Shown here: positions 1-64,000 of the stretch, in pieces | How the letters are laid out: each line of letters starts with the position of its first letter | Position numbering within the stretch: position 1 is the stretch's first letter | Assembly: GCF_004138135.1 (NCBI RefSeq) | Contig: NZ_RYFD01000005.1 | Coordinates: forward strand, 1 to 64,000 | Direction: 5' to 3' | DNA: 64,000 bases | DNA from: Candidatus Oscillochloris fontis | Lineage (GTDB): Bacteria > Chloroflexota > Chloroflexia > Chloroflexales > Chloroflexaceae | Notes under the pieces: model-generated | Seen by the model: the letters and a program-made list of their open reading frames with translations, nothing else | What the model was told of the DNA's origin: nothing | Databases searched by the model: none | Translations under genes and position numbers: made by a program

Positions 1-83
1 ACGGTTGGCTCCTTCGTGCGCAGGGTGCGCAGGTTTGTTCAGCTTTGGGTATTTGGTGAAGGCTATGGCAAAACTCCTGGGAA

Positions 84-977
84 TCACGCATCATCATCAT
101 CAGTAGCGACTGGCTCACGCACCAACGGCTCTGGCATCTGGGCATAGATCTGGGTGGTGGAGAGCGAGGCATGGCCAAGGCGCTCCTGCACCTCACGCAG
201 GTCGGCCCCTTCACCCAACAGATGCGCGGCGAAGGAGTGGCGCAGGGTATGCGGGGTCAGGTCGTGCAGACCAAGCTGCTCGGCGTAGCCCTTCAGAATG
301 AGCCAGAAGCCCTGGCGGGTAAGCTGTTTGCCGCGATGGTTGAGGAAGAGGGTCTGGATCGCACCGTTTTCGCTGCGCACCAGTTGGCTGCGGGCAATAT
401 CCAGGTACTCCTCAATCGCTGTGGCCGCCGTGGGGCTCATCGGCAAGACTCGTTCACGCCCGTTCTTGTTCTTGCAGCACACCGTACCGGCTGCGAGCGA
501 GACATCGGCCAGTTCGAGCGCCACCAGTTCACTCACGCGCATACCGGTGGCCGAGAGCAGTTCGAGCATTGCCTTATCGCGCAGACTCTCCGGGCCACTC
601 GAACGCATGGGTAATTCGAGCAGTTCGTCCATATCGAACTGGGTGATCGCCTTAGGCCGGTCGCGGCTCACTTTGGGTGAGCCGATTTGGCTCGTGGGAT
701 TACTACTGACGATCTTCTGCTCAGCCAGAAATTCAAAGAAGGACTTCATCGCAGCGGTACGCCGCGCCACCGTACTGGTCGCGTAGCCACGTTCGCGCAG
801 CGAGATCATAAACGCCAACATATCGTCGTGGGTAACGGCCTGCCATGTCGTCACCGCACGTTCAGCCAGAAAGAGCCGCAGTTGCTCAAGATCGGTGCGA
901 TAGGCGGAACAGGTATGTTCCGACCTCTGCTGGTCGGTCGCCATGGACACCAAAAATTGTTCGATCTGCTCGTGCAT
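84..977 (-). CDS. xerC: Tyrosine recombinase, XerC/XerD type
   Basis: Site-specific tyrosine recombinase of about 297 residues, the normal Xer length. An N-terminal SAM-like core-binding domain (about residues 1-90) precedes the catalytic domain. Visible catalytic residues are Arg in TGMRVSEL, Lys in the KNGRERVLP hairpin, His/Arg in PHTLRHSFA, His in LGHASLSTT and the nucleophilic Tyr in QIYAQ. I chose the ATG at 977 (MHEQIEQFL), since the upstream extension is low-complexity and not Xer-like. Xer proteins resolve chromosome dimers at dif in the cytoplasm. No integrative element, excisionase or attachment site is seen beside it, so a housekeeping role is more likely than a phage integrase. 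XerC and XerD cannot be separated by sequence reading alone. Confidence 0.88.
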
Positions 978-1164
978 AGTGTATCCCGCCGGTGCAGTTT
1001 GGATAGACGAGGTGTGTCTGGCGCATCTGAGCGCGAGGTAGAAAGAAATAGTAGGCACATTATAGTCTGTCTGTGCCGTGGTGACAATTTTTTGGTAGAC
1101 ATGGTTCGTAGCAGATTGACACTATACCGTCGAATGCCCCTGCCCCCCGGCCCCTCGCACATCA

Positions 1165-1273
1165 GGGCATGTGCAAAGTTCTTGGGGCTACGCCCCAAAC
1201 CATACCAACAAATTTCTGCGGGGGCGGCGCAGCCGCCCCCGCACCCCCACCGGAGGTGGCTTTGCACATGCCC
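1165..1273. repeat. Palindromic intergenic repeat, family A (copy 1)
   Basis: Bounded by perfect 14-bp inverted ends, GGGCATGTGCAAAG at 1165-1178 and its complement at 1260-1273. Inside are smaller hairpins (GGGGCTACGCCCC; GGGGGCGGCGCAGCCGCCCCC). A close copy lies at 60288-60434. It fills most of the gene-free stretch 978-1372; apart from the ribosome-binding site of the next gene I see nothing else there. Confidence 0.85.
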
Positions 1274-1372
1274 TACCTCGCACATGGGCCTAGCCCCGAA
1301 AGAGGAGCCAGGGAAGTATAATAATGGCGTGGTGAGACCAAATAATGGCTACCCTCAAAGGAGACCTTTACC

Positions 1373-3337
1373 ATGCGCTCCAACCCGCACTCCCACCGCA
1401 TCCCGATCTCCGGTCTTGCCCTGCTTATCCTGCTGCCCCTGCTCGTCACCCTTGCGCTACCCGTCCCTCCCGTCGCTGAAGGTCGGGGTGTGGGCAGCAT
1501 CGTCACGTGGGGCGGCAATGATTTTGGCCAAAGGAACGTACCGCCCGATCTAAGCAATGCCGTCGCCATCGCCGCTGGAGGGAATCACAGCATGGCGCTC
1601 AAGGCGGATGGCACCGTGGTTGCGTGGGGCGACAATGGGGCTGGCCAGACGAGCGTGCCGAGCGGGCTGAACACCGTTGCTGCCATCGCTGCTGGAGGGA
1701 ATCACAGCATGGCGCTCAAGGCGGATGGTACGGTGGTTGCGTGGGGTGACAACCAGACGAGCGTGCCGAGCGGGCTGAATGCCGTTGTCGCTATCGCCGC
1801 TGGAGGGAATCACAGCATGGCGCTCAAGGCGGATGGCACCGTGGTTGCGTGGGGCGCCAATGGGGCTGGCCAGACGAGCGTGCCGAGCGGGCTGAATGCC
1901 GTTGTCGCTATCGCCGCTGGAGGGAATCACAGCACGGCGCTCAAGGCAGATGGTACCGTCGTTGCGTGGGGTGACAATGGGGCGAGCCAGACGAGTGTGC
2001 CGAGCGGGCTGAGTAATGTCATCGCCATCGCCGCTGGAGCGTTTCACAGCATGGCGATCAAAAGCGATGGCACTGTCGTCGCGTGGGGAGGCAATGGGGA
2101 TGGCCAGACGGACGTGCCATCCAATCTAAGCAACGCCGTTGCCATCGCCGCTGGAACAACTCACAGTATGGTTCTAGTAGCGAACAGCATCACCAGGGTG
2201 TGGGGCGACAATGATTCTGGCCAGAGGAACGTGCCGCCCGATCTAAGCAATGTCGTCGCCATCGCCGCTGGAGGGAATCACAGCATGGCGCTCAAGGCCG
2301 ATGGCACCGTCGTCGCGTGGGGCGACAATGCGAATGGTCAGACAAATGTACCGAGCGGGCTGAACAACGTTGTCGCCATCGCCGCTGGATGGCATCACAG
2401 CATGGCGCTCAAGGCAGATGGCACCGTCGTCGCGTGGGGCTACAATAATTATGGCCAGACGAATGTACCGAGTGGGCTGAGCAATGTTGTCGCCATCATC
2501 GCTGGAGGGTGGCACAGCATGGCGCTCAAGGCTGATGGTACCGTTGTTGCGTGGGGTTCCAGTGATTATCGCCAGACGAGTGTACCGAGCGGGCTGAGCA
2601 ACGTTGTCGCCATCGCCGCTGGAGGGTGGCATAGCATGGCGCTCAAAGCCGATGGCACCGTTGTCGCGTGGGGCTTCAATGATTATGGCCAGACAAACGC
2701 ACCGAGCGGACTGAGCAACGTTGTCGCTATCGCCGCTGGCGCGTTTCACAGCATCGCGCTCAACGCCGCCGGTACCGTTATCGTGTGGGGTGACAATAGG
2801 AATGGCCAGACGAATGTGCCGAGTGGGCTGAGCAATGTTGTCGCTATCGCCACTGGAGGGTGGCACAACGTGGCACTCAAGGCTGATGGTACCGTTGTTG
2901 CGTGGGGCCACAATAATGATGGCCAGACAAACGTACCGAGCGGGATGAGCAATGTTGTTGCCATCGCCGCTGGAGCGTTTCACTCAGCCGCCTTAACACG
3001 GGGTAACAACGCGCCTCTGATCACCGAGGGGACGAGTGCCAGCGTGACGATGAGTGAGGATGGTAGCCCCACCGCCTTCACCCTTACCCTCAATGCCAGC
3101 GACCCCGACGGCAATACGCTCACCTGGAGTATTGCCACCGCCGCCGCACATGGCAACGCAAGTGTGAGCGGTACGGGTACGAGCAAGGCTATCACCTACA
3201 CGCCAGTAACCGACTACAACGGCAATGACAGCTTTGTTGTGCGCATCTCCGACGGTAGCCTCAGCGATACGATCACCGTCAACGTGACGATTGAGGCGGT
3301 CAATGAATATGTCTACCTGCCGGTGGTTATGCGGTAG
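1373..3337 (+). CDS. Secreted RCC1-repeat beta-propeller protein with cadherin-like C-terminal domain
   Basis: 654 residues. A Sec signal peptide (residues about 1-38, basic start then LALLILLPLLVTLALP) is followed by 13 RCC1-type repeats of about 39 residues with the recurring core VVAIAAGxxHSMALKADGTVVAWG. A cadherin/VCBS-like beta-sandwich (about residues 545-640, SxxDPDGNTLTWSI and DYNGNDSF) ends in YLPVVMR. The DNA is tandemly repeated with a period near 117 bp. The start is supported by AAGGAG 10 bp upstream. Predicted to be exported and surface-bound or secreted; RCC1 propellers usually bind proteins, and no catalytic motif is seen. Two superblocks each begin with GQRNVPPDLSN, suggesting internal duplication (6 then 7 blades). 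The third blade is shortened. The stop codon lies in a TAGAGACGC sequence shared with family D repeats. Confidence 0.85.
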   Translation: MRSNPHSHRIPISGLALLILLPLLVTLALPVPPVAEGRGVGSIVTWGGNDFGQRNVPPDLSNAVAIAAGGNHSMALKADGTVVAWGDNGAGQTSVPSGLNTVAAIAAGGNHSMALKADGTVVAWGDNQTSVPSGLNAVVAIAAGGNHSMALKADGTVVAWGANGAGQTSVPSGLNAVVAIAAGGNHSTALKADGTVVAWGDNGASQTSVPSGLSNVIAIAAGAFHSMAIKSDGTVVAWGGNGDGQTDVPSNLSNAVAIAAGTTHSMVLVANSITRVWGDNDSGQRNVPPDLSNVVAIAAGGNHSMALKADGTVVAWGDNANGQTNVPSGLNNVVAIAAGWHHSMALKADGTVVAWGYNNYGQTNVPSGLSNVVAIIAGGWHSMALKADGTVVAWGSSDYRQTSVPSGLSNVVAIAAGGWHSMALKADGTVVAWGFNDYGQTNAPSGLSNVVAIAAGAFHSIALNAAGTVIVWGDNRNGQTNVPSGLSNVVAIATGGWHNVALKADGTVVAWGHNNDGQTNVPSGMSNVVAIAAGAFHSAALTRGNNAPLITEGTSASVTMSEDGSPTAFTLTLNASDPDGNTLTWSIATAAAHGNASVSGTGTSKAITYTPVTDYNGNDSFVVRISDGSLSDTITVNVTIEAVNEYVYLPVVMR

Positions 3338-3444
3338 AGACGCGAGCTATCACTGCCCTGAAGGGCGGTTGACAAAGCGATTCCCATCCGCTACGATGAT
3401 TCTTATTCCCAACGAATCAAAATCATATCTATAAGGAGCACAGC

Positions 3445-4128
3445 GTGAGGATCGCTGGCAACTATACCTTCGAGGCCACCCGCGAGGAGGTCTGGGCCGC
3501 TTTGAATGATCCTGAGGTGCTGGCCCGGACTATTCCGGGCTGCCAGCAGTTGGATCAGGTTGGCCCCAACGAGTATGAGACGACGCTGAAGATCGGTCTT
3601 CAGGCGGTGCGCGGCGTCTATTCGGGGCGGGTCAAGATTGATGATGTGGTCGTCCCTGAATCGTACACGGTGCATGTTGATGGCAAGGGCAATAACGGCT
3701 TTCTCAATGGCCATGGGGTGATCAAGCTGCGCATCGAGGGTGAAACGACGATCCTCGATTATGGTGGCGAGGCTCAGATCGGTGGCACGATTGCTAGTGT
3801 GGGCCAGCGCCTGATTGATGGGGCGGCGCGTACCCTCATCCACCAGAGCCTGAAGGCTCTCGCTACCCAGATCGAGGCCCGCCGCCTACCCGCCGAGCCA
3901 CCACCTGCGCCCCCCGCCCCTGAACCTGTAGCCGAACCTGATCCTGTACCCTCCGCCCCGCCCCAGATCGAGCGTCGCACGATTGTCGTCCCCGCCCACG
4001 AGCAACTCAGCGAAGTTGATATTGCGCGTGGCATGCTGGTGGATTTCTTCGCCCAGAAACCCTGGCTGGGGTGGGTAGTCGCCGCCTTCCTGCTCGGCTA
4101 CCTCTTCGGTACCCGCCGCTCGTCGTAG
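3445..4128 (+). CDS. coxG: CoxG-like SRPBCC membrane-anchored protein
   Basis: 227 residues. Residues 1-150 are a START/SRPBCC fold of the carbon monoxide dehydrogenase subunit G family ([25 protein letters not shown] is typical). A Pro/Ala-rich linker follows, then one C-terminal membrane segment ([16 protein letters not shown]) and a basic tail. GTG start at 3445 with AAGGAG 6 bp upstream. CoxG proteins are thought to recruit CO dehydrogenase-type enzymes to the membrane; that role is known for related proteins and inferred here. It heads a coxG-S-L-M cluster, which supports co-transcription with the enzyme subunits. Confidence 0.85.
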
Positions 4129-4160
4129 ATGTCGCTCGTACAACAAGGAGGTTCCTCACC

Positions 4161-4640
4161 GTGACAAAAATTACGCTAACCGTCAATGGTACCCGCTACA
4201 CCCGTGATGTGGAATCGCGTACCCTGCTCGTCCACTTCCTGCGCGAACAACTTAACCTGACTGGTACCCATATTGGTTGCGATACTAGCCAGTGCGGCGC
4301 GTGTGTCGTGCATCTGAATGGGGTGAGTGTCAAGTCGTGTACGACGCTGGCGGTGCAGTGCGATGGGGCCGAGGTTACGACGATTGAGGGTCTTGCCCCC
4401 GAAGGGACGCTGCATCCGCTTCAGGAGGCGTTCTGGGAGTTGCACGGCCTCCAGTGTGGCTACTGTACCCCCGGCATGATCATGTCGGCGGCGGATCTGT
4501 TGGCCAAGAACCCGCATCCCACGCCGAGTGAGATCCGCCATGGCCTAGAGGGCAATCTGTGTCGCTGCACCGGCTATGAGAATATCGTGCGCGCGGTGAG
4601 TAGTGCGGCTGAGAAGATGGGATCTCCGGTCATCCCGTAG
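4161..4640 (+). CDS. coxS: Xanthine oxidase-family [2Fe-2S] small subunit (CoxS-like)
   Basis: 159 residues from the GTG at 4161, which has a strong AAGGAGG just upstream; longer in-frame starts add an unrelated tail. The N-terminal ferredoxin-type cluster is [15 protein letters not shown] plus a later Cys. The C-terminal cluster shows CGYCTPGM and CRCTGY. It passes electrons between the molybdenum site and FAD in heterotrimeric molybdenum hydroxylases. It follows coxG and precedes the large subunit. Its TAG stop is the first part of a family C repeat (4637-4710), which separates it from coxL. Confidence 0.93.
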
Positions 4641-4710
4641 GGGCGAAGCATCGCCCTCCATGGAGCAAGGGACCCCGAACGAGGTTGGTGGGCGATGCTT
4701 CGCCCCTATA
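4637..4710. repeat. Inverted repeat, family C (copy 1)
   Basis: Perfect 18-bp arms, TAGGGGCGAAGCATCGCC at 4638-4655 and its complement at 4691-4708. Lies between coxS and coxL, and its first three bases are the coxS stop codon. Other copies are at 12053, 35422 and (half-size) 42294. Confidence 0.85.
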
Positions 4711-4729
4711 CAGGAAGAAGGAGGCAACG

Positions 4730-7108
4730 ATGACCAATGAGTCCGACCTCAAGCCGCGCTATGTGGGCCAGGCCATGAAGCGGCGCGAAGATCCCCAGTT
4801 GATCACCGGGCGCGGTACCTATCTCGATGATATTAAACTGCCCGCGATGCTCCATGTCTCCCTCGTGCGCAGCCCCTACGCCCACGCCCGGATCACCGCG
4901 ATTGATGCCCGCCGCGCCCTCAATCGGCGTGGGGTGGTGGCGGTCTTTACCGGCCAGGATATGCTCGATCTCAATCCTTTGCCCTGTGCGTGGCAGGCCG
5001 GGCGGGTGACGAACCACGTCAATACGCCGCGTGCCCTCGCGGTGGATACGGTGCGCCACGTCGGTGAGCCGGTGGCCATGGTGTTGGCCGAGGATCGCTA
5101 TCTTGCCCGTGACGCCGCCGATATGGTTGATGTGAGTTATGAGCCGCTACCGGCAGTGGTGGATGCGCGTGATGCCACGCAGCCCGGTGCGCCGCAACTG
5201 CACGCGAATGCGCCCAATAATATCGTGATGGAGTGGGAGGCCGGGGATCGCGCCAAGACTGATGCCGCCTTTGCCCAGGCTGAGGTTGTCGTGGCCGAAC
5301 CGATCATCAACCAACGCCTCATCCCCACCCCGATGGAGACACGCGGTACGGTGGCGCGTTATGATGCGGCTACCGGCGAGTTCACGGTCTGGATGACTTC
5401 GCAGGCGCCCCATGTCATGCGGCTGCTCCTCGCCGCGTTTGTCTTCGGTATCCCCGAAACCAAGCTGCGCTGTATCTCACCCCATGTCGGCGGGGCCTTC
5501 GGCCAGAAGATCTTCTGCTATAACGACATGGCCTTTACCATGTGGGCGGCGCGCAAACTGGGGCGGCCGGTTAAGTTTGTGGAAGAACGCTCCGAGAACT
5601 ACCGCGCCTCTACCCACGGGCGCGACCACAGTACCGATGCGGAGTTGTGTGGCCGCCGCGATGGTACGATCACTGGCTTGCGCGTCAAGACTCATGCCAA
5701 CCTGGGGGCCTACCTGAGCACGATTGCCCCCGGTATTCCCACCACTCTCTATGGCCGCATCATCACCGGGGTGTATGCGATCCCCGCCGCCTATTGCCAC
5801 GTCACCGGGGTCTACACGAACACCGCTATGGTGGATGCCTACCGGGGCGCGGGGCGGCCAGAGGCGAGCTATCTGATCGAGCGTATGCTCGACCGCTTTG
5901 CCGCCGAGATCGGCATGGACCCCGCTGCGGTGCGGCGCAAGAACTTCATCCAGCCCGACCAGTTCCCCTACGCAAATGGCATGGGCCTCTTGCCCTACGA
6001 TAGCGGCAATTATGAACCCGCGCTCGACAAGGCACTGGAGATGGTCGGTTATGCCGACTTCCGCGCCCGCCAAGCCGAGGCGCGTACTCAGGGGCGCTAC
6101 TTGGGCCTCGGTATCAGTTCCTATGTCGAGATCTGTGGTGTGGCTCCCAGCGCCTGGATCGGCCTCGCCGGTGAAGGCTGGGGCGCGGGGCTCTTCGAGA
6201 GTGCCAACGTGCGTGTCCACCTCACCGGCAAGGTGGTGGTGACCACCGGCTCGCTGCCGCATGGCCAGGGCTTGGAGACCACCTTCGCCCAGATTGTCGC
6301 CGATGAGTTGGGTGTCCCCTACGAGGATGTCGAGATTAAGTGGGGCGACACGCTCGGTACGCCGTTTGGCTACGGAACCTACGGTTCGCGCTCGCTCACC
6401 GTGGGTGGCACGGCAATCAAGCAGAGCCTCGATAAGATCAAGGCTAAGGCCAAGCGCCTCGCGGCCCACATGCTCGAAGCCAACGCGGACGACATTGAAT
6501 TTACTGACGGCAAAGCCTTTGTGCGCGGTGCGCCTGCGCAGGCCAAGACCCTGGCCGAGATTGCGTTGCAGGCGAGTGTGGCCTACAGCCTGCCCGCAGG
6601 CATGGAGCCATTTCTCGACGAGACCAGTTACTACGACCCGCCCAACTGTACCTTCCCCTTCGGTACGCATATCAGCATGGTTGAAGTAGATCCCGAAACC
6701 GGCCATGTGGATCTGCAACGCTACATCGCCGTGGACGACTGTGGCAACCTGATCAACCCGTTGGTGGTCGAGGGCCAGATCCATGGCGGGATTGTGCAGG
6801 GCATCGCCCAGGCACTCTACGAGCAGGCCATCTACGATGCCAATGGCCAGTTGCTCACCGGCACCCTATTGGACTACGCCATCCCCACTGCTGCGATGGC
6901 CCCGCACATCGAGACTGCCCACACCTTCACCCCCAGCCCGGTCAACCCCATGGGGGTGAAGGGGGCTGGTGAGGCGGGCACGATTGGCGCGGCGCAGTGC
7001 GTAATGAACGCGATCATTGACGCCCTGGCCCCCTTGGGGGTCAAGCACATGCAGATGCCCGCCACCCCAGAGCGGGTCTGGCACGCGATCCACAAGGAGC
7101 CTGTATGA
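4730..7108 (+). CDS. coxL: Molybdenum hydroxylase large subunit, form II CoxL-like
   Basis: 792 residues, the usual size for the Mo-pterin subunit of the xanthine oxidase/CO dehydrogenase family. ATG at 4730 with GGAGG 5 bp upstream. Visible motifs are GGAFGQK (molybdopterin region), GAGEAGTIGA near the C-terminus (catalytic Glu) and AYRGAGRPEA around residues 375-385. Form I CO dehydrogenases carry AYxCSFR with the Cys that holds copper; here it is AYRGAGR, the form II signature. The substrate is therefore not established as CO and may be another aldehyde or heterocycle. The ATGA overlap with coxM indicates translational coupling. Confidence 0.9.
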   Translation: MTNESDLKPRYVGQAMKRREDPQLITGRGTYLDDIKLPAMLHVSLVRSPYAHARITAIDARRALNRRGVVAVFTGQDMLDLNPLPCAWQAGRVTNHVNTPRALAVDTVRHVGEPVAMVLAEDRYLARDAADMVDVSYEPLPAVVDARDATQPGAPQLHANAPNNIVMEWEAGDRAKTDAAFAQAEVVVAEPIINQRLIPTPMETRGTVARYDAATGEFTVWMTSQAPHVMRLLLAAFVFGIPETKLRCISPHVGGAFGQKIFCYNDMAFTMWAARKLGRPVKFVEERSENYRASTHGRDHSTDAELCGRRDGTITGLRVKTHANLGAYLSTIAPGIPTTLYGRIITGVYAIPAAYCHVTGVYTNTAMVDAYRGAGRPEASYLIERMLDRFAAEIGMDPAAVRRKNFIQPDQFPYANGMGLLPYDSGNYEPALDKALEMVGYADFRARQAEARTQGRYLGLGISSYVEICGVAPSAWIGLAGEGWGAGLFESANVRVHLTGKVVVTTGSLPHGQGLETTFAQIVADELGVPYEDVEIKWGDTLGTPFGYGTYGSRSLTVGGTAIKQSLDKIKAKAKRLAAHMLEANADDIEFTDGKAFVRGAPAQAKTLAEIALQASVAYSLPAGMEPFLDETSYYDPPNCTFPFGTHISMVEVDPETGHVDLQRYIAVDDCGNLINPLVVEGQIHGGIVQGIAQALYEQAIYDANGQLLTGTLLDYAIPTAAMAPHIETAHTFTPSPVNPMGVKGAGEAGTIGAAQCVMNAIIDALAPLGVKHMQMPATPERVWHAIHKEPV

Positions 7109-7968
7109 TCCCCAGCCCCTTTGAATATCTCGCCCCCACCAGTGTGGACGAGGCGATCACCTTGTTGCAGGAGTATGGTGAGGATGCGAAGATTCTCGCC
7201 GGGGGCCACTCGCTCATCCCGGCGATGAAGTTGCGCCTTTCTGCCCCCAGCATCCTGATTGACATCACCCGCATCGCCGAACTACGCGGCATTGTGGTCA
7301 ACGGCACGATCAACATCGGCGCAGGCACCACCTGGCAGATGATCGAGCATCACCCCGAACTAAAGCAGGTCTGCCCGGTATTGCCGCAGGCGGTGGCCAA
7401 GATCGGCGACATCCAGGTGCGCAACCGGGGCACCCTGGGCGGCTCGTTGGCCCACGCCGATCCAGCGGCGGACATCACGGCGGTGGTGTTGGTGCTCGAC
7501 GCCCAGATCCGTACCCAGGGGCCAAACGGCAGCCGCACTATCTCCGCCGCCGACTTCTTCGTGGACATGCTCACCACGGCGCTAGAGCCAGAGGAGTTGA
7601 TCACCGCGATCATCTGCCCACGCCTCGGTGCGGACGAGGGCGCGGCCTACACCAAGTTCCCCCATCCTGCCAGCCGCTACCCGATTGTGGGCGCGGCCGC
7701 CTACCTCAAACTAACAGACGGCAAGGTGAGCGCCTGCCGCGTCGCGATCACCGGGGCTGGCCCGATGCCCACCCGCCAGATCGCCTGCGAACAGGCGCTG
7801 CTCGGCACCGACGCCTCGGACGCGGCCATCGCCAATGCCGCCGCACTTGCCGGGCAGGAGATGGAGATCCTCGGTGATATTCATGCCAGCGAGGAGTATC
7901 GGCGGGCCATGGTGCAGGTCTACACCAAACGCGCCTTGCTCAAGGCCAGGGGGGCGATTAAATTATAA
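7105..7968 (+). CDS. coxM: Molybdenum hydroxylase FAD-binding medium subunit (CoxM-like)
   Basis: 287 residues, typical length. The FAD-binding motif AGGHSLIPAMKLRL is at residues 32-45 and the second flavin motif, IGDIQVRNRGTLGGSLAHADPAAD, at about 99-122; the C-terminal CO dehydrogenase flavoprotein domain follows. The start codon overlaps the coxL stop (ATGA). It completes the G-S-L-M operon. Order S-L-M rather than M-S-L is also more usual for form II clusters. No maturation genes (coxD/E/F, mocA-type) are in the window. Confidence 0.9.
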   Translation: MIPSPFEYLAPTSVDEAITLLQEYGEDAKILAGGHSLIPAMKLRLSAPSILIDITRIAELRGIVVNGTINIGAGTTWQMIEHHPELKQVCPVLPQAVAKIGDIQVRNRGTLGGSLAHADPAADITAVVLVLDAQIRTQGPNGSRTISAADFFVDMLTTALEPEELITAIICPRLGADEGAAYTKFPHPASRYPIVGAAAYLKLTDGKVSACRVAITGAGPMPTRQIACEQALLGTDASDAAIANAAALAGQEMEILGDIHASEEYRRAMVQVYTKRALLKARGAIKL

Positions 7969-7975
7969 TCGGGGC

Positions 7976-8027
7976 GTAGAGACGCATGTAGCGTAGAGAC
8001 GCAATATCTTGCGTCTCTACGCTACAT
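7976..8027. repeat. GTAGAGACGC inverted repeat, family D (copy 1)
   Basis: Perfect 19-bp arms at 7986-8004 and 8009-8027 with a 4-base loop, preceded by an extra GTAGAGACGC. Lies between the convergent coxM and prs genes and contains the prs stop codon (TAG at 8022-8024, complement). Could act as a transcription terminator for either gene, though there is no clear T-tract. Confidence 0.8.
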
Positions 8028-9023
8028 CAACGCCGGGTGGTTGCGTTGCTGAAAGATCGTATCCACCGAGACCCCGCTATGGATGCGCTGAATCACCTCG
8101 GCCACCAAGTGGCTGACACTCAGCACCGTCAGTTGCGGCCAGCGCTTCTCCGGCGGCAGCGGCAGGGTATCGGTGGTTACTAACTCCTTGAGCGAACTCT
8201 TACGCAGCCGCTCGACCGCCTTACCCGCAAAGACCGCGTGGACACAACTGGCATAAATCTCGCGTGCCCCTTCGCGCTCCAGCAACTCGATTACTTCCAG
8301 CATCGAGCCACCGGTGGCGATCTCATCATCCACGAGGATGCAGCGCTTCCCGGCCACATCACCGATCAGGTTGAGGATCTCCGGCGAAGTCAGGTTGCCG
8401 CCATCGGTACGCCCGAAATGCTGCACGCGCCGCTTCTCAGCAATCGCCAGTGGCGCACCTAACGCCTCAGCAAAGTTGCGCCCGCGCTTGGCAAACCCCA
8501 CATCAGGCGAGACCACAATCGCATCATCCCAATTCTTATCAGCGAAGTAGCGCACCAGCAAGTTCATCGCCGTCAGTTCATCGGTGGGAATATTGAAGAA
8601 GCCCTGGATCTGCCCGGCGTGCAGGTCAATCGTGAGCACCTGATGGGCACCCGCCGCCTGGATCATATCCGCCAACAACCGCGCCGTAATCGGCACACGC
8701 GGCTGATCGCGCTTATCGGTACGCCCGTAGGCATAGTAGGGAATCACCGCCGTGATGCGCCCCGCTGAAGCACGCTTGCACGCATCCAGCATGATCAGCA
8801 ACTCCATGATCCGGTCGCTCAGGTTGGGTGTCGAGAGCGACTGCACGACAAAGACATCCTTCTCGCGCACACTCTCGTTCAGCTTAATGAAGATATTCTC
8901 GTTACTGAACTTGACAATCGTTGCATCACCCAAGGGGACACCGACCCGATCACAGATCGCCTGAGCCAGAGCGTTATTACCGTTGCCAGTGAAGATGCGC
9001 AGTTCGTCGAAACGGCTTCCCAT
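8022..9023 (-). CDS. prs: Ribose-phosphate pyrophosphokinase
   Basis: 333 residues. Makes PRPP from ribose 5-phosphate and ATP for nucleotide, His and Trp synthesis. Seen are the N-terminal FTGNGNNALAQAICDRVGV region, the FSNENIFIKLNESVREKDVFVVQS segment typical of PRPP synthetases, DLHAGQIQGFF, and the PRPP-binding loop VDDEIATGGS. ATG at 9023 (MGSRFDEL) preceded by GGAGAG; the longer frame adds an unrelated N-terminus. Last gene of a minus-strand run from 11.9 kb. Confidence 0.95.
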   Translation of the reverse strand: MGSRFDELRIFTGNGNNALAQAICDRVGVPLGDATIVKFSNENIFIKLNESVREKDVFVVQSLSTPNLSDRIMELLIMLDACKRASAGRITAVIPYYAYGRTDKRDQPRVPITARLLADMIQAAGAHQVLTIDLHAGQIQGFFNIPTDELTAMNLLVRYFADKNWDDAIVVSPDVGFAKRGRNFAEALGAPLAIAEKRRVQHFGRTDGGNLTSPEILNLIGDVAGKRCILVDDEIATGGSMLEVIELLEREGAREIYASCVHAVFAGKAVERLRKSSLKELVTTDTLPLPPEKRWPQLTVLSVSHLVAEVIQRIHSGVSVDTIFQQRNHPALM

Positions 9024-9046
9024 GATACTCTCCAAATGATCGTAAA

Positions 9047-9508
9047 CTACAACCTGCAATCTGCAATCTGCAATTGATCGAGCAAGGCGCTGCGCTCGAT
9101 ACGAACACCAACCGGGAGACCAGCGCGCAATGGCGCATCGTCATCATCAGCGACAATCAGCGTGGTAATCGAGGGACGCTGGATGAGCGCCGCCAACAGA
9201 TGTCCGATGCCCATACTCGCCAGCCGTGGTGCGAGTCCCAACCCGGCCTTCTGCGCAAAGCTCAACGCGGTGTCCGCATTACGAAAGGCCAGCAGCATGC
9301 GTGGCCGAGCGGGGGGCGAGGCCGCAGAGAGTTCACCCGTGCCAGTGCCATGGCTGGCACTACGGAAAATATACAGGCGCTGCCCCGGCTGGCCCGAATC
9401 CCCTAGGAAGCCGCGTGCCCATGCCAGCGTTGCGGCTGCGGCCTCGGCTCCAAAGCCCGCATGCTGAGCCGCCATAATGAAGAGTTGCGCATCGTCCATC
9501 TTAGGCAT
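9047..9508 (-). CDS. Hypothetical protein, weakly SseB-like
   Basis: 153 residues, not confidently recognised. The middle and C-terminal half (LLAFRNADTALSFAQKAGL ... LLAALIQRPSITTLIVADD) recalls SseB/enhanced-serine-sensitivity-type domains, but this is an impression. No signal peptide or membrane segment. Sits between a membrane protein (15 bp upstream) and prs (23 bp downstream) on the same strand, so probably co-transcribed. The last codons run through a short CTGCAAT triplication (9054-9075), so the original C-terminus may have been altered. Confidence 0.6.
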   Translation of the reverse strand: MPKMDDAQLFIMAAQHAGFGAEAAAATLAWARGFLGDSGQPGQRLYIFRSASHGTGTGELSAASPPARPRMLLAFRNADTALSFAQKAGLGLAPRLASMGIGHLLAALIQRPSITTLIVADDDDAPLRAGLPVGVRIERSALLDQLQIADCRL

Positions 9509-9522
9509 CCCCCACCAACACG

Positions 9523-10446
9523 CTACGGTAATGGTACGCGAGTCGGGACTGGCTGGATGGTCGTCGGGCGACTCTCGTTCTGGTAGAGGGCGCTTCCCAA
9601 CAGACCAACCTGCACTGCGTAGGGCGTTCCGGCGGCATCGAGGTGAAGTTCTAGGCGTGCGCGTTCAAAATACTGCACGCGGTAGGTCTTTCCATTGGGG
9701 AGCAGTTCGTCAAACTCCTCACTAATCGGCAAGCCAAAGATCTTGACCCCGCCGTTGGCCTCCCAGAAGGTGAGGAAGGCTCCGCCAAGCGAGTGGCTGG
9801 TCTCAGCAAAGAAGCGCAGATCGGGACGGCTAACAAAGAACTGCTGGTTGGCAAATGTACGTCCAGATGTATATTCCGCGCCCAAGCGCCCCAACTGGAT
9901 CTCGTAGGGGCTACCGGCATACTCCGGCCAGCGCTCCAAGCGAGCACGCTCAAACCACTGGATCTCGCGTCCATTCACCACGATCACCTCACTGATCGGG
10001 TTGCCCAGGACATCAATCCCGCCATTGGCACTGTAGAACGCGGCAAAGTCGGCAGGCATGGGCGGGCCACCCGTTGGCCCACTCACCACCGGGACGCTGG
10101 TCTGCACCCCCTCGCCCATACTCAGCGGGTTATCACCGAGTACCAGCGGCTCACTCACCACCGTTGGCGGGCTACCCAACAACGGCCCCTGATTGGGCGT
10201 ACTGGCCTGCTGCGGGCGGGCGAAGAAGGTAGACCAGATCATTAGCAGCAGCAGAAAGATCGCCAGGAAGCCCAGAATACCAATGATCCACTTCAGGATC
10301 GAGCCACTCATGGTGATGCGTGGGCGATTCTTTGGCCCCGCTGGCCCACTCGTACTTGGCCCCGAACCTGCACTGGCATCATCGGGGCGTGCTAATGGAT
10401 TGCGGTTCTCCGCCACATAACTACTACGCGGTTTGGGCCACTTCAT
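9523..10446 (-). CDS. Single-pass membrane protein with two GG-LG-P-SE-type repeat domains
   Basis: 307 residues. A Pro/Ser-rich cytoplasmic start (about 45 residues) is followed by one membrane segment (ILKWIIGILGFLAIFLLLLMIW), a low-complexity linker and two repeats of the type FxxYANGGIDVLGNPISE ... IQWFERARLERWPE. Such paired modules recur in extracytoplasmic proteins of Chloroflexota, often beside peptidoglycan-active domains; no catalytic domain is present here. The start codon overlaps the stop of the upstream HIT gene (ATGA), so translation is coupled. Function unknown; an envelope-binding role is inferred. Confidence 0.75.
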   Translation of the reverse strand: MKWPKPRSSYVAENRNPLARPDDASAGSGPSTSGPAGPKNRPRITMSGSILKWIIGILGFLAIFLLLLMIWSTFFARPQQASTPNQGPLLGSPPTVVSEPLVLGDNPLSMGEGVQTSVPVVSGPTGGPPMPADFAAFYSANGGIDVLGNPISEVIVVNGREIQWFERARLERWPEYAGSPYEIQLGRLGAEYTSGRTFANQQFFVSRPDLRFFAETSHSLGGAFLTFWEANGGVKIFGLPISEEFDELLPNGKTYRVQYFERARLELHLDAAGTPYAVQVGLLGSALYQNESRPTTIQPVPTRVPLP

Positions 10447-10868
10447 CCGGCACCTCCCTCACCCAGTTGCATACTAATCACCGCTGCCACCTCGCGCAGT
10501 TCATCCGGCGTGCTACTCCCTGGTCGCCAGTGGCGCACGGCGTTATCGCCTTCCCAGCGTGGGATGAGATGCACATGGTAGTGGTGTACGACCTGCCCCG
10601 CCGCCGATCCGTTGTTCTGCAACACATTCAATCCGTCTGGGTTAAGCGCGGCCATAATGGCCTGCGCCACCCGCTGAACCGTCTGGGCAAGTGCCGTCAC
10701 CAGTTCGGGTGGCAGATCGAGCAGCGTCGGCACCTCCTGCTTACAGATCACCAGTGTATGGCCACGAGTAGCCGGATTGACATCGAGGAAGGCCAGGGTC
10801 AGGTCATCCTCGTACACCTTAGCCGCCGGTATCTCTCCATTGACGATGCGCGTGAAGATCGAGGCCAT
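10443..10868 (-). CDS. HIT family nucleotide hydrolase/transferase
   Basis: 141 residues. The N-terminus, SIFTRIVNGEIPAAKVYEDDLTLAFLDVNPATRGHTLVICK, is typical of HinT-like proteins, and the histidine triad is HYHVHLI around residues 108-114. HinT-type enzymes cleave purine nucleoside phosphoramidates. Strong AGGAGGAG before the ATG at 10868. First gene of a coupled pair with the membrane protein downstream. Confidence 0.93.
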   Translation of the reverse strand: MASIFTRIVNGEIPAAKVYEDDLTLAFLDVNPATRGHTLVICKQEVPTLLDLPPELVTALAQTVQRVAQAIMAALNPDGLNVLQNNGSAAGQVVHHYHVHLIPRWEGDNAVRHWRPGSSTPDELREVAAVISMQLGEGGAG

Positions 10869-10904
10869 AGCTCCTCCTGAGCAAGTCGAAGAAATCCTGT
10901 TTCC

Positions 10905-11909
10905 CTAAAGAACCGCGCTACCTTCTACGGTTTGCTGTTCACCCTCATCACTGCGTTCCGCATAGCGACGACTAAACCAGGTGAGCGCGATCACCCCCAG
11001 CAAGACCCCAAACCAGAGCGTGCAGAAGCGAATAATGATCGTCGCACTCGTGGCCCCACTGGCGCTCTGGCCCACTAGCGCCACCAACAGACCCACACTA
11101 CTCACCTCGGAGGCTCCTAAGCCGCCCGGCAGGAACGAGACCAGACCGAAGAGCGTGCTGGCGGCAAAAATGAAGGTGGCCTGGAGCAGCAGCAGCGGGG
11201 TGCCAGTTACGCCTAGTCCCACGAGGACATAGTAGAAGGCGAGACACTCGAAACCCCACGAGACCACACTGATCAGCGTGGAGACAATCAGGATGCGCCA
11301 GTCGAGCAGTTGCGCGGTGCTATCATAGATCTGGTGGAGTTTGGGGGCAATGCGATTGCCAAGTGGCAGTTGGGCAATGAAATCGAGGATCAGGAGCGAG
11401 AGCCGCCGGTTCTGGATGATCAGAATGCCCATGAAGGTGGCGAGGAGTAAGGCAATGAAGAGCATACGTGCCGGTGGGTAGAGCGTCAACCCCAGTGCCA
11501 TAAGGAGCAGCATGGCCAAGCCATCGGTCAGCCGTTCGGCCAGCACAATCGGGGCCGAGACACTCACGGGGGTGCGGTTGATGCGGCGTAGCAGGTAGGA
11601 CTTAAAGACCTCGCCGAGTTTCCCCGGCGTCACCGCCATGACCATGCCAGCGGTGAAGATCAGGCCGCTATCGAAGTAACTCACCCCCTCGCCCAAGCCC
11701 AAGCGGCGCAGGTAGTAATCCCACTTCAGGCCACGCAGGAGATAGTTGAGCAGGGTAAAGCCGAGGATGGGGGCGATCAGTGCCCACTGGAACGCACCGA
11801 GATCCTGCCCGACCTCACGCAGATCGCTGGCCAAGCCGATCACAATCACGACTGCCAAGCCAAGCATGAGCGAGGCAAGAATCTTCCCCTGAAGGGTTTT
11901 GAGTGACAT
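10905..11909 (-). CDS. Flippase-like integral membrane protein (LPG synthase TM / UPF0104 family)
   Basis: 334 residues from the ATG at 11909. A GTG at 11921 is also possible, and both have an AGGTG at a usable distance. About eight hydrophobic segments. Conserved landmarks of the family are RGLKWDYYLRRLG, TPGKLGEVFKSYLLRR, ERLTDGLAML and FLPGGLGASEVSSVGLLVALG-like segments. The catalytic cytosolic domain of MprF is absent, so it is the transmembrane half only. Members are implicated in lipid or glycolipid translocation; substrate unknown. Confidence 0.85.
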   Translation of the reverse strand: MSLKTLQGKILASLMLGLAVVIVIGLASDLREVGQDLGAFQWALIAPILGFTLLNYLLRGLKWDYYLRRLGLGEGVSYFDSGLIFTAGMVMAVTPGKLGEVFKSYLLRRINRTPVSVSAPIVLAERLTDGLAMLLLMALGLTLYPPARMLFIALLLATFMGILIIQNRRLSLLILDFIAQLPLGNRIAPKLHQIYDSTAQLLDWRILIVSTLISVVSWGFECLAFYYVLVGLGVTGTPLLLLQATFIFAASTLFGLVSFLPGGLGASEVSSVGLLVALVGQSASGATSATIIIRFCTLWFGVLLGVIALTWFSRRYAERSDEGEQQTVEGSAVL

Positions 11910-12052
11910 GGTGCGTGGCACCTGTTACACCTAGGATTCAGGAGATGAATCCTAGCATGTTCGCAAACAAGCGATAGAGAATCCTACACACCTACGTGGA
12001 TGACTGGGTGTGTACTGTTGCGATTATACCCCCCGCTGTATGGCACGTCAAA

Positions 12053-12126
12053 GTAGGGGCGAAGCATCGCCCACCAGATGGCCGGGTAAACCCTACCCAT
12101 GTTGGCGGGCGATGCTTCGCCCCTAC
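12053..12126. repeat. Inverted repeat, family C (copy 2)
   Basis: Arms GTAGGGGCGAAGCATCGCCC and the complement at about 12107-12126. It ends on the DUF951 gene and supplies its TAG stop. Nothing else is recognised between 11922 and 12122. Confidence 0.85.
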
Positions 12127-12323
12127 GAGGCTCCACGCTCCACAAACTGGCGGATGCGGCGTTCAAACTCAGCCCGCGAGAGAAAGACTTTACGCTCGCA
12201 AGTGAGGCAACGGATACCGATCTCCGCCCCCACTCGTACCACCCGCCAGGTATCCCCGCCGCATGGATGACTCTTGCGCATCTGAACCACATCGCCCAGG
12301 TAGATCGGGATCGGTGCTGGCAT
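12123..12323 (-). CDS. DUF951 family protein
   Basis: 66 residues. The family pattern is plain: [19 protein letters not shown], then [28 protein letters not shown]. The Cys residues of HPCG and CLTC could bind zinc. The start overlaps the mazG stop by one base (TGATG), so it is translationally coupled. Function of the family is not established. The TAG stop is contributed by the adjacent repeat. Confidence 0.85.
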
Positions 12324-13525
12324 CAGACGCGCTCCTGCATCTTGGCCTGGTTCCAGCAGGCGATCATCTCCTCCAAGCTCATGTCGCTCAGGGTGCGCCT
12401 TTGGGTCGCCGCATGGGACTCGATAAAGCTAAAGCGCCGCCGGAATTTCTGGTTGGTGTTGCGCAGCGCAGCCTCAGCATCTACCTCCAAGTAGGTTGCG
12501 AGGCGGGCGGTGATAAAGAGCAGATCGCCGATCTCCTCCGCCACATGCGCGGTATGCCCACTCTGCATCGCTGCCTTCAGTTCGTCCAGTTCTTCTTGCA
12601 ACTTAGCCCAGGCACTCGCCACATCAAACCAGGCAAACCCGGTACGCGCCGCTTTTTTGCCCAACTTCTGCGCCGTTGCCAACGCGGGCATACTCTTGGG
12701 CACTCCATCCAAGGCACTGGAACGCTCGCGGCCCTTAGCGGCTAACTCAGCCGCCTTGATCTGCTCCCAGCGCTGATGGATCAGCCCCTCATGTGCCGCC
12801 GCCTGCGTGCCAAAGACGTGCGGGTGGCGCCCGATGATCTTGCGCGTCACCTGCGCCACCACCTCAGGCAGACTGAAGGTGCCATGCTGGCGCGCCATCT
12901 CGCTATGCACCAGAATGTTGAGCAGCAGATCGCCCAACTCCTCACTCAACCCTGCCATATCTCCGGCATCGAGCGCCTCCAACACCTCGTGGGCCTCTTC
13001 GAGCAGCGCCCCGCGCAACGATTGGTGGCTCTGACGAACATCCCACGGGCAGCCGCCCGGCCCCAAGAGCCGCGCCACCACCCAGGTTAGCCCCTCAATG
13101 TCACGCTCGTTCTGCTGGATCGGCACACTTGGCAGGTAGAGCAGATCAGCTCCGTCCACGAGGCTCGCGAGCGTCACCCGACTCTGAAGCGCTACCCGAC
13201 CGGATGGATCGTGGCTGAGCAGGGTGAGCGGGTGATCAGCGGGGTAACGCCACGCCAACAGACTATGCAGCGCAGGCAGCAGGTTCGCCTCCAGCCCCCA
13301 GAGGATTGCCGGGGTCGTGACGTGAAGTGGGAAGGGGCTGGGCGGCGCGAGGTAGCGATCATGACCATTGGTTTCGGCCCACGAACGTACCGACGCATCT
13401 GGCCCCCCCTGATCGGGGAGGTGGGTGGTTTGGGCGAGCAGCGTCGGCACATGGTGGAGTTGAATGCTGCTCGTCGGCGCGAGATCAAGCGCCGCCATAC
13501 AGGCATTCAGCAGAGAAGCGTGCAT
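12323..13525 (-). CDS. mazG: MazG nucleoside triphosphate pyrophosphohydrolase with truncated methylase lobe
   Basis: 400 residues. Residues about 140-400 are two tandem MazG domains ([29 protein letters not shown], then [13 protein letters not shown]; second copy [20 protein letters not shown], then [17 protein letters not shown]). The EExxE and ExxD metal-binding residues are visible. MazG hydrolyses house-cleaning NTPs. Residues 1-115 match only the C-terminal lobe of a tetrapyrrole (SAM) methylase as in YabN-type fusions ([12 protein letters not shown] ... LLYLPSVP). The methylase N-terminal half is missing and a family A repeat starts directly upstream of the ATG. GGAG lies 8 bp before the start, so the shortened gene may still be expressed. 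Confidence 0.88.
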
Positions 13526-13535
13526 GGAAGAAGCT

Positions 13536-13645
13536 CCGCTGGGGTTTTGGGGGCGGCTTTCCGCCCCCGAAAATCTTTATTTTGTTGTGTATTGGCGGCG
13601 AAGCCGCCAATACACAACAAAAACTGGGGTTTGGGGGGGCAGCGC
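13536..13645. repeat. Palindromic repeat, family A (copy 2)
   Basis: GGGGGCGGCTTTCCGCCCCC hairpin, then a long palindrome centred near 13605 (TTGGCGGCGAAGCCGCCAA flanked by complementary TGTTGTGTA/TACACAACA) and the TTGGGGTTTGGGG tail. Begins immediately upstream of mazG. Confidence 0.85.
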
Positions 13646-13651
13646 AACCAT

Positions 13652-13711
13652 ACGGCCCACCGGGCCGTCTCTACGGTGGGGAACCCCAGACGGCCCACCG
13701 GGCCGTCTCTA
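13652..13711. repeat. Direct pair of GACGGCCCACCGGGCCGTC palindromes
   Basis: Two copies of a GGCCCACCGGGCC palindrome ending GTCTCTAC, near 13655 and 13690. The last one provides the complement of the TAG stop of the PpiC-like gene (13709-13711). Confidence 0.75.
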
Positions 13712-14653
13712 CTCTGGGAACGGCAGCGGCACACTATTCGGATCAAAGCCGTCGGCAATCTCCAGATCGCCACTCGCCTCAGCGGCGGCACGCAACTGAT
13801 CATACCAGGGGATGAAGGTCTCGGCATAGAATTGCTGCGCACCCATACTCTGTTGGAGTTGGTTGAAGTTCTCAAAGGCGCGCTTATCCTCAAGGTTGGG
13901 GCCAGCTTGGCGCTCCAAGACCTCAAAGACATACCACGACTCACCAACCTGGATCTTGGTGGGGGTGTTCAGTTCCAGTGTGAACCCCGCCCCATCCAGC
14001 TCAGGTGGCAGATTACCAAGCGGCTCCCAGCCCATATCGCCACCCTTAGGCGCAGTCTCCAGATCCTTCGAGCGATCTTTGGCTAGAGTGGCAAAATCAG
14101 CCCCGGCTTGCAGATCGGCAAGGATCTGATTCGCATCGGCTTCACTCGTCAGCATCATGATCCGGGCGTGGAACATATCAGCGCGGGTGTTGCGTGCCAG
14201 TACCTCCAGCGTCAACTGTTGTTGGGCCTGCATGAGCCGATCTGCCGATGGATTGGCAAAGGGATTTTGGGGATCGAAGGGGCTGGTCATACTGAAGAAA
14301 CTCGCATCCACCTGCGCGGGATCAATCCCAATCCCATGGCCACGGGCATACTGCATGAGCAACAACTCCTGCACCATCGAATCAAAGATCCCCGCCCGCG
14401 CATTCTGCTCATTCGCCAACGCCTCGATCTGCTCACGAGTCTGGCCAGTCAACATCATGTTCGCAATCGCCGGACCAATGTCGGTCTCCATGCGTTGGGC
14501 GAAGTCGTTGAGGGTATAGGTATCTGGTCCAACCCGCAGGATCTGGGGATTGGTGGCACTCACCTGAAGAGTGGCACCGTTGGTTGTACTCTGACACGCC
14601 CCCAACGCCAGTAGCAGAATCAGGGCTAACAGCCCGCCAACATAGTGCTTCAC
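13709..14653 (-). CDS. PpiC/SurA-type peptidyl-prolyl isomerase lipoprotein
   Basis: 314 residues from the GTG at 14653, which has GGAGG 5 bp upstream, just after the lepA stop. Signal peptide with lipobox LLLALGAC, so an exported lipoprotein. A SurA-N-like helical part (residues about 35-165) is followed by a parvulin domain (about 185-275, KDRSKDLETAPKGGDMGWEPLGNLP and IQVGESWYVFEVLERQ). A likely folding factor for exported proteins (PrsA-like). It directly follows lepA on the same strand. Confidence 0.88.
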   Translation of the reverse strand: MKHYVGGLLALILLLALGACQSTTNGATLQVSATNPQILRVGPDTYTLNDFAQRMETDIGPAIANMMLTGQTREQIEALANEQNARAGIFDSMVQELLLMQYARGHGIGIDPAQVDASFFSMTSPFDPQNPFANPSADRLMQAQQQLTLEVLARNTRADMFHARIMMLTSEADANQILADLQAGADFATLAKDRSKDLETAPKGGDMGWEPLGNLPPELDGAGFTLELNTPTKIQVGESWYVFEVLERQAGPNLEDKRAFENFNQLQQSMGAQQFYAETFIPWYDQLRAAAEASGDLEIADGFDPNSVPLPFPE

Positions 14654-14666
14654 ACACACCTCCACA

Positions 14667-16487
14667 CTAATCATCATCGTAGCTCGTCTCGTTGAGCGAG
14701 AGGATCGCCATGAACGCCTCTTGGGGGATCTCGACATTCCCAACCATCTTCATGCGCTTCTTGCCCTCTTTCTGCTTTTCGAGCAGTTTGCGCTTACGGC
14801 TGATGTCGCCCCCATAACACTTGGCCAAGACATCCTTGCGCATCGCTCGCACCGTCTCACGGGCGACGATCTTCGCGCCAATCGCGGCCTGGATGGGCAC
14901 TTCAAACATCTGGCGCGGGATGAGCTTGCGTAGTCGCTCGACCAAGGTGCGCCCCTGGTTGTAGGCGAAGTCGCGGTGAACGATCAGCGAGAGGGCGTCT
15001 ACCGGCTGCTGGTTGACAAGGATGTCGAGTTTGACCAGATCGGCCTCCTGGTAGCCCGCCAGATGGTAGTCGAGCGAGGCGTACCCCTGAGTCCGGCTCT
15101 TCAGTTGGTCATAGAAGTCAATCACGATCTCGGCCAGTGGCATCTTATACTTCAACTGCACACGGGTCGGATCGAGGTAATCCATCGCATCAAAACTACC
15201 GCGCTTGGTCGTCACCAGATCCATAATTGTGCCGATATAGCGTGTTGGCGAGATAATATTGATCTGCACAATCGGCTCTTCGATGCTACCCAACTTACTC
15301 AAGTCGGGCATATCGGAAGGATTATCCACCGCAAGAATCTCACCATCGGTGAGCAGCACTTGGTACTCCACACTCGGCGCGGTAATGAGCAGATCGAGGT
15401 TATATTCACGCTCCAGGCGTTCGCGCACAATCTCCATGTGCAACAAGCCCAAGAAGCCACAGCGGAAGCCGAAGCCGAGCGCGTTACTACTCTCCGGCTG
15501 GAAGGAGAGCGCCGCGTCATTCATCTTGAGTTTCTCAAGCGCCTCGCGCAGCTCCGGGTAGGCATTACTATCCACCGGATAGAGTCCAGCGAAGACCATC
15601 GGCTTCGCCGGGCGATAGCCGGGTAGCGGCGACTCAGCCGGATTATCGGCGAGGGTGATCGTATCCCCCACCTGACACTCCTCAACCGTCTTAAGGCCGG
15701 TGGCGATATAGCCCACCTCCCCGGCGACCAGTTCGTTGAGCGGGGTCATACCGGGGCGGAAGATACCCAACTCAAGCGTGCTCGCACTCGCGCCGGTGCC
15801 AATAAAGCGCACGACCGAGCCGGTAGGGAAGGCTCCATCCACCACACGCACATAGGCGATCACACCCTTATAGGCGTCATAGTGCGAGTCGAAGATCAGG
15901 GCGCGGGCGGGCTGGTTGCGCTGGCCACGCGGCGGCGGGATGCGCTGCACAATCGCCTCCAGGATCTCCGCAATCCCGATGCCCTCCTTCGCCGAGGCCA
16001 TGATCACCTCTTCGGCGGGAATCCCGATCACCGACTCGACCTCACCGGCCACCTCTTCGGGATGCGCACCGGGTAGATCAATCTTGTTGACCACCGGAAT
16101 AATCGTCAGGTCATGTTCAACTGCGAGGTAGACATTCGCCAAGGTTTGGGCCTCAATGCCCTGAGCGGCATCAATCACCAGCAGCGCACCCTCGCAGGCG
16201 GCCAGCGCCCGCGATACCTCATAGCCAAAATCAACATGGCCGGGAGTATCAATCAGGTTCAGTTGGTAGCGCTGGCCATCCTGGGCCACATACTCCATAC
16301 GCACCGCCTTAGCCTTGATCGTGATCCCCTTCTCGCGCTCCAAATCCATACCGTCGAGCAACTGCTCACGGCTTTGGCGGGCACTAATCGTTTTGGTTAC
16401 TTCGAGCAGCCGATCCGAAAGCGTCGTTTTGCCATGATCGACATGGGCGATGATCGAAAAGGTGCGAATATGGTTCTGATCCGACAT
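14667..16487 (-). CDS. lepA: Elongation factor 4 (LepA) GTPase
   Basis: 606 residues, full length. G1 [11 protein letters not shown]2/G3 [13 protein letters not shown]4 NKIDL, G5 SAKEGIG; then domains II and III, and the LepA-specific C-terminal domain ([16 protein letters not shown]). Binds ribosomes and affects translocation and initiation under stress. The ATG at 16487 is preceded by AGGTAA. Likely co-transcribed with the PpiC-like gene 14 bp downstream. Confidence 0.97.
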
Positions 16488-16618
16488 GGTTACCTAAATA
16501 GAACCGAGGGGCCACCTCGGCGTGAAGCGTCTAATACGCTGCAAGTATACCAGCCTCATGCGGTTGTGTGCAAAAGGCCGTCTGCGGGTAACTGTTCACA
16601 CTTCTCCTAGCTTCCAGT

Positions 16619-16688
16619 TTTTGACGCAAAGACGCAGAGGCGCAAAGCCTGCAACAAAACCTTTGCGTCCTTGCGCCTTTGCGTCAAT
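16619..16688. repeat. Inverted repeat, family E (copy 1)
   Basis: TTGACGCAAAGACGCAGAGG on one side and CGCCTTTGCGTCAA on the other, with a repeat-rich centre of GCAAAG units. Similar elements at 27276-27361 and 63232-63311. Sits between lepA and the tRNA promoter; nothing else is visible in 16488-16738. Confidence 0.75.
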
Positions 16689-16738
16689 ACGAGATTTCTT
16701 TTACCCCAAGTGTGGAATAGTTACAAGGTATTTCAAAT

Positions 16739-16767
16739 TTGACACAATGACCACCTCATGCTATACT
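16739..16767 (+). promoter_or_regulatory. Sigma-70-type promoter for the tRNA-Ala pair
   Basis: -35 TTGACA at 16739-16744, exactly 17 bp, then -10 TATACT at 16762-16767 with an upstream TG (extended -10). About 15 bp before the first tRNA. Confidence 0.8.
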
Positions 16768-16781
16768 CCGCGAGTGCGTGC

Positions 16782-16857
16782 GGGGGTGTAGCTCAGCTGG
16801 GAGAGCGCGACAATCGCACTGTCGAGGTCAGGGGTTCGAGCCCCCTCACCTCCACCA
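16782..16857 (+). tRNA. tRNA-Ala (anticodon CGC)
   Basis: Folds into a full cloverleaf: 7-bp acceptor GGGGGTG/CACCTCC with the G3:U70 wobble pair that defines alanine identity, D arm GCTC/GAGC, anticodon stem CGACA/TGTCG with loop ATCGCAC, T arm AGGGG/CCCCT with TTCGAGC. CCA is encoded. Confidence 0.95.
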
Positions 16858-16871
16858 AACGTACATTTCAT

Positions 16872-16947
16872 GGGGCCATAGCTCAGTTGGGAGAGCGCGA
16901 CACTGGCAGTGTCGAGGTCAGGGGTTCGAACCCCCTTGGCTCCACCA
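16872..16947 (+). tRNA. tRNA-Ala (anticodon GGC)
   Basis: Acceptor GGGGCCA/TGGCTCC with G3:U70, D arm as in its neighbour, anticodon stem CGACA/TGTCG with loop CTGGCAG, T arm AGGGG/CCCCT with TTCGAAC; CCA encoded. Starts 14 bp after the first tRNA and shares its body, so a tandem duplicate with a changed anticodon and acceptor stem is likely. Confidence 0.95.
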
Positions 16948-16954
16948 CAAGGAT

Positions 16955-16990
16955 AGACGCCACGCTCTATGCGTGGCGTCTGTTTGTGTT
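16955..16990 (+). terminator. Intrinsic terminator after the tRNA pair
   Basis: Perfect 11-bp stem AGACGCCACGC/GCGTGGCGTCT (16955-16965 and 16971-16981) with a 5-base loop, followed by the T-rich GTTTGTGTT. Confidence 0.8.
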
Positions 16991-17021
16991 TCGGGGTGTG
17001 ATATTTTGACTTTTGTCGCGC

Positions 17022-17050
17022 TTGACGTTTCCGAATGCCTATGGTATCCT
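17022..17050 (+). promoter_or_regulatory. Probable promoter of the branched-chain amino acid operon
   Basis: TTGACG at 17022-17027, 17-bp spacer, TATCCT at 17045-17050 with an upstream TG. Places transcription start near 17057, about 30 bp before the leader peptide. Confidence 0.6.
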
Positions 17051-17085
17051 CGCTATGTTCGTCAATTGTAAGGGTTGCACAGTTT

Positions 17086-17178
17086 ATGGGCGCAGCATTT
17101 GGTAATATTCTCCTCATTGGTGGTCTCGTACTCCTCCTTATTGGGTGGAGCGATAACCGTTTGGGGGGGGAAGCCTAG
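17086..17178 (+). CDS. Ile/Leu/Val-rich leader peptide of the ilv-leu operon
   Basis: Thirty codons, ATG at 17086 to TAG at 17178. Codons 8-19 read Ile-Leu-Leu-Ile-Gly-Gly-Leu-Val-Leu-Leu-Leu-Ile, so ten of twelve are the three end products of the downstream operon. A weak AAGGG precedes the start. A run of eight G (17163-17170) near the end of the reading frame can pair with the CCTCCC that forms the 5' arm of the terminator at 17205. This is the arrangement of classical translation-dependent attenuation: a stall at Ile/Leu/Val codons frees the G-run to block the terminator, and read-through to the stop covers it. The composition and position are seen; the mechanism is inferred. Confidence 0.75.
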   Translation: MGAAFGNILLIGGLVLLLIGWSDNRLGGEA

Positions 17179-17204
17179 CAACCCGGTACAGCACTAAGTC
17201 TGAA

Positions 17205-17233
17205 CCTCCCACGGAAACGCGGGGGGTTTTTTT
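17205..17233 (+). terminator. Attenuator terminator of the ilv-leu operon
   Basis: Stem CCTCCCACG/CGCGGGGGG with a GAAA loop (17205-17226; one A-C mismatch and one G-T pair), followed by seven T. Lies between the leader peptide and ilvD, with no gene between it and ilvD. The T-box consensus is absent. 17234-17401 holds a smaller CCGCCAC/GTGGCGG hairpin and no recognised signal. Confidence 0.75.
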
Positions 17234-17401
17234 CGTCATCATCACCCTGACCAACGCCGCACCTCAGGGATACCCACATCGCCGTGGGGATGAATCAGCA
17301 CCGCCTCTCGTAGGGATAAGACCGCCACGGTGGCGGCGCGGGCAACCAGCCGGTTGTTCCGCTTGGTCTCGCATTGCGTCATGGAGTGAGAGTACGTAGC
17401 T

Positions 17402-19087
17402 ATGCGATCAGATACGATCAAGCGCGGGTTTGAACGCGCCCCCCACCGCAGTCTCTTGCGGGCGACCGGCCAGATCCTTGATGAGGCTGATTTTGGTAAG
17501 CCGTTTATTGCGGTCTGTAACTCCTATATTGATGTGATCCCTGGGCATTCCCATTTGCAGGAGTTCGGGCGGATCGTCAAAGAGGCCATCCGCGCTGCTG
17601 GTGGTGTTCCTTTTGAGTTCAATACGATTGGTGTAGACGATGGCATCGCCATGGGCCACGAGGGGATGCGTTTCTCGTTGCCTTCCCGTGAGTTGATCGC
17701 TGATTGTGTCGAGACGGTGGTTGCGGCCCACTGCTTCGATGGCATGGTCTGTATCCCCAACTGTGATAAGATCGTGCCCGGTATGCTGATGGGCGCGGCC
17801 CGCGTCAATATCCCAACCATTTTTGTCTCCGGCGGCCCGATGGCCGCCGGTATGGATGAGGCGGGCAATAAGTCCGACCTGATCACGGTCTTTGAGGCGG
17901 TCGGGAAGCGCGCTTCGGGCAAGATCAGCGACGAGGAACTGCTCAAACTAGAGCAGATTGCCTGCCCCACCTGTGGCTCCTGCTCCGGCATGTTCACCGC
18001 CAACTCCATGAACTGCCTCTGCGAAGCGCTGGGCATCGCGCTTCCCGGCAATGGCACGATCCTGGCGATTGCCCCGGAGCGCCGCGATCTGGCCCGCCGC
18101 GCCGCTACCCAGATCATGACCCTGGTGGAGCGCAATTTGCGCTTCCGCGATATTGTCACCGCCGATGCGATTGATAATGCCATGGCGCTCGATGTGGCCA
18201 TGGGCGGTTCGACCAACACGGTGCTGCATGTGCTGGCGCTGGCTCGTGAGGCCGATCTGGACTACCCGGTGGCGCGCTTTAACGAGGTTTCGGATCGGGT
18301 TCCGCACTTGGCTAAGGTCAGCCCGGCATGGGATGGTACGCGCCAGTGGCATATTCAGGATGTGCATGCGGCGGGCGGAGTACCGGCGATCCTGGCCGAG
18401 TTGGCCACCAAGCCGGGGGCGCTGAAGTTGGATGCGCTGACGGTGATGGGCGGCACGCTGGGTGAGAGCCTGGAGGGCGCAATGGTGCTCAATCCGGAGT
18501 GCATCCGCCCGGTCACGAACCCGCACACCGAGCGCGGGGCGTTGAGTGCCCTCTTTGGGAACTTCGCTCCCGAAGGCAGCATCATCAAGGTGGGTGCGGT
18601 CGAGCAGCACGAGATGCACTTCCACGGCCCGGCGCGCTGCTTCGATAGCGAAGAGGCGGCCACCAATGCGGTCATCAATGGCCAGATCAGACCGGGCGAC
18701 GTGATCATCGTGCGCTACGAAGGCCCGCGTGGCGGCCCTGGCATGCGCGAAATGCTCGCGCTGACCAGTATGGTCAAGGGCATTCCCGAACTGGCTAGCA
18801 CCACCGCCCTGATCACCGACGGGCGCTTTTCGGGGGGCACACGCGGCCTCTGCATTGGCCACGTCAGCCCGGAGGCTGCCGAGGGCGGCCCGATTGGCCT
18901 CGTTACTGACGGTGATATGGTAACAATTGACCTGGGGGCACGCACCCTCAGTGTGGATGTGAGTGAGGATGAGATGGCGGCACGCCACGCGGCCTGGACG
19001 CCCCCAGCGGCCAAGTATCGCCGGGGTTGGTTGGCGCGCTATACCCGAATGGTGACCAATGCGAGCAAGGGCGCAGTTTTAGAATAA
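17402..19087 (+). CDS. ilvD: Dihydroxy-acid dehydratase
   Basis: 561 residues, full length for the IlvD/Edd family. Removes water from 2,3-dihydroxy-isovalerate and 2,3-dihydroxy-3-methylvalerate. The Fe-S cluster cysteines are in NCDKIVPGM and [22 protein letters not shown] and GRFSGGTRG are also typical. First structural gene after the attenuator. No gene-specific Shine-Dalgarno stronger than GGAG (about 17 bp upstream) is seen. Confidence 0.97.
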
Positions 19088-19150
19088 AGACATCTGGTGC
19101 GCGCGGCGTAGCCGCACGCACCACTACTGCAAGCATCAGGAGTAGAGACT

Positions 19151-20893
19151 ATGTCAGAGACACGTACAGGCGCCCAGATCATGTGTGAGGCGCTCATCCG
19201 CGAGAATGTTGAGGTCATGTTCGGTATTCCGGGGGGGGCGATCATGCCCTTCTACCACGCAATGTGGGAGTACCGCGAGAAGTTGCGCCACGTTCTGTGT
19301 CGTCACGAGCAGGGTGCGGGCCACGCCGCCGAGGGCTACGCACGCTCCACCGGGCGCATCGGGGTCTGTATTGGTACCTCCGGGCCGGGTGTGACGAACC
19401 TCGTTACCCCGATTGCTGACGCGATGATGGACAGCACCCCGCTGCTGGCGATCTGTGGTCAGGTTGGCAGCCTGGTGTTGGGTAAGGATGCCTTCCAGGA
19501 GACCGATATTACCGGCATCACCATGCCGATCACCAAGCACAACTACTTGGTCAAGCGCGCCGAGGAACTGCCGTATGTCTTCAAGGAGGCAATTCATATT
19601 GCCACCACCGGGCGGCCGGGGCCGGTTCTGATTGACATCACCAAGGATGCCATGCAGAAGAGCATCGTTCCCAACTGGGATGTCAAGCTCAACCTGCCCG
19701 GCTACAAGCCCAACTACCATGGCAACCGCAAGCAGATCCGCGAGGCGCTGCGCATGCTGGCCCATGCGAAGAAGCCGCTGATCATTGTCGGCAATGGGAT
19801 CATTCAGGCTGGGGCCAGCGATGAGTTGCGTGCCTTTGCCGAGCGCCTGGGCATCCCGGTGCTGACCACGCTGCACGGGATTGGCGCACTGCCCGAAAGC
19901 CATCCGCTCAACATCGGCATGCCGGGGATGCACGGCTGGGTACATGCCAACCGCGCCATCCAGGATTGTGATGTGCTCTTCAACATTGGGGCACGCTTTG
20001 ATGACCGCGTGACCGGCAAGGCCAGCACCTTCGCGCCCAATGCCAAGGTCATCCATGTGGATATTGACCCCTCCGAGATTGGCAAGAACGTCAAGGTGGC
20101 GGTGCCGATTGTGGGCGATGCGCGCAATGTGCTCAAGGCGCTGCTGGAGGATATGCCCGCCCAGGAAGAGTTGGCCGCGCTGCATAGCAACGCCTCAGAC
20201 TGGATGGAGCACATCCGCGACATGCAGGATCAGCACCAGGGCAAGCAACAGTACGTCAACCGCGCCAAGACCGAGAACATGGCGCTGCCGCCCCACGATG
20301 TCTACGCAGGCATCAGCGAGATGCTCAACCTCCACGGCAACTACCACGTCGTCACCGATGTGGGCCAGCACCAGATGTGGGCTGCGCAACTCCTCGACTA
20401 CAACCACGGCCCGCGCACCCTGATCACCTCTGGTGGCGCAGCCACCATGGGCTTCGCCGTCCCGGCCGCGCTCGGTGTGGCAGTGGCCAACCCGGACAGC
20501 ATCATCTGGGCGATCTGTGGTGATGGCGGCTTCCAGATGACCAACCAGGAGATGGCAACGATCATGCAGGAGGGGATCACCAACATCAAGGTGGCGGTGA
20601 TCAACAACGGCTACCTGGGTATGGTGCGTCAGTGGCAGGAACTCTTCGAGAACAAGCGCTACAGCGGCACCCCGCTGAGTGGCCCCGACTTTGTCAAACT
20701 GGCCGAAGCCTACGGCTGGAAGGGCATCCGCGTGGAGCGCAGCGAGGATGTGCGCGCCGCGATTGAAGAGGCTAACAACACCAACGGCCCGGTGCTGATT
20801 GACTTCCGCGTCGAGCGTGAGGTCAACGTCTTCCCGATGGTGCCGCAGAACAAGTCCATCGGTGAGATGCTGACGACCGAGGCAGATATGTAG
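19151..20893 (+). CDS. ilvB: Acetolactate synthase large subunit
   Basis: 580 residues. Thiamine diphosphate enzyme condensing pyruvate with pyruvate or 2-oxobutyrate. The N-terminus MFGIPGGAIMPFYHAM, RHEQGAGHAAEGYARSTG with the catalytic Glu, the FAD region, and the C-terminal ThDP motif GDGGFQMTNQEM ... NNGYLGMVRQWQ are all present. Its small subunit follows after a 137-bp palindromic repeat. Confidence 0.97.
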   Translation: MSETRTGAQIMCEALIRENVEVMFGIPGGAIMPFYHAMWEYREKLRHVLCRHEQGAGHAAEGYARSTGRIGVCIGTSGPGVTNLVTPIADAMMDSTPLLAICGQVGSLVLGKDAFQETDITGITMPITKHNYLVKRAEELPYVFKEAIHIATTGRPGPVLIDITKDAMQKSIVPNWDVKLNLPGYKPNYHGNRKQIREALRMLAHAKKPLIIVGNGIIQAGASDELRAFAERLGIPVLTTLHGIGALPESHPLNIGMPGMHGWVHANRAIQDCDVLFNIGARFDDRVTGKASTFAPNAKVIHVDIDPSEIGKNVKVAVPIVGDARNVLKALLEDMPAQEELAALHSNASDWMEHIRDMQDQHQGKQQYVNRAKTENMALPPHDVYAGISEMLNLHGNYHVVTDVGQHQMWAAQLLDYNHGPRTLITSGGAATMGFAVPAALGVAVANPDSIIWAICGDGGFQMTNQEMATIMQEGITNIKVAVINNGYLGMVRQWQELFENKRYSGTPLSGPDFVKLAEAYGWKGIRVERSEDVRAAIEEANNTNGPVLIDFRVEREVNVFPMVPQNKSIGEMLTTEADM

Positions 20894-20906
20894 GGGTGTC
20901 CCTATT

Positions 20907-21043
20907 GGCCCTCACCCCCCTAGCCCCCCTCTCCCGTTCGCTGCGCGAACAGGCGAGGGGGGGATACACTCCGGGATACCGCAGCAATGTACCCCCCTCT
21001 CCTGTGGGCGAAGCCCACGGGAGAGGGGTTGGGGGTGAGGGCC
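20907..21043. repeat. 137-bp intra-operon repeat, family B (copy 1)
   Basis: Starts GGCCCTCACCCCCCTAGC and ends in its near-complement GGGGGTGAGGGCC. Internal hairpins GTTCGCTGCGCGAAC and GTGGGCGAAGCCCAC are flanked by CCCCTCTCC/GGAGAGGGG. Separates ilvB from ilvN. It extends the open frame upstream of ilvN, which makes a false longer N-terminus. Confidence 0.9.
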
Positions 21044-21105
21044 ATCCGGCGGTGCAGTGTCAAGTACCTACGAATATTGTCTTAAAGAAGAAAGTACAAT
21101 CTCCA

Positions 21106-21618
21106 ATGCAGAAGCATACCATTGTGGCCCTGGTGCAAGATCGCCCCGGTGTGTTGAGCCGGGTGGTGGGGTTAGTGCGGCGGCGCGGCTACAATATCGA
21201 GAGTCTGGCGGTTGGACACAGCGAACAACCCAGCGTGAGCCGCCTCACAATCGTGGTAGAGTCCGAGGATGTCGAACAGGTCACCAAGCAACTCTACCGG
21301 CTGATCGAGGTCATTAAGGTGAGTGACGTGACCTTCGACCCGACGGTGGAGCGTGAGATGGCGGTGGTGAAGTTGCATGCCCCGGCCTCGGTGCGCCACG
21401 AGATCATCTCGATGTGCGGGGTCTTCGAGGCCAAGGTGGTGGATGTGGGGACGACCACGCTGATCATCGAGATGACCGGCACCCCCTCCAAGGTGGAGAA
21501 CTTCTTGGAGGTGGTGCGCCCCTACGGGATCAAGGAGATGATGCGCACCGGACGGATCGCGATGGTGCGCGGCTCACGCGGGCACAATGCCGGGGAGTAT
21601 ATCGAGTCGGCGGCGTAA
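21106..21618 (+). CDS. ilvN: Acetolactate synthase regulatory small subunit
   Basis: 170 residues (IlvH length). N-terminal ACT domain (MQKHTIVALVQDRPGVLSRVVGLVRRRGYNIESLAVG) and C-terminal ACT-like regulatory domain. Mediates valine feedback on IlvB. I chose the ATG at 21106, since the upstream extension is translated family B repeat. The ribosome-binding site is weak (AAGAAG). Confidence 0.95.
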   Translation: MQKHTIVALVQDRPGVLSRVVGLVRRRGYNIESLAVGHSEQPSVSRLTIVVESEDVEQVTKQLYRLIEVIKVSDVTFDPTVEREMAVVKLHAPASVRHEIISMCGVFEAKVVDVGTTTLIIEMTGTPSKVENFLEVVRPYGIKEMMRTGRIAMVRGSRGHNAGEYIESAA

Positions 21619-21651
21619 TCTGATATAGTAGCGTCGCAGGCGACTTCCGCT

Positions 21652-21785
21652 TGGGGCTACGCCCCAAACCTATGGTTTTGGTGGTGCGGTTGGCCGCTTT
21701 GCAGCCAATCGCACCACCAAAACAAGAATTTTTTCGTGGGGGCCACAGGCCCCCACACCCCGCGAAGGGGCGAAGTAGCGCCCCT
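21652..21785. repeat. Palindromic repeat, family A (copy 3)
   Basis: CTTGGGGCTACGCCCCAA, then a long palindrome GGTTTTGGTGGTGCGG ... with its complement around GGCCGCTTTGCAGCC, then GTGGGGGCCACAGGCCCCCAC and a fragment resembling family C (GGGGCGAAGTAGCGCCCC). Between ilvN and ilvC. Confidence 0.8.
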
Positions 21786-21816
21786 ACAACCTTTATTTGT
21801 GGAGGAACGAGACATC

Positions 21817-22839
21817 ATGGCGGAGCTTTTTTACGACAAGCAGGCAGATCTTGAGCGGTTGAAGGGGAAGCCGATTGCGATCATCGGGTTTGGCAGCCAG
21901 GGCCATGCCCATGCGCGCAACCTCGCCGATAGTGGCCTGGATGTGCGGGTGGGCCTCTACCCCGGCTCGAAGAGCTGGAGCAAGGTAGAAGAGGCCGGTT
22001 TGAAGCCGATGAGCGTTGCCGATGCGGCCAAAGAGGCCCAGATGGTGATGATCCTGACCCCGGATACCGTGCAGGCCGAGATCTACCGCGAGCATATCGC
22101 TCCGCACATGGAGCCGGGGAAGACCCTGATGTTCGCCCACGGCTTCAACATCCGCTTCGGCCAGATCGCGCCCCCGGCGGGCATTGATGTCAGCATGGTC
22201 GCCCCCAAGTCGCCCGGCCACCGCGTGCGCGAGGTCTACACCCAGGGCGGCGGCGTGCCGGCACTGGTCGCGGTGCAGCAGGATGCCACCGGCGGCGCGT
22301 TGCAGGATGCGCTGGCCTACGCCAAGGGTATCGGCAGCACCCGTGCCGGTGTGTTGCTGACCACCTTCGCCGAAGAGACCGAGACCGACCTGTTCGGTGA
22401 GCAGGTGGTGTTGTGTGGCGGCGTCAGCTCGCTGGTGAAGACCGCCTTCGAGACGCTGATCGAGGCCGGGTATCAGCCCGAAGTGGCCTACTTCGAGTGT
22501 ATGCACGAACTGAAGCTGATCGTGGATCTCTTCTACCAGGGTGGTCTGAACTACATGCGCTACTCGGTCAGCGACACGGCTGAGTGGGGCGACTATGTGG
22601 CCGGGCCGCGCATCATCACCAACGAGACCCGCAACGCGATGCGCCAGATCCTGAGCGAGATCCAGAGTGGCGCGTTTGCCGAGGATTGGATCGAGGAGAA
22701 CCACACCGGGCGGGCACGCTTCAATGCGATGCGCAAGGCCGATGTTGATCACCCGATTGAGCAGATCGGGGTGCAGTTGCGGCGGATGATGCCCTTTGTT
22801 GGGCCGCGTGAGGTAAAGCCGGGCGAAGGCGGAGCGTAA
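21817..22839 (+). CDS. ilvC: Ketol-acid reductoisomerase
   Basis: 340 residues, class I length. The Rossmann motif [18 protein letters not shown] is at residues 21-38; the knotted C-terminal domain carries the metal-binding Asp/Glu ([28 protein letters not shown]). Converts acetolactate to dihydroxy-isovalerate with NAD(P)H. ATG at 21817 with GGAGG 12 bp upstream. Confidence 0.97.
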
Positions 22840-22840
22840 A

Positions 22841-22881
22841 AAGAAGCGCCGCAGTGCGAATGTCGCGCTGCGGCGCTTCTT
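22841..22881 (+). terminator. Strong hairpin between ilvC and leuA
   Basis: Perfect 14-bp arms, AAGAAGCGCCGCAG (22841-22854) and its complement (22868-22881), ending CTTCTTTT. Looks like an intrinsic terminator but lies inside an apparently continuous operon, so it may only reduce leuA transcription or protect the upstream mRNA. Confidence 0.65.
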
Positions 22882-22902
22882 TTCCACAGGAGGGATACTG
22901 CA

Positions 22903-24543
22903 ATGGATGTCGATCATGTACGGATTTTCGATACGACCCTGCGCGATGGTGAACAGGCCCCTGGCTGCACGATGACCCTGGAGGAGAAGCTGGAGGTTGC
23001 CCGCCAACTTGCGCGTATGCGGGTGGATATTATTGAGGCTGGGTTCCCGGCGGCTTCCCCTGGTGACTGGGCGGCGGTGCATGAGATCGCTCGTGAGGTG
23101 GGTACCCCCGATGGCCCCACGATTGCGGCCTTGGCGCGTGCCAACAAGGACGATATTGATAAGGCGTGGACGGCCATTCAACCAGCGACACATAAGCGTA
23201 TCCATACCTTCATGTCCACCTCGGATATTCATTTGGATCACCAGTTCCGCAAGAGTCGTGGTGAGGCGCTCGAATTGATCGGCGAAATGGTCAGCTATGC
23301 GCGTTCCCTCTGTGATGATGTTGAGTTTTCACCGATGGATGCTACCCGATCTGATCATGAGTATCTCTTCCAGGCATTAAAGATTGCGATTGAATGTGGC
23401 GCTACGACGCTCAATATTCCTGATACGGTTGGCTATTCAACACCCCAGGAGTATGGCGATCTGATCGCCGCGATTCGTCAGAACGTCCCCGGTGGTGATC
23501 AGGTGATCATCTCGACCCACTGCCACGACGATCTGGGGGTGGCGGTAGCCAACTCACTGGCCGGGGTGCATGCCGGGGCGCGCCAGATCGAGTGTACGAT
23601 CAACGGCATCGGGGAACGCGCCGGGAATGCCTCGCTCGAAGAGGTCGTGATGGCGCTGCATACCCGCGAGCAGTTCTACGGCCTGAAGACCCAGGTGGTG
23701 ACCCGCGAGTTGGCGCGTGCATCGCGCACGGTGAGCAGCTTCATTGGCGTGCCGGTGCCGCCCAATAAGGCCATCGTGGGCGCGAATGCCTTTGCCCACG
23801 AGTCGGGTATTCACCAGGATGGCGTGCTGAAGAACCGTATGACCTATGAGATCATGAGTGCCGAGACGGTGGGCTTGGATGGCAATGCGCTCATTCTGGG
23901 CAAGCATTCGGGTCGTCACGCCTTTCGCAAGCATGTTGATGCGATGGGCTATGCGTTGGACGATGAAGCCTTCCAGCATGTCTTTGCGCGCTTTAAGGAT
24001 CTCTGCGACCGTAAGAAGCGCGTGGATGACCGCGATATTGAGGCGCTGATCTCTGGCGAGATCCAGCATACGCCCCAGATCTATAAGCTGGCCCACGTGC
24101 AGTACAGTGCGGGCACGGGCATGATTCCCACCGCCACGGTGCGCTTGGTTGGCCCCGATGAGAGCGAGCAGATTGATAGTGCGCTCGGTACTGGCCCGGT
24201 GGATGCGATCTATCAGGCGATCAACAAGATGATCAACCGTCCCAACGAGCTGATCGAGTTCTCGATCAAGGCGATCACCGAGGGGTTGGACGCGGTGGCC
24301 GAGGTGACGGTGCGCATCCGCGAGCAGAGCGAAGAGGCCGGGGCAGTGGATGATCCCACCAGCATCAACCTGACCGGCAAGCGCTCGGTGCAGCAGATCT
24401 TCTCCGGCTATGGCATCAACACCGACTCGGTGCTGGCAGCGGCGGAAGCCTACATGGCCGCCCTCAACAAGATGTTGGCTGCCGGGCAGGCGCGGATTAC
24501 CGCCGAGGCGGCGGCGTATGCGGCGGGGTATACCGGCGAGTAG
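22903..24543 (+). CDS. leuA: 2-isopropylmalate synthase
   Basis: 546 residues with the C-terminal allosteric domain, so the leucine-sensitive long form. Catalytic motifs are [14 protein letters not shown] near the N-terminus, [17 protein letters not shown] and [17 protein letters not shown]. It joins acetyl-CoA to 2-oxoisovalerate. ATG at 22903 with GGAGGG about 9 bp upstream. Confidence 0.96.
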
Positions 24544-24550
24544 GTTCATT

Positions 24551-24687
24551 GGCCCTCACCCCCCTAGCCCCCCTCTCCCGTTCGCTATGCGAACAGGCGA
24601 GGGGGGGATACGCTCCGGGATACCCCAGCCATGTGCCCCCCTCTCCTGTGGGCGAAGCCCACGGGAGAGGGGTTGGGGGTGAGGGCC
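24551..24687. repeat. 137-bp intra-operon repeat, family B (copy 2)
   Basis: Same length and orientation as the copy at 20907, nearly identical in sequence. Between leuA and pheA. Confidence 0.9.
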
Positions 24688-24734
24688 ATTCGGCGGCACC
24701 GCCAACCCCAAACTCCCAACCGAAGGTCAAAACT

Positions 24735-25565
24735 ATGCACACAATAGCCTATCTCGGCCCGCCCGGCACCTTCTCGGAAGAGGCGGCGATGGCCTACACC
24801 GGCGGGCAAGCCAGCTATTTACCCCTGGCTAGTATCCCCGCCGTCGTCACCGCAATCGAAACCGGGGCGGCAGATCGCGGGTTGCTGCCGATTGAGAATC
24901 TGCTGGAGGGCAGTGTCAATTTTACCCTCGATCTGCTCATCCACGAGACCCAACTCCAGATTGCGGGCGAGATTGTGATCCCCATTCGCCAATACTTGGT
25001 GGCGCGTGAGGGGCTGCGTCTGCCCGATATTAAGGTACTCTATGGCCATCCGCAGAGTCTGGGGCAGTGCCGCAAGTTTGTCGAGCGTTGTCTGCCGGGG
25101 GTGGCGACCATCGCCTCGCTCTCGAACAGTGCCGCGCCTGCCGAGGCCATGGCCGATGAGCGCCCGGCGGCAGCGATCAGTACCCTGCGCGCCGCTGAGA
25201 TTACTGGTGCGCACATTCTGGCCCGCGATATTGCCGATACGCTGGGCAATGTGACCCGCTTTATCAGCTTGGGCCGCCAGGATGCTGCGCTCACGGGCGA
25301 TGATAAGACCAGTTTCTGCTTTGCCTTCACCGAAGATCGCGCCGGAACGCTGGTTGAAGCTCTGCAAGCACTGGCGCTTGAGCAGATTAACATGACCAAA
25401 TTGGAATCACGCCCAGCGCGTGAAGTGTTGGGGAAGTATATCTTCTTGGTGGATATTAACGGACACCGCAGCGAACCGCATGTAGCGCGGGCGCTCGAAC
25501 AGATTGCCGCGCAGTCGGGCATGTTCAAGGTGTTCGGGAGTTACCCGCGTTGGCAGAGCCAATGA
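24735..25565 (+). CDS. pheA: Prephenate dehydratase
   Basis: 276 residues, the monofunctional form. N-terminal IAYLGPPGTFSEEAA, catalytic-domain motif DRGLLPIENLLEGSVNFTLDLL, and a C-terminal ACT domain containing NMTKLESRPAREVLGKYIFLVDINGH (Phe-binding ESRP). Makes phenylpyruvate. ATG at 24735; the longer frame upstream is the repeat. Its place inside the branched-chain operon is unusual and suggests joint demand control. Confidence 0.95.
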   Translation: MHTIAYLGPPGTFSEEAAMAYTGGQASYLPLASIPAVVTAIETGAADRGLLPIENLLEGSVNFTLDLLIHETQLQIAGEIVIPIRQYLVAREGLRLPDIKVLYGHPQSLGQCRKFVERCLPGVATIASLSNSAAPAEAMADERPAAAISTLRAAEITGAHILARDIADTLGNVTRFISLGRQDAALTGDDKTSFCFAFTEDRAGTLVEALQALALEQINMTKLESRPAREVLGKYIFLVDINGHRSEPHVARALEQIAAQSGMFKVFGSYPRWQSQ

Positions 25566-25592
25566 GGGCGGTGTGTCCTAAGGAGTCTTCGC

Positions 25593-27149
25593 GTGCAGAT
25601 CTTTCTCTACGATACCACCCTCCGCGATGGAACGCAGCGCGAGGGGCTTTCGCTTTCCGTCGAGGATAAACTCAAGATCACGTTGATGCTTGATGAGTTG
25701 GGCATCCACTACATCGAGGGCGGCTGGCCCGGCTCGAACCCCAAAGATGCCGAGTATTTCCAGCGTGTCCGCGAGACGCCGCTGCGCCAAGCGCGGGTAG
25801 CCGCGTTTGGCAGTACGCGCCGTGCCGGGGGCCAGTGTGATGATGATGCTAACATCCAGGCACTTGTCGCCGCGCAAACCCCGGTGGTGACGCTGGTGGG
25901 CAAAAGCTCGGTGCTGCATGTCGAGCAGGTGCTCGAAACCACCCGCGCCGAGAATCTGGCCATGATCGGTGAGAGTGTAGCCTACTTCAAAGCGCTGGGC
26001 AAAGAGGTCTGCTATGATGCCGAGCACTTCTTTGATGGCTACAAACTGGATGCCGACTATGCGCTGAGTACGTTGCGCACCGCCACCGAGGCCGGGGCCG
26101 ATGTGCTGGTGCTGTGCGACACCAACGGCGGCTCGTTACCCCACGAGGTGGCTGCGATTACACGGGTGGTACGTGCGCAGATCGGTGATGCTCCGACCCA
26201 GATCGGCATTCATACCCACAACGATGGCGCACTGGCCGTGGCCAATGCGATGGCCGCCGTCCAAGAGGGTGCGACCCAGGTGCAGGGCACGATCAACGGC
26301 TATGGCGAGCGCTGCGGCAACATGGATCTCATCCCCACGATTGCCAATCTGCAACTCAAACTCGGCTATACCTGCATCACCCCGGCCCAACTCGCCCGCC
26401 TGAGTGAACTCTCGTACTATGTGGCCGCGATTGCCAACCTGAATCCCGACGACCACGCGGCCTATGTGGGGCGCAGTGCCTTTGCGCACAAGGGCGGCAT
26501 CCATGTGGCTGCGATTGCCAAGGTGGAGCATAGCTACCAGCATATTGACCCGACCCTGGTTGGGAATCAGAAGCGGGTCGTGGTCAGCGAACTCTCCGGG
26601 CGTGGCAACATCCGCATGCGTGCCGAAGAGTTGGGGTTACACCTGAATGGCCACGAGCGCGAAGTGCTCCAGCAGATCAAGGAGCGCGAGAGCAAGGGCT
26701 ACCAGTTCGAGGCCGCCGAGGGGAGCTTCGAGATGCTGGTACGCCGTAGCGCCGCCGATTATGTAGCGCCCTTTGAACTGCTCGACTTCACCGTCACGGT
26801 GGAGAAGCGTGGCAGCAATGAAATCACCGCCCTCGCCACCGTCAAGGTGCGGGTGGGTGACGAACTCATGCACACCGCCGCCGAAGGTGAGGGGCCAGTG
26901 GATGCGCTGGATGCCGCCATCCGCAAGGCGTTGCTGCCCCACTACCCACAACTGGCCGAGGTGCGCCTGGTGGACTTCAAGGTGCGTATTATTGATGCGC
27001 ACCTGGGTACTGCCGCCACCCCCCGTGTTCTGATCGAGAGTGCCCGTGGCGATGAGCGTTGGAGTACCACCGGAGCCTCGCCCAATATCATTGCCGCTAG
27101 TTATCAGGCGCTCTGGGATAGCCTGGAGTTGCCGTTGTTGCGTGGCTAG
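25593..27149 (+). CDS. cimA: (R)-Citramalate synthase
   Basis: 518 residues. DRE-TIM enzyme opening with YDTTLRDGTQREGLSLSVEDK and GGWPGSNPKD, which is the CimA/LeuA2 pattern rather than LeuA. HTHNDGALAVANAM and NGYGERCGNMDLIP follow, plus a C-terminal regulatory domain. It condenses pyruvate with acetyl-CoA, giving 2-oxobutyrate for isoleucine without threonine. GTG start at 25593 with AAGGAG 9 bp upstream. The stop is TAGAGACGC, the start of a family D repeat. Confidence 0.92.
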   Translation: MQIFLYDTTLRDGTQREGLSLSVEDKLKITLMLDELGIHYIEGGWPGSNPKDAEYFQRVRETPLRQARVAAFGSTRRAGGQCDDDANIQALVAAQTPVVTLVGKSSVLHVEQVLETTRAENLAMIGESVAYFKALGKEVCYDAEHFFDGYKLDADYALSTLRTATEAGADVLVLCDTNGGSLPHEVAAITRVVRAQIGDAPTQIGIHTHNDGALAVANAMAAVQEGATQVQGTINGYGERCGNMDLIPTIANLQLKLGYTCITPAQLARLSELSYYVAAIANLNPDDHAAYVGRSAFAHKGGIHVAAIAKVEHSYQHIDPTLVGNQKRVVVSELSGRGNIRMRAEELGLHLNGHEREVLQQIKERESKGYQFEAAEGSFEMLVRRSAADYVAPFELLDFTVTVEKRGSNEITALATVKVRVGDELMHTAAEGEGPVDALDAAIRKALLPHYPQLAEVRLVDFKVRIIDAHLGTAATPRVLIESARGDERWSTTGASPNIIAASYQALWDSLELPLLRG

Positions 27150-27218
27150 AGACGCAATATGTTGCGTCTCTACGCGCAATATGTTGCGTCTCTACGCGCA
27201 ATATGTTGCGTCTCTACG
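27147..27218. repeat. Tandem GTAGAGACGC repeats, family D (copy 2)
   Basis: GAGACGCAATATGTTGCGTCTC palindromic units in tandem, three CGCAATATGTTGCG cores. The cimA stop lies in the first one. With the next two repeats it fills the 389-bp gene-free stretch 27150-27538. Confidence 0.8.
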
Positions 27219-27275
27219 GAGGCGGTGCAGCCGCATTGGCGTTCGGTTAAGCGTCCTCTTGCGCCTCGGTTTTTG

Positions 27276-27361
27276 ACCGCAGAGGACGCAGAGGAACGCA
27301 GAGGAAGAACCATAGGTAGCGCAAAACCCATCCCTCTGCGCACCTCTGTGTCCTCTGCGGT
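27276..27361. repeat. Inverted repeat, family E (copy 2)
   Basis: ACCGCAGAGGACGCAGAGG at one end and CCTCTGTGTCCTCTGCGGT at the other. Confidence 0.75.
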
Positions 27362-27419
27362 TGATAGGGTGTACCAGCGAGGATGATGCCCTCCGTAATC
27401 GAACGACTATGCGGCGCGG

Positions 27420-27468
27420 GGCTTCGACAAGCTCAGCCACCGCGCCGCTGGCTGAGCTTGTCGAAGCC
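27420..27468. repeat. Inverted repeat, family F
   Basis: Perfect 20-bp arms, GGCTTCGACAAGCTCAGCCA (27420-27439) and its complement (27449-27468), with a 9-base centre. Confidence 0.85.
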
Positions 27469-27538
27469 ATGCGGCGCATCCCAGGACTTCTTCGCGCTAA
27501 CATGCCTTTGCGTCAAAACAACCAATACGGAGAACCAC

Positions 27539-28960
27539 ATGACCAGCCCCAAGACCCTGTTCGAGAAAGTATGGGAAACCCACCTCGTGTGCCCAGAGAC
27601 CGACGCTACCCCGGCGGTGCTGTATATTGACCTCCACCTCATCCATGAGGTCACCTCGCCGCAAGCCTTTACCGAGTTGCGCCAGCGTGGCCTCAAGGTG
27701 CGCCGCCCCGACCACACCATGGCGACGATGGATCACAGCACCCCCACCACCCCGCGCAATAGCGACGGGATCATCCCGGTACTCGATCCGCAGGCGATTG
27801 CGCAGCTTGATCAACTGCGCACCAACTGTGCCGAGTTTGGTATCCCGCTCTTCGATCTGGGCACCGAGGATCAGGGCATCGTGCATGTGATCGGGCCGGA
27901 GCAGGGCGTGACTCAGCCCGGCATGACGATTGTGTGTGGGGATAGCCACACCTCCACCCACGGGGCCTTCGGGGCGCTGGCCTTCGGCATCGGCACCAGT
28001 GAGGTGGGCCACGTGCTGGCCACGCAGTGCCTCTTGCAGCGCAAGCCGAAGACCTGCGCGGTGCGTGTGGATGGGCGGTTGCAGGCAGGCGTGACCTCCA
28101 AGGACATCATTCTGGCCCTGATCGCCAAGTATGGCGTGGGCGGCGGCACCGGCTACGTCTTCGAGTACATGGGCGAGGCCATCCGGGCGCTCTCGATGGA
28201 AGAGCGCATGACCATCTGCAATATGAGTATTGAAGGTGGCGCCCGTGCCGGTATGATCGCCCCCGACGAGACCACTTTCCAGTATGTGGCCGGGCGGCGC
28301 TTCGCGCCCCAGGGAGCCGACTTCGAGGCCGCACTGGCGCGCTGGCGCGCCCTGCCCAGCGATGCGGGCGCCAGCTTCGACCACGAAATGAGCCTCGACG
28401 CCACCAGCCTCGAACCGATGATCACCTACGGCACCACCCCCGGCATGGGCATCCCGATCACCGGGGCCATTCCGCGCCTCAGCGACATGCCCGACGCCAG
28501 TTCGCGGGTCGCCTTGGAGAAGGCACTCGACTACATGGGCCTAGAGGCGGGCAAGCCCATCCTCGGCCAACCGATTGACGTGGTCTTCATCGGCAGTTGC
28601 ACCAACAGCCGCATCAACGACCTGCGCCAAGCCGCCGCACTCTTCAAGGATCGCAGCGTCGCCGAAGGCGTGCGGGTCATGGTTGTACCGGGTAGCCAGC
28701 AGGTGAAGAAGCAGGCCGAAGCCGAAGGGCTGGATGCCATCTTCAAGGCCGCCGGTGCGGAGTGGCGCGAGGCGGGATGCTCGGCATGTCTGGCCATGAA
28801 CGACGACAAGGTACCCCCCGGCAAGTACGCCGTCTCGACCAGCAACCGCAACTTTGTCGGGCGTCAGGGGCCAGGATCGCGCAGCCTACTGGCCAGCCCG
28901 CTCACCGCCGCTGCGGCCGCGATTACCGGGCGGGTCACCGATCCGCGCACGATGCTGTAA
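27539..28960 (+). CDS. leuC: 3-Isopropylmalate dehydratase large subunit
   Basis: 473 residues, aconitase family. Fe-S ligands in CTNSR and [29 protein letters not shown] is typical. ATG at 27539 ([16 protein letters not shown]) preceded by GGAGAACCAC; the longer frame upstream is translated repeat F. It forms a heterodimer with LeuD; with CimA nearby it may also act on citramalate. Confidence 0.96.
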
Positions 28961-28971
28961 ACCATGCGGAT

Positions 28972-29093
28972 GGCCCTCACCCCCAGCCCCTCTCCCGTGG
29001 GCTACGCCCACAGGCGAGGGGGGCGCTATCTGGGGTTCCCCCCTCGCCTGTTCGCGTAGCGAACGGGAGAGGGGGGCTAGGGGGGGGAGGGCC
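28972..29093. repeat. Family B repeat in inverted orientation (copy 3)
   Basis: 122 bp, with the GTGGGC hairpin first and the GTTCGC hairpin second, so reversed relative to the copies at 20907, 24551 and 53285. Between leuC and leuD. Confidence 0.9.
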
Positions 29094-29148
29094 AGACACA
29101 GCGATCAAGCTGATACCATGCTCTAAACCAGAAAGAGGAACTCTACCG

Positions 29149-29757
29149 ATGGACCCAATTACCAACATCACGGGCAAGGTTGTCGCCGTGCCCCTGGAGA
29201 ACATAGACACCGACCAGATCATTCCCGCCAAGTGGCTCAAAGTCACCGACAAGAGCGGCTTAGGCGACGGCCTCTTCGAGACGTGGCGCTACAACGCCGA
29301 CGGCAGCCCCAACCCCGACTTTGTGCTCAACAAGCCGGAGGCGCAGGGGGCCAGCATCCTCGTGGCGGGCAAGAACTTCGGGTCGGGCAGCTCGCGGGAG
29401 CATGCCCCCTGGGCGCTCCAGGCGTATGGCTTCAAGGCCGTCATCGCCCCCGCCTTCGCCGACATCTTCCGGGGCAACTCGCTCAAGATCGGCCTGCTGC
29501 CGGTGATCGTGGACGAAGAGACCTTCCACCAACTCGTCAGCCTGTGCGAAGAAGACCCGACCACCGAGGTCAGTATTGACCTCGCCCAGCAGAGCCTGAG
29601 CCTACCGGGTGGCCAGCAGGTCAACTTTCCAATAGATGGCTTCAGCAAGCACTGTCTGCTCAACGGCGTAGACCAGTTGGGCTTCATCATGCAGCAGGAG
29701 TCGGACATTGTAGCCTACGAGGCGCAGAACCCGGTGCTGATCAACACGCAGGCGTAA
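29149..29757 (+). CDS. leuD: 3-Isopropylmalate dehydratase small subunit
   Basis: 202 residues. Swivel domain with IDTDQIIPAKWLK and GKNFGSGSSREHAPWAL. ATG at 29149 with GAGG about 10 bp upstream. Last gene of the ilv-leu operon. A 10-bp stem GACCAGCCAG/CTGGCTGGTC follows at 29772-29795. Confidence 0.96.
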   Translation: MDPITNITGKVVAVPLENIDTDQIIPAKWLKVTDKSGLGDGLFETWRYNADGSPNPDFVLNKPEAQGASILVAGKNFGSGSSREHAPWALQAYGFKAVIAPAFADIFRGNSLKIGLLPVIVDEETFHQLVSLCEEDPTTEVSIDLAQQSLSLPGGQQVNFPIDGFSKHCLLNGVDQLGFIMQQESDIVAYEAQNPVLINTQA

Positions 29758-29805
29758 GCAACGCCCCTACAGACCAGCCAGTCTCCTGGCTGGTCGCTAC
29801 TTTCT

Positions 29806-30525
29806 ATGTACCCCCAAACACCCACCCACCCCGGCTTCGGCTGGCGCGAAGTTGGCCTAACCCTCCTCGTCTTCTTTGGTGGCAGCGCAGCGATCATCAT
29901 CGTGATGCGCTTCATCGTGGCGCTGCTCAACCTGCCCACCGAGGGTGGCCTGCTCTCCCCACCGGCCTACATCACCGGCATCGGCTTCTACCTGATGCTG
30001 CTCTTGGGGATGTACCTGTTTGGAGCGCGGCGGGCGGGGTGGGCGGCGTTGGGGGTACGCACCACCCAGTGGTACTACTACGCCCTCGTGCCGCTACTCT
30101 TTATGATCGGGCTGAGTGCGGTTGCTGCCCTCAACATGCTGATCATGCAGATGATCGGCAGCTTTGAAAACCCGCAGGTCGAAGCGATCAGCGGCGGCAC
30201 TGCAATGAGCCTGGGTGAACTCGGCGCGGGGCTGCTCCTCATCGCGGTGCTGGTGCCCCTAGTCGAAGAACTCTTCTTCCGGGGCATGCTCTACCCCCTC
30301 TTGCGCCAGCGCCTCCCCATGCTGGTGGCGGTCATCCTCAACGCCGCGATCTTCTCCGCCATCCACCTCATACCCGTTCTGCTGCCCAGCCTCTTCGTGG
30401 TTGGCCTGATCCTGGCCTATCTGCGCGAACGCAGCGGCTCGATCTGGCCGGGGGTGCTCTACCACATGTTCCAGAACGGTATGGCGATGCTGCTTATCTA
30501 TGTAAGTTTGAATATGGGAGGGTAA
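29806..30525 (+). CDS. CPBP family intramembrane metalloprotease
   Basis: 239 residues, about seven membrane segments. The Abi/CaaX-protease signature EELFFRG is around residues 153-159, with second-motif His in SAIHLIP and a third motif with FQNG near the C-terminus. Substrate unknown; members act in membrane protein processing or bacteriocin immunity. Only 48 bp after leuD but separated by a hairpin. Confidence 0.85.
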   Translation: MYPQTPTHPGFGWREVGLTLLVFFGGSAAIIIVMRFIVALLNLPTEGGLLSPPAYITGIGFYLMLLLGMYLFGARRAGWAALGVRTTQWYYYALVPLLFMIGLSAVAALNMLIMQMIGSFENPQVEAISGGTAMSLGELGAGLLLIAVLVPLVEELFFRGMLYPLLRQRLPMLVAVILNAAIFSAIHLIPVLLPSLFVVGLILAYLRERSGSIWPGVLYHMFQNGMAMLLIYVSLNMGG

Positions 30526-30526
30526 G

Positions 30527-30676
30527 GGATTCGGGGTGCCGTTGCCTTCGGTGGGGGATCGGGGGCGGCGTAGCTGACCCCGAAGATTTTGTTGTTGTTG
30601 TTTGGCGGCTTCGCCGCCAAACAACAACAACATTGGGGTTTGGGGCCTAGCCTCAAGGGCTTTGCCCATACCCTAC
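30527..30676. repeat. Palindromic repeat, family A (copy 4)
   Basis: Long palindrome TTGTTGTTGTTTGGCGGC with loop TTC and the perfect complement, then TTGGGGTTTGGGG and GGGCTTTGCCCATACCC. Occupies most of the gap between the CPBP gene and bchH. Confidence 0.85.
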
Positions 30677-30773
30677 GGTGCTACTGCACCGATTCGTCAG
30701 ATCTGACTATTTAGATGTATAATAGCCCCATTGTCAGCAGCAACCCAACTGCAACGGCACCAAGGAGTGTATT

Positions 30774-33700
30774 ATGCGCTTTGTCTTCCTCACTACGCAG
30801 GATAACTATACCCTCGCCCTGCGCAACGCGGCCGCCGCGCTCTCGCGTCAATACAAGATCGATCTGACGGTCGGTGTCTATATGACCTCGGAATTGAGCG
30901 ATCCGGCTCTGCGTCAACGTCTTGAGGATGACCTGAAGCGGGCCGATTTTATTATTGGTGGCATGGTCTTTGGTGAGGCGATTGTGCGCCCCTTGGAGCA
31001 GATGTTGGCCCAGGTGAGTTGCCCGGTCTGTATCATCATTAGTAATCCGACCCTCATTCGGCATACCCGGCTGGGCAAGTTCAGTTTGGGCAAGGTCTCC
31101 GATGGCAGCGACAAGGAGGGCCATAAGGGTATTCTTCAGTCGTTGCGGCCCAAACATGGCCACGGTGAGGTCTCGCGGCAGATGAATCTGATCAAGGGTC
31201 TGACTAAGATCCTCAAATATCTGCCGGGACGCTTCCGCGATCTGCATACCTATGTCGCGATGCACCAGTTCTGGGTGCATAATACGCCCAAGAATATGGA
31301 GCGTATGTTGTGTATGCTGATCGAGCGCTATATACCGGGCTATAAGGGTAAGTTGCCGGTGGAAGACCCCGACATCTATCCCGATCTGGCAATCTGGCAC
31401 CCCGATGCGCCGAAGCCCTTCACCGACCTCAAGAGTTACCAGAAGTGGCAGAAGAGCCGCCGCCTCAAGCTCGATAAGGGCGTGGTGGGGTTGCTTTCGC
31501 TGCGGGTGATTATTCTGGGTGATAATATCGCCCACCTGACTGCGCTGGTGCGTGGGTTGGAGCAGCGCGGCGTGGAGGCGCGGGTGGCCTATACGGCGGG
31601 TTTGGATGGCCGCCCGGCGATGGATGCCTTCTTCTCGCATCCAGTACCGGGCAGTGAGGACAAGGTCGAGCCACTGGTTGATCTCATCGCCACGACCTCC
31701 GGCTATGCGCTGGTAGGTGGGATGGCCCAGAGTAAGGCCGATGAGGCGCGCGCAGCGCTGGAGGCGCTCAATGTGCCTTTCCTCCAGAATATCCCGCTGG
31801 TCTTTCAGAATGTGGATAGTTGGCTGGCCGATGATCGCGGCCTCAGCCCGATGCACATTGCGATGAATGTGGCCCTCGCCGAGTTGGATAGTGCCACCGA
31901 ACCGCTCGTCTATGGCGGGCCATCCCAGGATTCGGGGGTGGCGGTGCCGGTTCCGGTGCAGGTGGATCGCTTCGCCGAACGCGCAGCGCGCCGCGTTGCC
32001 CTGCGGCGTAAGGCGAATGCCGAGAAGAAGGTGGCGGTTGTGCTCTTCAACTACCCGCCGAACCTGGGCAGTATCGGCACCGCTGCCTATCTCGATGTCT
32101 TTGCGAGTACCTTCCGCCTGCTCACCGAACTGCACGCGGCGGGCTACCGGGTTGATCTGCCCGCTAGTGCCGATGATCTGCGGCGGATGTTGGTGGAGGG
32201 TAAGGGCGACCCGACCACTGCCCCACTGCTCCACGGTACTGATGCGGCGGTCGGGGCCTTTTTGCCACTGGAGGAGTATCGTCGCCTCTTCCCCGACTAT
32301 ACCGATATTGAGCCGTTCTGGGGCGCAGCGCCGGGTGAGTTGCTGAATGATGGCAAACGCTTCCAGATTATGGGCCGCCGCCTCGGCAATGTCTTTGTCG
32401 GTGTTCAACCCACCTTCGGCTATGAACGTGACCCCATGCGGATGCTGATGGCCAAGGATGCTGCGCCGCACCACGGCTTTGCCGCCTTCTACACCTGGAT
32501 TGACCGCGTCTTTGCGGCGGATGCGGTGGTCCACATGGGGACGCACGGAGCCTTGGAGTTTATGCCCGGTAAGCAGGCCGGGTTGGGGCCGAAGTGCTGG
32601 CCTGCGCGTCTCTTGGCCGGGTTGCCCAATATCTACTACTATTGTGTCAATAACCCCAGCGAGGGCACGATTGCCCGCCGACGTGGCGCGGCCACCTTGG
32701 TGAGCTACCTCGTGCCGCCGGTGCAGCAGGCCGGCCTCTACAAGGGGCTGCGGGCGCTCAAGGATAGTATTGATCAGTACCGCCAGCGCCCCGATACGGG
32801 TCTGCTGGAAGATATTCAGACTCAGGCCGATAAGCTGGGCCTTAGTCCGCAGGAGTCCTACACGGATAACCCCGATGGCTTCATCGCCACCCTGAGCCAC
32901 GAACTGCTCCAGGTCGAACAGCGCCTCATCCCGATTGGTCTGCATGTGCTGGGGCGTGCCCCCTCCGAGCAGGAGTTGGTTGACATCCTCAGCCTTGTCG
33001 CCACCTTCCAACGCCCTGCACCCAGCGCCCCCACGCTCCCCGAAGCGGTCGCGGCAGGGTTGGGCTACCGCTACGCCGATCTCTCCACTGGCCTGAGCCG
33101 CGACCCAGTACTTCAGGATCGCTACCGCCAGGTGGAGAATCTGGGCAAGGCGGCGGTGCAGCGCTTGCTGATCGCGGGCGCACAGGCGGCGGATACCTTC
33201 CTACAGACCGAGGCGCGGGTCGCACCGGGAACCCTGAGCGCGACGTGGCAGCAACTCGGCGATCTGCGCACCAAGTTGGAGCAAGATCACGAGACGCCGG
33301 GGCTACTCAATGCGCTGGCGGGCGGCTATATTCCGCCCTCATCGGGCAACGATGTGGTGCGCAACCCCTCGGTGGTGCCCACCGGACGCAACCTGCACGG
33401 CCTCGATCCCTACCGCATCCCCTCGGCTGCCGCCCAGGTGAGCGGCACCAAGGTGGTTCACGATCTGCTCACCCGGCTGAGCCACGAGCAGGGCAGCCTG
33501 CCGGAGACAGTCGCACTCATCCTGTGGGGCACCGACAACATCAAGACCGAGGGCGAGGGGGTGGCGCAGGCGCTGGCGCTGATTGGCGCGAAGGTGGTGA
33601 TTGACGAGTTGGGCAAGGTGGCCGACGTGGCACTCATTCCGCTGGAAGAGTTGGGCCGCCCGCGCATTGATTTGGTGGCCACGGTCAGCGGCATCTTCCG

Positions 33701-34577
33701 CGACCTGATGGCCATGCAGGCCCAGTTGATAGACCGTGCCATCCGCCTCGCCGCCGAAGCCAACGAGCCAGAAGAGCGCAACTTTGTGCGCAAACACGTC
33801 CTCGCCCAATCCAAGGAGCTAGGCGTGAGCATAGAAGAAGCCGCGATGCGCGTCTTCTCCAACGCGCCCGGTACCTACGGGGCGAATGTCAACACCATGG
33901 TCGAGAGCGGCTCGTGGGAAGATGATACCCAGATCGGCGACCTCTTCATGACGCGCAAGGGCTTTGCGCTGGATCAGCGTGGCGAATGGCAAGCGGCGCG
34001 CCCGGTACTAGAGCGGGCGTTGAGTACCGTACAAGCCACCTTCCAGAACGTGGATGGGGTGGAGGTGGGAATCAGCGACGTAGACCACTACTACGAGTAC
34101 CTGGGCGGCGTCACCAAGAGCGTCGAGAAGCTACGCGGCACGCGGCCCACTGTCATGGTCGCCGATGTCGAAGCCTTCAGCGGGCCGGGGGGCGGGCGCG
34201 TGCGCTCACTCGAACAGATGGTACGTCTTGAGAGCCGCGCCAAACTGCTCAACCCCAAATGGTTTGAGGGCATGCTGGCGCACGGCTACGAAGGTGCCCA
34301 CGAGATCGAGATCCGCGTCAGCAACACCTACGGCTGGAGCGCCACCTCCAACGCCGTCGAGGGCTGGGTCTACCAGGGGGTGGCCGAGACCTACCTGCTT
34401 GATGAGTCCATGCGCGAGCGACTGGCGGCACTCAACCCACACGCAGCGGCGGGCATTGCCCGGCGGCTACTCGAAGCCAACGACCGAGGCTTCTGGGACG
34501 CCGACGAGCAGACCCTAGAGCACCTGCGGGATATCTACGCCGATCTGGAAGATCGGTTGGAGGGGGTGGGGGCGTAG
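30774..34577 (+). CDS. bchH: Magnesium chelatase subunit H
   Basis: 1267 residues, the normal size for BchH/CobN-like large subunits. Binds protoporphyrin IX and inserts Mg with BchI and BchD, the first committed step of bacteriochlorophyll synthesis. Conserved blocks include HMGTHGALEFMPGKQAG, NPSEGTIARRRG, WGTDNIKTEGEGVAQAL, RVFSNAPGTYGANVN and the C-terminal YGWSATSNAVEGWVY. A TATAAT lies at 30718-30723. Chloroflexales often carry BchH paralogues (BchS, BchT), so it could be one of those. No other bch gene is in the window. Codons near the 3' end run into TAGAGA of the tandem repeat. Confidence 0.93.
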   Translation: MRFVFLTTQDNYTLALRNAAAALSRQYKIDLTVGVYMTSELSDPALRQRLEDDLKRADFIIGGMVFGEAIVRPLEQMLAQVSCPVCIIISNPTLIRHTRLGKFSLGKVSDGSDKEGHKGILQSLRPKHGHGEVSRQMNLIKGLTKILKYLPGRFRDLHTYVAMHQFWVHNTPKNMERMLCMLIERYIPGYKGKLPVEDPDIYPDLAIWHPDAPKPFTDLKSYQKWQKSRRLKLDKGVVGLLSLRVIILGDNIAHLTALVRGLEQRGVEARVAYTAGLDGRPAMDAFFSHPVPGSEDKVEPLVDLIATTSGYALVGGMAQSKADEARAALEALNVPFLQNIPLVFQNVDSWLADDRGLSPMHIAMNVALAELDSATEPLVYGGPSQDSGVAVPVPVQVDRFAERAARRVALRRKANAEKKVAVVLFNYPPNLGSIGTAAYLDVFASTFRLLTELHAAGYRVDLPASADDLRRMLVEGKGDPTTAPLLHGTDAAVGAFLPLEEYRRLFPDYTDIEPFWGAAPGELLNDGKRFQIMGRRLGNVFVGVQPTFGYERDPMRMLMAKDAAPHHGFAAFYTWIDRVFAADAVVHMGTHGALEFMPGKQAGLGPKCWPARLLAGLPNIYYYCVNNPSEGTIARRRGAATLVSYLVPPVQQAGLYKGLRALKDSIDQYRQRPDTGLLEDIQTQADKLGLSPQESYTDNPDGFIATLSHELLQVEQRLIPIGLHVLGRAPSEQELVDILSLVATFQRPAPSAPTLPEAVAAGLGYRYADLSTGLSRDPVLQDRYRQVENLGKAAVQRLLIAGAQAADTFLQTEARVAPGTLSATWQQLGDLRTKLEQDHETPGLLNALAGGYIPPSSGNDVVRNPSVVPTGRNLHGLDPYRIPSAAAQVSGTKVVHDLLTRLSHEQGSLPETVALILWGTDNIKTEGEGVAQALALIGAKVVIDELGKVADVALIPLEELGRPRIDLVATVSGIFRDLMAMQAQLIDRAIRLAAEANEPEERNFVRKHVLAQSKELGVSIEEAAMRVFSNAPGTYGANVNTMVESGSWEDDTQIGDLFMTRKGFALDQRGEWQAARPVLERALSTVQATFQNVDGVEVGISDVDHYYEYLGGVTKSVEKLRGTRPTVMVADVEAFSGPGGGRVRSLEQMVRLESRAKLLNPKWFEGMLAHGYEGAHEIEIRVSNTYGWSATSNAVEGWVYQGVAETYLLDESMRERLAALNPHAAAGIARRLLEANDRGFWDADEQTLEHLRDIYADLEDRLEGVGA

Positions 34578-34589
34578 AGAGGTATGTTG

Positions 34590-34772
34590 GTGTAGAGACG
34601 CAATATGTTGGTGTAGAGACGCAATATGTTGGTGTAGAGACGCAATATGTTGGTGTAGAGACGCAATATGTTGGTGTAGAGACGCAATATGTTGGTGTAG
34701 AGACGCAATATGTTGGTGTAGAGACGCAATATGTTGGTGTAGAGACGCAATATGTTGCGTCTCTACACCAAC
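34590..34772. repeat. Eight-copy 21-bp tandem array, family D (copy 3)
   Basis: Eight copies of GTGTAGAGACGCAATATGTT+G (34590-34757), the last closed by its inverted partner GCGTCTCTACACC to form a hairpin. The 21-bp period keeps reading frames open, giving false ORFs with repeated 7-residue units. Separates the convergent bchH and hemolysin III genes and overlaps the end of the latter. Confidence 0.95.
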
Positions 34773-35398
34773 GTCGCACTCACCGCCACAAAATGGCACA
34801 CACTCCCCGCAATCACAAACAGGTGCCAGATCGCATGCGAAAACGGAATGCGCTGGTTATGGTAGAAGAGCGTCCCGCCGGTATAAGCCAAGCCACCCGC
34901 CACCAACCAAGCCAGGGTTGATGCGGGCAAGGTCTGAGTCATGGGCACAATCGCCACCACCACCAGCCAACCCATCGCAATATAGAAGAGTGTCGAGATC
35001 AACTTAAAACGATTGGCGAAGATCAGCTTAAAGACCACCCCAGCGATGGCGAGGCTCCAGATTACCCCAAAGAGGCTCCAGCCCCATGCCCCGTGGAGAC
35101 TCACCAAGGTAAATGGGGTATAGGTACCCGCGATCAGTAAGTAGATCGCACAGTGATCAAAAATCTTCAAGCGTTTCTTGATATGATCTTGGGTCGCACT
35201 ATGGTAGAGCGTTGAGGCCGTATAGAGCAACACCAAGGTCAAACTAAAGACCGCCGCACCAATAATGCGCCAGACATCGCCGCTCAGGATAGCCAACCCA
35301 GTCAGCACACTCCCTGCGGCTAAACTGGCAACCGCACCAGCTCCATGGGTGAGGGTGTTGGCTAACTCCTCATGTCGGTGTGCAGCCTGAGATTTCAT
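34763..35398 (-). CDS. Hemolysin III / PAQR-type membrane protein
   Basis: 211 residues, seven predicted membrane segments. Family landmarks are EELANTLTHGAGAVASLAA, STLYHS, DHCAIYLLIAGTYTPF and a C-terminal HLFVIAGSVCHF with the metal-binding His residues. Often called hemolysin III; physiological role uncertain. The last residues (TLV) and TAG stop come from the family D array, so the native C-terminus may have been replaced. Confidence 0.88.
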   Translation of the reverse strand: MKSQAAHRHEELANTLTHGAGAVASLAAGSVLTGLAILSGDVWRIIGAAVFSLTLVLLYTASTLYHSATQDHIKKRLKIFDHCAIYLLIAGTYTPFTLVSLHGAWGWSLFGVIWSLAIAGVVFKLIFANRFKLISTLFYIAMGWLVVVAIVPMTQTLPASTLAWLVAGGLAYTGGTLFYHNQRIPFSHAIWHLFVIAGSVCHFVAVSATLV

Positions 35399-35421
35399 GG
35401 CATCCTCCTTGTTCGTACAAA

Positions 35422-35495
35422 GTAGGGGCGAAGCATCGCCCTCTATATGACAGGCGAACCCGAACGAGATTTGGCGGGCGATGCTTCGCCCTTAC
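35422..35495. repeat. Inverted repeat, family C (copy 3)
   Basis: GTAGGGGCGAAGCATCGCCC with complement at 35475-35495 (one mismatch). Between the divergent hemolysin III and hydrolase genes, just upstream of the former. Confidence 0.85.
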
Positions 35496-35593
35496 GAGCA
35501 TACTGATCTATTGCGGCGGCTGCAAGTGTCGCAGGGCTAGACATGGGGATGTCTAGGGGCATCCCCGTTCTTCGCAGGAGAGGGAACCTGACC

Positions 35594-36580
35594 ATGGATA
35601 GACGTTCTCCACGTCGTCAGATCTTCCGATGGTGGCTATTGGGGTACGCATTCCTCAAGTTGCTCGCTATTCTACTGGTGCTTGCGGGCCTCGGCGCAAC
35701 CTACGAGAGTTTTATGACGCTGGGTGACGCCCAACGTTTCCCGCCCCCTGGTCGCATGGTTGACATCGGTGGCCGCCAATTACACTTGGTCTGTCAGGGC
35801 GATACTGGCGGCCCTACCGTGGTGCTAGAGACGGGTTATAACAGCACCAGCTTAGCTTGGATACCACTACAACAACAACTCGCCACCGAGCAGCGGGTCT
35901 GCGCCTACGACCGAGCTGGGAGTGGGTGGAGTGATCCCGGCCCTCTCCCACGCACACCAGAGCATATTGCGGATGATCTCCACGCCCTCCTCGCAGCAGC
36001 CGGTGAGCCTGAGCCATACATCCTAGTCGCCCATTCGCTAGGCGGGCGCTATGTGCGGATGTTCGCCCTGCGCTACCCAGAGGAGGTTGCCGGTCTGGTA
36101 CTGATAGATGTCCGCAGCGAATATTATGATCAGACCATCTCAGCAGCGGATCGAGCCGCAATGCTAGAAGACTATGCAGCCAGCGGCCAACAACAACTCT
36201 GGCTGCGCCGTCTCGGTTTACTGCGGCTGATGATGTCTGATTACCCTGATCTGTACCAGATCGCGGCACTGCATAACGCCAGTGCCGCCACGCAAACCGC
36301 CATCGCCAGTGAAATGGCCAGCCGCGAAGAGAATGATGCGGAACTCCAGCATACATCGCTTGGCAACCTGCCACTGCGAGTCCTGGTTGCCACCGATAGT
36401 AGCGCCGTCCCCAACTGGTTGGCAAGCCAACAGGCACAAGCGGCCAGTTCCAGCGCCAGCGCCTTATGGCAGATGCCGGGCGGACATGGTGTGTCACTAG
36501 AGAATATGCCAACCGTGATTGCCGCGATCCGGGAGGTTCGCCAATTGTGGATAGACGGACATTCGAGCGAGAGAGAGTGA
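35594..36580 (+). CDS. Membrane-anchored alpha/beta hydrolase
   Basis: 328 residues from the ATG at 35594 (AGGAGAGGG upstream). One N-terminal membrane segment (LLGYAFLKLLAILLVLAGLGA), then an alpha/beta hydrolase fold with nucleophile elbow AHSLGG, oxyanion region ETGYNSTSLAW, and catalytic His in PGGHGVSLEN. Probably an esterase or lipase-like enzyme outside the membrane; substrate unknown. Not in an obvious operon. Confidence 0.82.
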   Translation: MDRRSPRRQIFRWWLLGYAFLKLLAILLVLAGLGATYESFMTLGDAQRFPPPGRMVDIGGRQLHLVCQGDTGGPTVVLETGYNSTSLAWIPLQQQLATEQRVCAYDRAGSGWSDPGPLPRTPEHIADDLHALLAAAGEPEPYILVAHSLGGRYVRMFALRYPEEVAGLVLIDVRSEYYDQTISAADRAAMLEDYAASGQQQLWLRRLGLLRLMMSDYPDLYQIAALHNASAATQTAIASEMASREENDAELQHTSLGNLPLRVLVATDSSAVPNWLASQQAQAASSSASALWQMPGGHGVSLENMPTVIAAIREVRQLWIDGHSSERE

Positions 36581-36638
36581 GAAGGTGCTAGAGGAGGGAG
36601 ATGGACGGATGGTGTTCTGAAGCTATCCAGCTAAAAGT

Positions 36639-38846
36639 CTATGCCTGAAAGACCCCCTCCTCCGGGTGGCGTAACGAATCCACCAGCGCATCACTCGCCG
36701 GGGTCGGCTGATCAATATCCAGGCGGCTCACCACCCAGGTGACAAAGAAGTTCACTGGTATCCCGAAGATGCCCGCTGCACTATGGTTGATACCCAGGAT
36801 ACCCCAATCGGGGAAGGTGTAGTTGAGCAGCATATACCCCAGCGTCACCATGAGGCCGCTGATCATCCCCGACGCCGCCCCGCGACTGGTCGCGCCCTTC
36901 CAGAAGATCCCCAACACCAGCACCGGGAAGAAGGTTGCCGCCGCCAACGAAAAGGCCCAGGCCACCATCTGCACGATGATCGCCAGGCGCTGAATCGCGG
37001 TCAGTGCGGCGAGGACGGCGGCACTGAGGATCATGAGCCGCCCCAGCATCAGTCGCTCACGCGGAGTCGCCTTGGGGTTGAGCGTGCGGTGGAAGATGTC
37101 GTGGGCGACGGCGGCGGCGATCACCATGAGCAGCCCGTCGGCGGTGGAGAGTGCCGCCGCCATGCCCCCTGCGGCCACGAGCGCCACGATAGTCGCGGGT
37201 AACCCGGCGATCTCTGGGGTTGCCAGCACCACCAGATCTTGGTCAATCTGCAACTCGTGGTACTGGAGCCGTCCATCGCCATTGCCGCCTTGTTCGGGCG
37301 CATCGGCAATACTCAGCAAGCCTGTTGCGGCCCAATTCTCGGTCCACTGTGGCAGGTTGGCAATCGGGCGATCCACCACCTCCTGCAAGATCTCCAAGCG
37401 CGAAAATGCCGCATAGGCCGGGGCAGTCAGGTAGAGGATGGCGATCCAGGCCAAAGCCCAACTCACACTGCTGCGCGCCTCGCCCACGTTCGGGACGGTG
37501 TAGAAGCGCACGAGAATGTGCGGCATACCTGCGGTGCCCAACATCAAACAGAGTGTGAGCGCCAGAAAGTTCCACGGCGTCCAGTCGTTGAAGGGCTGGC
37601 TGTAGCTCTGAATGCCTTGGGCCAGTTCGAGCGCCTCGATCTGGTGCATGGCTTGGCCATACATCAGTTGGGGCAGTGGCACCCCGGTGAGCTTGACCGA
37701 GAGCCACGTCACCGGCACGATGTAGGCGATCACCATGATGATCCCCTGCACCCCTTGGGTCCAGGTGATCGCCTGCATCCCGCCCAAGAAGGAACAGAGC
37801 AGCACCGCCGACAGCCCGACAATCACGCCGAGCATGTAGTTGACCCCCAGAAAGCGGCTCATGATGATGCCGACCCCGGTGACTTGGGCGGTGACATAGG
37901 TGAAACTGATGATGATACTGATCACCGCGCTAATGACGCGGGTGCCCGCACCGGGGTAGCGCCTGCCGATGAAGTCGGGGATCGTAAATTGCCCGAACTT
38001 GCGCAGATAGGGCGCGAGCAGCAGGGTGAGCAGCACATAGCCACCCGTCCAGCCGGTGATATAGGCCAACCCCTCATAGCCGAGCAGGTAGATCGCCCCG
38101 GCCATACTGATGAACGAGGCGGCACTCATCCAATCCGAGCCAGTCGCGAGGCCATTGAGCATCCCCGGAATGCGCCGCCCCGCCACATAGTACTCGTCGA
38201 GTTGGGTGGTGCGCCCGCGCAGACCGATCAGTGCGTAGAGTCCCACGGTGATCAGCATGAAGATCCAACTCATCACACTGACCGGGATCGTCAAGACATG
38301 TTCGAGTTGGCTGATCACAAAGACCAGCAGCCCAAAGCCGACAGCAAAGCCACTATAGGCGGCAAAGATGCGCCGCCGCCGTTGGCGTTCGCTGGGGCTG
38401 TGGCTAGGGATGAGATCATACTGGCGTTCAAGTTGCTGCATGCGCCAGTGGTAGAGGAAGGTGAGGGTAATGAAGATCAGCAGTGAGCCTTGGGCACCCA
38501 TGTAGTAGCCGAGCGGAAAGCCGGTAAGCACACGAATCTGGTTGAGTGGTTCGGCCAGTAACGAGGGCAGCGTAAAGCTGAAGAGCCAGATCAGGAGATA
38601 CGGCACAATCAGGCGCAGATTGGCCGCCCAGTAGTCGCCCAACCATTCGGGTGCCACCGGCAGTGGCTCGCTGGGGATGTTTGGTGCCGCATCTTCACGT
38701 ATGGGCCGTGGTGGGCGGGTGGGCATGTCGAGCAAACTAGCCCGCCGATCCCGTACCCGCTCAAGCGGGGGGAAGAGTTTGTTGAGCAGCCACATCGCAA
38801 TCGCGATGGTGCCGCCGATGGTGAAGATGAGTTGGAGTAGACCCAT
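36639..38846 (-). CDS. Sodium:solute symporter fused to a DUF4212-like subunit
   Basis: 735 residues. Residues about 70-150 match the small DUF4212 subunit (YWAANLRLIVPYLLIWL ... EPLNQIR, FPLGYYMGAQG, then a second helix and YDL), normally a separate protein. Residues about 190-720 are the SSS permease (ATGSDWMSAASFISMAGAIYLLGYEG, the Na-binding region) as in ActP/VC2705 types, which take up acetate or other short organic acids. It starts 9 bp after the histidine kinase gene, so RR-HK-symporter form one operon. Substrate not determined. Confidence 0.87.
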   Translation of the reverse strand: MGLLQLIFTIGGTIAIAMWLLNKLFPPLERVRDRRASLLDMPTRPPRPIREDAAPNIPSEPLPVAPEWLGDYWAANLRLIVPYLLIWLFSFTLPSLLAEPLNQIRVLTGFPLGYYMGAQGSLLIFITLTFLYHWRMQQLERQYDLIPSHSPSERQRRRRIFAAYSGFAVGFGLLVFVISQLEHVLTIPVSVMSWIFMLITVGLYALIGLRGRTTQLDEYYVAGRRIPGMLNGLATGSDWMSAASFISMAGAIYLLGYEGLAYITGWTGGYVLLTLLLAPYLRKFGQFTIPDFIGRRYPGAGTRVISAVISIIISFTYVTAQVTGVGIIMSRFLGVNYMLGVIVGLSAVLLCSFLGGMQAITWTQGVQGIIMVIAYIVPVTWLSVKLTGVPLPQLMYGQAMHQIEALELAQGIQSYSQPFNDWTPWNFLALTLCLMLGTAGMPHILVRFYTVPNVGEARSSVSWALAWIAILYLTAPAYAAFSRLEILQEVVDRPIANLPQWTENWAATGLLSIADAPEQGGNGDGRLQYHELQIDQDLVVLATPEIAGLPATIVALVAAGGMAAALSTADGLLMVIAAAVAHDIFHRTLNPKATPRERLMLGRLMILSAAVLAALTAIQRLAIIVQMVAWAFSLAAATFFPVLVLGIFWKGATSRGAASGMISGLMVTLGYMLLNYTFPDWGILGINHSAAGIFGIPVNFFVTWVVSRLDIDQPTPASDALVDSLRHPEEGVFQA

Positions 38847-38855
38847 ATGGTGTTG

Positions 38856-40001
38856 TTAGGCAGGTTTACCCTGGCTCTCTGGAGCTAATCGCAACGTAAA
38901 GGTGAAAACTGTTCCCTGGCCTTTACCGGCACTCCAGACACTAATATCGCCCCCCTGGGCATCCACGAGGTGGCGTACAATCGCGAGGCCGATGCCACTA
39001 CCGCCACTCTGGCGGGCGCGCGATTTATCTACGCGGTAGAAGCGTTCAAAGACATGCGGCAGATGTTCGGCAGCAATCCCAACCCCCGAATCGGCCACTT
39101 CAACTGTCATCTTGTCGGTGGTGGCCCAGGCGCGTAACACCACCTCGCCTCCAGCCGGGGTGTAGCGGTAGGCGTTGGAGAGCAGGTTGATCAGGATCTG
39201 ATCGAGCCGATCCGGGTCGGCCCAAACGAGTGGGAGCCGCAGCGGGACTTCAATGCCCATCCGTACTTGGTTGGCGCTGAAGATCGGTTCAAACTGCACA
39301 CAGATCGCCTCGATAAGCTGGACAAGATTGACGCTGCGCGCCACCACCGGCAGTTGTCCGGCTTCCACCCGCGAGAGTAGTTCCAGATCCTCGATCAGAC
39401 GTTGCAGGCGGTTTGATTCATGCAGAATCAGGTTGAAGGTCTCGTGATTGGGTTGCACTACCCCATCAATCAGACCCTCCATATAGCCACCGATGGTAGC
39501 CAGGGGCGTGCGCAGTTCATGGGTAACATCGGCCAAGAGCGCCAAGCGGCGCTGCTCAGTCTGATCGAGCGCGTCGGCCAACTGATTGACACTCCGGCTC
39601 AGTTGGGCGATCTCGTCATCCGAGGTGATGCGGGTACGTTCGCGGTAGAAACCCTGCGCCAGCCGCTTACTCACACTCGTGAGCGTAATCAGTGGCTCAA
39701 CGATCCGCCGCGAGACAAACAGGCTCACCACCACCGCCGCCGCTAACGCGGCAAAGCCACTGACGAGGAGCGACTGCTGCACCACCGCCTGAAATTGCTG
39801 GAGCGGCGGCGTCTCGATCAACCCACTCGGATCGAGGCTACCCGTCTCCGCCGCCGCTGCCCCCAGGGTGAGCGGGGCCGAATGCACCAACCCGATACTC
39901 GCCAGGAAGGTGGCGGTCGCCAACAAGACCACATCGGCAATCACTACAATCACCAGATGCGAGAAGAAGAGTTTCCAGCGGAGTTGGTGCGGCCATCTCA
40001 T
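38856..40001 (-). CDS. Sensor histidine kinase
   Basis: 381 residues. Two membrane segments (about 15-38 and 70-95) flank a short periplasmic loop; HAMP; HisKA with phospho-acceptor LADVTHELRTPLATI; HATPase_c with NLLSNAYRYTPAGG, DSGVGI and GGSGIGLAIV. Its start overlaps the response regulator stop by 4 bp. Likely senses an envelope or solute signal to control the adjacent symporter (inferred). Confidence 0.93.
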   Translation of the reverse strand: MRWPHQLRWKLFFSHLVIVVIADVVLLATATFLASIGLVHSAPLTLGAAAAETGSLDPSGLIETPPLQQFQAVVQQSLLVSGFAALAAAVVVSLFVSRRIVEPLITLTSVSKRLAQGFYRERTRITSDDEIAQLSRSVNQLADALDQTEQRRLALLADVTHELRTPLATIGGYMEGLIDGVVQPNHETFNLILHESNRLQRLIEDLELLSRVEAGQLPVVARSVNLVQLIEAICVQFEPIFSANQVRMGIEVPLRLPLVWADPDRLDQILINLLSNAYRYTPAGGEVVLRAWATTDKMTVEVADSGVGIAAEHLPHVFERFYRVDKSRARQSGGSGIGLAIVRHLVDAQGGDISVWSAGKGQGTVFTFTLRLAPESQGKPA

Positions 40002-40696
40002 CGCGAGCTGCCCACAAACTTATAGCCCACCCCGCGCACCGTCTGCACATACGAGACATCGCCATCATCTTCAAGTTTGCGGCGTAGCGTACCGACATGC
40101 ACATCCACCACCCGGTCAATCCCGGCAAAATCTTGCCCCCAGACGCGCTGGAGCAACTCTTCGCGGGTAAAGACGCGCCCTGGGTAACTAGCCAGCGCAT
40201 AGAGCAGATCGAACTCACGCGGCGTCAGGTCAATCTGAGTCTCACCCCGCTTCACCTCGCGCCGTTCGGGATCAATCGAGAGTGAGTTGAAGATCAGCAT
40301 CGGGCGCTCGCTGTTCTTCCCCGTCGGAGCACGGTGGCGGCGCAGGATCGCCTTGACCCGTGCGACCAATTCACGCGGGCTGAAGGGCTTGGTCAGGTAA
40401 TCATCGGCACCCACCGAGAGACCGATGAGCTTATCCACCTCATCGGTACGGGCGGTGAGCATCAACACATACACCGCCGTCTCTTGATGTAGACGGCGAC
40501 ACACCTCAATCCCATCCAAGCCAGGCAGCATTACATCAAGGATGACCAGATCGGGGCGACTGGCGCGGGCGAGGGTCAGCGCACTCGGCCCATCATAGGC
40601 GCGTTGCACCGCAAAGCCCTCGGCGGCGAGGTAACTGGCCACAAGATCTACGATGGGCTGCTCATCGTCAACAACCAAGATCGTCGCGGCATCCAT
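39998..40696 (-). CDS. OmpR-family response regulator
   Basis: 232 residues. Receiver with acidic pair VVDDEQP, phospho-acceptor DLVILDVMLPGLDG, Thr in LTART and Lys in YLTKPFSPREL; C-terminal winged helix (LTPREFDLLYALASYPGRVFTREELLQRVWG). ATG at 40696. First gene of the RR-HK-symporter operon, coupled by ATGA to the kinase. Confidence 0.95.
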   Translation of the reverse strand: MDAATILVVDDEQPIVDLVASYLAAEGFAVQRAYDGPSALTLARASRPDLVILDVMLPGLDGIEVCRRLHQETAVYVLMLTARTDEVDKLIGLSVGADDYLTKPFSPRELVARVKAILRRHRAPTGKNSERPMLIFNSLSIDPERREVKRGETQIDLTPREFDLLYALASYPGRVFTREELLQRVWGQDFAGIDRVVDVHVGTLRRKLEDDGDVSYVQTVRGVGYKFVGSSR

Positions 40697-40754
40697 GATT
40701 TATAACCTCATGCCCCGCTGCCGAGTAGGAATTATCAGCGCGGTACACCGTCTT

Positions 40755-40890
40755 CGGAGGGGGAGGCGGGGGCGGCACAGCCGCTCCCGAACATCGTTAT
40801 TTATTGATATTTGGTGGCGGAGCCACCAAATATCAATAAATATTGGGGTTTGGGGCTACGACCCAAGGATGTTATCCATGCCCTACAAGT
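40755..40890. repeat. Palindromic repeat, family A (copy 5)
   Basis: Palindrome TATTTATTGATATTTGGTGG with CGGAG centre and exact complement, then TTGGGGTTTGGGG and a CCCAAGG end. Arms are AT-rich here yet still perfectly paired. Lies between divergent genes. Confidence 0.85.
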
Positions 40891-40981
40891 TCGCATACTA
40901 TACCACAGAGCCGCCCTAGCGCCTATGCTATAATGCGTGTATTCGATTATTAGGAACAACCCCACCCCTATAATACCGCTT

Positions 40982-42289
40982 ATGGAAGATTTCGAGCAGC
41001 TTGATCACTACCAACTCTTAGGGATCAGCCGCAACGCTTCAGACGACGAGATTAAACAAGCCTATCGCCAACAGATGCGGCGCTATCATCCCGACCGCGT
41101 CGCCGCAGCTAACCCCGCAGAACAGGCATATGCGACCCAACGGGCGCTCCGTATCAACGCAGCCTACCAGACGCTGAGCGACCGCAGCGAACGCTTGATC
41201 TACAATCGTAGTCTGAGTGGCCATGTGCCATCCCCACCCCGCCCGCAACAACCGGCGCACCCTCGCGATCATCAAGCCGAGCTCTATGAACGCGCCCACG
41301 AGCACCTTGATGCGGGGCGAACCATGCAGGCGGTGGCGACACTGCGCGAGTTGCAACAACTCAATCCCTTCTACCGCGATAGTGCAGTTCTATTGGTGCA
41401 GGCTGAGGCGCAGATGAACCAGCGCCCCGTTGCCCCCGCACCGATCCAGCGCACCACACCAGCCCTGCCCAGCCGTCGCACCTTAATTGTTGGTGGCGCG
41501 GGGAGCCTGTTGTTGGCACTCTTTGGCGGCGTCACATGGTGGATGCGGCGCAACCCGGCATCGGCCTCACCGGCCATCCCCACCGAGGCCCAACCCGCTG
41601 CCGGGGTGGCAGTGGCGACAGCAACAGGAACCGCGACGGCGCTCCCCTCCACCGCCACCAGCGCCCCCAGTCCCACCGCCACCCGCACCCCTAGCCCCAG
41701 CCCCAGCCCCGCACCGACCGCCACCCGCACCCCCACGCCAACCCCCGTTGCCGAAACGGGGCGGGTGATCTACAGCGAGGATTTCCGGGGCAGTGGCTGG
41801 CCCAGTAGTTCCGGTTCGGGCTGGAGTGTTGGAGCAGGCGGCGGAGCCTACACCATCACCTCGCAGGCCGGTGCGGGCAACATCTGGGTCTACCGCACCA
41901 GCCCCGGCGGAGCCGAGATGCTGATGGGCGTGGATGTCACCGTACAGGGCGGCGAAGCCGGGCTGATCGTGCGCTTCACCGACCGCGACAACTACCTCGC
42001 CTTTGTGGTCGATCCAGCAGCCGCCAGTTTCCGGCTCGAACTCCGCCGTGCGGGTCGCGCCAGCACCCTACTGGCCGACGAACACCCCGCCATTCTTAGC
42101 GGCACCAACCGCCTCGCCGCCCGCCTTGAGGACGAAGAGATCATCCTGCGCATCAACGGCCAGCAGGTCGCCGAACTCACCCTAAGCGACCCACCGCCCA
42201 GCCAGCGTTACGGCCTCGTGGCGGTCAGTGGAACCCGCACCTCGGTAGAGGCCACCTTTGAGGATCTACAACTGCGGGCGCTGCGGTAG
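40982..42289 (+). CDS. Membrane-anchored J-domain protein with LamG-like extracytoplasmic domain
   Basis: 435 residues. N-terminal J domain (DHYQLLGISRNASDDEIKQAYR ... YHPDR with the HPD triad), a short helical segment, one membrane segment near residue 165-185 (LIVGGAGSLLLALFGGVTWWM), a Pro/Thr/Ser-rich linker, then a beta-sandwich (VIYSEDFRGSGWP ... LIVRFTDRDNYLAFVV) like DUF1080/concanavalin folds. No G/F or zinc domain. Joins a cytoplasmic Hsp70-activating domain to an outside binding domain. Upstream are TATAAT boxes at 40929 and 40969, and no clear Shine-Dalgarno. Confidence 0.82.
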   Translation: MEDFEQLDHYQLLGISRNASDDEIKQAYRQQMRRYHPDRVAAANPAEQAYATQRALRINAAYQTLSDRSERLIYNRSLSGHVPSPPRPQQPAHPRDHQAELYERAHEHLDAGRTMQAVATLRELQQLNPFYRDSAVLLVQAEAQMNQRPVAPAPIQRTTPALPSRRTLIVGGAGSLLLALFGGVTWWMRRNPASASPAIPTEAQPAAGVAVATATGTATALPSTATSAPSPTATRTPSPSPSPAPTATRTPTPTPVAETGRVIYSEDFRGSGWPSSSGSGWSVGAGGGAYTITSQAGAGNIWVYRTSPGGAEMLMGVDVTVQGGEAGLIVRFTDRDNYLAFVVDPAAASFRLELRRAGRASTLLADEHPAILSGTNRLAARLEDEEIILRINGQQVAELTLSDPPPSQRYGLVAVSGTRTSVEATFEDLQLRALR

Positions 42290-42293
42290 GGGG

Positions 42294-42320
42294 AAGTAGG
42301 GGCGAAGCATCGTCCCTACT
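42294..42320. repeat. Short family C repeat
   Basis: GTAGGGGCGAAGCATCGTCC, then CTAC; a collapsed single-hairpin copy just after the J-domain gene. It marks the left edge of the AT-rich accessory region. Confidence 0.6.
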
Positions 42321-42379
42321 TCTGTGTCGTGGTGACGTTGGTGGTTGGGTGTGATAAACCCGTTAATGATCAGGATCAC

Positions 42380-42408
42380 TTGCCTCTTCGCTATGACCGG
42401 TGTATAAT
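42380..42408 (+). promoter_or_regulatory. Probable promoter of the methyltransferase-nuclease operon
   Basis: TTGCCT at 42380-42385, 17 bp, TATAAT at 42403-42408; 50 bp before the methyltransferase ATG. Confidence 0.6.
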
Positions 42409-42458
42409 AACAAAAATGTTCTACCACTCAGCAATGACAATATACATGGAGCAACGTT

Positions 42459-43481
42459 ATGAACACTGGCATCTCAACCTATCACCTCGGCTATTCCGTC
42501 ATTGATCAAAGCGATTTTATTGTATCAACATCTCAGCAAACATATTCTGTTGTCTCTATGTTCTCAGGGTGTGGAGGTATGGATCTGGGATTCAGAGGGG
42601 GATTTAGATTCCTTGGTACTCATTATGAAAGATTGCCTTTTGAAATCATCTGGGCAAATGAAATCAATCAAGCTGCATGTCGGACGTATCGCAAGAATAT
42701 TGACGAAAGAATTATCTGTGAGAACATCTGGGATGTTTTAGAGGATATACCGCAAGATATTGATGTCTTAATTGGTGGTTTCCCATGTCAAGACATTTCA
42801 ATCAATGGTAAAGGGGCAGGTGTTGATGGTAAAAGAAGCGGCTTATACCGAGCAATGGTAGAAGCGATCAGGATTGCAAAACCAAAAATATTTGTGGCCG
42901 AGAATGTCAAAGGTCTCTTAATGCGTCACAATAGAGCATCGCTCGAAAAGATCTTAGAGGACTTTGGTGCTCTTGGGTATAAAGTTTCATACAAACTGTA
43001 TCATGCAGCGAACTATGGTGTACCTCAGAGTCGGGAACGGGTTTTTATTGTTGGAATATCAGATCCTCGTAGAGAATTCATCCCACCTAAAGAACATATA
43101 TCGAGTGAAAATTGGATAACCGCCCAAGAAGCTATTGGTGATCTAGAGTTACTAGAGAGTAATCCGGCTATCAATCATATTTGGAGTCTTGCGAATCGCA
43201 GTCCAGATCAAGGTAATCGCCAACTTGAGGCATGCAAACCCGGATACACAATACGAGCAGAGTGTCACGGGAATATCCAGTACCACTACAAACTGCCCCG
43301 CCGGATCTCAATGCGTGAGGCGGCACGGATACAATCATTTCCTGATGATTTTATCTTTGATGCGAAACTACGCGAGACAGAACGACAAATAGGGAATGCG
43401 GTTCCACCCGTACTCGCATGGCACATGGCACAAGCTGTACGTTCCTATCTTGATGATGGGGAGTATTCCCATGGATCATAA
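42459..43481 (+). CDS. DNA (cytosine-5) methyltransferase of a type II system
   Basis: 340 residues. Motif I FSGCGGMDLGFRGGF, motif IV GGFPCQDIS with the catalytic Cys, motif VI ENVKGLL, motif VIII QSRERVFIVG, motif IX/X RQIGNAVPPVLAWHMA. The short variable region implies a compact target site. The DNA is clearly more AT-rich than flanking genes (AAA, GAT, ATT codons), a sign of recent transfer. It overlaps the next gene by 11 bp. Target sequence not predictable from the sequence alone. Confidence 0.92.
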   Translation: MNTGISTYHLGYSVIDQSDFIVSTSQQTYSVVSMFSGCGGMDLGFRGGFRFLGTHYERLPFEIIWANEINQAACRTYRKNIDERIICENIWDVLEDIPQDIDVLIGGFPCQDISINGKGAGVDGKRSGLYRAMVEAIRIAKPKIFVAENVKGLLMRHNRASLEKILEDFGALGYKVSYKLYHAANYGVPQSRERVFIVGISDPRREFIPPKEHISSENWITAQEAIGDLELLESNPAINHIWSLANRSPDQGNRQLEACKPGYTIRAECHGNIQYHYKLPRRISMREAARIQSFPDDFIFDAKLRETERQIGNAVPPVLAWHMAQAVRSYLDDGEYSHGS

Positions 43482-44475
43482 GGAATTTGAAGATATTCTT
43501 GATCAAGTTGTCTTAATTCTCAATACTGATATTACCACAAAAAGCGTTTTTTCCAACGCCAAAGAGTTTGAAAATCGAGTCAGAGAAGTCATTAGTACAC
43601 TCGTTGCTCCAAAAGGGATCAGTGTAAGTTTTAACCCCCATCCGCATGTTTTTCCTGATATTGCAGTCGAACAATTTGGTGTTGAAGTTAAATTTACTCT
43701 AAATAATACTTGGCGTAGCGTAGCTAATAGTATTATTGAGTCAACGCGCCATGCAGATGTTTTGTATATCTATATCGTTTTTGGGAAAATGGGTGGCACA
43801 CCTGAAGTTAAATGGGCAAAATATGATGATAGTGTGGTTCATGTGCGAACAACTCATGTGCCACGATTTGAAGTTGAAATCAACCCCAAACGATCTCTGT
43901 TCCAGCAAATGGGTGTGTCATATGCAGAATTTAGTAATCTCTCCATTAAAGAGAAGATGGAATATATCCGTCAATATGCACGATCAAGGCTAGAGCCGGG
44001 AGAGCGTTTATGGTGGCTAGAAGAAAGTTCGCAATCAGAACACTCATTACCCCTAGAAGTAAAACTCTATACCAGTCTCTCATCAGATGAGAAGCGTAAA
44101 CTACGTGCAGAAGCAGCTATTCTTTCACCTAAAGTTGTTGGTCCATCTCGATCTAGAAATAAATATGATGATGCAGTTCTGTATATGCTTACCTATCACG
44201 GGATTGTATGTCACCAAGCAAGAGATCTCTTCTCCGCCGGAAGTGTTGCTTTGCGCGGAGATGAGAAACGAGGTGGTATATACATCCAACGCGCATTGCA
44301 GGATATAGAATCTGAGATGTACGCTGCCGCTATGCGCTTAGAAGATGCACTGTTTGTTGAGTATTGGGGACAAACCTATCCTCCCGACCAACGCATTGCG
44401 ATTTGGTTGCAAATGGCCGATCTGTATGCAAAGGATTGGGTACCTTCCCAGGTTCTTTTCCAGGATCAGGGTTAG
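43471..44475 (+). CDS. Putative PD-(D/E)XK restriction endonuclease
   Basis: 334 residues from the ATG at 43471 (GGGAG 7 bp upstream). The residues PDIAVEQFGVEVKFT around 60-74 fit the PD...ExK nuclease core. I do not recognise a named enzyme family. The overlap with the methyltransferase, equal AT-richness and same strand support a restriction partner. C-terminal half (LEDALFVEYWGQTYPPDQRIAIWLQMADLYAKDWVPS) is helical and unassigned. An alternative is a nicking or non-cognate nuclease. Confidence 0.72.
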   Translation: MDHKEFEDILDQVVLILNTDITTKSVFSNAKEFENRVREVISTLVAPKGISVSFNPHPHVFPDIAVEQFGVEVKFTLNNTWRSVANSIIESTRHADVLYIYIVFGKMGGTPEVKWAKYDDSVVHVRTTHVPRFEVEINPKRSLFQQMGVSYAEFSNLSIKEKMEYIRQYARSRLEPGERLWWLEESSQSEHSLPLEVKLYTSLSSDEKRKLRAEAAILSPKVVGPSRSRNKYDDAVLYMLTYHGIVCHQARDLFSAGSVALRGDEKRGGIYIQRALQDIESEMYAAAMRLEDALFVEYWGQTYPPDQRIAIWLQMADLYAKDWVPSQVLFQDQG

Positions 44476-44524
44476 GAACCTGCGCGAAGTTATATCGTTC
44501 TACACCCCCATTCCGAGGCGCAGC

Positions 44525-47290
44525 ATGTCTGAACTAGAAGCCAGGATTGCCCAACTCGAAGCCGAATTGGCCGCCCTCCGTACTGCTCAAGTCCAACAGA
44601 AGATGGAAGCTGAAACGATTACCCATGCCCAACAGACGGTGGTGCAGGGCGATCAGCATATCCACGCGGCTCCGCTTGATCCGGCAGTGGCGCAGGCGGA
44701 AACGGCGCTGCGCACCTACCTGCGGCGTAGTGTCAATGAGTGTAATGCGTTGCCACTCGGCCAGATTGATCGCAACGATAGCCCCGAAGTTCGCCCGCTG
44801 ATGCTTGCGCAGCTCTATATTGGCCTCAATACGACCGAGCAGGTGCAAGATCCTGAACGAGCAGCGCGTCCGGATCGTTCCGCTACCCGCCCGCTTAGTG
44901 TGCTGGAAGCTCTCAGCCGCCAGGAGCGCCCGCGTACCATCCTGCTGGGTGTACCCGGCAGCGGCAAGAGTACCTTCGTCAGCCATCTGGCGCTCTGTTT
45001 GGCTCAGGCAGAACTCAATCCTACCGATGATGTCGCTACGCTGCCGGGGTGGACGTTGGGCCAACGCTTGCCGATCCGGGTGATCCTGCGCGACCTCGCG
45101 GCTTTTGCCCCGCTGGAAGAGTCTCCGCGTGGGACGGTGCGCATCTTTGAGCAGTTCCTGGCGACGCTGTTGGCCGATGCGGGTTGTGCGGCGGCATTGC
45201 CGTTGCTGACCGATGCGCTTAAGGAGGGTTCGGCACTGCTCTTGCTCGATGGCTTCGATGAGGTAGTGGGTGACTCCATCCTCAAACGGGTGGCGGAGAT
45301 GATCCGTGATTTGGATCGTAGCTACCAGTCGCCGATCTTGGTTACGTGTCGTGTTCTCGATTATAACGAAGAGCAACAACGCCAATTAGCGGGTTTTGCG
45401 ACGTTGACCCTGGCCGAGTTGGACGATGGCCAGATCGAGCAGTTTGTGGGCGATTGGTACCGCGAATTGGCCGCGAGTGGCCGCCGCCCTGCTGCTCAGG
45501 CGGCGCTGGATGCCCAAGAACTGCGCGATGCACTGGCGAGCCGCGATGAGTTGCGCGATTTGGCGCGTACCCCCCTCTTGCTGACGGTGATGGCGCTGGT
45601 GCATGCCTTTCGCGGTACGCTGCCCGATGCGCGGGCTTTGCTCTATTATGAATGTATTGACCTCCTGCTGCTGCGTTGGCGCCAGCCTCGCGGCGAACTC
45701 GACCTGCTCGAACGCTTCAATTTGCCCCAGTTCCGTAGTTCTGATCTGCTGGTGCTGATGGCCGAATTGGGTTTTATGGCCCATACCCAGGCTGAACGAA
45801 GCAATGCCGCCCCACATCAGCCTGCTGATCTCGATGAGACGCAAGTGATGGCGATCTTGGCGGCCGGGTTTGAACCTTTTGACGTGTCTCGCCGGTATGA
45901 GTTGGCGCATATGATGCTCAATGCGCTGACCTTCGGTAATGGCCTATTGCTCAAACGCGGGGATAAGCTCTATACCTTTGCCCACCGCACCTTCCAGGAG
46001 TTCCTGGCGGGCTACCACCTCAAGCGCCAGCGCGACTACCGCAAGCTCTGTTTGGAACGCGCAGGCCAGATCCATTGGCACGAGAGCCTCAGCCTTATGG
46101 TCAGTTTCCAGGTGCTTCAGGATCAGGAGTTGGAGAAGCCCCTCGTGCTGGCCGAAGCGCTGCTGGCGCGTAGCCCACTCGAACAGGTGCTGGGCGGTGA
46201 ATGTCTGAACCTGATTAGTTCGGAGCGCGCGAAGGGCTACGACCCCGAACTGCTCAAGCTGCCCAATGGCCTCTGGCCACGCACCCGCACAATGTTGCTC
46301 GACCTCCTCACCAAAGGGGTAGCCCCGGAAGTCCCGGTGGCCCTGCGCGCCCGTGCCGGGCGTGCCTTGGGCCACCTCTGCTATGGTAGCCTCGCCAGCC
46401 TGTCGCGGCCTGCCACTGCTATCGAGCTACCCATACCCGACCCACGCCTCCCGCTGGCGCTGCTCGGTCTGCCGGGGCAGCAGGATGCGGCGTGGCTGCA
46501 AGCGCTGGAGACCTACTGGCGTCCGCTTGCACCCGGCCCCTTCTGGTATGGTGATGATGACGATACACCACTGGTATCCATGCCCTTTACCGAGGGTGGC
46601 AAGATCGCCCGCTTCCCGATTACCAATGCCGACTATGCCCGTTTTGTAGCCGCTGGTGGCTACCAGCAACCCCAATGGTGGCGCGAGGTGGGGTGGCGCT
46701 TCCTCCAGCCGGGTGGGCATCCTTATGATGATCAAGATGTCATGATCACCGAACCTCGCTACTGGCACAACTCGCGCTATACCAACCCACTCCAACCAGT
46801 AGTGGGGGTCTCGTGGTACGAAGCCGCCGCCTACTGTCGCTGGCTCAGCGCTTGCGGCCACCAGCAGGGCTGGCTGCCGCAGCATGCGATCCTGCGCCTG
46901 CCTACCTGGGTCGAGTGGCAACGCGCCGCACGCGGCCAAGATCAACGTCGCTACCCGTGGGGCAATACCGAGCCAACCCCCGAACATGCCAACTACGACC
47001 AGACCGGACTAGGTCTCCCCAACCCGGTAGGCTGTTTTGCGGCTGGTGCAGCCGCATGTGGAGCCGAAGAGATGGCGGGTAATGTGTTAGAATGGACGGC
47101 AAGCGCACACGCGGAGCCAACCGCAGGCCAAGATCGAAAAGACTTTACACCAAGCGAAGATGTCATTCTATCGGGTAGTGCTTTCTGGTGGGGAGCGGAA
47201 CAATTGTGCTGCGGTTCTCGCGTCAGGTTGGACCCGAACGGCGGGAACGACGACAGGTCATTTCGGGTGTTTTGGTCCCCGCGCTCATAG
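44525..47290 (+). CDS. NACHT NTPase fused to FGE-sulfatase (C-type lectin fold) domain
   Basis: 921 residues from the ATG at 44525. A coiled coil (residues 1-30, LEARIAQLEAELAAL) and a VVQGDQHIH strand are followed by a NACHT module: Walker A GVPGSGKST, Walker B LLLLDGFDEV, sensor-like VTCRVLDY, then helical repeats (about 350-680). A C-terminal FGE-sulfatase domain (about 690-921) shows PITNADYARFVAAGGY, VVGVSWYEAAAYCRWL, LPTWVEWQRAARG, YPWGN and GNVLEWTAS. The catalytic Cys pair of true FGE is not evident, so it is probably a binding or sensor domain. STAND NTPases with such ends act in conflict systems. It begins 49 bp after the nuclease. Its last 190 bp show different codon use. Confidence 0.88.
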   Translation: MSELEARIAQLEAELAALRTAQVQQKMEAETITHAQQTVVQGDQHIHAAPLDPAVAQAETALRTYLRRSVNECNALPLGQIDRNDSPEVRPLMLAQLYIGLNTTEQVQDPERAARPDRSATRPLSVLEALSRQERPRTILLGVPGSGKSTFVSHLALCLAQAELNPTDDVATLPGWTLGQRLPIRVILRDLAAFAPLEESPRGTVRIFEQFLATLLADAGCAAALPLLTDALKEGSALLLLDGFDEVVGDSILKRVAEMIRDLDRSYQSPILVTCRVLDYNEEQQRQLAGFATLTLAELDDGQIEQFVGDWYRELAASGRRPAAQAALDAQELRDALASRDELRDLARTPLLLTVMALVHAFRGTLPDARALLYYECIDLLLLRWRQPRGELDLLERFNLPQFRSSDLLVLMAELGFMAHTQAERSNAAPHQPADLDETQVMAILAAGFEPFDVSRRYELAHMMLNALTFGNGLLLKRGDKLYTFAHRTFQEFLAGYHLKRQRDYRKLCLERAGQIHWHESLSLMVSFQVLQDQELEKPLVLAEALLARSPLEQVLGGECLNLISSERAKGYDPELLKLPNGLWPRTRTMLLDLLTKGVAPEVPVALRARAGRALGHLCYGSLASLSRPATAIELPIPDPRLPLALLGLPGQQDAAWLQALETYWRPLAPGPFWYGDDDDTPLVSMPFTEGGKIARFPITNADYARFVAAGGYQQPQWWREVGWRFLQPGGHPYDDQDVMITEPRYWHNSRYTNPLQPVVGVSWYEAAAYCRWLSACGHQQGWLPQHAILRLPTWVEWQRAARGQDQRRYPWGNTEPTPEHANYDQTGLGLPNPVGCFAAGAAACGAEEMAGNVLEWTASAHAEPTAGQDRKDFTPSEDVILSGSAFWWGAEQLCCGSRVRLDPNGGNDDRSFRVFWSPRS
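47183..47272 (+). other. Candidate variable region in the FGE/CLec domain
   Basis: The last 35 residues occupy the place where FGE-family proteins have GGSW ... RSAxR ... NxIGFRV, but carry an odd set (FWWGAEQLCC, SRVRLDPNGGNDD, SFRVF). This is the position diversified by retroelements in CLec-fold proteins. Eleven of 24 codons are NNC, which is compatible with AAC-derived positions but not decisive in a GC-rich genome. No template repeat or reverse transcriptase lies within the window. Confidence 0.3.
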
Positions 47291-47322
47291 GGTAGTGGGT
47301 AGGCAATAACGAGGAGTAGTGC

Positions 47323-47550
47323 GTGCAATTCGATAAGGCTCTGCCCATCACGGTTGCCTGTCAATATTGCCATAATCAAGGAGCAGAAAGTGGGCTAGTC
47401 GAAGCATTTGCTGAGATCTGCCATTTTCTCGCGGATAATCCACAGAGCCTTTCTTGGCGTTCCAAGCAACATCTACCATCAGTATTTACGATCTCTGGGT
47501 TAAATGTTCTAGCTCAACTGTATCGCTTCTTCTCTTCTCGATTGAGCTAA
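47323..47550 (+). CDS. Small hypothetical protein or gene remnant
   Basis: 75 residues, GTG at 47323 with GAGGAG 6 bp upstream. Unrecognised; contains CQYCHNQG (two Cys, one His) and a helical C-terminus. Moderate GC unlike the NACHT gene. Its end overlaps the convergent methyltransferase by 42 bp. It could be a remnant of a nuclease once paired with that methyltransferase. Confidence 0.35.
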   Translation: MQFDKALPITVACQYCHNQGAESGLVEAFAEICHFLADNPQSLSWRSKQHLPSVFTISGLNVLAQLYRFFSSRLS

Positions 47551-48909
47551 AAACCCCGCCATCCACTCGGCATCACTGGTAGCACGGTAGCGAGAATAGC
47601 GAAATCCGGGTATCGTGCGTACTGCTTCACCGGCAATCAATTGTTGTAACAACCTTCCAATGGCTGTACCGAGGCTTATCGGTACGGCATTGCCTATTTG
47701 CCGGTATTGCTCAAGAATTGGCCCCGCAAATTGCCAGTGATCGGGAAATTCTTGTAAACGCCGATACTCTTCCACAGAGAGCGGGCGATCCTCTTCAGGA
47801 TGCGCAAGATCTGTGGCGGGCATGGCCGGATGCGTTACTAGTGTTGGGGCAGGTTTATCCCAGTGGAGTCGCCGCAAAAAGCCCGTCTTTCCGCCACCCG
47901 CAGTATAGGCGTTCCCCAGTGCCTCTGGTTGCAGATCTTGTGGCAGGGCACGCCAATTTTGGCCGGCTGATAACATGCGATAGAACCTCAGCCGCTTCTC
48001 AGGAAAGTTGATGTGGTGGTGGGTCGTTATATCGTGTGTTGCTTCCCGAAAGGTTCTCCAACGTGGTAATCCGTATTCTCCATGTTCAGTATGGGTGGGC
48101 GTGAGAAATGGTGGCTTCGTTCCATCACGCGCACAGATCATAACGACACGTTCTCGTATTTGGGGGCTGCCAAAATGAGCAGCATTATAGAGATTAAAAG
48201 AATAGCCGTATCCTGCGGCTTGAATAAGGTTTAGAATAAAATAGAGTGCCCCACCGGGCAGTTCATCAAAGGATAGTGGTGAGTATTGTGGCCCCCGCAA
48301 ATGATGTGGTCGGTGTGTGAGGGGGCTGGAGAGCAGGCCGCGCACATTCTCTATGACAAGGAATTTGGGGCGGATCGCCAAAGCAAGATCAAGGTAGGTC
48401 AGAAATACATTGCCGCGTTCATCACGGAAGCCATTGCGTTTACCTGCGGTGCTAAATGCTTGGCATGGCGGCCCGCCGATGATCAGGTCTACATCGTCTG
48501 TTTTGGATAATCCTGCAAAATCGAGGACTTCCTGCGCCGAATAGGTGGTAATATCGCCAATCAACGCCATATCGGGTCTGTTTAGTGTAATAGTTTGGCG
48601 GGAATATTTGTCAATCTCACACGCCAAGCGCACATCAATTCCTGATTTCTCTAGCCCTATGTCAAGCCCCATCGCACCAGAGAAGAAGCTGAGCGCAATA
48701 GGTTTGCTCTGTTTGGGTATGTATGATGGGTGATCTTCGGCAATGGTATGATTAATCGATTGGTATTGCATGAGGCTGCTTGACTCAATGAACCAACTCG
48801 TACCTAGTTTGCGGGCAGTAAGCGTACCTTCACGGCAGAGTGTTCGTACCCGTTGTTCACTCACACCAAGTATTGCCGCTGCATCGCTGATTGTTATCTC
48901 GGTACTCAT
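47509..48909 (-). CDS. Orphan DNA (cytosine-5) methyltransferase with N-terminal HTH domain
   Basis: 466 residues from the ATG at 48909 (AGGGA upstream). Residues 1-50 are a MerR/excisionase-type helix-turn-helix (ISDAAAILGVSEQRVRTLCREGTLTARKLGTSWFIE). The methyltransferase follows: motif I FFSGAMGLDIGLEKSG, motif IV GGPPCQAFS, motif VI ENVRGLL, motif VIII QIRERVVMI, a target region, and YRQIGNAVPISLG. No restriction gene is adjacent. The HTH may autoregulate or tether the enzyme. Divergent from the CHAT gene with 140 bp between them. Confidence 0.9.
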   Translation of the reverse strand: MSTEITISDAAAILGVSEQRVRTLCREGTLTARKLGTSWFIESSSLMQYQSINHTIAEDHPSYIPKQSKPIALSFFSGAMGLDIGLEKSGIDVRLACEIDKYSRQTITLNRPDMALIGDITTYSAQEVLDFAGLSKTDDVDLIIGGPPCQAFSTAGKRNGFRDERGNVFLTYLDLALAIRPKFLVIENVRGLLSSPLTHRPHHLRGPQYSPLSFDELPGGALYFILNLIQAAGYGYSFNLYNAAHFGSPQIRERVVMICARDGTKPPFLTPTHTEHGEYGLPRWRTFREATHDITTHHHINFPEKRLRFYRMLSAGQNWRALPQDLQPEALGNAYTAGGGKTGFLRRLHWDKPAPTLVTHPAMPATDLAHPEEDRPLSVEEYRRLQEFPDHWQFAGPILEQYRQIGNAVPISLGTAIGRLLQQLIAGEAVRTIPGFRYSRYRATSDAEWMAGFLAQSRREEAIQLS

Positions 48910-49049
48910 AAAAAGTTTCCCTGACGAAACAAAAACCAAGTACCTTGATTGTACTATAAGATTGCTACCCCGACAATTAAGGTCTCAAAACGCATACCCT
49001 GAGAGCGCGGGCTTCTTGTCCGTACTTCTAGAAGAAAGGAACCATCCCT

Positions 49050-50363
49050 ATGCCCAAGCAGAAGATTACGGGTGATTCGATAGAAGATGCACATCAGGAG
49101 GTACGTGGGGCAAGCGAGCCGGTGCAGCAGAAGATTGCTGGGCGGCGGGTGCGTGGGGTTACTCAGGTTGCGATTGGGCCAACGCAGCCTACGCCGCCGC
49201 CCGCTACTGCACTACCCTCCGCGCCACTGGAGGTGCGCCTTACGTGCCTCGCCACCACTGATGGTGTACGCATCATCTGGGAGGCGGGGCTGATTGGGCA
49301 GCGTGTGAGCCGCTTTGTGCCGCCATTTGTAGCGGCGGATCTGGAGTTGGTGCTGCGGGCGTTGGATCTTCTTCAGTACCCTGATTCCGGCTTTACTGGC
49401 ACTGAAGAGGCGCGCTTGGCCGCCCTCGGTATTCCATTGCTCAACGCGACCACCGCACGGGTGGTGGGGCAACAACTCTACCAGGCACTCACCGCCGATC
49501 CCCAGGCGGCCCAAGCACTCGGTACGCTGCGTGATGCCGCCGCGCATCAGGGGCTGGCACTCAGTCTGCATCTGCACCTCCCCACCCATGAACCTGGCTT
49601 GCTCGGTTTGCCCTGGGAGTTGCTCTGGCATCCCCACGAACCAACCCCGCTCCTGCTCAGTCGCGGGCAGGCTCATCACCTCACGCGCCACCTCGATCTG
49701 GCGCAGGCATCCCCCGCCCCGCACCCTCCGACTGACCCGCTGCGGCTGCTGGCGATTGCGCCCCAGGCGAATCTCGATCCAGCTATGCATGCCGCCGAAG
49801 AGGCCGCCCGCCTAGATGCATGGCGACCTCTGCTGGATCAGGGCCGGGTTGTTCTGCTGCCTACGCTCAGCCCGGCAACTCGTGTGGCACTCAGTGAGAC
49901 ACTACGCCGCGTCGGGCGAGTGGATGTGTTGCACTATATCGGCCATGGTGGGCTGCGTGAGCAGGGGGTGTTGCTGCTGGATAGCCCCGCTGGTCGGCTT
50001 GATCCTACGCCGATCAGTCAGTTGGCTCCGCTCTTGGCCCAGGCTCAGGTGCGCCTCGTGGTGCTAACCGCATGCCAGAGTGGGATGGTGCGCCAGCAGG
50101 TAGCGCCGGTTGGCGTGTTGAGCGGGGTGGCTCCGGCACTGATCGCCCAGGGCGTGCCAGCGGTGGTAGCGATGCAACATACGGTGCGTCAGCAGGACGC
50201 CAATCGGGCTACGCGCATCATCTATGAGCAACTGGTTGCCGGGGTGAGCCTCGCGGCGGCAGTGGCAGCGGCACGCATGGCGCTCTATACCGAGGCCCCC
50301 GATGGGGTCGCGTGGTATGTGCCGACGCTCTATGTTGGCCCCCAACCGAGCGTGGTACAATAG
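49050..50363 (+). CDS. CHAT domain caspase-like protein
   Basis: 437 residues. N-terminal 60 residues are polar and low-complexity; about 65-190 is an uncharacterised alpha/beta region; about 190-430 is CHAT. The catalytic His is in VDVLHYIGHGGL and the Cys in VVLTACQSG, both intact, followed by AQGVPAVVAMQHTV. CHAT proteases act in bacterial programmed death and defence when paired with sensors. No TPR repeats are fused, so a partner sensor is needed; the NACHT-FGE protein nearby is a candidate. AAAGGAA precedes the start. Confidence 0.88.
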   Translation: MPKQKITGDSIEDAHQEVRGASEPVQQKIAGRRVRGVTQVAIGPTQPTPPPATALPSAPLEVRLTCLATTDGVRIIWEAGLIGQRVSRFVPPFVAADLELVLRALDLLQYPDSGFTGTEEARLAALGIPLLNATTARVVGQQLYQALTADPQAAQALGTLRDAAAHQGLALSLHLHLPTHEPGLLGLPWELLWHPHEPTPLLLSRGQAHHLTRHLDLAQASPAPHPPTDPLRLLAIAPQANLDPAMHAAEEAARLDAWRPLLDQGRVVLLPTLSPATRVALSETLRRVGRVDVLHYIGHGGLREQGVLLLDSPAGRLDPTPISQLAPLLAQAQVRLVVLTACQSGMVRQQVAPVGVLSGVAPALIAQGVPAVVAMQHTVRQQDANRATRIIYEQLVAGVSLAAAVAAARMALYTEAPDGVAWYVPTLYVGPQPSVVQ

Positions 50364-50397
50364 CCCAAATACCAACCCTGATTGAAAGAATCCCGAT

Positions 50398-53196
50398 ATG
50401 CCGGCCGCAAACCCCTTTCATGGCCCCAATGCGGGCTATCTGATCGAGTTGTACGAGCGCTATTTGGCCGACTCCAGCGCGGTTGATGCTGAGACTCGCG
50501 CCTTCTTTGCTACTTGGACGCCGCCGCCCGATGATCCCGATGTGGTCGCGCTAGTGGCTGCTACTGCCCAGTCTCCCCTCGATGCGACCCGCATTGTGGG
50601 CGCGGCACGCCTCATCCGCTACATCCGCGAGCTTGGCCATACCGCCGCTCGGATCGATCCGCTTGGCTCGCCGCCGCCGAGTGACCCCGGTTTGGAGATG
50701 GTCAACCACGGCGTCACCAAGGCTGATCTGGCGCAGTTGCCCGCTGAGATTGTGCGTGGCCCGATCTCGCGCACGACGCCTAATGCGGCCGAGGGGGTCG
50801 AGCGCTTGCGTCAGGTCTACTCTGGCTCGATTGGCTATGAGACCGATCATATCCAGAATTTTGAGGAGCGTGAGTGGATTCGCCGCATGGCTGAGAGCCG
50901 CTTCTTCTTTGCGGATTTTGATACTGACCGCCAGCGTGAGTTGCTGGATCGCCTCAGTGAGGTGGAGGGTTTTGAGCGCTTCTTGCATAAGACGCTCCCT
51001 GGTCAGAAGCGTTTCTCGATTGAGGGTACCGATATGGCGGTGCCGGTGATTGATGCGATCATTCGGAATGCCGCTGCCGCAGGTACTCGTGAGGTGGTGA
51101 TCGGCATGGCCCATCGTGGCCGCCTGAATGTGTTGGCGCATATTCTGGGTAAGCCATACTCCTCAATTCTGAGTGAGTTCCATACGCCTGATTATAGTAA
51201 AGATACCTATACCGGCTGGACTGGCGATGTCAAGTATCATCTGGGGGCGCGTAAGGCGTACCGCGAGAGTGGTGTCACTGAGATGCCGATTACGCTGGCA
51301 CCCAACCCTAGCCACCTGGAGTTCGTCAACCCGGTGATTGTCGGGCGCGCCCGCGCTGCCCAGGAGAAGCGTACCCGCCCCGGCTACCCCCAGCGTGATG
51401 AGAAGGAGTCGCTGGCGATTCTGGTGCATGGCGATGCGGCTTTTCCTGGCCAGGGTATCGTAGCTGAGACGCTCAATCTCTCCCGGATTCAGGGCTACCA
51501 TATCGGCGGTACGATCCATATCATTCTAAATAATCAGATCGGTTTTACTACCAACTATCAGGATTCACGTAGTACCCATTATGCGTCGGATCTGGCACGC
51601 GGCTTTGAGATTCCGATTGTGCATGTCAATGCCGATGAGCCGGAGGCGTGTATTGCGGTTGCGCGGATGGCCTGGGCCTACCGCGAGAAGTTCCAGAAGG
51701 ATTTCCTGATCGATCTGGTGGGCTATCGGCGTTGGGGCCATAACGAGGGCGATGAGCCGGAGTTTACCCAGCCGCGTATGTATGAGAAGATCCGCAACCA
51801 CCCCACGGTGCGCGAGATCTGGGCGCGTGAGTTGGAACGGCGCGGCGTGATTACCTCTGCTGAGGCACAGGGCATGTTTGATGAGGTGCAGAGCCGCTTG
51901 CAACAGGCATTCGATCTGGTGCGCGAGCGTCAACGCCTCAGTACGACCATGCCGCCTGCGCCACCAAAGGCCAACGATAAGCCCAAGCCGCGCCCCACCG
52001 TCTATGCCAAGCCGCTTACGCCCCACCGCCTGATCGAGCTGAATGAGGCGCTGCTCGACCGCCCCGATGAGTTTACGCCGCATCCTAAGCTGGAGCGGAT
52101 GCTGCAACGCCGCCGCCAGGCCATCCACGACCCCGCCGGGATTGAGTGGGCACACGCCGAGGCGCTGGCGTTTGCCGCCATCCTCGCCGATGGTACCCCC
52201 ATTCGCCTGAGTGGCCAGGATAGTGAGCGCGGTACCTTCAGCCAGCGCCACTTGGTGCTGCACGATGTGATGACGGGCGAGCGTTTTATGCCGCTGCACC
52301 ACCTTCCCCAGGCGCGTGCGGCCTTCGCGGTCTATAATAGCCCGCTCTCCGAAGCGGCGGTGCTGGCCTTTGAGTATGGCTACAGCACCCACGCTCCCGG
52401 CACTATGGTGCTCTGGGAAGCCCAGTTTGGCGATTTTGCCAATGGTGCCCAGGTGATCATTGATCAGTTTATCGTCTCGGGGCGCGCCAAGTGGGGCCAA
52501 GATCCAGCCCTCGTGCTGCTCTTGCCCCACGGCTATGAGGGCCAGGGGCCGGAGCATTCGAGTGCGCGCCTGGAGCGCTTCTTGCAACTCGCCGCCACCG
52601 ATAATATCCGTGTCGCCAACTGTACCACCGCAGCTCAGTACTACCACCTGCTGCGCTACCAGGCCGCCTCGCTCTCCGGCTACCCGCGCCCGCTCGTGGT
52701 GCTCACGCCTAAGAGTCTGCTGCGCAATCCGCGTGCTAACTCGTCACTCAGCGACCTGAGCGACGAGACCTTCCAGCCAGTCCTCACCTTGGGCAGTGAC
52801 GCGCCTAACCCCGATCAGGTTACGCGGCTAATACTGGGAACCGGCAAGGTCACGGTTGATCTGCTGGCCAGTGGCGAGCTTGAACGTGCCGGAGGTAGCG
52901 TCGATCTGCTGCGGGTCGAACTGCTCTACCCCTTCCCAGAGGAAGAACTGCTCGCGCTGTTGGCCCGCTACCCCAACCTGCACGAGGTGGTCTGGATGCA
53001 GGAGGAGCCGCAGAACATGGGCGCGTGGAGCTACATTGCGCCCCGCCTACGCCAGATCCTGCCCGCCGAGGTCTCGTTGCACTACGTCGGGCGTGGTGAG
53101 TCGGCGAGCCCAGCCGAGGGGCTGCATAGCCAACATACACTCGAACAGAACCGCATCATTCGCACTGCCGTGCAGGGTGTGTCGGTTATTGTGTGA
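50398..53196 (+). CDS. sucA: 2-Oxoglutarate dehydrogenase E1 component
   Basis: 932 residues. N-terminal E1o segment (NPFHGPNAGYLIELYERYLADSSAVD), thiamine-diphosphate core (HGDAAFPGQGIVAETLNLS, NNQIGFTT, YRRWGHNEGDEPEFTQP) and transketolase-like C-terminal part (RLSGQDSERGTFSQRH). TCA-cycle enzyme. The last codons and the TGA stop lie inside a 17-bp-arm hairpin. The E2 gene follows after two repeats. Confidence 0.95.
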   Translation: MPAANPFHGPNAGYLIELYERYLADSSAVDAETRAFFATWTPPPDDPDVVALVAATAQSPLDATRIVGAARLIRYIRELGHTAARIDPLGSPPPSDPGLEMVNHGVTKADLAQLPAEIVRGPISRTTPNAAEGVERLRQVYSGSIGYETDHIQNFEEREWIRRMAESRFFFADFDTDRQRELLDRLSEVEGFERFLHKTLPGQKRFSIEGTDMAVPVIDAIIRNAAAAGTREVVIGMAHRGRLNVLAHILGKPYSSILSEFHTPDYSKDTYTGWTGDVKYHLGARKAYRESGVTEMPITLAPNPSHLEFVNPVIVGRARAAQEKRTRPGYPQRDEKESLAILVHGDAAFPGQGIVAETLNLSRIQGYHIGGTIHIILNNQIGFTTNYQDSRSTHYASDLARGFEIPIVHVNADEPEACIAVARMAWAYREKFQKDFLIDLVGYRRWGHNEGDEPEFTQPRMYEKIRNHPTVREIWARELERRGVITSAEAQGMFDEVQSRLQQAFDLVRERQRLSTTMPPAPPKANDKPKPRPTVYAKPLTPHRLIELNEALLDRPDEFTPHPKLERMLQRRRQAIHDPAGIEWAHAEALAFAAILADGTPIRLSGQDSERGTFSQRHLVLHDVMTGERFMPLHHLPQARAAFAVYNSPLSEAAVLAFEYGYSTHAPGTMVLWEAQFGDFANGAQVIIDQFIVSGRAKWGQDPALVLLLPHGYEGQGPEHSSARLERFLQLAATDNIRVANCTTAAQYYHLLRYQAASLSGYPRPLVVLTPKSLLRNPRANSSLSDLSDETFQPVLTLGSDAPNPDQVTRLILGTGKVTVDLLASGELERAGGSVDLLRVELLYPFPEEELLALLARYPNLHEVVWMQEEPQNMGAWSYIAPRLRQILPAEVSLHYVGRGESASPAEGLHSQHTLEQNRIIRTAVQGVSVIV

Positions 53197-53227
53197 TGTT
53201 TGGCGGCGCAGCCGCCAAACATCACAC
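53191..53227. repeat. Palindrome at the sucA stop, family A core
   Basis: Perfect 17-bp arms GTGTGATGTTTGGCGGC and complement, loop GCA. The first arm contains the sucA stop codon. Confidence 0.85.
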
Positions 53228-53284
53228 AAGAGATTTGTTAGACATGGTTTCAGAAGGGGCGTATCAACTTGACCGTTGCGTTAT

Positions 53285-53421
53285 GGCCCTCACCCCCCTA
53301 GCCCCCCTCTCCCGTTCGCTATGCGAACAGGCGAGGGGGGAATAGGAGCGGAGATCCACTAAGAATGTGCCCCCCTCTCCTGTGGGCGCAGCCCACGGGA
53401 GAGGGGTTGGGGGTGAGGGCC
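53285..53421. repeat. 137-bp intra-operon repeat, family B (copy 4)
   Basis: Same orientation and length as the copies at 20907 and 24551; between sucA and sucB. Confidence 0.9.
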
Positions 53422-53485
53422 GTTCGGCGGCAAAGGGATGTTCCTTTGTAGTAGACTGATCTTAATAAGGATAGAAAGCAGCATC

Positions 53486-54772
53486 ATGGCCTACGAGATT
53501 AAAGTTCCCGCCCTGGGCGAATCGATAGTCGAGGCGACCGTTGCCAAGTGGCTCAAGCGTGAAGGCGACCCGGTTGCGGCGGGTGAGGCGGTGGTGGAGT
53601 TGGAGACCGACAAGGTGAACCTCGAAGTGGCCTCGGATCACGCCGGGGTGTTGGGTTCAATTCTGTGTGGCGAGGGTGCGACGGTGGCCATCGGCGATGT
53701 GTTGGCGACGGTGGGTGCGGGTAGTGGGGTGGTTGCGCAAGCGGTTCCGGTAGTCCCTGTTCCTGTGGCGGCGACTTCCGCCCCCGCTCCCGCTCCCGCT
53801 CCAGTCGCGGCCACCCCGTTGGCGCAGCGCGTCGCCGCCGAGCATGCGCTCGATCTGAGTGGGGTTGCGGGCAGCGGTGTGGATGGCCGCGTCACCAAGG
53901 TGGATGTCTTGAAGGCGGTGGCTCCCGCGCCCGCGCCGGTGGCTCCCGCACCCGCGCCGGTGGCTCCCGCACCCGCGCCGGTGGCTCCCGCACCCGCGCC
54001 GGTGGCTCCCGCACCCGCGCCGGTGGCCCCCAAACCTGCTCCAGCCGCCCCGGTTGCCGTGGCCCCCAGCGGACGCCCCGAAGAGCGCCAGCGCCTCAGC
54101 CGCCGCCGCCTCACCATCGCCCGCCGCTTAGTCGAAGCCCAGCAGAGCGCAGCGATCCTCACCACCTTCAACGAGATTGACATGAGCGCGGTGATGGAAC
54201 TCCGCAAGCGGCGCAAAGACAGCTTCAAGGAACGCAACGGCGTCAACCTGGGCTTTATGTCCTTCTTCACCCGCGCCGTGATCGGGGCACTCAAAGCCTA
54301 CCCCATCGTCAATGCCGAGATCCAGGGTGACGAGGTGGTACTCAAGCACTACTACGACATCGGGATTGCCGTGGGGGTAGACGAGGGGTTGGTGGTACCG
54401 GTGGTGCGCGACGCCGACCGCAAGGGATTTGCCGCGTTGGAACGTGAAATCGGCGAACTGGCCGGGAAGGCGCGGGCGGGCACACTCAGCCTCGCGGAAC
54501 TCCAGGGCGGCACCTTCACCATCACCAACGGCGGGGTCTACGGGTCACTCATGTCCACCCCCATCCTCAACACGCCCCAAGTCGGCATCCTAGGGATGCA
54601 CAAGATCGAAGAGCGTGCGGTCGTGGTGGGCGGGCAGATCGTCATCCGCCCGATGATGTACGTCGCCTTCTCGTATGACCACCGCCTGATTGACGGTAGT
54701 ACCTCGGTACGCTTCCTGGTTCGCATCAAAGAATTGATCGAAGACCCCGAAGCGTTGTTGTTAGAGGGGTAG
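53486..54772 (+). CDS. sucB: Dihydrolipoamide succinyltransferase (E2)
   Basis: 428 residues. Lipoyl domain (residues 1-77, lipoylated Lys in [10 protein letters not shown]), Ala/Pro linker, peripheral subunit-binding domain (about 110-150), a second Pro/Ala linker encoded by a 21-bp tandem repeat (53934-54025, APAPVAP units), and the catalytic domain with YDHRLIDG (HxxxD). ATG at 53486. Forms the OGDH core with SucA; no lpd in the window. Confidence 0.95.
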
Positions 54773-54781
54773 GAAAGGGGA

Positions 54782-54820
54782 ATGTGTGGGTGCGCCCGCG
54801 CAGCGGGCGCACCCACACAT
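54782..54820. terminator. Long hairpin between convergent sucB and AP2-like gene
   Basis: Perfect 18-bp arms (54782-54799 and 54803-54820), loop GCA. Placed at the ends of two convergent genes, 10 and 6 bp away, so a bidirectional terminator is likely, although T-tracts are weak. Confidence 0.65.
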
Positions 54821-54825
54821 AAGAA

Positions 54826-55485
54826 TTATTCCACCGGCATGCGGTGGCGCGCCTTCTCAAACTTCTCGCGGGCGCGGCGAGCCAACGCCAGGGCACGGCG
54901 CTCGCCGTGCTTGGCGATGGAGTACGAGGTACGCCGGATACGCTGACCGTCCCGCCAGGTGGCCTCGTACACCTCGCGGCCATCCTTGACGGTGCGCCGC
55001 ACACCCACAATCCCGGTGCTGGTGCGCGAAACCCCGATCACTTGGCGCTCGGTACGCGGCTTGCCCAACTCGCGCTCCGCCTCGTTGCGCCAATCCAGCG
55101 CCGCACTTAGCGCCGCCAAGCGATCCCCGTGAACCGAATCAGAGAAGAACTTACTGCGGCGCTGCTTGTTCCATGTCACGCGCACAAAATAACCAAAGGT
55201 GCGCTTGGCCGGATGATCAATGCGCGTAATTCCCTTGTGTTTGGTCGTTTTGGGACGCAGGCGCACCGGAATTGATTTGGGGTCGGGTGTCGCGGTCGCC
55301 CGCAACGCCGCCAGCGCCTCATCCTGGCTCGTGGTGTTGCGCTCAGCCCGCAGGCTGGCCAACATCTCCTCGGCAACCAGCGGCGGCGGCTCGTAACGTA
55401 GCGCAGCCAGATGATCATCAACCATCAACGGGGTGATCGTGGCCTCACCAGAGGAAGGCAGGGGCGCAGCAAACTGCTCATCCAT
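54826..55485 (-). CDS. Protein with two AP2-like DNA-binding domains
   Basis: 219 residues. Residues about 80-135 (KGITRIDHPAKRTFGYFVRV ... RSKFFSDS ... AALSAALDWRNEAE) and 155-205 (GIVGVRRTVKDGREVYEATW ... RTSYSIAKHGERRALALA) both show the three-strand-plus-helix pattern of AP2/ERF domains. In bacteria these usually accompany HNH nucleases or integrases; neither is fused here. Residues 1-75 are polar and unassigned. AGGAG 10 bp before the ATG at 55485. Possibly a transcription factor (inferred). Confidence 0.7.
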   Translation of the reverse strand: MDEQFAAPLPSSGEATITPLMVDDHLAALRYEPPPLVAEEMLASLRAERNTTSQDEALAALRATATPDPKSIPVRLRPKTTKHKGITRIDHPAKRTFGYFVRVTWNKQRRSKFFSDSVHGDRLAALSAALDWRNEAERELGKPRTERQVIGVSRTSTGIVGVRRTVKDGREVYEATWRDGQRIRRTSYSIAKHGERRALALARRAREKFEKARHRMPVE

Positions 55486-55664
55486 CGTGGCACTACTCCT
55501 ATTGGGTGAAAAAATGAAGTCTCAACCAGATTTATAGGTGTAGGATACCATAGGTTGCGTAGACGCACAAGCTTTGCAAAGTTGTTGTTCATTAATTATT
55601 GGGCAACCAATCCGGGTGTTATGATAGGCATGCCATGGGCAACGTCATTGGGGCCACCCCAAAC

Positions 55665-55723
55665 TTTCATATTTCTCGTATTTTTTGGCGGCTGCGCCGC
55701 CAAAAAATACGAGAAATATGAAA
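55665..55723. repeat. 59-bp perfect palindrome, family A type
   Basis: 28-bp arms (55665-55692 and 55696-55723), loop TGC. Ends 4 bp before the ATG of the AEC carrier gene, so the mRNA hairpin would cover or adjoin its ribosome-binding site. Confidence 0.9.
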
Positions 55724-55727
55724 TCGC

Positions 55728-56633
55728 ATGCCACAACTGATCACTATTTTTCTGAATGTTCTAGCCCCAGTCTTCTTATTAGTCCTCACCGGCTATCTGT
55801 TTGGGCCACGCTTACAACTAGAAGCGCGCACCCTCTCGCGGCTGGCCTACTTCATCCTCACCCCCGCTTTTGTCTTCAATGTCCTCAGCCAGACCCGGAT
55901 TGAGCTAGGGTTAGCCGGGCGCATGATCGGCTTCATCACCCTCGTCTACCTCGGTTCGGTGCTGGTGGCCTTCGTCGTTGCCCGCCTACTGCGGCGCTCC
56001 CAGGCCATGACCTCGGCCTATGTGATGATCGCGGTCTTTGGGAATGTGGGCAACTTCGGCTTGCCGATCATCCAGTTTGCGGTTGGCCCCAATGCGTTGG
56101 GGGTGGCGACGATCTACTTCCTCGCAAATCTCGTGCTCGCGTTTGTCGTTTGTGTGGCAGCGGCGAACGTCAGCCGGGGCTTCAATCTGGCCATGGTCGG
56201 GCAGGTCTTTCGCACCCCGGCCCTGATCGCTATCGTTCCGGCCTTGTTGGTGAATGTCTCTAACATTCAGTTGCCCCCGGTGGTTGTGCGCCCACTCGAC
56301 CTGCTCTCCGGGGCACTTATCCCAATCATGCTGCTGATCTTAGGGGTTCAGTTGGCTGGTGCCGGGCGGCTGCGCTTCAGTTCCGATCTCTTTATTTCCA
56401 GCGCCATCCGCCTAATCAGCGGGCCAGTCTTGGCCTTCACTCTCATCGGCTGGTTCGCCCTCCCCGAACTAGAAGCCCACGTCGGCATCATGCAGGCCAG
56501 CATGCCAGCGGCCATTCTCGTCAGTATCATCGCGCTAGAGAATGATCTCTTGCCGCAGTTTGTCACCACCACGGTGCTCTTCAGTAATCTGGTGAGTGTT
56601 TTGAGTTTGGCGGTGGTGTTATTGCTGTTGTAG
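55728..56633 (+). CDS. AEC family (auxin efflux carrier-like) transporter
   Basis: 301 residues, about ten membrane segments. Family traits: N-terminal LAPVFLLVLTGYLFG, the mid-protein FGNVGNFGLPI signature, and a C-terminal LPQFVTTTVLFSNLVS. Bacterial members export or exchange dicarboxylates and similar anions; substrate unknown. No Shine-Dalgarno separate from the upstream palindrome. Its TAG stop runs into the next family A repeat. Confidence 0.88.
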   Translation: MPQLITIFLNVLAPVFLLVLTGYLFGPRLQLEARTLSRLAYFILTPAFVFNVLSQTRIELGLAGRMIGFITLVYLGSVLVAFVVARLLRRSQAMTSAYVMIAVFGNVGNFGLPIIQFAVGPNALGVATIYFLANLVLAFVVCVAAANVSRGFNLAMVGQVFRTPALIAIVPALLVNVSNIQLPPVVVRPLDLLSGALIPIMLLILGVQLAGAGRLRFSSDLFISSAIRLISGPVLAFTLIGWFALPELEAHVGIMQASMPAAILVSIIALENDLLPQFVTTTVLFSNLVSVLSLAVVLLLL

Positions 56634-56746
56634 GGGCGGCGTAGCCGCTCCCGAAGATCTTTTTTTGTTATGTTTTGGCGGCGAAGCCGCCAAAACATAA
56701 CAAAAATTGGGGTTTGGGGCGCAGCCCAAGGACTTTACACAAGCCC
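56632..56746. repeat. Palindromic repeat, family A (copy 6)
   Basis: GGGGCGGCGTAGCCGCTCCC, the palindrome TTTTGTTATGTTTTGGCGGC with loop GAA and complement, then TTGGGGTTTGGGG. Supplies the stop of the AEC gene. Confidence 0.85.
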
Positions 56747-56765
56747 GGGTGGATGTATCAATCTA

Positions 56766-56794
56766 TTGCACCAGAATCTTCAATCAACTATAAT
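56766..56794 (+). promoter_or_regulatory. Probable promoter of the TRAP binding-protein gene
   Basis: TTGCAC at 56766-56771, 17 bp, TATAAT at 56789-56794; 44 bp upstream of the ATG. Confidence 0.5.
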
Positions 56795-56838
56795 ACCCGG
56801 CACGGATAACGATCCAAACCGATTCCCAGGAGCAGAAC

Positions 56839-58017
56839 ATGAAACGACGAGAGTTTCTTCGCGGTGCCGCTGCTGGCATCATGGGTGGGCTAGGAATGAC
56901 GCTGGCGGCCTGTTCAACTGCACCGGCGGCTTCGCCCACAACGGCTACCGAGACGACTGCGGGTGCCGCTACTGCCCCAACAACAGGGCAGGCTCCGGCT
57001 CAGAGTTCTTCGCTACCAGCCGTTGAGTGGCGTATGGGTACTAGTTGGCCGGTTGCGCTCGATACGATCTTTGGCGGTGTGAAGCAGATGACCGACCGGA
57101 TTGCCGAGTTGAGCAATGGCATGTTTAAGATTACCCCCTTCCCGGCGGGCGAGCTCTTCCCCGGTACCGAGGTGATCCAGAATGTGTCGCAGGGTGCAGT
57201 TGAGATTGGCCATAGTGCCCTCTACTACTACATGGGCCTCAATCCGGCCTTTGCGATTGGTACGACCCTCCCGTTTGGCCTCACCGCTCAGCAGCACAAC
57301 TCGTGGCTCTACTATGGCGGTGGCAACGAAGCCATGGATAAAGTCGGCGTTGATTTCAATATCACAATGTTCCCGGCGGGCAATACAGCCGCCCAGATGG
57401 GTGGCTGGTTCCGCAAGGAGATCAACACCGTTGCGGACATGAATGGCCTCAAGATGCGCATCCCTGGTCTCGGTGGTAAGGTGATGGAGCGCCTGGGGGT
57501 TGTTCCGCAGACTATCGCTGCGGGTGAGATCTTCCAGGCACTCTCGACCGGTGCCATTGATGCCGCCGAGTGGGTCGGCCCCTATGATGATGAGAAGCTC
57601 GGTCTGCCGGAGGCCGCGCAGTACTACTACTCGCCCGGTTGGTGGGAACCCGGTCCGGCACTGCATACCATCGCCAATAGCGCTGCCTTCAATGCGCTCC
57701 CCAAGGAGTACCAAACCTACATGCGTTTGGCTTCGTTGGAGCTTAATTTGAGCATGATGGCGAAGTATGATGCGCTTAATAATGATGCTCTGGAGCGTAT
57801 TCTGAGCAGTGGGAAGGTAGAGTGGAAGGTCTATAGCGATGAGATCATGATTGCTGCCCAGAAGGCAGCCTTCGAGATCTATGCGGAAAATTCAGCCTCG
57901 ACGCCGATCTTCAAGGAGATCTTCGATTCGTGGATGGTGTTCCGCCAGAAGGTGCAGAAGTGGCATCATGTGAATGAGTTGCCCTTCAACAATTTTGTTA
58001 AGAACAATCCAGTCTAG
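56839..58017 (+). CDS. dctP: TRAP transporter solute-binding protein (Tat lipoprotein)
   Basis: 392 residues. Twin-arginine signal KRREFLRGAAAG plus lipobox-like LAACS at residues 22-26, so exported folded and probably lipidated. DctP-type fold with WRMGTSWPVALDTIFGGVK, the conserved GLKMRIPG (substrate carboxylate Arg) and QALSTGAIDAAEWVGPYDD, typical of the TakP/2-oxoacid and mannitol-chloroaromatic branch. AGGAG precedes the ATG. Its membrane partners are convergent at 58162-60092. Confidence 0.92.
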   Translation: MKRREFLRGAAAGIMGGLGMTLAACSTAPAASPTTATETTAGAATAPTTGQAPAQSSSLPAVEWRMGTSWPVALDTIFGGVKQMTDRIAELSNGMFKITPFPAGELFPGTEVIQNVSQGAVEIGHSALYYYMGLNPAFAIGTTLPFGLTAQQHNSWLYYGGGNEAMDKVGVDFNITMFPAGNTAAQMGGWFRKEINTVADMNGLKMRIPGLGGKVMERLGVVPQTIAAGEIFQALSTGAIDAAEWVGPYDDEKLGLPEAAQYYYSPGWWEPGPALHTIANSAAFNALPKEYQTYMRLASLELNLSMMAKYDALNNDALERILSSGKVEWKVYSDEIMIAAQKAAFEIYAENSASTPIFKEIFDSWMVFRQKVQKWHHVNELPFNNFVKNNPV

Positions 58018-58026
58018 GCGATTTCC

Positions 58027-58150
58027 ACTTGGGGCTACGCCCCAAACCGATGATTTTGGTGGTGTGGTTGGCCGCAAAGCGGCCAACCACACCACCAAAT
58101 GACATTTTTTATGGGGGCCGCAGGCTCCCATCCCCACCCCGAAGCCCCAC
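58027..58150. repeat. Palindromic repeat, family A (copy 7)
   Basis: CTTGGGGCTACGCCCCAA, a palindrome built on TTTGGTGGTGTGGTTGGCCG with an AAAG centre, then GGGGGCCGCAGGCTCCC. Same layout as the copy at 21652. Separates convergent TRAP genes. Confidence 0.85.
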
Positions 58151-58161
58151 CGAGTGTTGCC

Positions 58162-59496
58162 CTACCTCCCGTAAGAGATCGAGGGCAGGTAGGTCACTAG
58201 TGCCGGGAAGAGCACCACTAGCAGCAAGACGGTGATCTGAATTAGAATGAACGGTATCACCCCCCGATAGATATTGCCCGTCGTAATCTCTGGTGGGGCC
58301 ACCCCGCGCAAGTAGAAGAGCGCAAATCCAAACGGCGGTGTCAGGAACGAGGTCTGCAAGTTCGCCCCCAGGATCACCCCGTACCAGAGCAGATCAATCC
58401 CCAACGCCTGCGCTACCGGCACAAAGAGCGGGATGACAATAAAGCAGATCTCGAAGAAGTCAATGAAGAAACCGAGGAAAAAGACGATCAGCATGCTGAT
58501 GATCATAAAGCCCCAGTAACCGCCGGGCAGATTGGCCATAATGTCAAACACGAACTTATCGCCACTGAGCGCACGGAAGACCAACGAGAAGGTGGTTGAG
58601 CCGATCAGGATGAAGACCACCATCGCCGTAACGCGCATGGTCGTATCGGCGACCTCGCGGAAGGTCTTGAGCGACAAGCGCCGATTAGCGAAGGCCAAGA
58701 TGGTCGCCCCCAGCGCCCCCACCGCGCCCGCCTCGGTGGCGGTGGCGAGGCCAAAGAAGATACTACCCAGCACCGCCAGGATGAGGAAGAGCGGCGGTAC
58801 CATCACCTTCAGCACCTTCTGGGCTAGTGGCCAACCGCTCAGGGTGCGTGCCGAGAGTGGCAGCGCGGGCGCAACATCGGGCTTGATCAACGCAATGATA
58901 TAGCAGTAGAAGGCCAGCGCAGCAGCCAGCAGCAATCCGGGGATGAGCGCTCCGATAAAGAGCTTCCCGACCGATACGCCCAACTGATCACCCAGCACAA
59001 TCAGCACTACCGAGGGCGGAATGATCTGACCCAACGTTCCTGAGGCGCAGATCACCCCACACGCCAGATCCTTGTTGTAGTTGTAGCGCATCATGATCGG
59101 CAAGGAGATCATCCCCATCGCCACCACGGTTGCCGCTACCACCCCGGTCGTTGCCGCCAGCAAGGCCCCCACGATCACCACCGCAATCGCCAAACCACCC
59201 CGCAATGGCCCGAAGAGCACCCCCATCGTTTCGAGGAGGTCTTCGGCCAGCCCCGATTTCTCTAACATCGAGCCGAGAAAGATAAAATAGGGGATGGCGA
59301 GCATGGTAAAGTTGGAGGCGATCCCGAAGACACGAGAAGGGAACGCACGGATCAGGATGGGATCGAAAATATCGAGTGCTACGCCGAGCAACCCAAAGGC
59401 CATCCCGACCGCCGCCAGTGAGAAGGCGACCGGATACCCCAGGCTCAGAAGAAGCAGCGCTCCCAGAAACATTGCCGGGCCGAGCCACTCGTACAT
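58162..59496 (-). CDS. dctM: TRAP transporter large permease subunit
   Basis: 444 residues, about twelve membrane segments. FLGSMLEKSGLAEDLLETMGVLFGPLRGGLAIAVV and GQIIPPSVVLIVLGDQLG are DctM landmarks, and the large cytoplasmic loop begins near residue 215. Sodium-driven uptake of an organic acid with DctQ and DctP. Starts 11 bp after dctQ. Confidence 0.93.
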   Translation of the reverse strand: MYEWLGPAMFLGALLLLSLGYPVAFSLAAVGMAFGLLGVALDIFDPILIRAFPSRVFGIASNFTMLAIPYFIFLGSMLEKSGLAEDLLETMGVLFGPLRGGLAIAVVIVGALLAATTGVVAATVVAMGMISLPIMMRYNYNKDLACGVICASGTLGQIIPPSVVLIVLGDQLGVSVGKLFIGALIPGLLLAAALAFYCYIIALIKPDVAPALPLSARTLSGWPLAQKVLKVMVPPLFLILAVLGSIFFGLATATEAGAVGALGATILAFANRRLSLKTFREVADTTMRVTAMVVFILIGSTTFSLVFRALSGDKFVFDIMANLPGGYWGFMIISMLIVFFLGFFIDFFEICFIVIPLFVPVAQALGIDLLWYGVILGANLQTSFLTPPFGFALFYLRGVAPPEITTGNIYRGVIPFILIQITVLLLVVLFPALVTYLPSISYGR

Positions 59497-59507
59497 ACGG
59501 GCCTCCG

Positions 59508-60092
59508 TTATAGTGCAGCTTCGTGTTCTTCGACGAGGGCGCTCGGATCGGCTTTTTCGCGCAAAATCGCCAAGCTCTTGATCGCCTCAGAGATGCCCTG
59601 AATGAGTAACAATGCTGGACTGATTAGCAGAAAGGTCTTCAGGGGGGCACGCGGTAAACCACCCGGATCGGGTGACATCTCCCAAGGGATCTGTTTGCCA
59701 TTCGGCAGAAAGCCCCATGCCTGCCACACGGTTGAGTAGGAGAAATAGATGAAGAGTACACAGAAGGGGAGTAAGAAGAAGAGGGTTCCGATCAGGTTGG
59801 CTAAAGCTTTGCGTTTGGCTGTCCAACTGCCATACAAGACATCAACCCGCACATGCTCATTGTGTTTGAGGGCATAGGCGGCCCCAAGGAAGAAGATGAT
59901 CGCGAAGAGGTACCACTGGGCCTCGATAAAGAAGTTAGAACCGAGTGATTTTCCGATTGCTCGCCCGATGTAGCGGTTAAAGACGTTCCAAACCCCAACC
60001 CCAACCACCAATGGGACGAGCCAGTAGGTGATTCGCCCGGTCACCTCGGTGAAGGCGTCAATCATCTTCGAGAGCCGCAACAATCCTTGCAC
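59508..60092 (-). CDS. dctQ: TRAP transporter small permease subunit
   Basis: 194 residues from the GTG at 60092 (GGAGGTG 6 bp upstream). Four membrane segments; FIEAQWYLFAIIFFLGAAYALKHNEHVRVDVLYG is the DctQ signature. The insertion between helices 3 and 4 (WGFLPNGKQIPWEMSPDPGGLPRAPLKTFL) fits the large-type DctQ. Precedes dctM. Confidence 0.92.
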   Translation of the reverse strand: MQGLLRLSKMIDAFTEVTGRITYWLVPLVVGVGVWNVFNRYIGRAIGKSLGSNFFIEAQWYLFAIIFFLGAAYALKHNEHVRVDVLYGSWTAKRKALANLIGTLFFLLPFCVLFIYFSYSTVWQAWGFLPNGKQIPWEMSPDPGGLPRAPLKTFLLISPALLLIQGISEAIKSLAILREKADPSALVEEHEAAL

Positions 60093-60287
60093 GTACACAC
60101 CTCCGTATCCTTGCACGGTCATTTGCGGCAACCATACCGCCATCCCGGCATGTCAGGGGTACGCCAAGGTGCTTAGGTTAGCAGCGCAGGGCTAACACTG
60201 ATGAACCTATTGAAGGCGCGGGTTGCGCAGCGGCGCAATCATACATCCTGTAGGGGATCATGTCAACGCCCCGCCATACAACAACCA

Positions 60288-60434
60288 GGGCATGTGCAAA
60301 GTCACCTCCGGTGGGGGGTTGGGGGCGGCTTCGCCGCCCCCGAAGATATTTTTTGGTATGTTTTGGCGGCGAAGCCGCCAAAACATACCAAAAATGGGGT
60401 TTGGGGCGTAGCCCCAAGAACTTTGCCCATGCCC
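60288..60434. repeat. Palindromic repeat, family A (copy 8)
   Basis: Ends GGGCATGTGCAAAG and CTTTGCCCATGCCC as in the copy at 1165 (one mismatch). Core palindrome TATGTTTTGGCGGC with loop GAA, then TTGGGGCGTAGCCCCAAG. Confidence 0.9.
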
Positions 60435-60480
60435 TGATACCACAACGGAGGCGGCACTGCCGCCTCCGTTGTGGTATCAG
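60434..60480 (-). terminator. Hairpin after the aldolase gene
   Basis: Perfect 22-bp arms (60434-60455 and 60459-60480), loop ACT, 11 bp beyond the aldolase stop. Likely terminates minus-strand transcription or shields the mRNA end; no T-tract. Confidence 0.6.
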
Positions 60481-60491
60481 GTGTGGCTCGT

Positions 60492-61517
60492 CTAGCCCAC
60501 AACCTCAATATGCTCCAGCCCACCATAGATCGTCCACCACGGCTTGGCACCCTTGGCGATGACCTCGTTGAGCGCGGTGATGTTGGCAACGCCGCGATCC
60601 TCCAGCCACTCCTCCAGGGCTGCCAGCCCCTTCTCGCCATAGATCGGAATGCCGTCCTGCCAGGTGGCACGCCCGCACAGCACGCCGGAGAAGGGTGCGC
60701 CTGCCTGTGCCGCCAGTTCCAGTGTGTCACGGAAGACATCGTCGGTCACACCGGCGCTCAGGTAGATGAAGGGCTTGGTGGCTGCCGCCGCCGCTGCCTG
60801 GAAATGGGCCTTGGCCTCTTCGATGGTGTAGGCGCACTGCCCACTGTAGACCTTCATTCCCTCCACGAACTTCACATTGATCGGTACCTCAACCTTGAGT
60901 ACGTCTACGCCATAGCGCGGCTTCGAGAACTCAGCCATGTAGGCGGTGACATACTTCGGCTTGACCTGAGCGAACTCAAACGACTTATCATCGCCAACCG
61001 CATCGTCATAGGCCAGTGGTTCAAGGAAGAACGGCTTATCAATCGCGGCACACTCGGCACCGATACGCTCGATGAAGGCGTGCTTGACATCATTGATCGC
61101 CGCATCGTCAAAGGGGTTGTAGTAGAGCAGGATCTTGATCGCATCGGCTCCGGCCTCGGCGAGGCGGCGCACGCTCCATGTGCTGAGCAGATCGGGCAGA
61201 CGACCCTTCACCGTCGCATCATAGCCCGTCTTCTCATAGGCCAGCAATACACCAGTGCCGGGGGCGCGCTGCTCGATTGCGGGCAGACCATACTCCGGGT
61301 CCATCAGGATGGCACTGGAGTGCTTGGTCAGAATCCGGGTTACGGCCGTCTTGAATTCGGTCAGGGCCGCATTATCTACCTCAGTGCCACGCGCCTTGGC
61401 GATGGCCTTCTTCAGGGAGCCACGCTGATCCATTGCCGCTGCGGCAATGATGCCGTTGGCATCGGCGCACGCCTGGATGCCCTCAAACTTGCCTTTGCTG
61501 ATCTGCACCTTGGCCAT
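60492..61517 (-). CDS. Class I tagatose-1,6-bisphosphate / fructose-bisphosphate aldolase (LacD-like)
   Basis: 341 residues. KVQISKGKFEGIQACADANGIIAAAAMDQRGSLKKAI and LMDPEYGLPAIE are LacD-family segments; LLYYNPFDDAAIND and PFIYLSAGVTDDVFRD lie near the Schiff-base region. ATG at 61517 with AGGAG. LacD-type enzymes have broad ketose-bisphosphate specificity. No galactose or tagatose genes are nearby, so it may serve as a general glycolytic or Calvin-related aldolase. Confidence 0.85.
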   Translation of the reverse strand: MAKVQISKGKFEGIQACADANGIIAAAAMDQRGSLKKAIAKARGTEVDNAALTEFKTAVTRILTKHSSAILMDPEYGLPAIEQRAPGTGVLLAYEKTGYDATVKGRLPDLLSTWSVRRLAEAGADAIKILLYYNPFDDAAINDVKHAFIERIGAECAAIDKPFFLEPLAYDDAVGDDKSFEFAQVKPKYVTAYMAEFSKPRYGVDVLKVEVPINVKFVEGMKVYSGQCAYTIEEAKAHFQAAAAAATKPFIYLSAGVTDDVFRDTLELAAQAGAPFSGVLCGRATWQDGIPIYGEKGLAALEEWLEDRGVANITALNEVIAKGAKPWWTIYGGLEHIEVVG

Positions 61518-61618
61518 AGAGATTGCTCCTTCTCCTGCTACCAACAGGGTTGGTTTGAAATCGTTCACACCCTGTTCACGGCGAATTATACACGAATCGA
61601 TCAAGCTTCGACAACCGC

Positions 61619-62104
61619 CTATAGAGCGCTGCCATGCACTTGATCAAGTTGGAGTACCAGGGTCTCAAAGAGATCGCTCTCTGTGATGATACCGATGACC
61701 CGATTCTGGTCATCAATCACCGGTAGCCCTCCGATCTTGTTCTCGATCATGAGCATGGCCGCCTCGCGCAGCCCTGTCTCTGGCGTGATGGCGAGGGGGG
61801 CTTCGCTCATGACCTCATAGACCTTCACTCGACGTAATGCCTCAGCAATATCGAGCGGGTCGAGTCCGGCGACGCGCATAACATCGGCTCCCCGAATGTC
61901 GCCCTGCGTGATCATCCCGCGCAGTTCGCCGGTGTCAATGATGACTGGTATCCGGCGCACATCATACTCGCGCATCAAGGCGAGGGCGTCACTAAGCGGC
62001 GCGGCAAGGTTGATCGTGACCGCCGGGGTGCGCATCCAGTAGCGTACTTCTTGCTCGACGGGGACGTTGGAGGGGGTGTTCTCTGCGTGTAGCGTCGTTG
62101 TCAT
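61619..62104 (-). CDS. CBS-pair domain protein
   Basis: 161 residues from the ATG at 62104 with AAGGAGG upstream. Two CBS domains: VRYWMRTPAVTINLAAPLSDALALMREYDVRRIPVI and VMSEAPLAITPETGLREAAMLMIENKIGGLPVIDDQNRVIGIITESDL. Such stand-alone pairs bind adenine nucleotides and regulate partner enzymes or channels; partner unknown. Confidence 0.9.
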   Translation of the reverse strand: MTTTLHAENTPSNVPVEQEVRYWMRTPAVTINLAAPLSDALALMREYDVRRIPVIIDTGELRGMITQGDIRGADVMRVAGLDPLDIAEALRRVKVYEVMSEAPLAITPETGLREAAMLMIENKIGGLPVIDDQNRVIGIITESDLFETLVLQLDQVHGSAL

Positions 62105-62306
62105 GATCAGCCTCCTTGCTGTCGTGATGCCGCTATCTCGTCGCAATGTCTATCAGTATCATACCGCGTTCTGTCGCTTTGCAATAGAGGATTTCGCTTA
62201 CGCATGGTAGTTATTCGGCAACGCCATCACGTTCATCTACTCTGGTTGCTTGCCCCTACCGCTTGGGGTACAATGCCTATATTGTGGCAATCAAGGGGGC
62301 GATCCG

Positions 62307-63227
62307 ATGATCCAAGGATATGCTAATCTACTAGGGCGCTGGGTGTTGCTCCTGCTGCTCCTGCTCCTCTCTGCCTGTGCGACCGCGCCTTCGGTGGCGG
62401 CAACCACGCCCACCACGACGCCGCTGGCGCTGCCTGCTGTCCCGATCACCTATTCTTACGCACTGGTGCAACAGATCCCCCACGATTCCCACGCCTGGAC
62501 CCAGGGTCTTGTGGTGGTTGATGCGGATACCTTCTATGAGAGTACCGGCGATTATGCCAACTCCTCTCTGCGCGAAGTGCGTATCTCCACGGGTGAGGTA
62601 CTGCGCCACACCAGTTTGCCTAGTTCTACCCCCGATCTCTATGGCGAGGGCATTGCGGTCGTCGGCGATACGATCTTTATGCTCACCTGGGAGGATTGTC
62701 GGGGCCTCATGTTTGAGCGCCAAAACTTCACCTTCTTGGGGGAATTTTCCTACCCCCAGGCCAATGGCGCATGTGCCATGGAGGGCTGGGGTTTGACCTA
62801 TGACGGCCAGTATTTGATTATGAGTGACGGTACCAGTCGCCTCTCGTTTGTTGATCCCCAGGCGACGATGGATACTGGCCAACTGGCGATTGTGCGCCAG
62901 ATCCAGGTCACTCGTCGGGGTACTCCGGTTAATCAACTCAATGAGTTGGAGTATATCCATGGCACGGTCTGGGCGAATATCTGGCAGACGGACGAGATCG
63001 TGCAGATTGATCCCGCTACGGGTCTGGTGATCGGTGAGGTCAATCTTGCTGGTCTGCTCACCCCAGCAGAACGCTCCACGGCCAATGTCCTCAACGGGAT
63101 TGCCTATGATGCCGAGCGCGACCGGCTCTTTGTTACCGGCAAGCTCTGGCCGGCCCTGTTTGAGATCCGCCTGATTCCGCCGCTGGCTTTTCAGTATGAC
63201 CAATATTTGCCGTTGGTGGTGAGTTAA
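62307..63227 (+). CDS. Glutaminyl-peptide cyclotransferase (glutamine cyclotransferase), lipoprotein
   Basis: 306 residues from the ATG at 62307. Signal peptide with lipobox LLLSACA. The five-bladed glutamine cyclotransferase pattern is clear: PHDSHAWTQGL, FYESTGDYANSSLREV, LYGEGIAVVGDTIFMLTWE, EGWGLTYDGQYLIMSDGTSRL, LNELEYIHGTVWANIWQTDEIV, LNGIAYDAERDRLFVTGKLWPALFEI. Forms pyroglutamate at N-termini of exported proteins. Ends in YLPLVVS. TACAAT at 62269 with TTGCTT 17 bp upstream is a plausible promoter. Confidence 0.92.
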   Translation: MIQGYANLLGRWVLLLLLLLLSACATAPSVAATTPTTTPLALPAVPITYSYALVQQIPHDSHAWTQGLVVVDADTFYESTGDYANSSLREVRISTGEVLRHTSLPSSTPDLYGEGIAVVGDTIFMLTWEDCRGLMFERQNFTFLGEFSYPQANGACAMEGWGLTYDGQYLIMSDGTSRLSFVDPQATMDTGQLAIVRQIQVTRRGTPVNQLNELEYIHGTVWANIWQTDEIVQIDPATGLVIGEVNLAGLLTPAERSTANVLNGIAYDAERDRLFVTGKLWPALFEIRLIPPLAFQYDQYLPLVVS

Positions 63228-63231
63228 GGTA

Positions 63232-63311
63232 TTCACGCAAAGACGCCAAGGTGCAAAGCTTTGGATAGTATGCGTCATCGTATTCTTTGTATCTTCGCGC
63301 CTTTGCGTGAA
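63232..63311. repeat. Inverted repeat, family E (copy 3)
   Basis: TTCACGCAAAGACGCCAAGG at one end and CGCGCCTTTGCGTGAA at the other. Between the cyclotransferase and the FKBP gene. Confidence 0.75.
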
Positions 63312-63331
63312 CTAAAAAGGCTTCGCTACTG

Positions 63332-64000
63332 ATGCGTATCGCTACGTTCTGTATCCTCGTTCTGCTCGTGCTGGTTGGTTGCACGACCCCGCCGCCAACC
63401 CCAACCCCTACGCGCCCTTCTATCACCACGGCGACCGCCGTCGTGGTGCCTACTGATGTCGGCTCTGCCGATAGTGAGGAGAATCGTGTGACGACTGCGA
63501 GTGGCCTGACGTATATTGAGGTGACGCTCGGTACGGGGGCAATGCCCAAGCCCGGTGAGGTGGTGGCGGTGCATTACCGTGGTACCCTGGAGGATGGTAC
63601 GGTTTTTGATAGCTCTTTTGAACGTGGTGAGCCGATCAGTTTCACCCTCGGCCAGCAGATGGTGATTGCCGGTTGGGACGAGGGGATTGCGATGATGCAC
63701 GCGGGCGGTAAGGCCACGTTGATCATTCCTCCCGACCTCGGCTATGGTGCACGTGGCTACCCGCCGGTTATCCCCGGTAATGCCACGCTCACCTTCGAGG
63801 TTGAGTTGGTCTCGATCCTCCCCGGCCCACCCGAAGCGCCCACCACGGTGGAGGAATCGCAGTACACCACGACCCCCACCGGGCTTCAGTACTATGACAT
63901 GCAGGTCGGTACTGGTGTTGAGGCTACCCTCGGCAAGACGGTGGAGGTTCACTACACCGGCTGGCTCACCGATGGCACGATGTTCGATAGCTCCCTCAGC
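63332..64000 (+). CDS. FKBP-type peptidyl-prolyl isomerase lipoprotein (partial, cut by window end)
   Basis: 223 codons are visible with no stop before the window end. ATG at 63332, signal peptide with lipobox VLVGC at residues 11-15 and a Pro/Thr spacer. First FKBP domain: [63 protein letters not shown] second FKBP copy begins near residue 185 ([16 protein letters not shown]), so at least two tandem domains. Exported folding catalyst. Confidence 0.9.

Follow-up and report, generated by a model that had tools for sequence, protein, structure and literature searches.

The locus described here lies in a window of 64,000 nucleotides from Candidatus Oscillochloris fontis (contig NZ_RYFD01000005.1, positions 1 to 64,000). 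On its forward strand, the gene at 44525..47290 encodes a protein identified by Pfam and Foldseek as an NLR-type NTPase with a C-terminal FGE/C-type-lectin domain, called NACHT-FGE in the following. The reading frame is open from 44345, with ATG 44525 (MSELEAR) as the likely start. Pfam places a NACHT domain at residues 198-373 (E=4e-9) and an FGE-sulfatase domain at residues 729-945 (E=1e-34), and both Walker A (GVPGSGKST, 44948..44974) and Walker B (LLLLDGFDE, 45236..45262) are present, the combination of features that marks an NLR/STAND protein. In Foldseek comparisons, the predicted model resembles NLRC4, NLRP3 and NOD2 together with the FGE-like fold of EgtB. The C-terminal C-type-lectin/FGE domain is also what is expected of the variable protein of a diversity-generating retroelement (DGR), and the sequence matches one such protein from T. 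denticola (2y3c, E=2e-5). Downstream on the same strand, the gene at 49050..50363 encodes a CHAT protein (PF12770, E=4e-24), which among PDB structures comes closest in fold to Csx29/TPR-CHAT, separase and the SAVED-CHAT filament. The conserved histidine lies in LHYIGHG (49929-49949) and the cysteine in LTACQSG (50064-50084), making it a putative protease; Pfam found no TPR match in it. The first-pass annotation had described both proteins in these terms, 1.8 kb apart and with methyltransferases on both sides, and each of these points holds, the measured gap being 1759 bp. The DGR imprint, the shared tag, the caspase with a related tag and the short CHAT N terminus, all described below, were absent from it.

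The genes around and between the two belong to restriction systems. Upstream on the forward strand are a type II C5-methyltransferase (42459..43481) and a type II restriction endonuclease (43471..44475; PADLOC REase_II PDLC03508, E=3e-124). The interval between NACHT-FGE and CHAT holds a 75-codon remnant of a SinI-type restriction endonuclease on the forward strand (47323..47547; Pfam RE_SinI, E=8e-8, covering only positions 14-58 of the 218 of the profile) and, on the reverse strand, a C5-methyltransferase with an N-terminal HTH (47509..48939). The two methyltransferases are parts of two type II restriction systems, one of them with a broken nuclease. Their GC3 values (0.35 and 0.47) indicate a foreign composition compared with 0.67 for NACHT-FGE and CHAT, and no homologues of MT1, MT2 or RE1 were found among the relatives' NACHT-FGE/CHAT loci that were fetched. 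Because of this membership in restriction systems, the foreign GC3 and the absence from relatives' loci, we place the methyltransferases outside the module. The earlier proposal of a layered island, in which restriction acts first and NACHT-CHAT suicide second as one system, draws on the closeness of the genes in the window; the foreign composition and the broken SinI nuclease speak against it, the lack of homologues in the fetched loci of relatives already contradicts it, and we give it next to no credence.

The linkage of sensor and protease, by comparison, is recurrent. Twelve further genomes, all from filamentous Chloroflexales relatives, have NACHT-FGE upstream of CHAT in the same orientation. 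The genome of Candidatus O. fontis itself has further pairs on contigs C29, C128 and C125, the C125 partner being a divergent CHAT-like protein, and three of its eight NACHT-FGE genes are followed within 2 kb by a Pfam-CHAT gene of the same strand (chance p=1e-5). The distances between sensors correlate with those between effectors across 14 pairs (Mantel r=0.71, p=2e-4). Could two independent genes have met by chance in an accessory hotspot? The pair does sit between a dnaJ-like gene and sucA, an interval that contains other genes in the close relative G005, and both families are abundant in the genome (18 NACHT, 27 CHAT). However, the pair's recurrence at different places in 12 more genomes, the low chance probability in the own genome alone and the correlated distances contradict chance proximity, which we regard as very improbable and reject. 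Judged from gene order and families, CHAT is a recurrent downstream partner of NACHT-FGE in Chloroflexales, and the two appear to form a sensor-effector module of bacterial NLR type. The survey of neighbourhoods in Chloroflexota that the first-pass annotation had suggested is positive within Chloroflexales; outside this order, NACHT-FGE often adjoins a DGR reverse transcriptase and almost never CHAT, so the linkage is lineage-restricted.

The association with DGRs extends to the own genome. In relatives and on another contig of this genome, proteins of the NACHT-FGE family are DGR targets, accompanied by a reverse transcriptase, by Avd and by a template repeat whose mismatches are essentially confined to adenines. 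Template and variable repeats differ only at template adenines at L094 (three sensors), L107 (two sensors) and the own-genome locus L125, where 18 of 25 adenine sites and 0 of 65 others are mismatched; L095 shows one exception. A reverse transcriptase adjoins the sensor at L093, L095, L107 and L125, and bAvd is present at L094, L095, L107 and L125, making the DGR beside the FGE target complete (reverse transcriptase, Avd and template) at L095, L107 and L125; L094 has Avd and template, but its reverse transcriptase is in fragments. The DGR-type reverse transcriptase of the own genome lies on C98, together with its own template. The window copy has lost reverse transcriptase, Avd and template: tblastn detected no reverse transcriptase remnant within the window, and no template repeat for its NACHT-FGE was found in the own genome. 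Its tip nevertheless keeps the imprint of adenine-specific substitution. Measured against a related genome's template, the region at 47208..47278 (forward strand) has changed at 11 of 21 adenine sites and 3 of 50 other sites (p=3e-5); the changed adenine sites all fall on codon positions 1 or 2, the three other changes all on position 3. A current DGR target can be rejected without a template, and since the imprint is kept, we regard the window sensor as a frozen, former target.

What might connect sensor and protease is a short motif. Sensors carry one copy in the linker preceding the NACHT domain (in the window QQKMEAETITHAQQT, 44594..44638), and partner CHAT proteins carry two or three in tandem (here KQKITGDSIEDAHQEVRG, 49056..49109, and QQKIAGRRVRGVTQVAIG, 49125..49178, all on the forward strand). 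Profiles were used because whole-protein pairwise alignment of sensor and CHAT is mostly uninformative for a motif this short. HMMs trained only on CHAT repeats retrieved the window linker motif and, more generally, returned NACHT-FGE linkers among or as their best matches outside the training proteins, with partner sensors hit at the same place before the NACHT domain. In the profile test, whose windows were chosen by eye, motifs match within pair types (A-A p=4e-4, B-B p=2e-4) but not between crossed types (p=0.18 and 0.53). Families A and B thus show the BASS-type arrangement of adjacent NLR and effector with a common short motif; taken by itself, the window pair shows a weak match (p=0.018 and 0.05 in the profile test, 0.16 in a gapped test). 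The C125 pair matches with z=21 and is the only significant one in a within-genome 4x4 matrix of single sequences. Amyloid-motif Pfam models did not match the window proteins, and no adaptor-domain Pfam match was found in P0001 or P0002, although some published EADs may lie outside Pfam. AlphaFold confidence is low over the tag region, which is uninformative for an assembly motif. Among the Amidase_2 proteins of the type B operon, the motif has only a short partial match, in one of them.

The shared motif offers a physical reason for the step from sensor to protease. The idea that the NACHT-FGE protein triggers the CHAT protease is partly supported by motif and linkage, with the methyltransferases taken out of the unit. 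The pair could also be real and the motif a passive linker repeat, CHAT being recruited via a different surface, for example the NACHT core or the FGE domain. The weak match of the window pair fits this explanation, as do the C128 linker, which does not significantly match its own CHAT flank (p=0.3), and the fact that composition-biased linkers can resemble each other. Against it stand the CHAT-only HMMs, which select the same pre-NACHT position in partner sensors, and the missing match between crossed types. In addition, the C128 and window sensors share 64% identity in their cores, against only 27% between the two CHAT proteins, and the linkers differ, so the linker goes with the effector and not with the core. 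A tag common to a caspase and a CHAT weighs in the same direction, and we consider a passive linker unlikely. The shared tag may instead let the sensor turn on the protease.

The caspase in question comes from Viridilinea: it shares an N-terminal tag of about 50 residues with the C128 CHAT (z=16), and the caspase tag is matched by the linker of a Viridilinea sensor (p=0.0005). As a related tag sits on this caspase, effectors are exchanged while the tag stays.

The window CHAT differs from two orthologues in lacking about 170 N-terminal residues, which form a membrane-helix part in these orthologues. Homology begins at 49059, directly past the restriction genes, placing the loss at the border of the inserted SinI-type system. 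The window copy may thus be decaying, having lost reverse transcriptase, Avd, template and the CHAT N terminus. In its strongest form, this would make the module a relic: once the DGR genes had gone and restriction genes had inserted, its sensor would have been left frozen and its CHAT truncated, in line with the absent template, the shortened CHAT and the broken SinI nuclease. Yet both long reading frames are intact with all motifs, the tandem tag of CHAT is still there, ATG 49050 has a plausible ribosome-binding site (AGAAGAAAGGAA) upstream of it, and type B CHATs likewise do without this N terminus. We therefore think a relic rather improbable, if less so than a passive linker.

We favour, with a probability of roughly two in three, a module in which homotypic assembly of tags allows an NLR sensor, formerly diversified by a DGR, to activate a caspase-like protease. 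Going by the protein families, the lectin-fold tip would bind a ligand, probably derived from an invader. NTP-driven oligomerisation of the sensor would then cluster the linker motifs, which by analogy with fungal NWD2 and HET-S could nucleate co-assembly with the tandem CHAT motifs. The clustered CHAT protease would become active and kill or arrest the cell within its filament.

The closest parallels in architecture are the DGR-diversified NACHT/STAND-CLec proteins of multicellular bacteria, described as putative antigen sensors (Dore et al. 2024, PMC10907252). Shared with these systems are the central STAND/NACHT NTPase, the variable region on a C-terminal FGE-type C-type-lectin domain, duplicated targets, a nearby protease gene and multicellular hosts including filamentous Chloroflexi. 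In Thiohalocapsa, for instance, DGR 3 has NACHT targets without an identified adaptor and an S8 peptidase neighbour, and DGR 6 combines EAD8 with a trypsin-like protease (PMC10907252). Unlike them, the sensor described here bears in its N-terminal extension a short tag that has its counterpart on partner CHAT or caspase proteins, and the window copy itself has no reverse transcriptase, Avd or template. As far as their description in a later paper goes, BASS pairs also consist of adjacent NLR and effector genes with a common short motif in filamentous bacteria, with CHAT named among the rarer effectors (Dyrka et al. 2020, via PMC7889193), and in BASS4 the motif is repeated on the effector side (PMC8086366). 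By that description, the BASS motif lies at the NLR N terminus and the C terminus of the Bell protein; here it occupies the pre-NACHT linker and either end of the CHAT or caspase, and the sensor family, unlike that of BASS pairs as described there, is a DGR target.

In the HET-S/NWD2 system, the NLR has one motif copy and the effector two, just as our sensor has a single copy and its effector repeated ones; the motif could by this analogy be called prion-like. We found no sequence relation between the module and HET-S/NWD2, and HET-S, an effector that targets membranes, differs from CHAT in being no protease. The copies there are named r0 and r1/r2 (PMC8086366). The bNACHT proteins are likewise bacterial, NACHT-centred and NLR-related, and the antiphage protein bNACHT25 senses indirectly through DnaJ (PMC12169576). 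The present sensor differs in its lectin-fold tip, and its dnaJ-like neighbour is a conserved flank; as G005 keeps this gene in the same place without the module, a bNACHT25-style cofactor is not favoured. The CHAT fold is shared with Craspase TPR-CHAT/Csx29 and SAVED-CHAT, but no TPR was found in the two proteins, and they contain neither SAVED nor a CRISPR part. No MoxR ATPase, vWA protein or VMAP is named among the annotated window genes.

If the tag works as proposed, an effector protease and its wiring could be named for DGR-diversified NACHT-lectin sensors, and two genes would be enough to test the model, with a sensor that varies, a short tag that can be exchanged and a protease as read-out. 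The exchange of CHAT for a caspase, with a related tag kept, is a natural experiment in modular bacterial death signalling. A broader speculation we offer tentatively, as a possibility with the odds against it: filamentous Chloroflexales may run several parallel private immune circuits, in which the short, exchangeable tags of hypermutated NLR sensors act as templates on which caspase-fold proteases assemble, CHAT and caspase being interchangeable, and tag identity, not the catalytic domain, defines the circuit. If true, this would unite, within a single bacterial system, DGR-based anticipatory recognition and a prion-like relay of the signal to proteases of the apoptosis type.

The first-pass annotation had proposed the NACHT-FGE sensor (a NACHT NTPase with a C-terminal FGE/C-type-lectin domain), the caspase-like CHAT protease and the flanking methyltransferases as one island, and repeated linkage of sensor and protease is borne out by 12 other Chloroflexales genomes and by an excess in the organism's own genome. 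In those 12 genomes (G001, G002, G004, G005, G006, G008, G009, G015, G016, G018, G023 and G024), CHAT relatives adjoin NACHT-FGE relatives, with NACHT-FGE first and CHAT second on the same strand; in G019, the FGE end lies immediately 5' of CHAT. The own genome (4.46 Mb, 139 contigs; the window lies on C121), whose nearest named relatives matched are all Chloroflexales (Chloroflexales bacterium ZM16-3, Oscillochloris, Candidatus Viridilinea), contains three more pairs, on contigs C29, C128 and C125, the C125 partner being a divergent CHAT-like protein missed by Pfam. Three of its eight sensors have a CHAT gene at most 2 kb downstream, with a chance probability of 1e-5, estimated from 27 Pfam-CHAT loci with genes taken as independent. 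Sensor and effector distances are also correlated (Mantel r=0.71, p=2e-4).

Within the window, a dnaJ-like gene (40937-42289) and sucA (50398-53196) flank a type II C5-methyltransferase with a nuclease (42459-44475), NACHT-FGE (44525-47290), a SinI-type nuclease remnant and its oppositely oriented methyltransferase (47323-48939), and lastly CHAT (49050-50363). The SinI-type nuclease is reduced to ~75 codons (47323-47547) next to an intact methyltransferase, leaving an orphaned methylase. NACHT-FGE and CHAT have a GC3 of 0.67, like the surrounding genes, unlike the restriction genes (0.35, 0.35 and 0.47). Because the relative G005 has the dnaJ-like gene and sucA in the same order with different genes between them, and its NACHT-FGE/CHAT cluster on another contig, the pair is accessory and kept together at differing locations.

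The pair recurs in two arrangements. Type A comprises the window, G004 and G005; in the latter two, CHAT carries ~170 additional N-terminal residues with predicted membrane helices, as judged by eye. Homology of these orthologues to the window CHAT, which retains both copies of a short tag motif and the His/Cys pair, begins at 49059, just past the restriction genes: either insertion of the restriction genes cost the window protein its N-terminus, or the extended form of G004 and G005 is the derived state. Type B is a tight operon (L096, L099, L100, L102, L104 and own C29, locus L092) in the order NACHT-FGE, CHAT and a ~610-690 aa protein, an Amidase_2 in the one annotated operon (L100), followed there by an FtsZ/tubulin-family protein and by another that matches no Pfam family.

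In type B CHAT proteins, the protease domain is followed by a ~19-residue tag that is present two or three times, at a spacing of ~23 residues. When an HMM built solely from CHAT copies of type B and locus L095 was run over 6,497 ORFs, NACHT-FGE linkers were among the first matches beyond the training proteins, interspersed with a few short ORFs, and at the same pre-NACHT position. The type A HMM, built from the two CHAT copies of the window, L093, L094 and L105, ranked six NACHT-FGE entries, including the window linker, right after its training proteins (ORFs of at least 200 residues), with weak E-values of 0.24-3.9; two of the six are duplicates, arising because their contig is present twice. 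In column-shuffle tests on segments chosen by eye, matched types agreed (A-A p=4e-4, B-B p=2e-4) and crossed types did not (0.18, 0.53). For the window pair alone, p ranges from 0.018 to 0.16, so that its linker-CHAT sequence match is suggestive only. The C125 sensor and its CHAT-like partner (L124:3-5306) have a ~60-residue glycine-rich N-terminal segment in common (z=21).

Judging from sequence comparison, linker sequence seems to track the effector rather than the sensor core. The C128 and window sensors are 64% identical in the core, with CHAT proteins only 27% identical and different linkers. A Candidatus Viridilinea caspase (PF00656), placed downstream of sensors diversified by a diversity-generating retroelement (DGR), has an N-terminus homologous to the C128 CHAT tag (z=16), and one Viridilinea sensor linker matches the caspase tag (p=0.0005); the C128 linker has no significant match to its own CHAT flank (p=0.3). 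Viridilinea caspases whose N-terminal tag is homologous to that of an own-genome CHAT lie near NACHT-FGE sensors at L107:499-1941 and L147:6587-8020.

DGRs target this sensor family. A reverse transcriptase (RT) gene adjoins sensors in L093, L095, L107 and own C98, and bAvd is present in L094, L095, L107 and C98. In C98, template and variable repeats differ at 18/25 template A sites and at none of 65 other sites; the corresponding figures are 14/23 and 0/47 for each of two L107 genes, and 8 to 14 of 22 and 0/38 across three L094 genes; in L095, 14/20 A sites and one non-A site are changed. The C98 locus (L125:4739-9860) is a complete DGR, with NACHT-FGE target, RT, bAvd (PF22296) and adenine-only-mismatch template repeat. 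It adjoins a seryl-tRNA synthetase gene, and no CHAT gene was found nearby. Compared with the template of L094, another genome's locus, window positions 47208-47278 show changes at 11/21 A sites, all in the first or second codon position, and three non-A changes, all in the third (p=3e-5). Searching the own genome with the window variable region and the L094 template returned no template repeat, only sensor ends (those of the C121 and C128 genes and a further one at C128:37947), and a tblastn search of the window revealed no RT remnant. The window sensor does not qualify as an active DGR target; it is a former one whose last variant has been fixed.

Because, in the wider collection, a DGR-type RT lies near ~20 of roughly 70 non-Chloroflexales NACHT-FGE loci and a CHAT near just one, CHAT coupling is a Chloroflexales trait, while the sensor-DGR association is broader. 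Locus L093 (700-15371) carries four tandem NACHT-FGE genes, one DGR-type RT among them and a single CHAT at the end; several of its sensors may share one effector. The domains, linkage, DGR imprint and tag families are established from sequence; beyond these, we propose that the sensor would bind a ligand and oligomerise, the tag would template sensor-effector assembly, and the CHAT protease would become activated, resulting in cell death. On the sensing side, such a module would work like the DGR-type NACHT-lectin sensor (PMC10907252), and it would signal like a BASS or HET-S pair (PMC7889193, PMC8086366).
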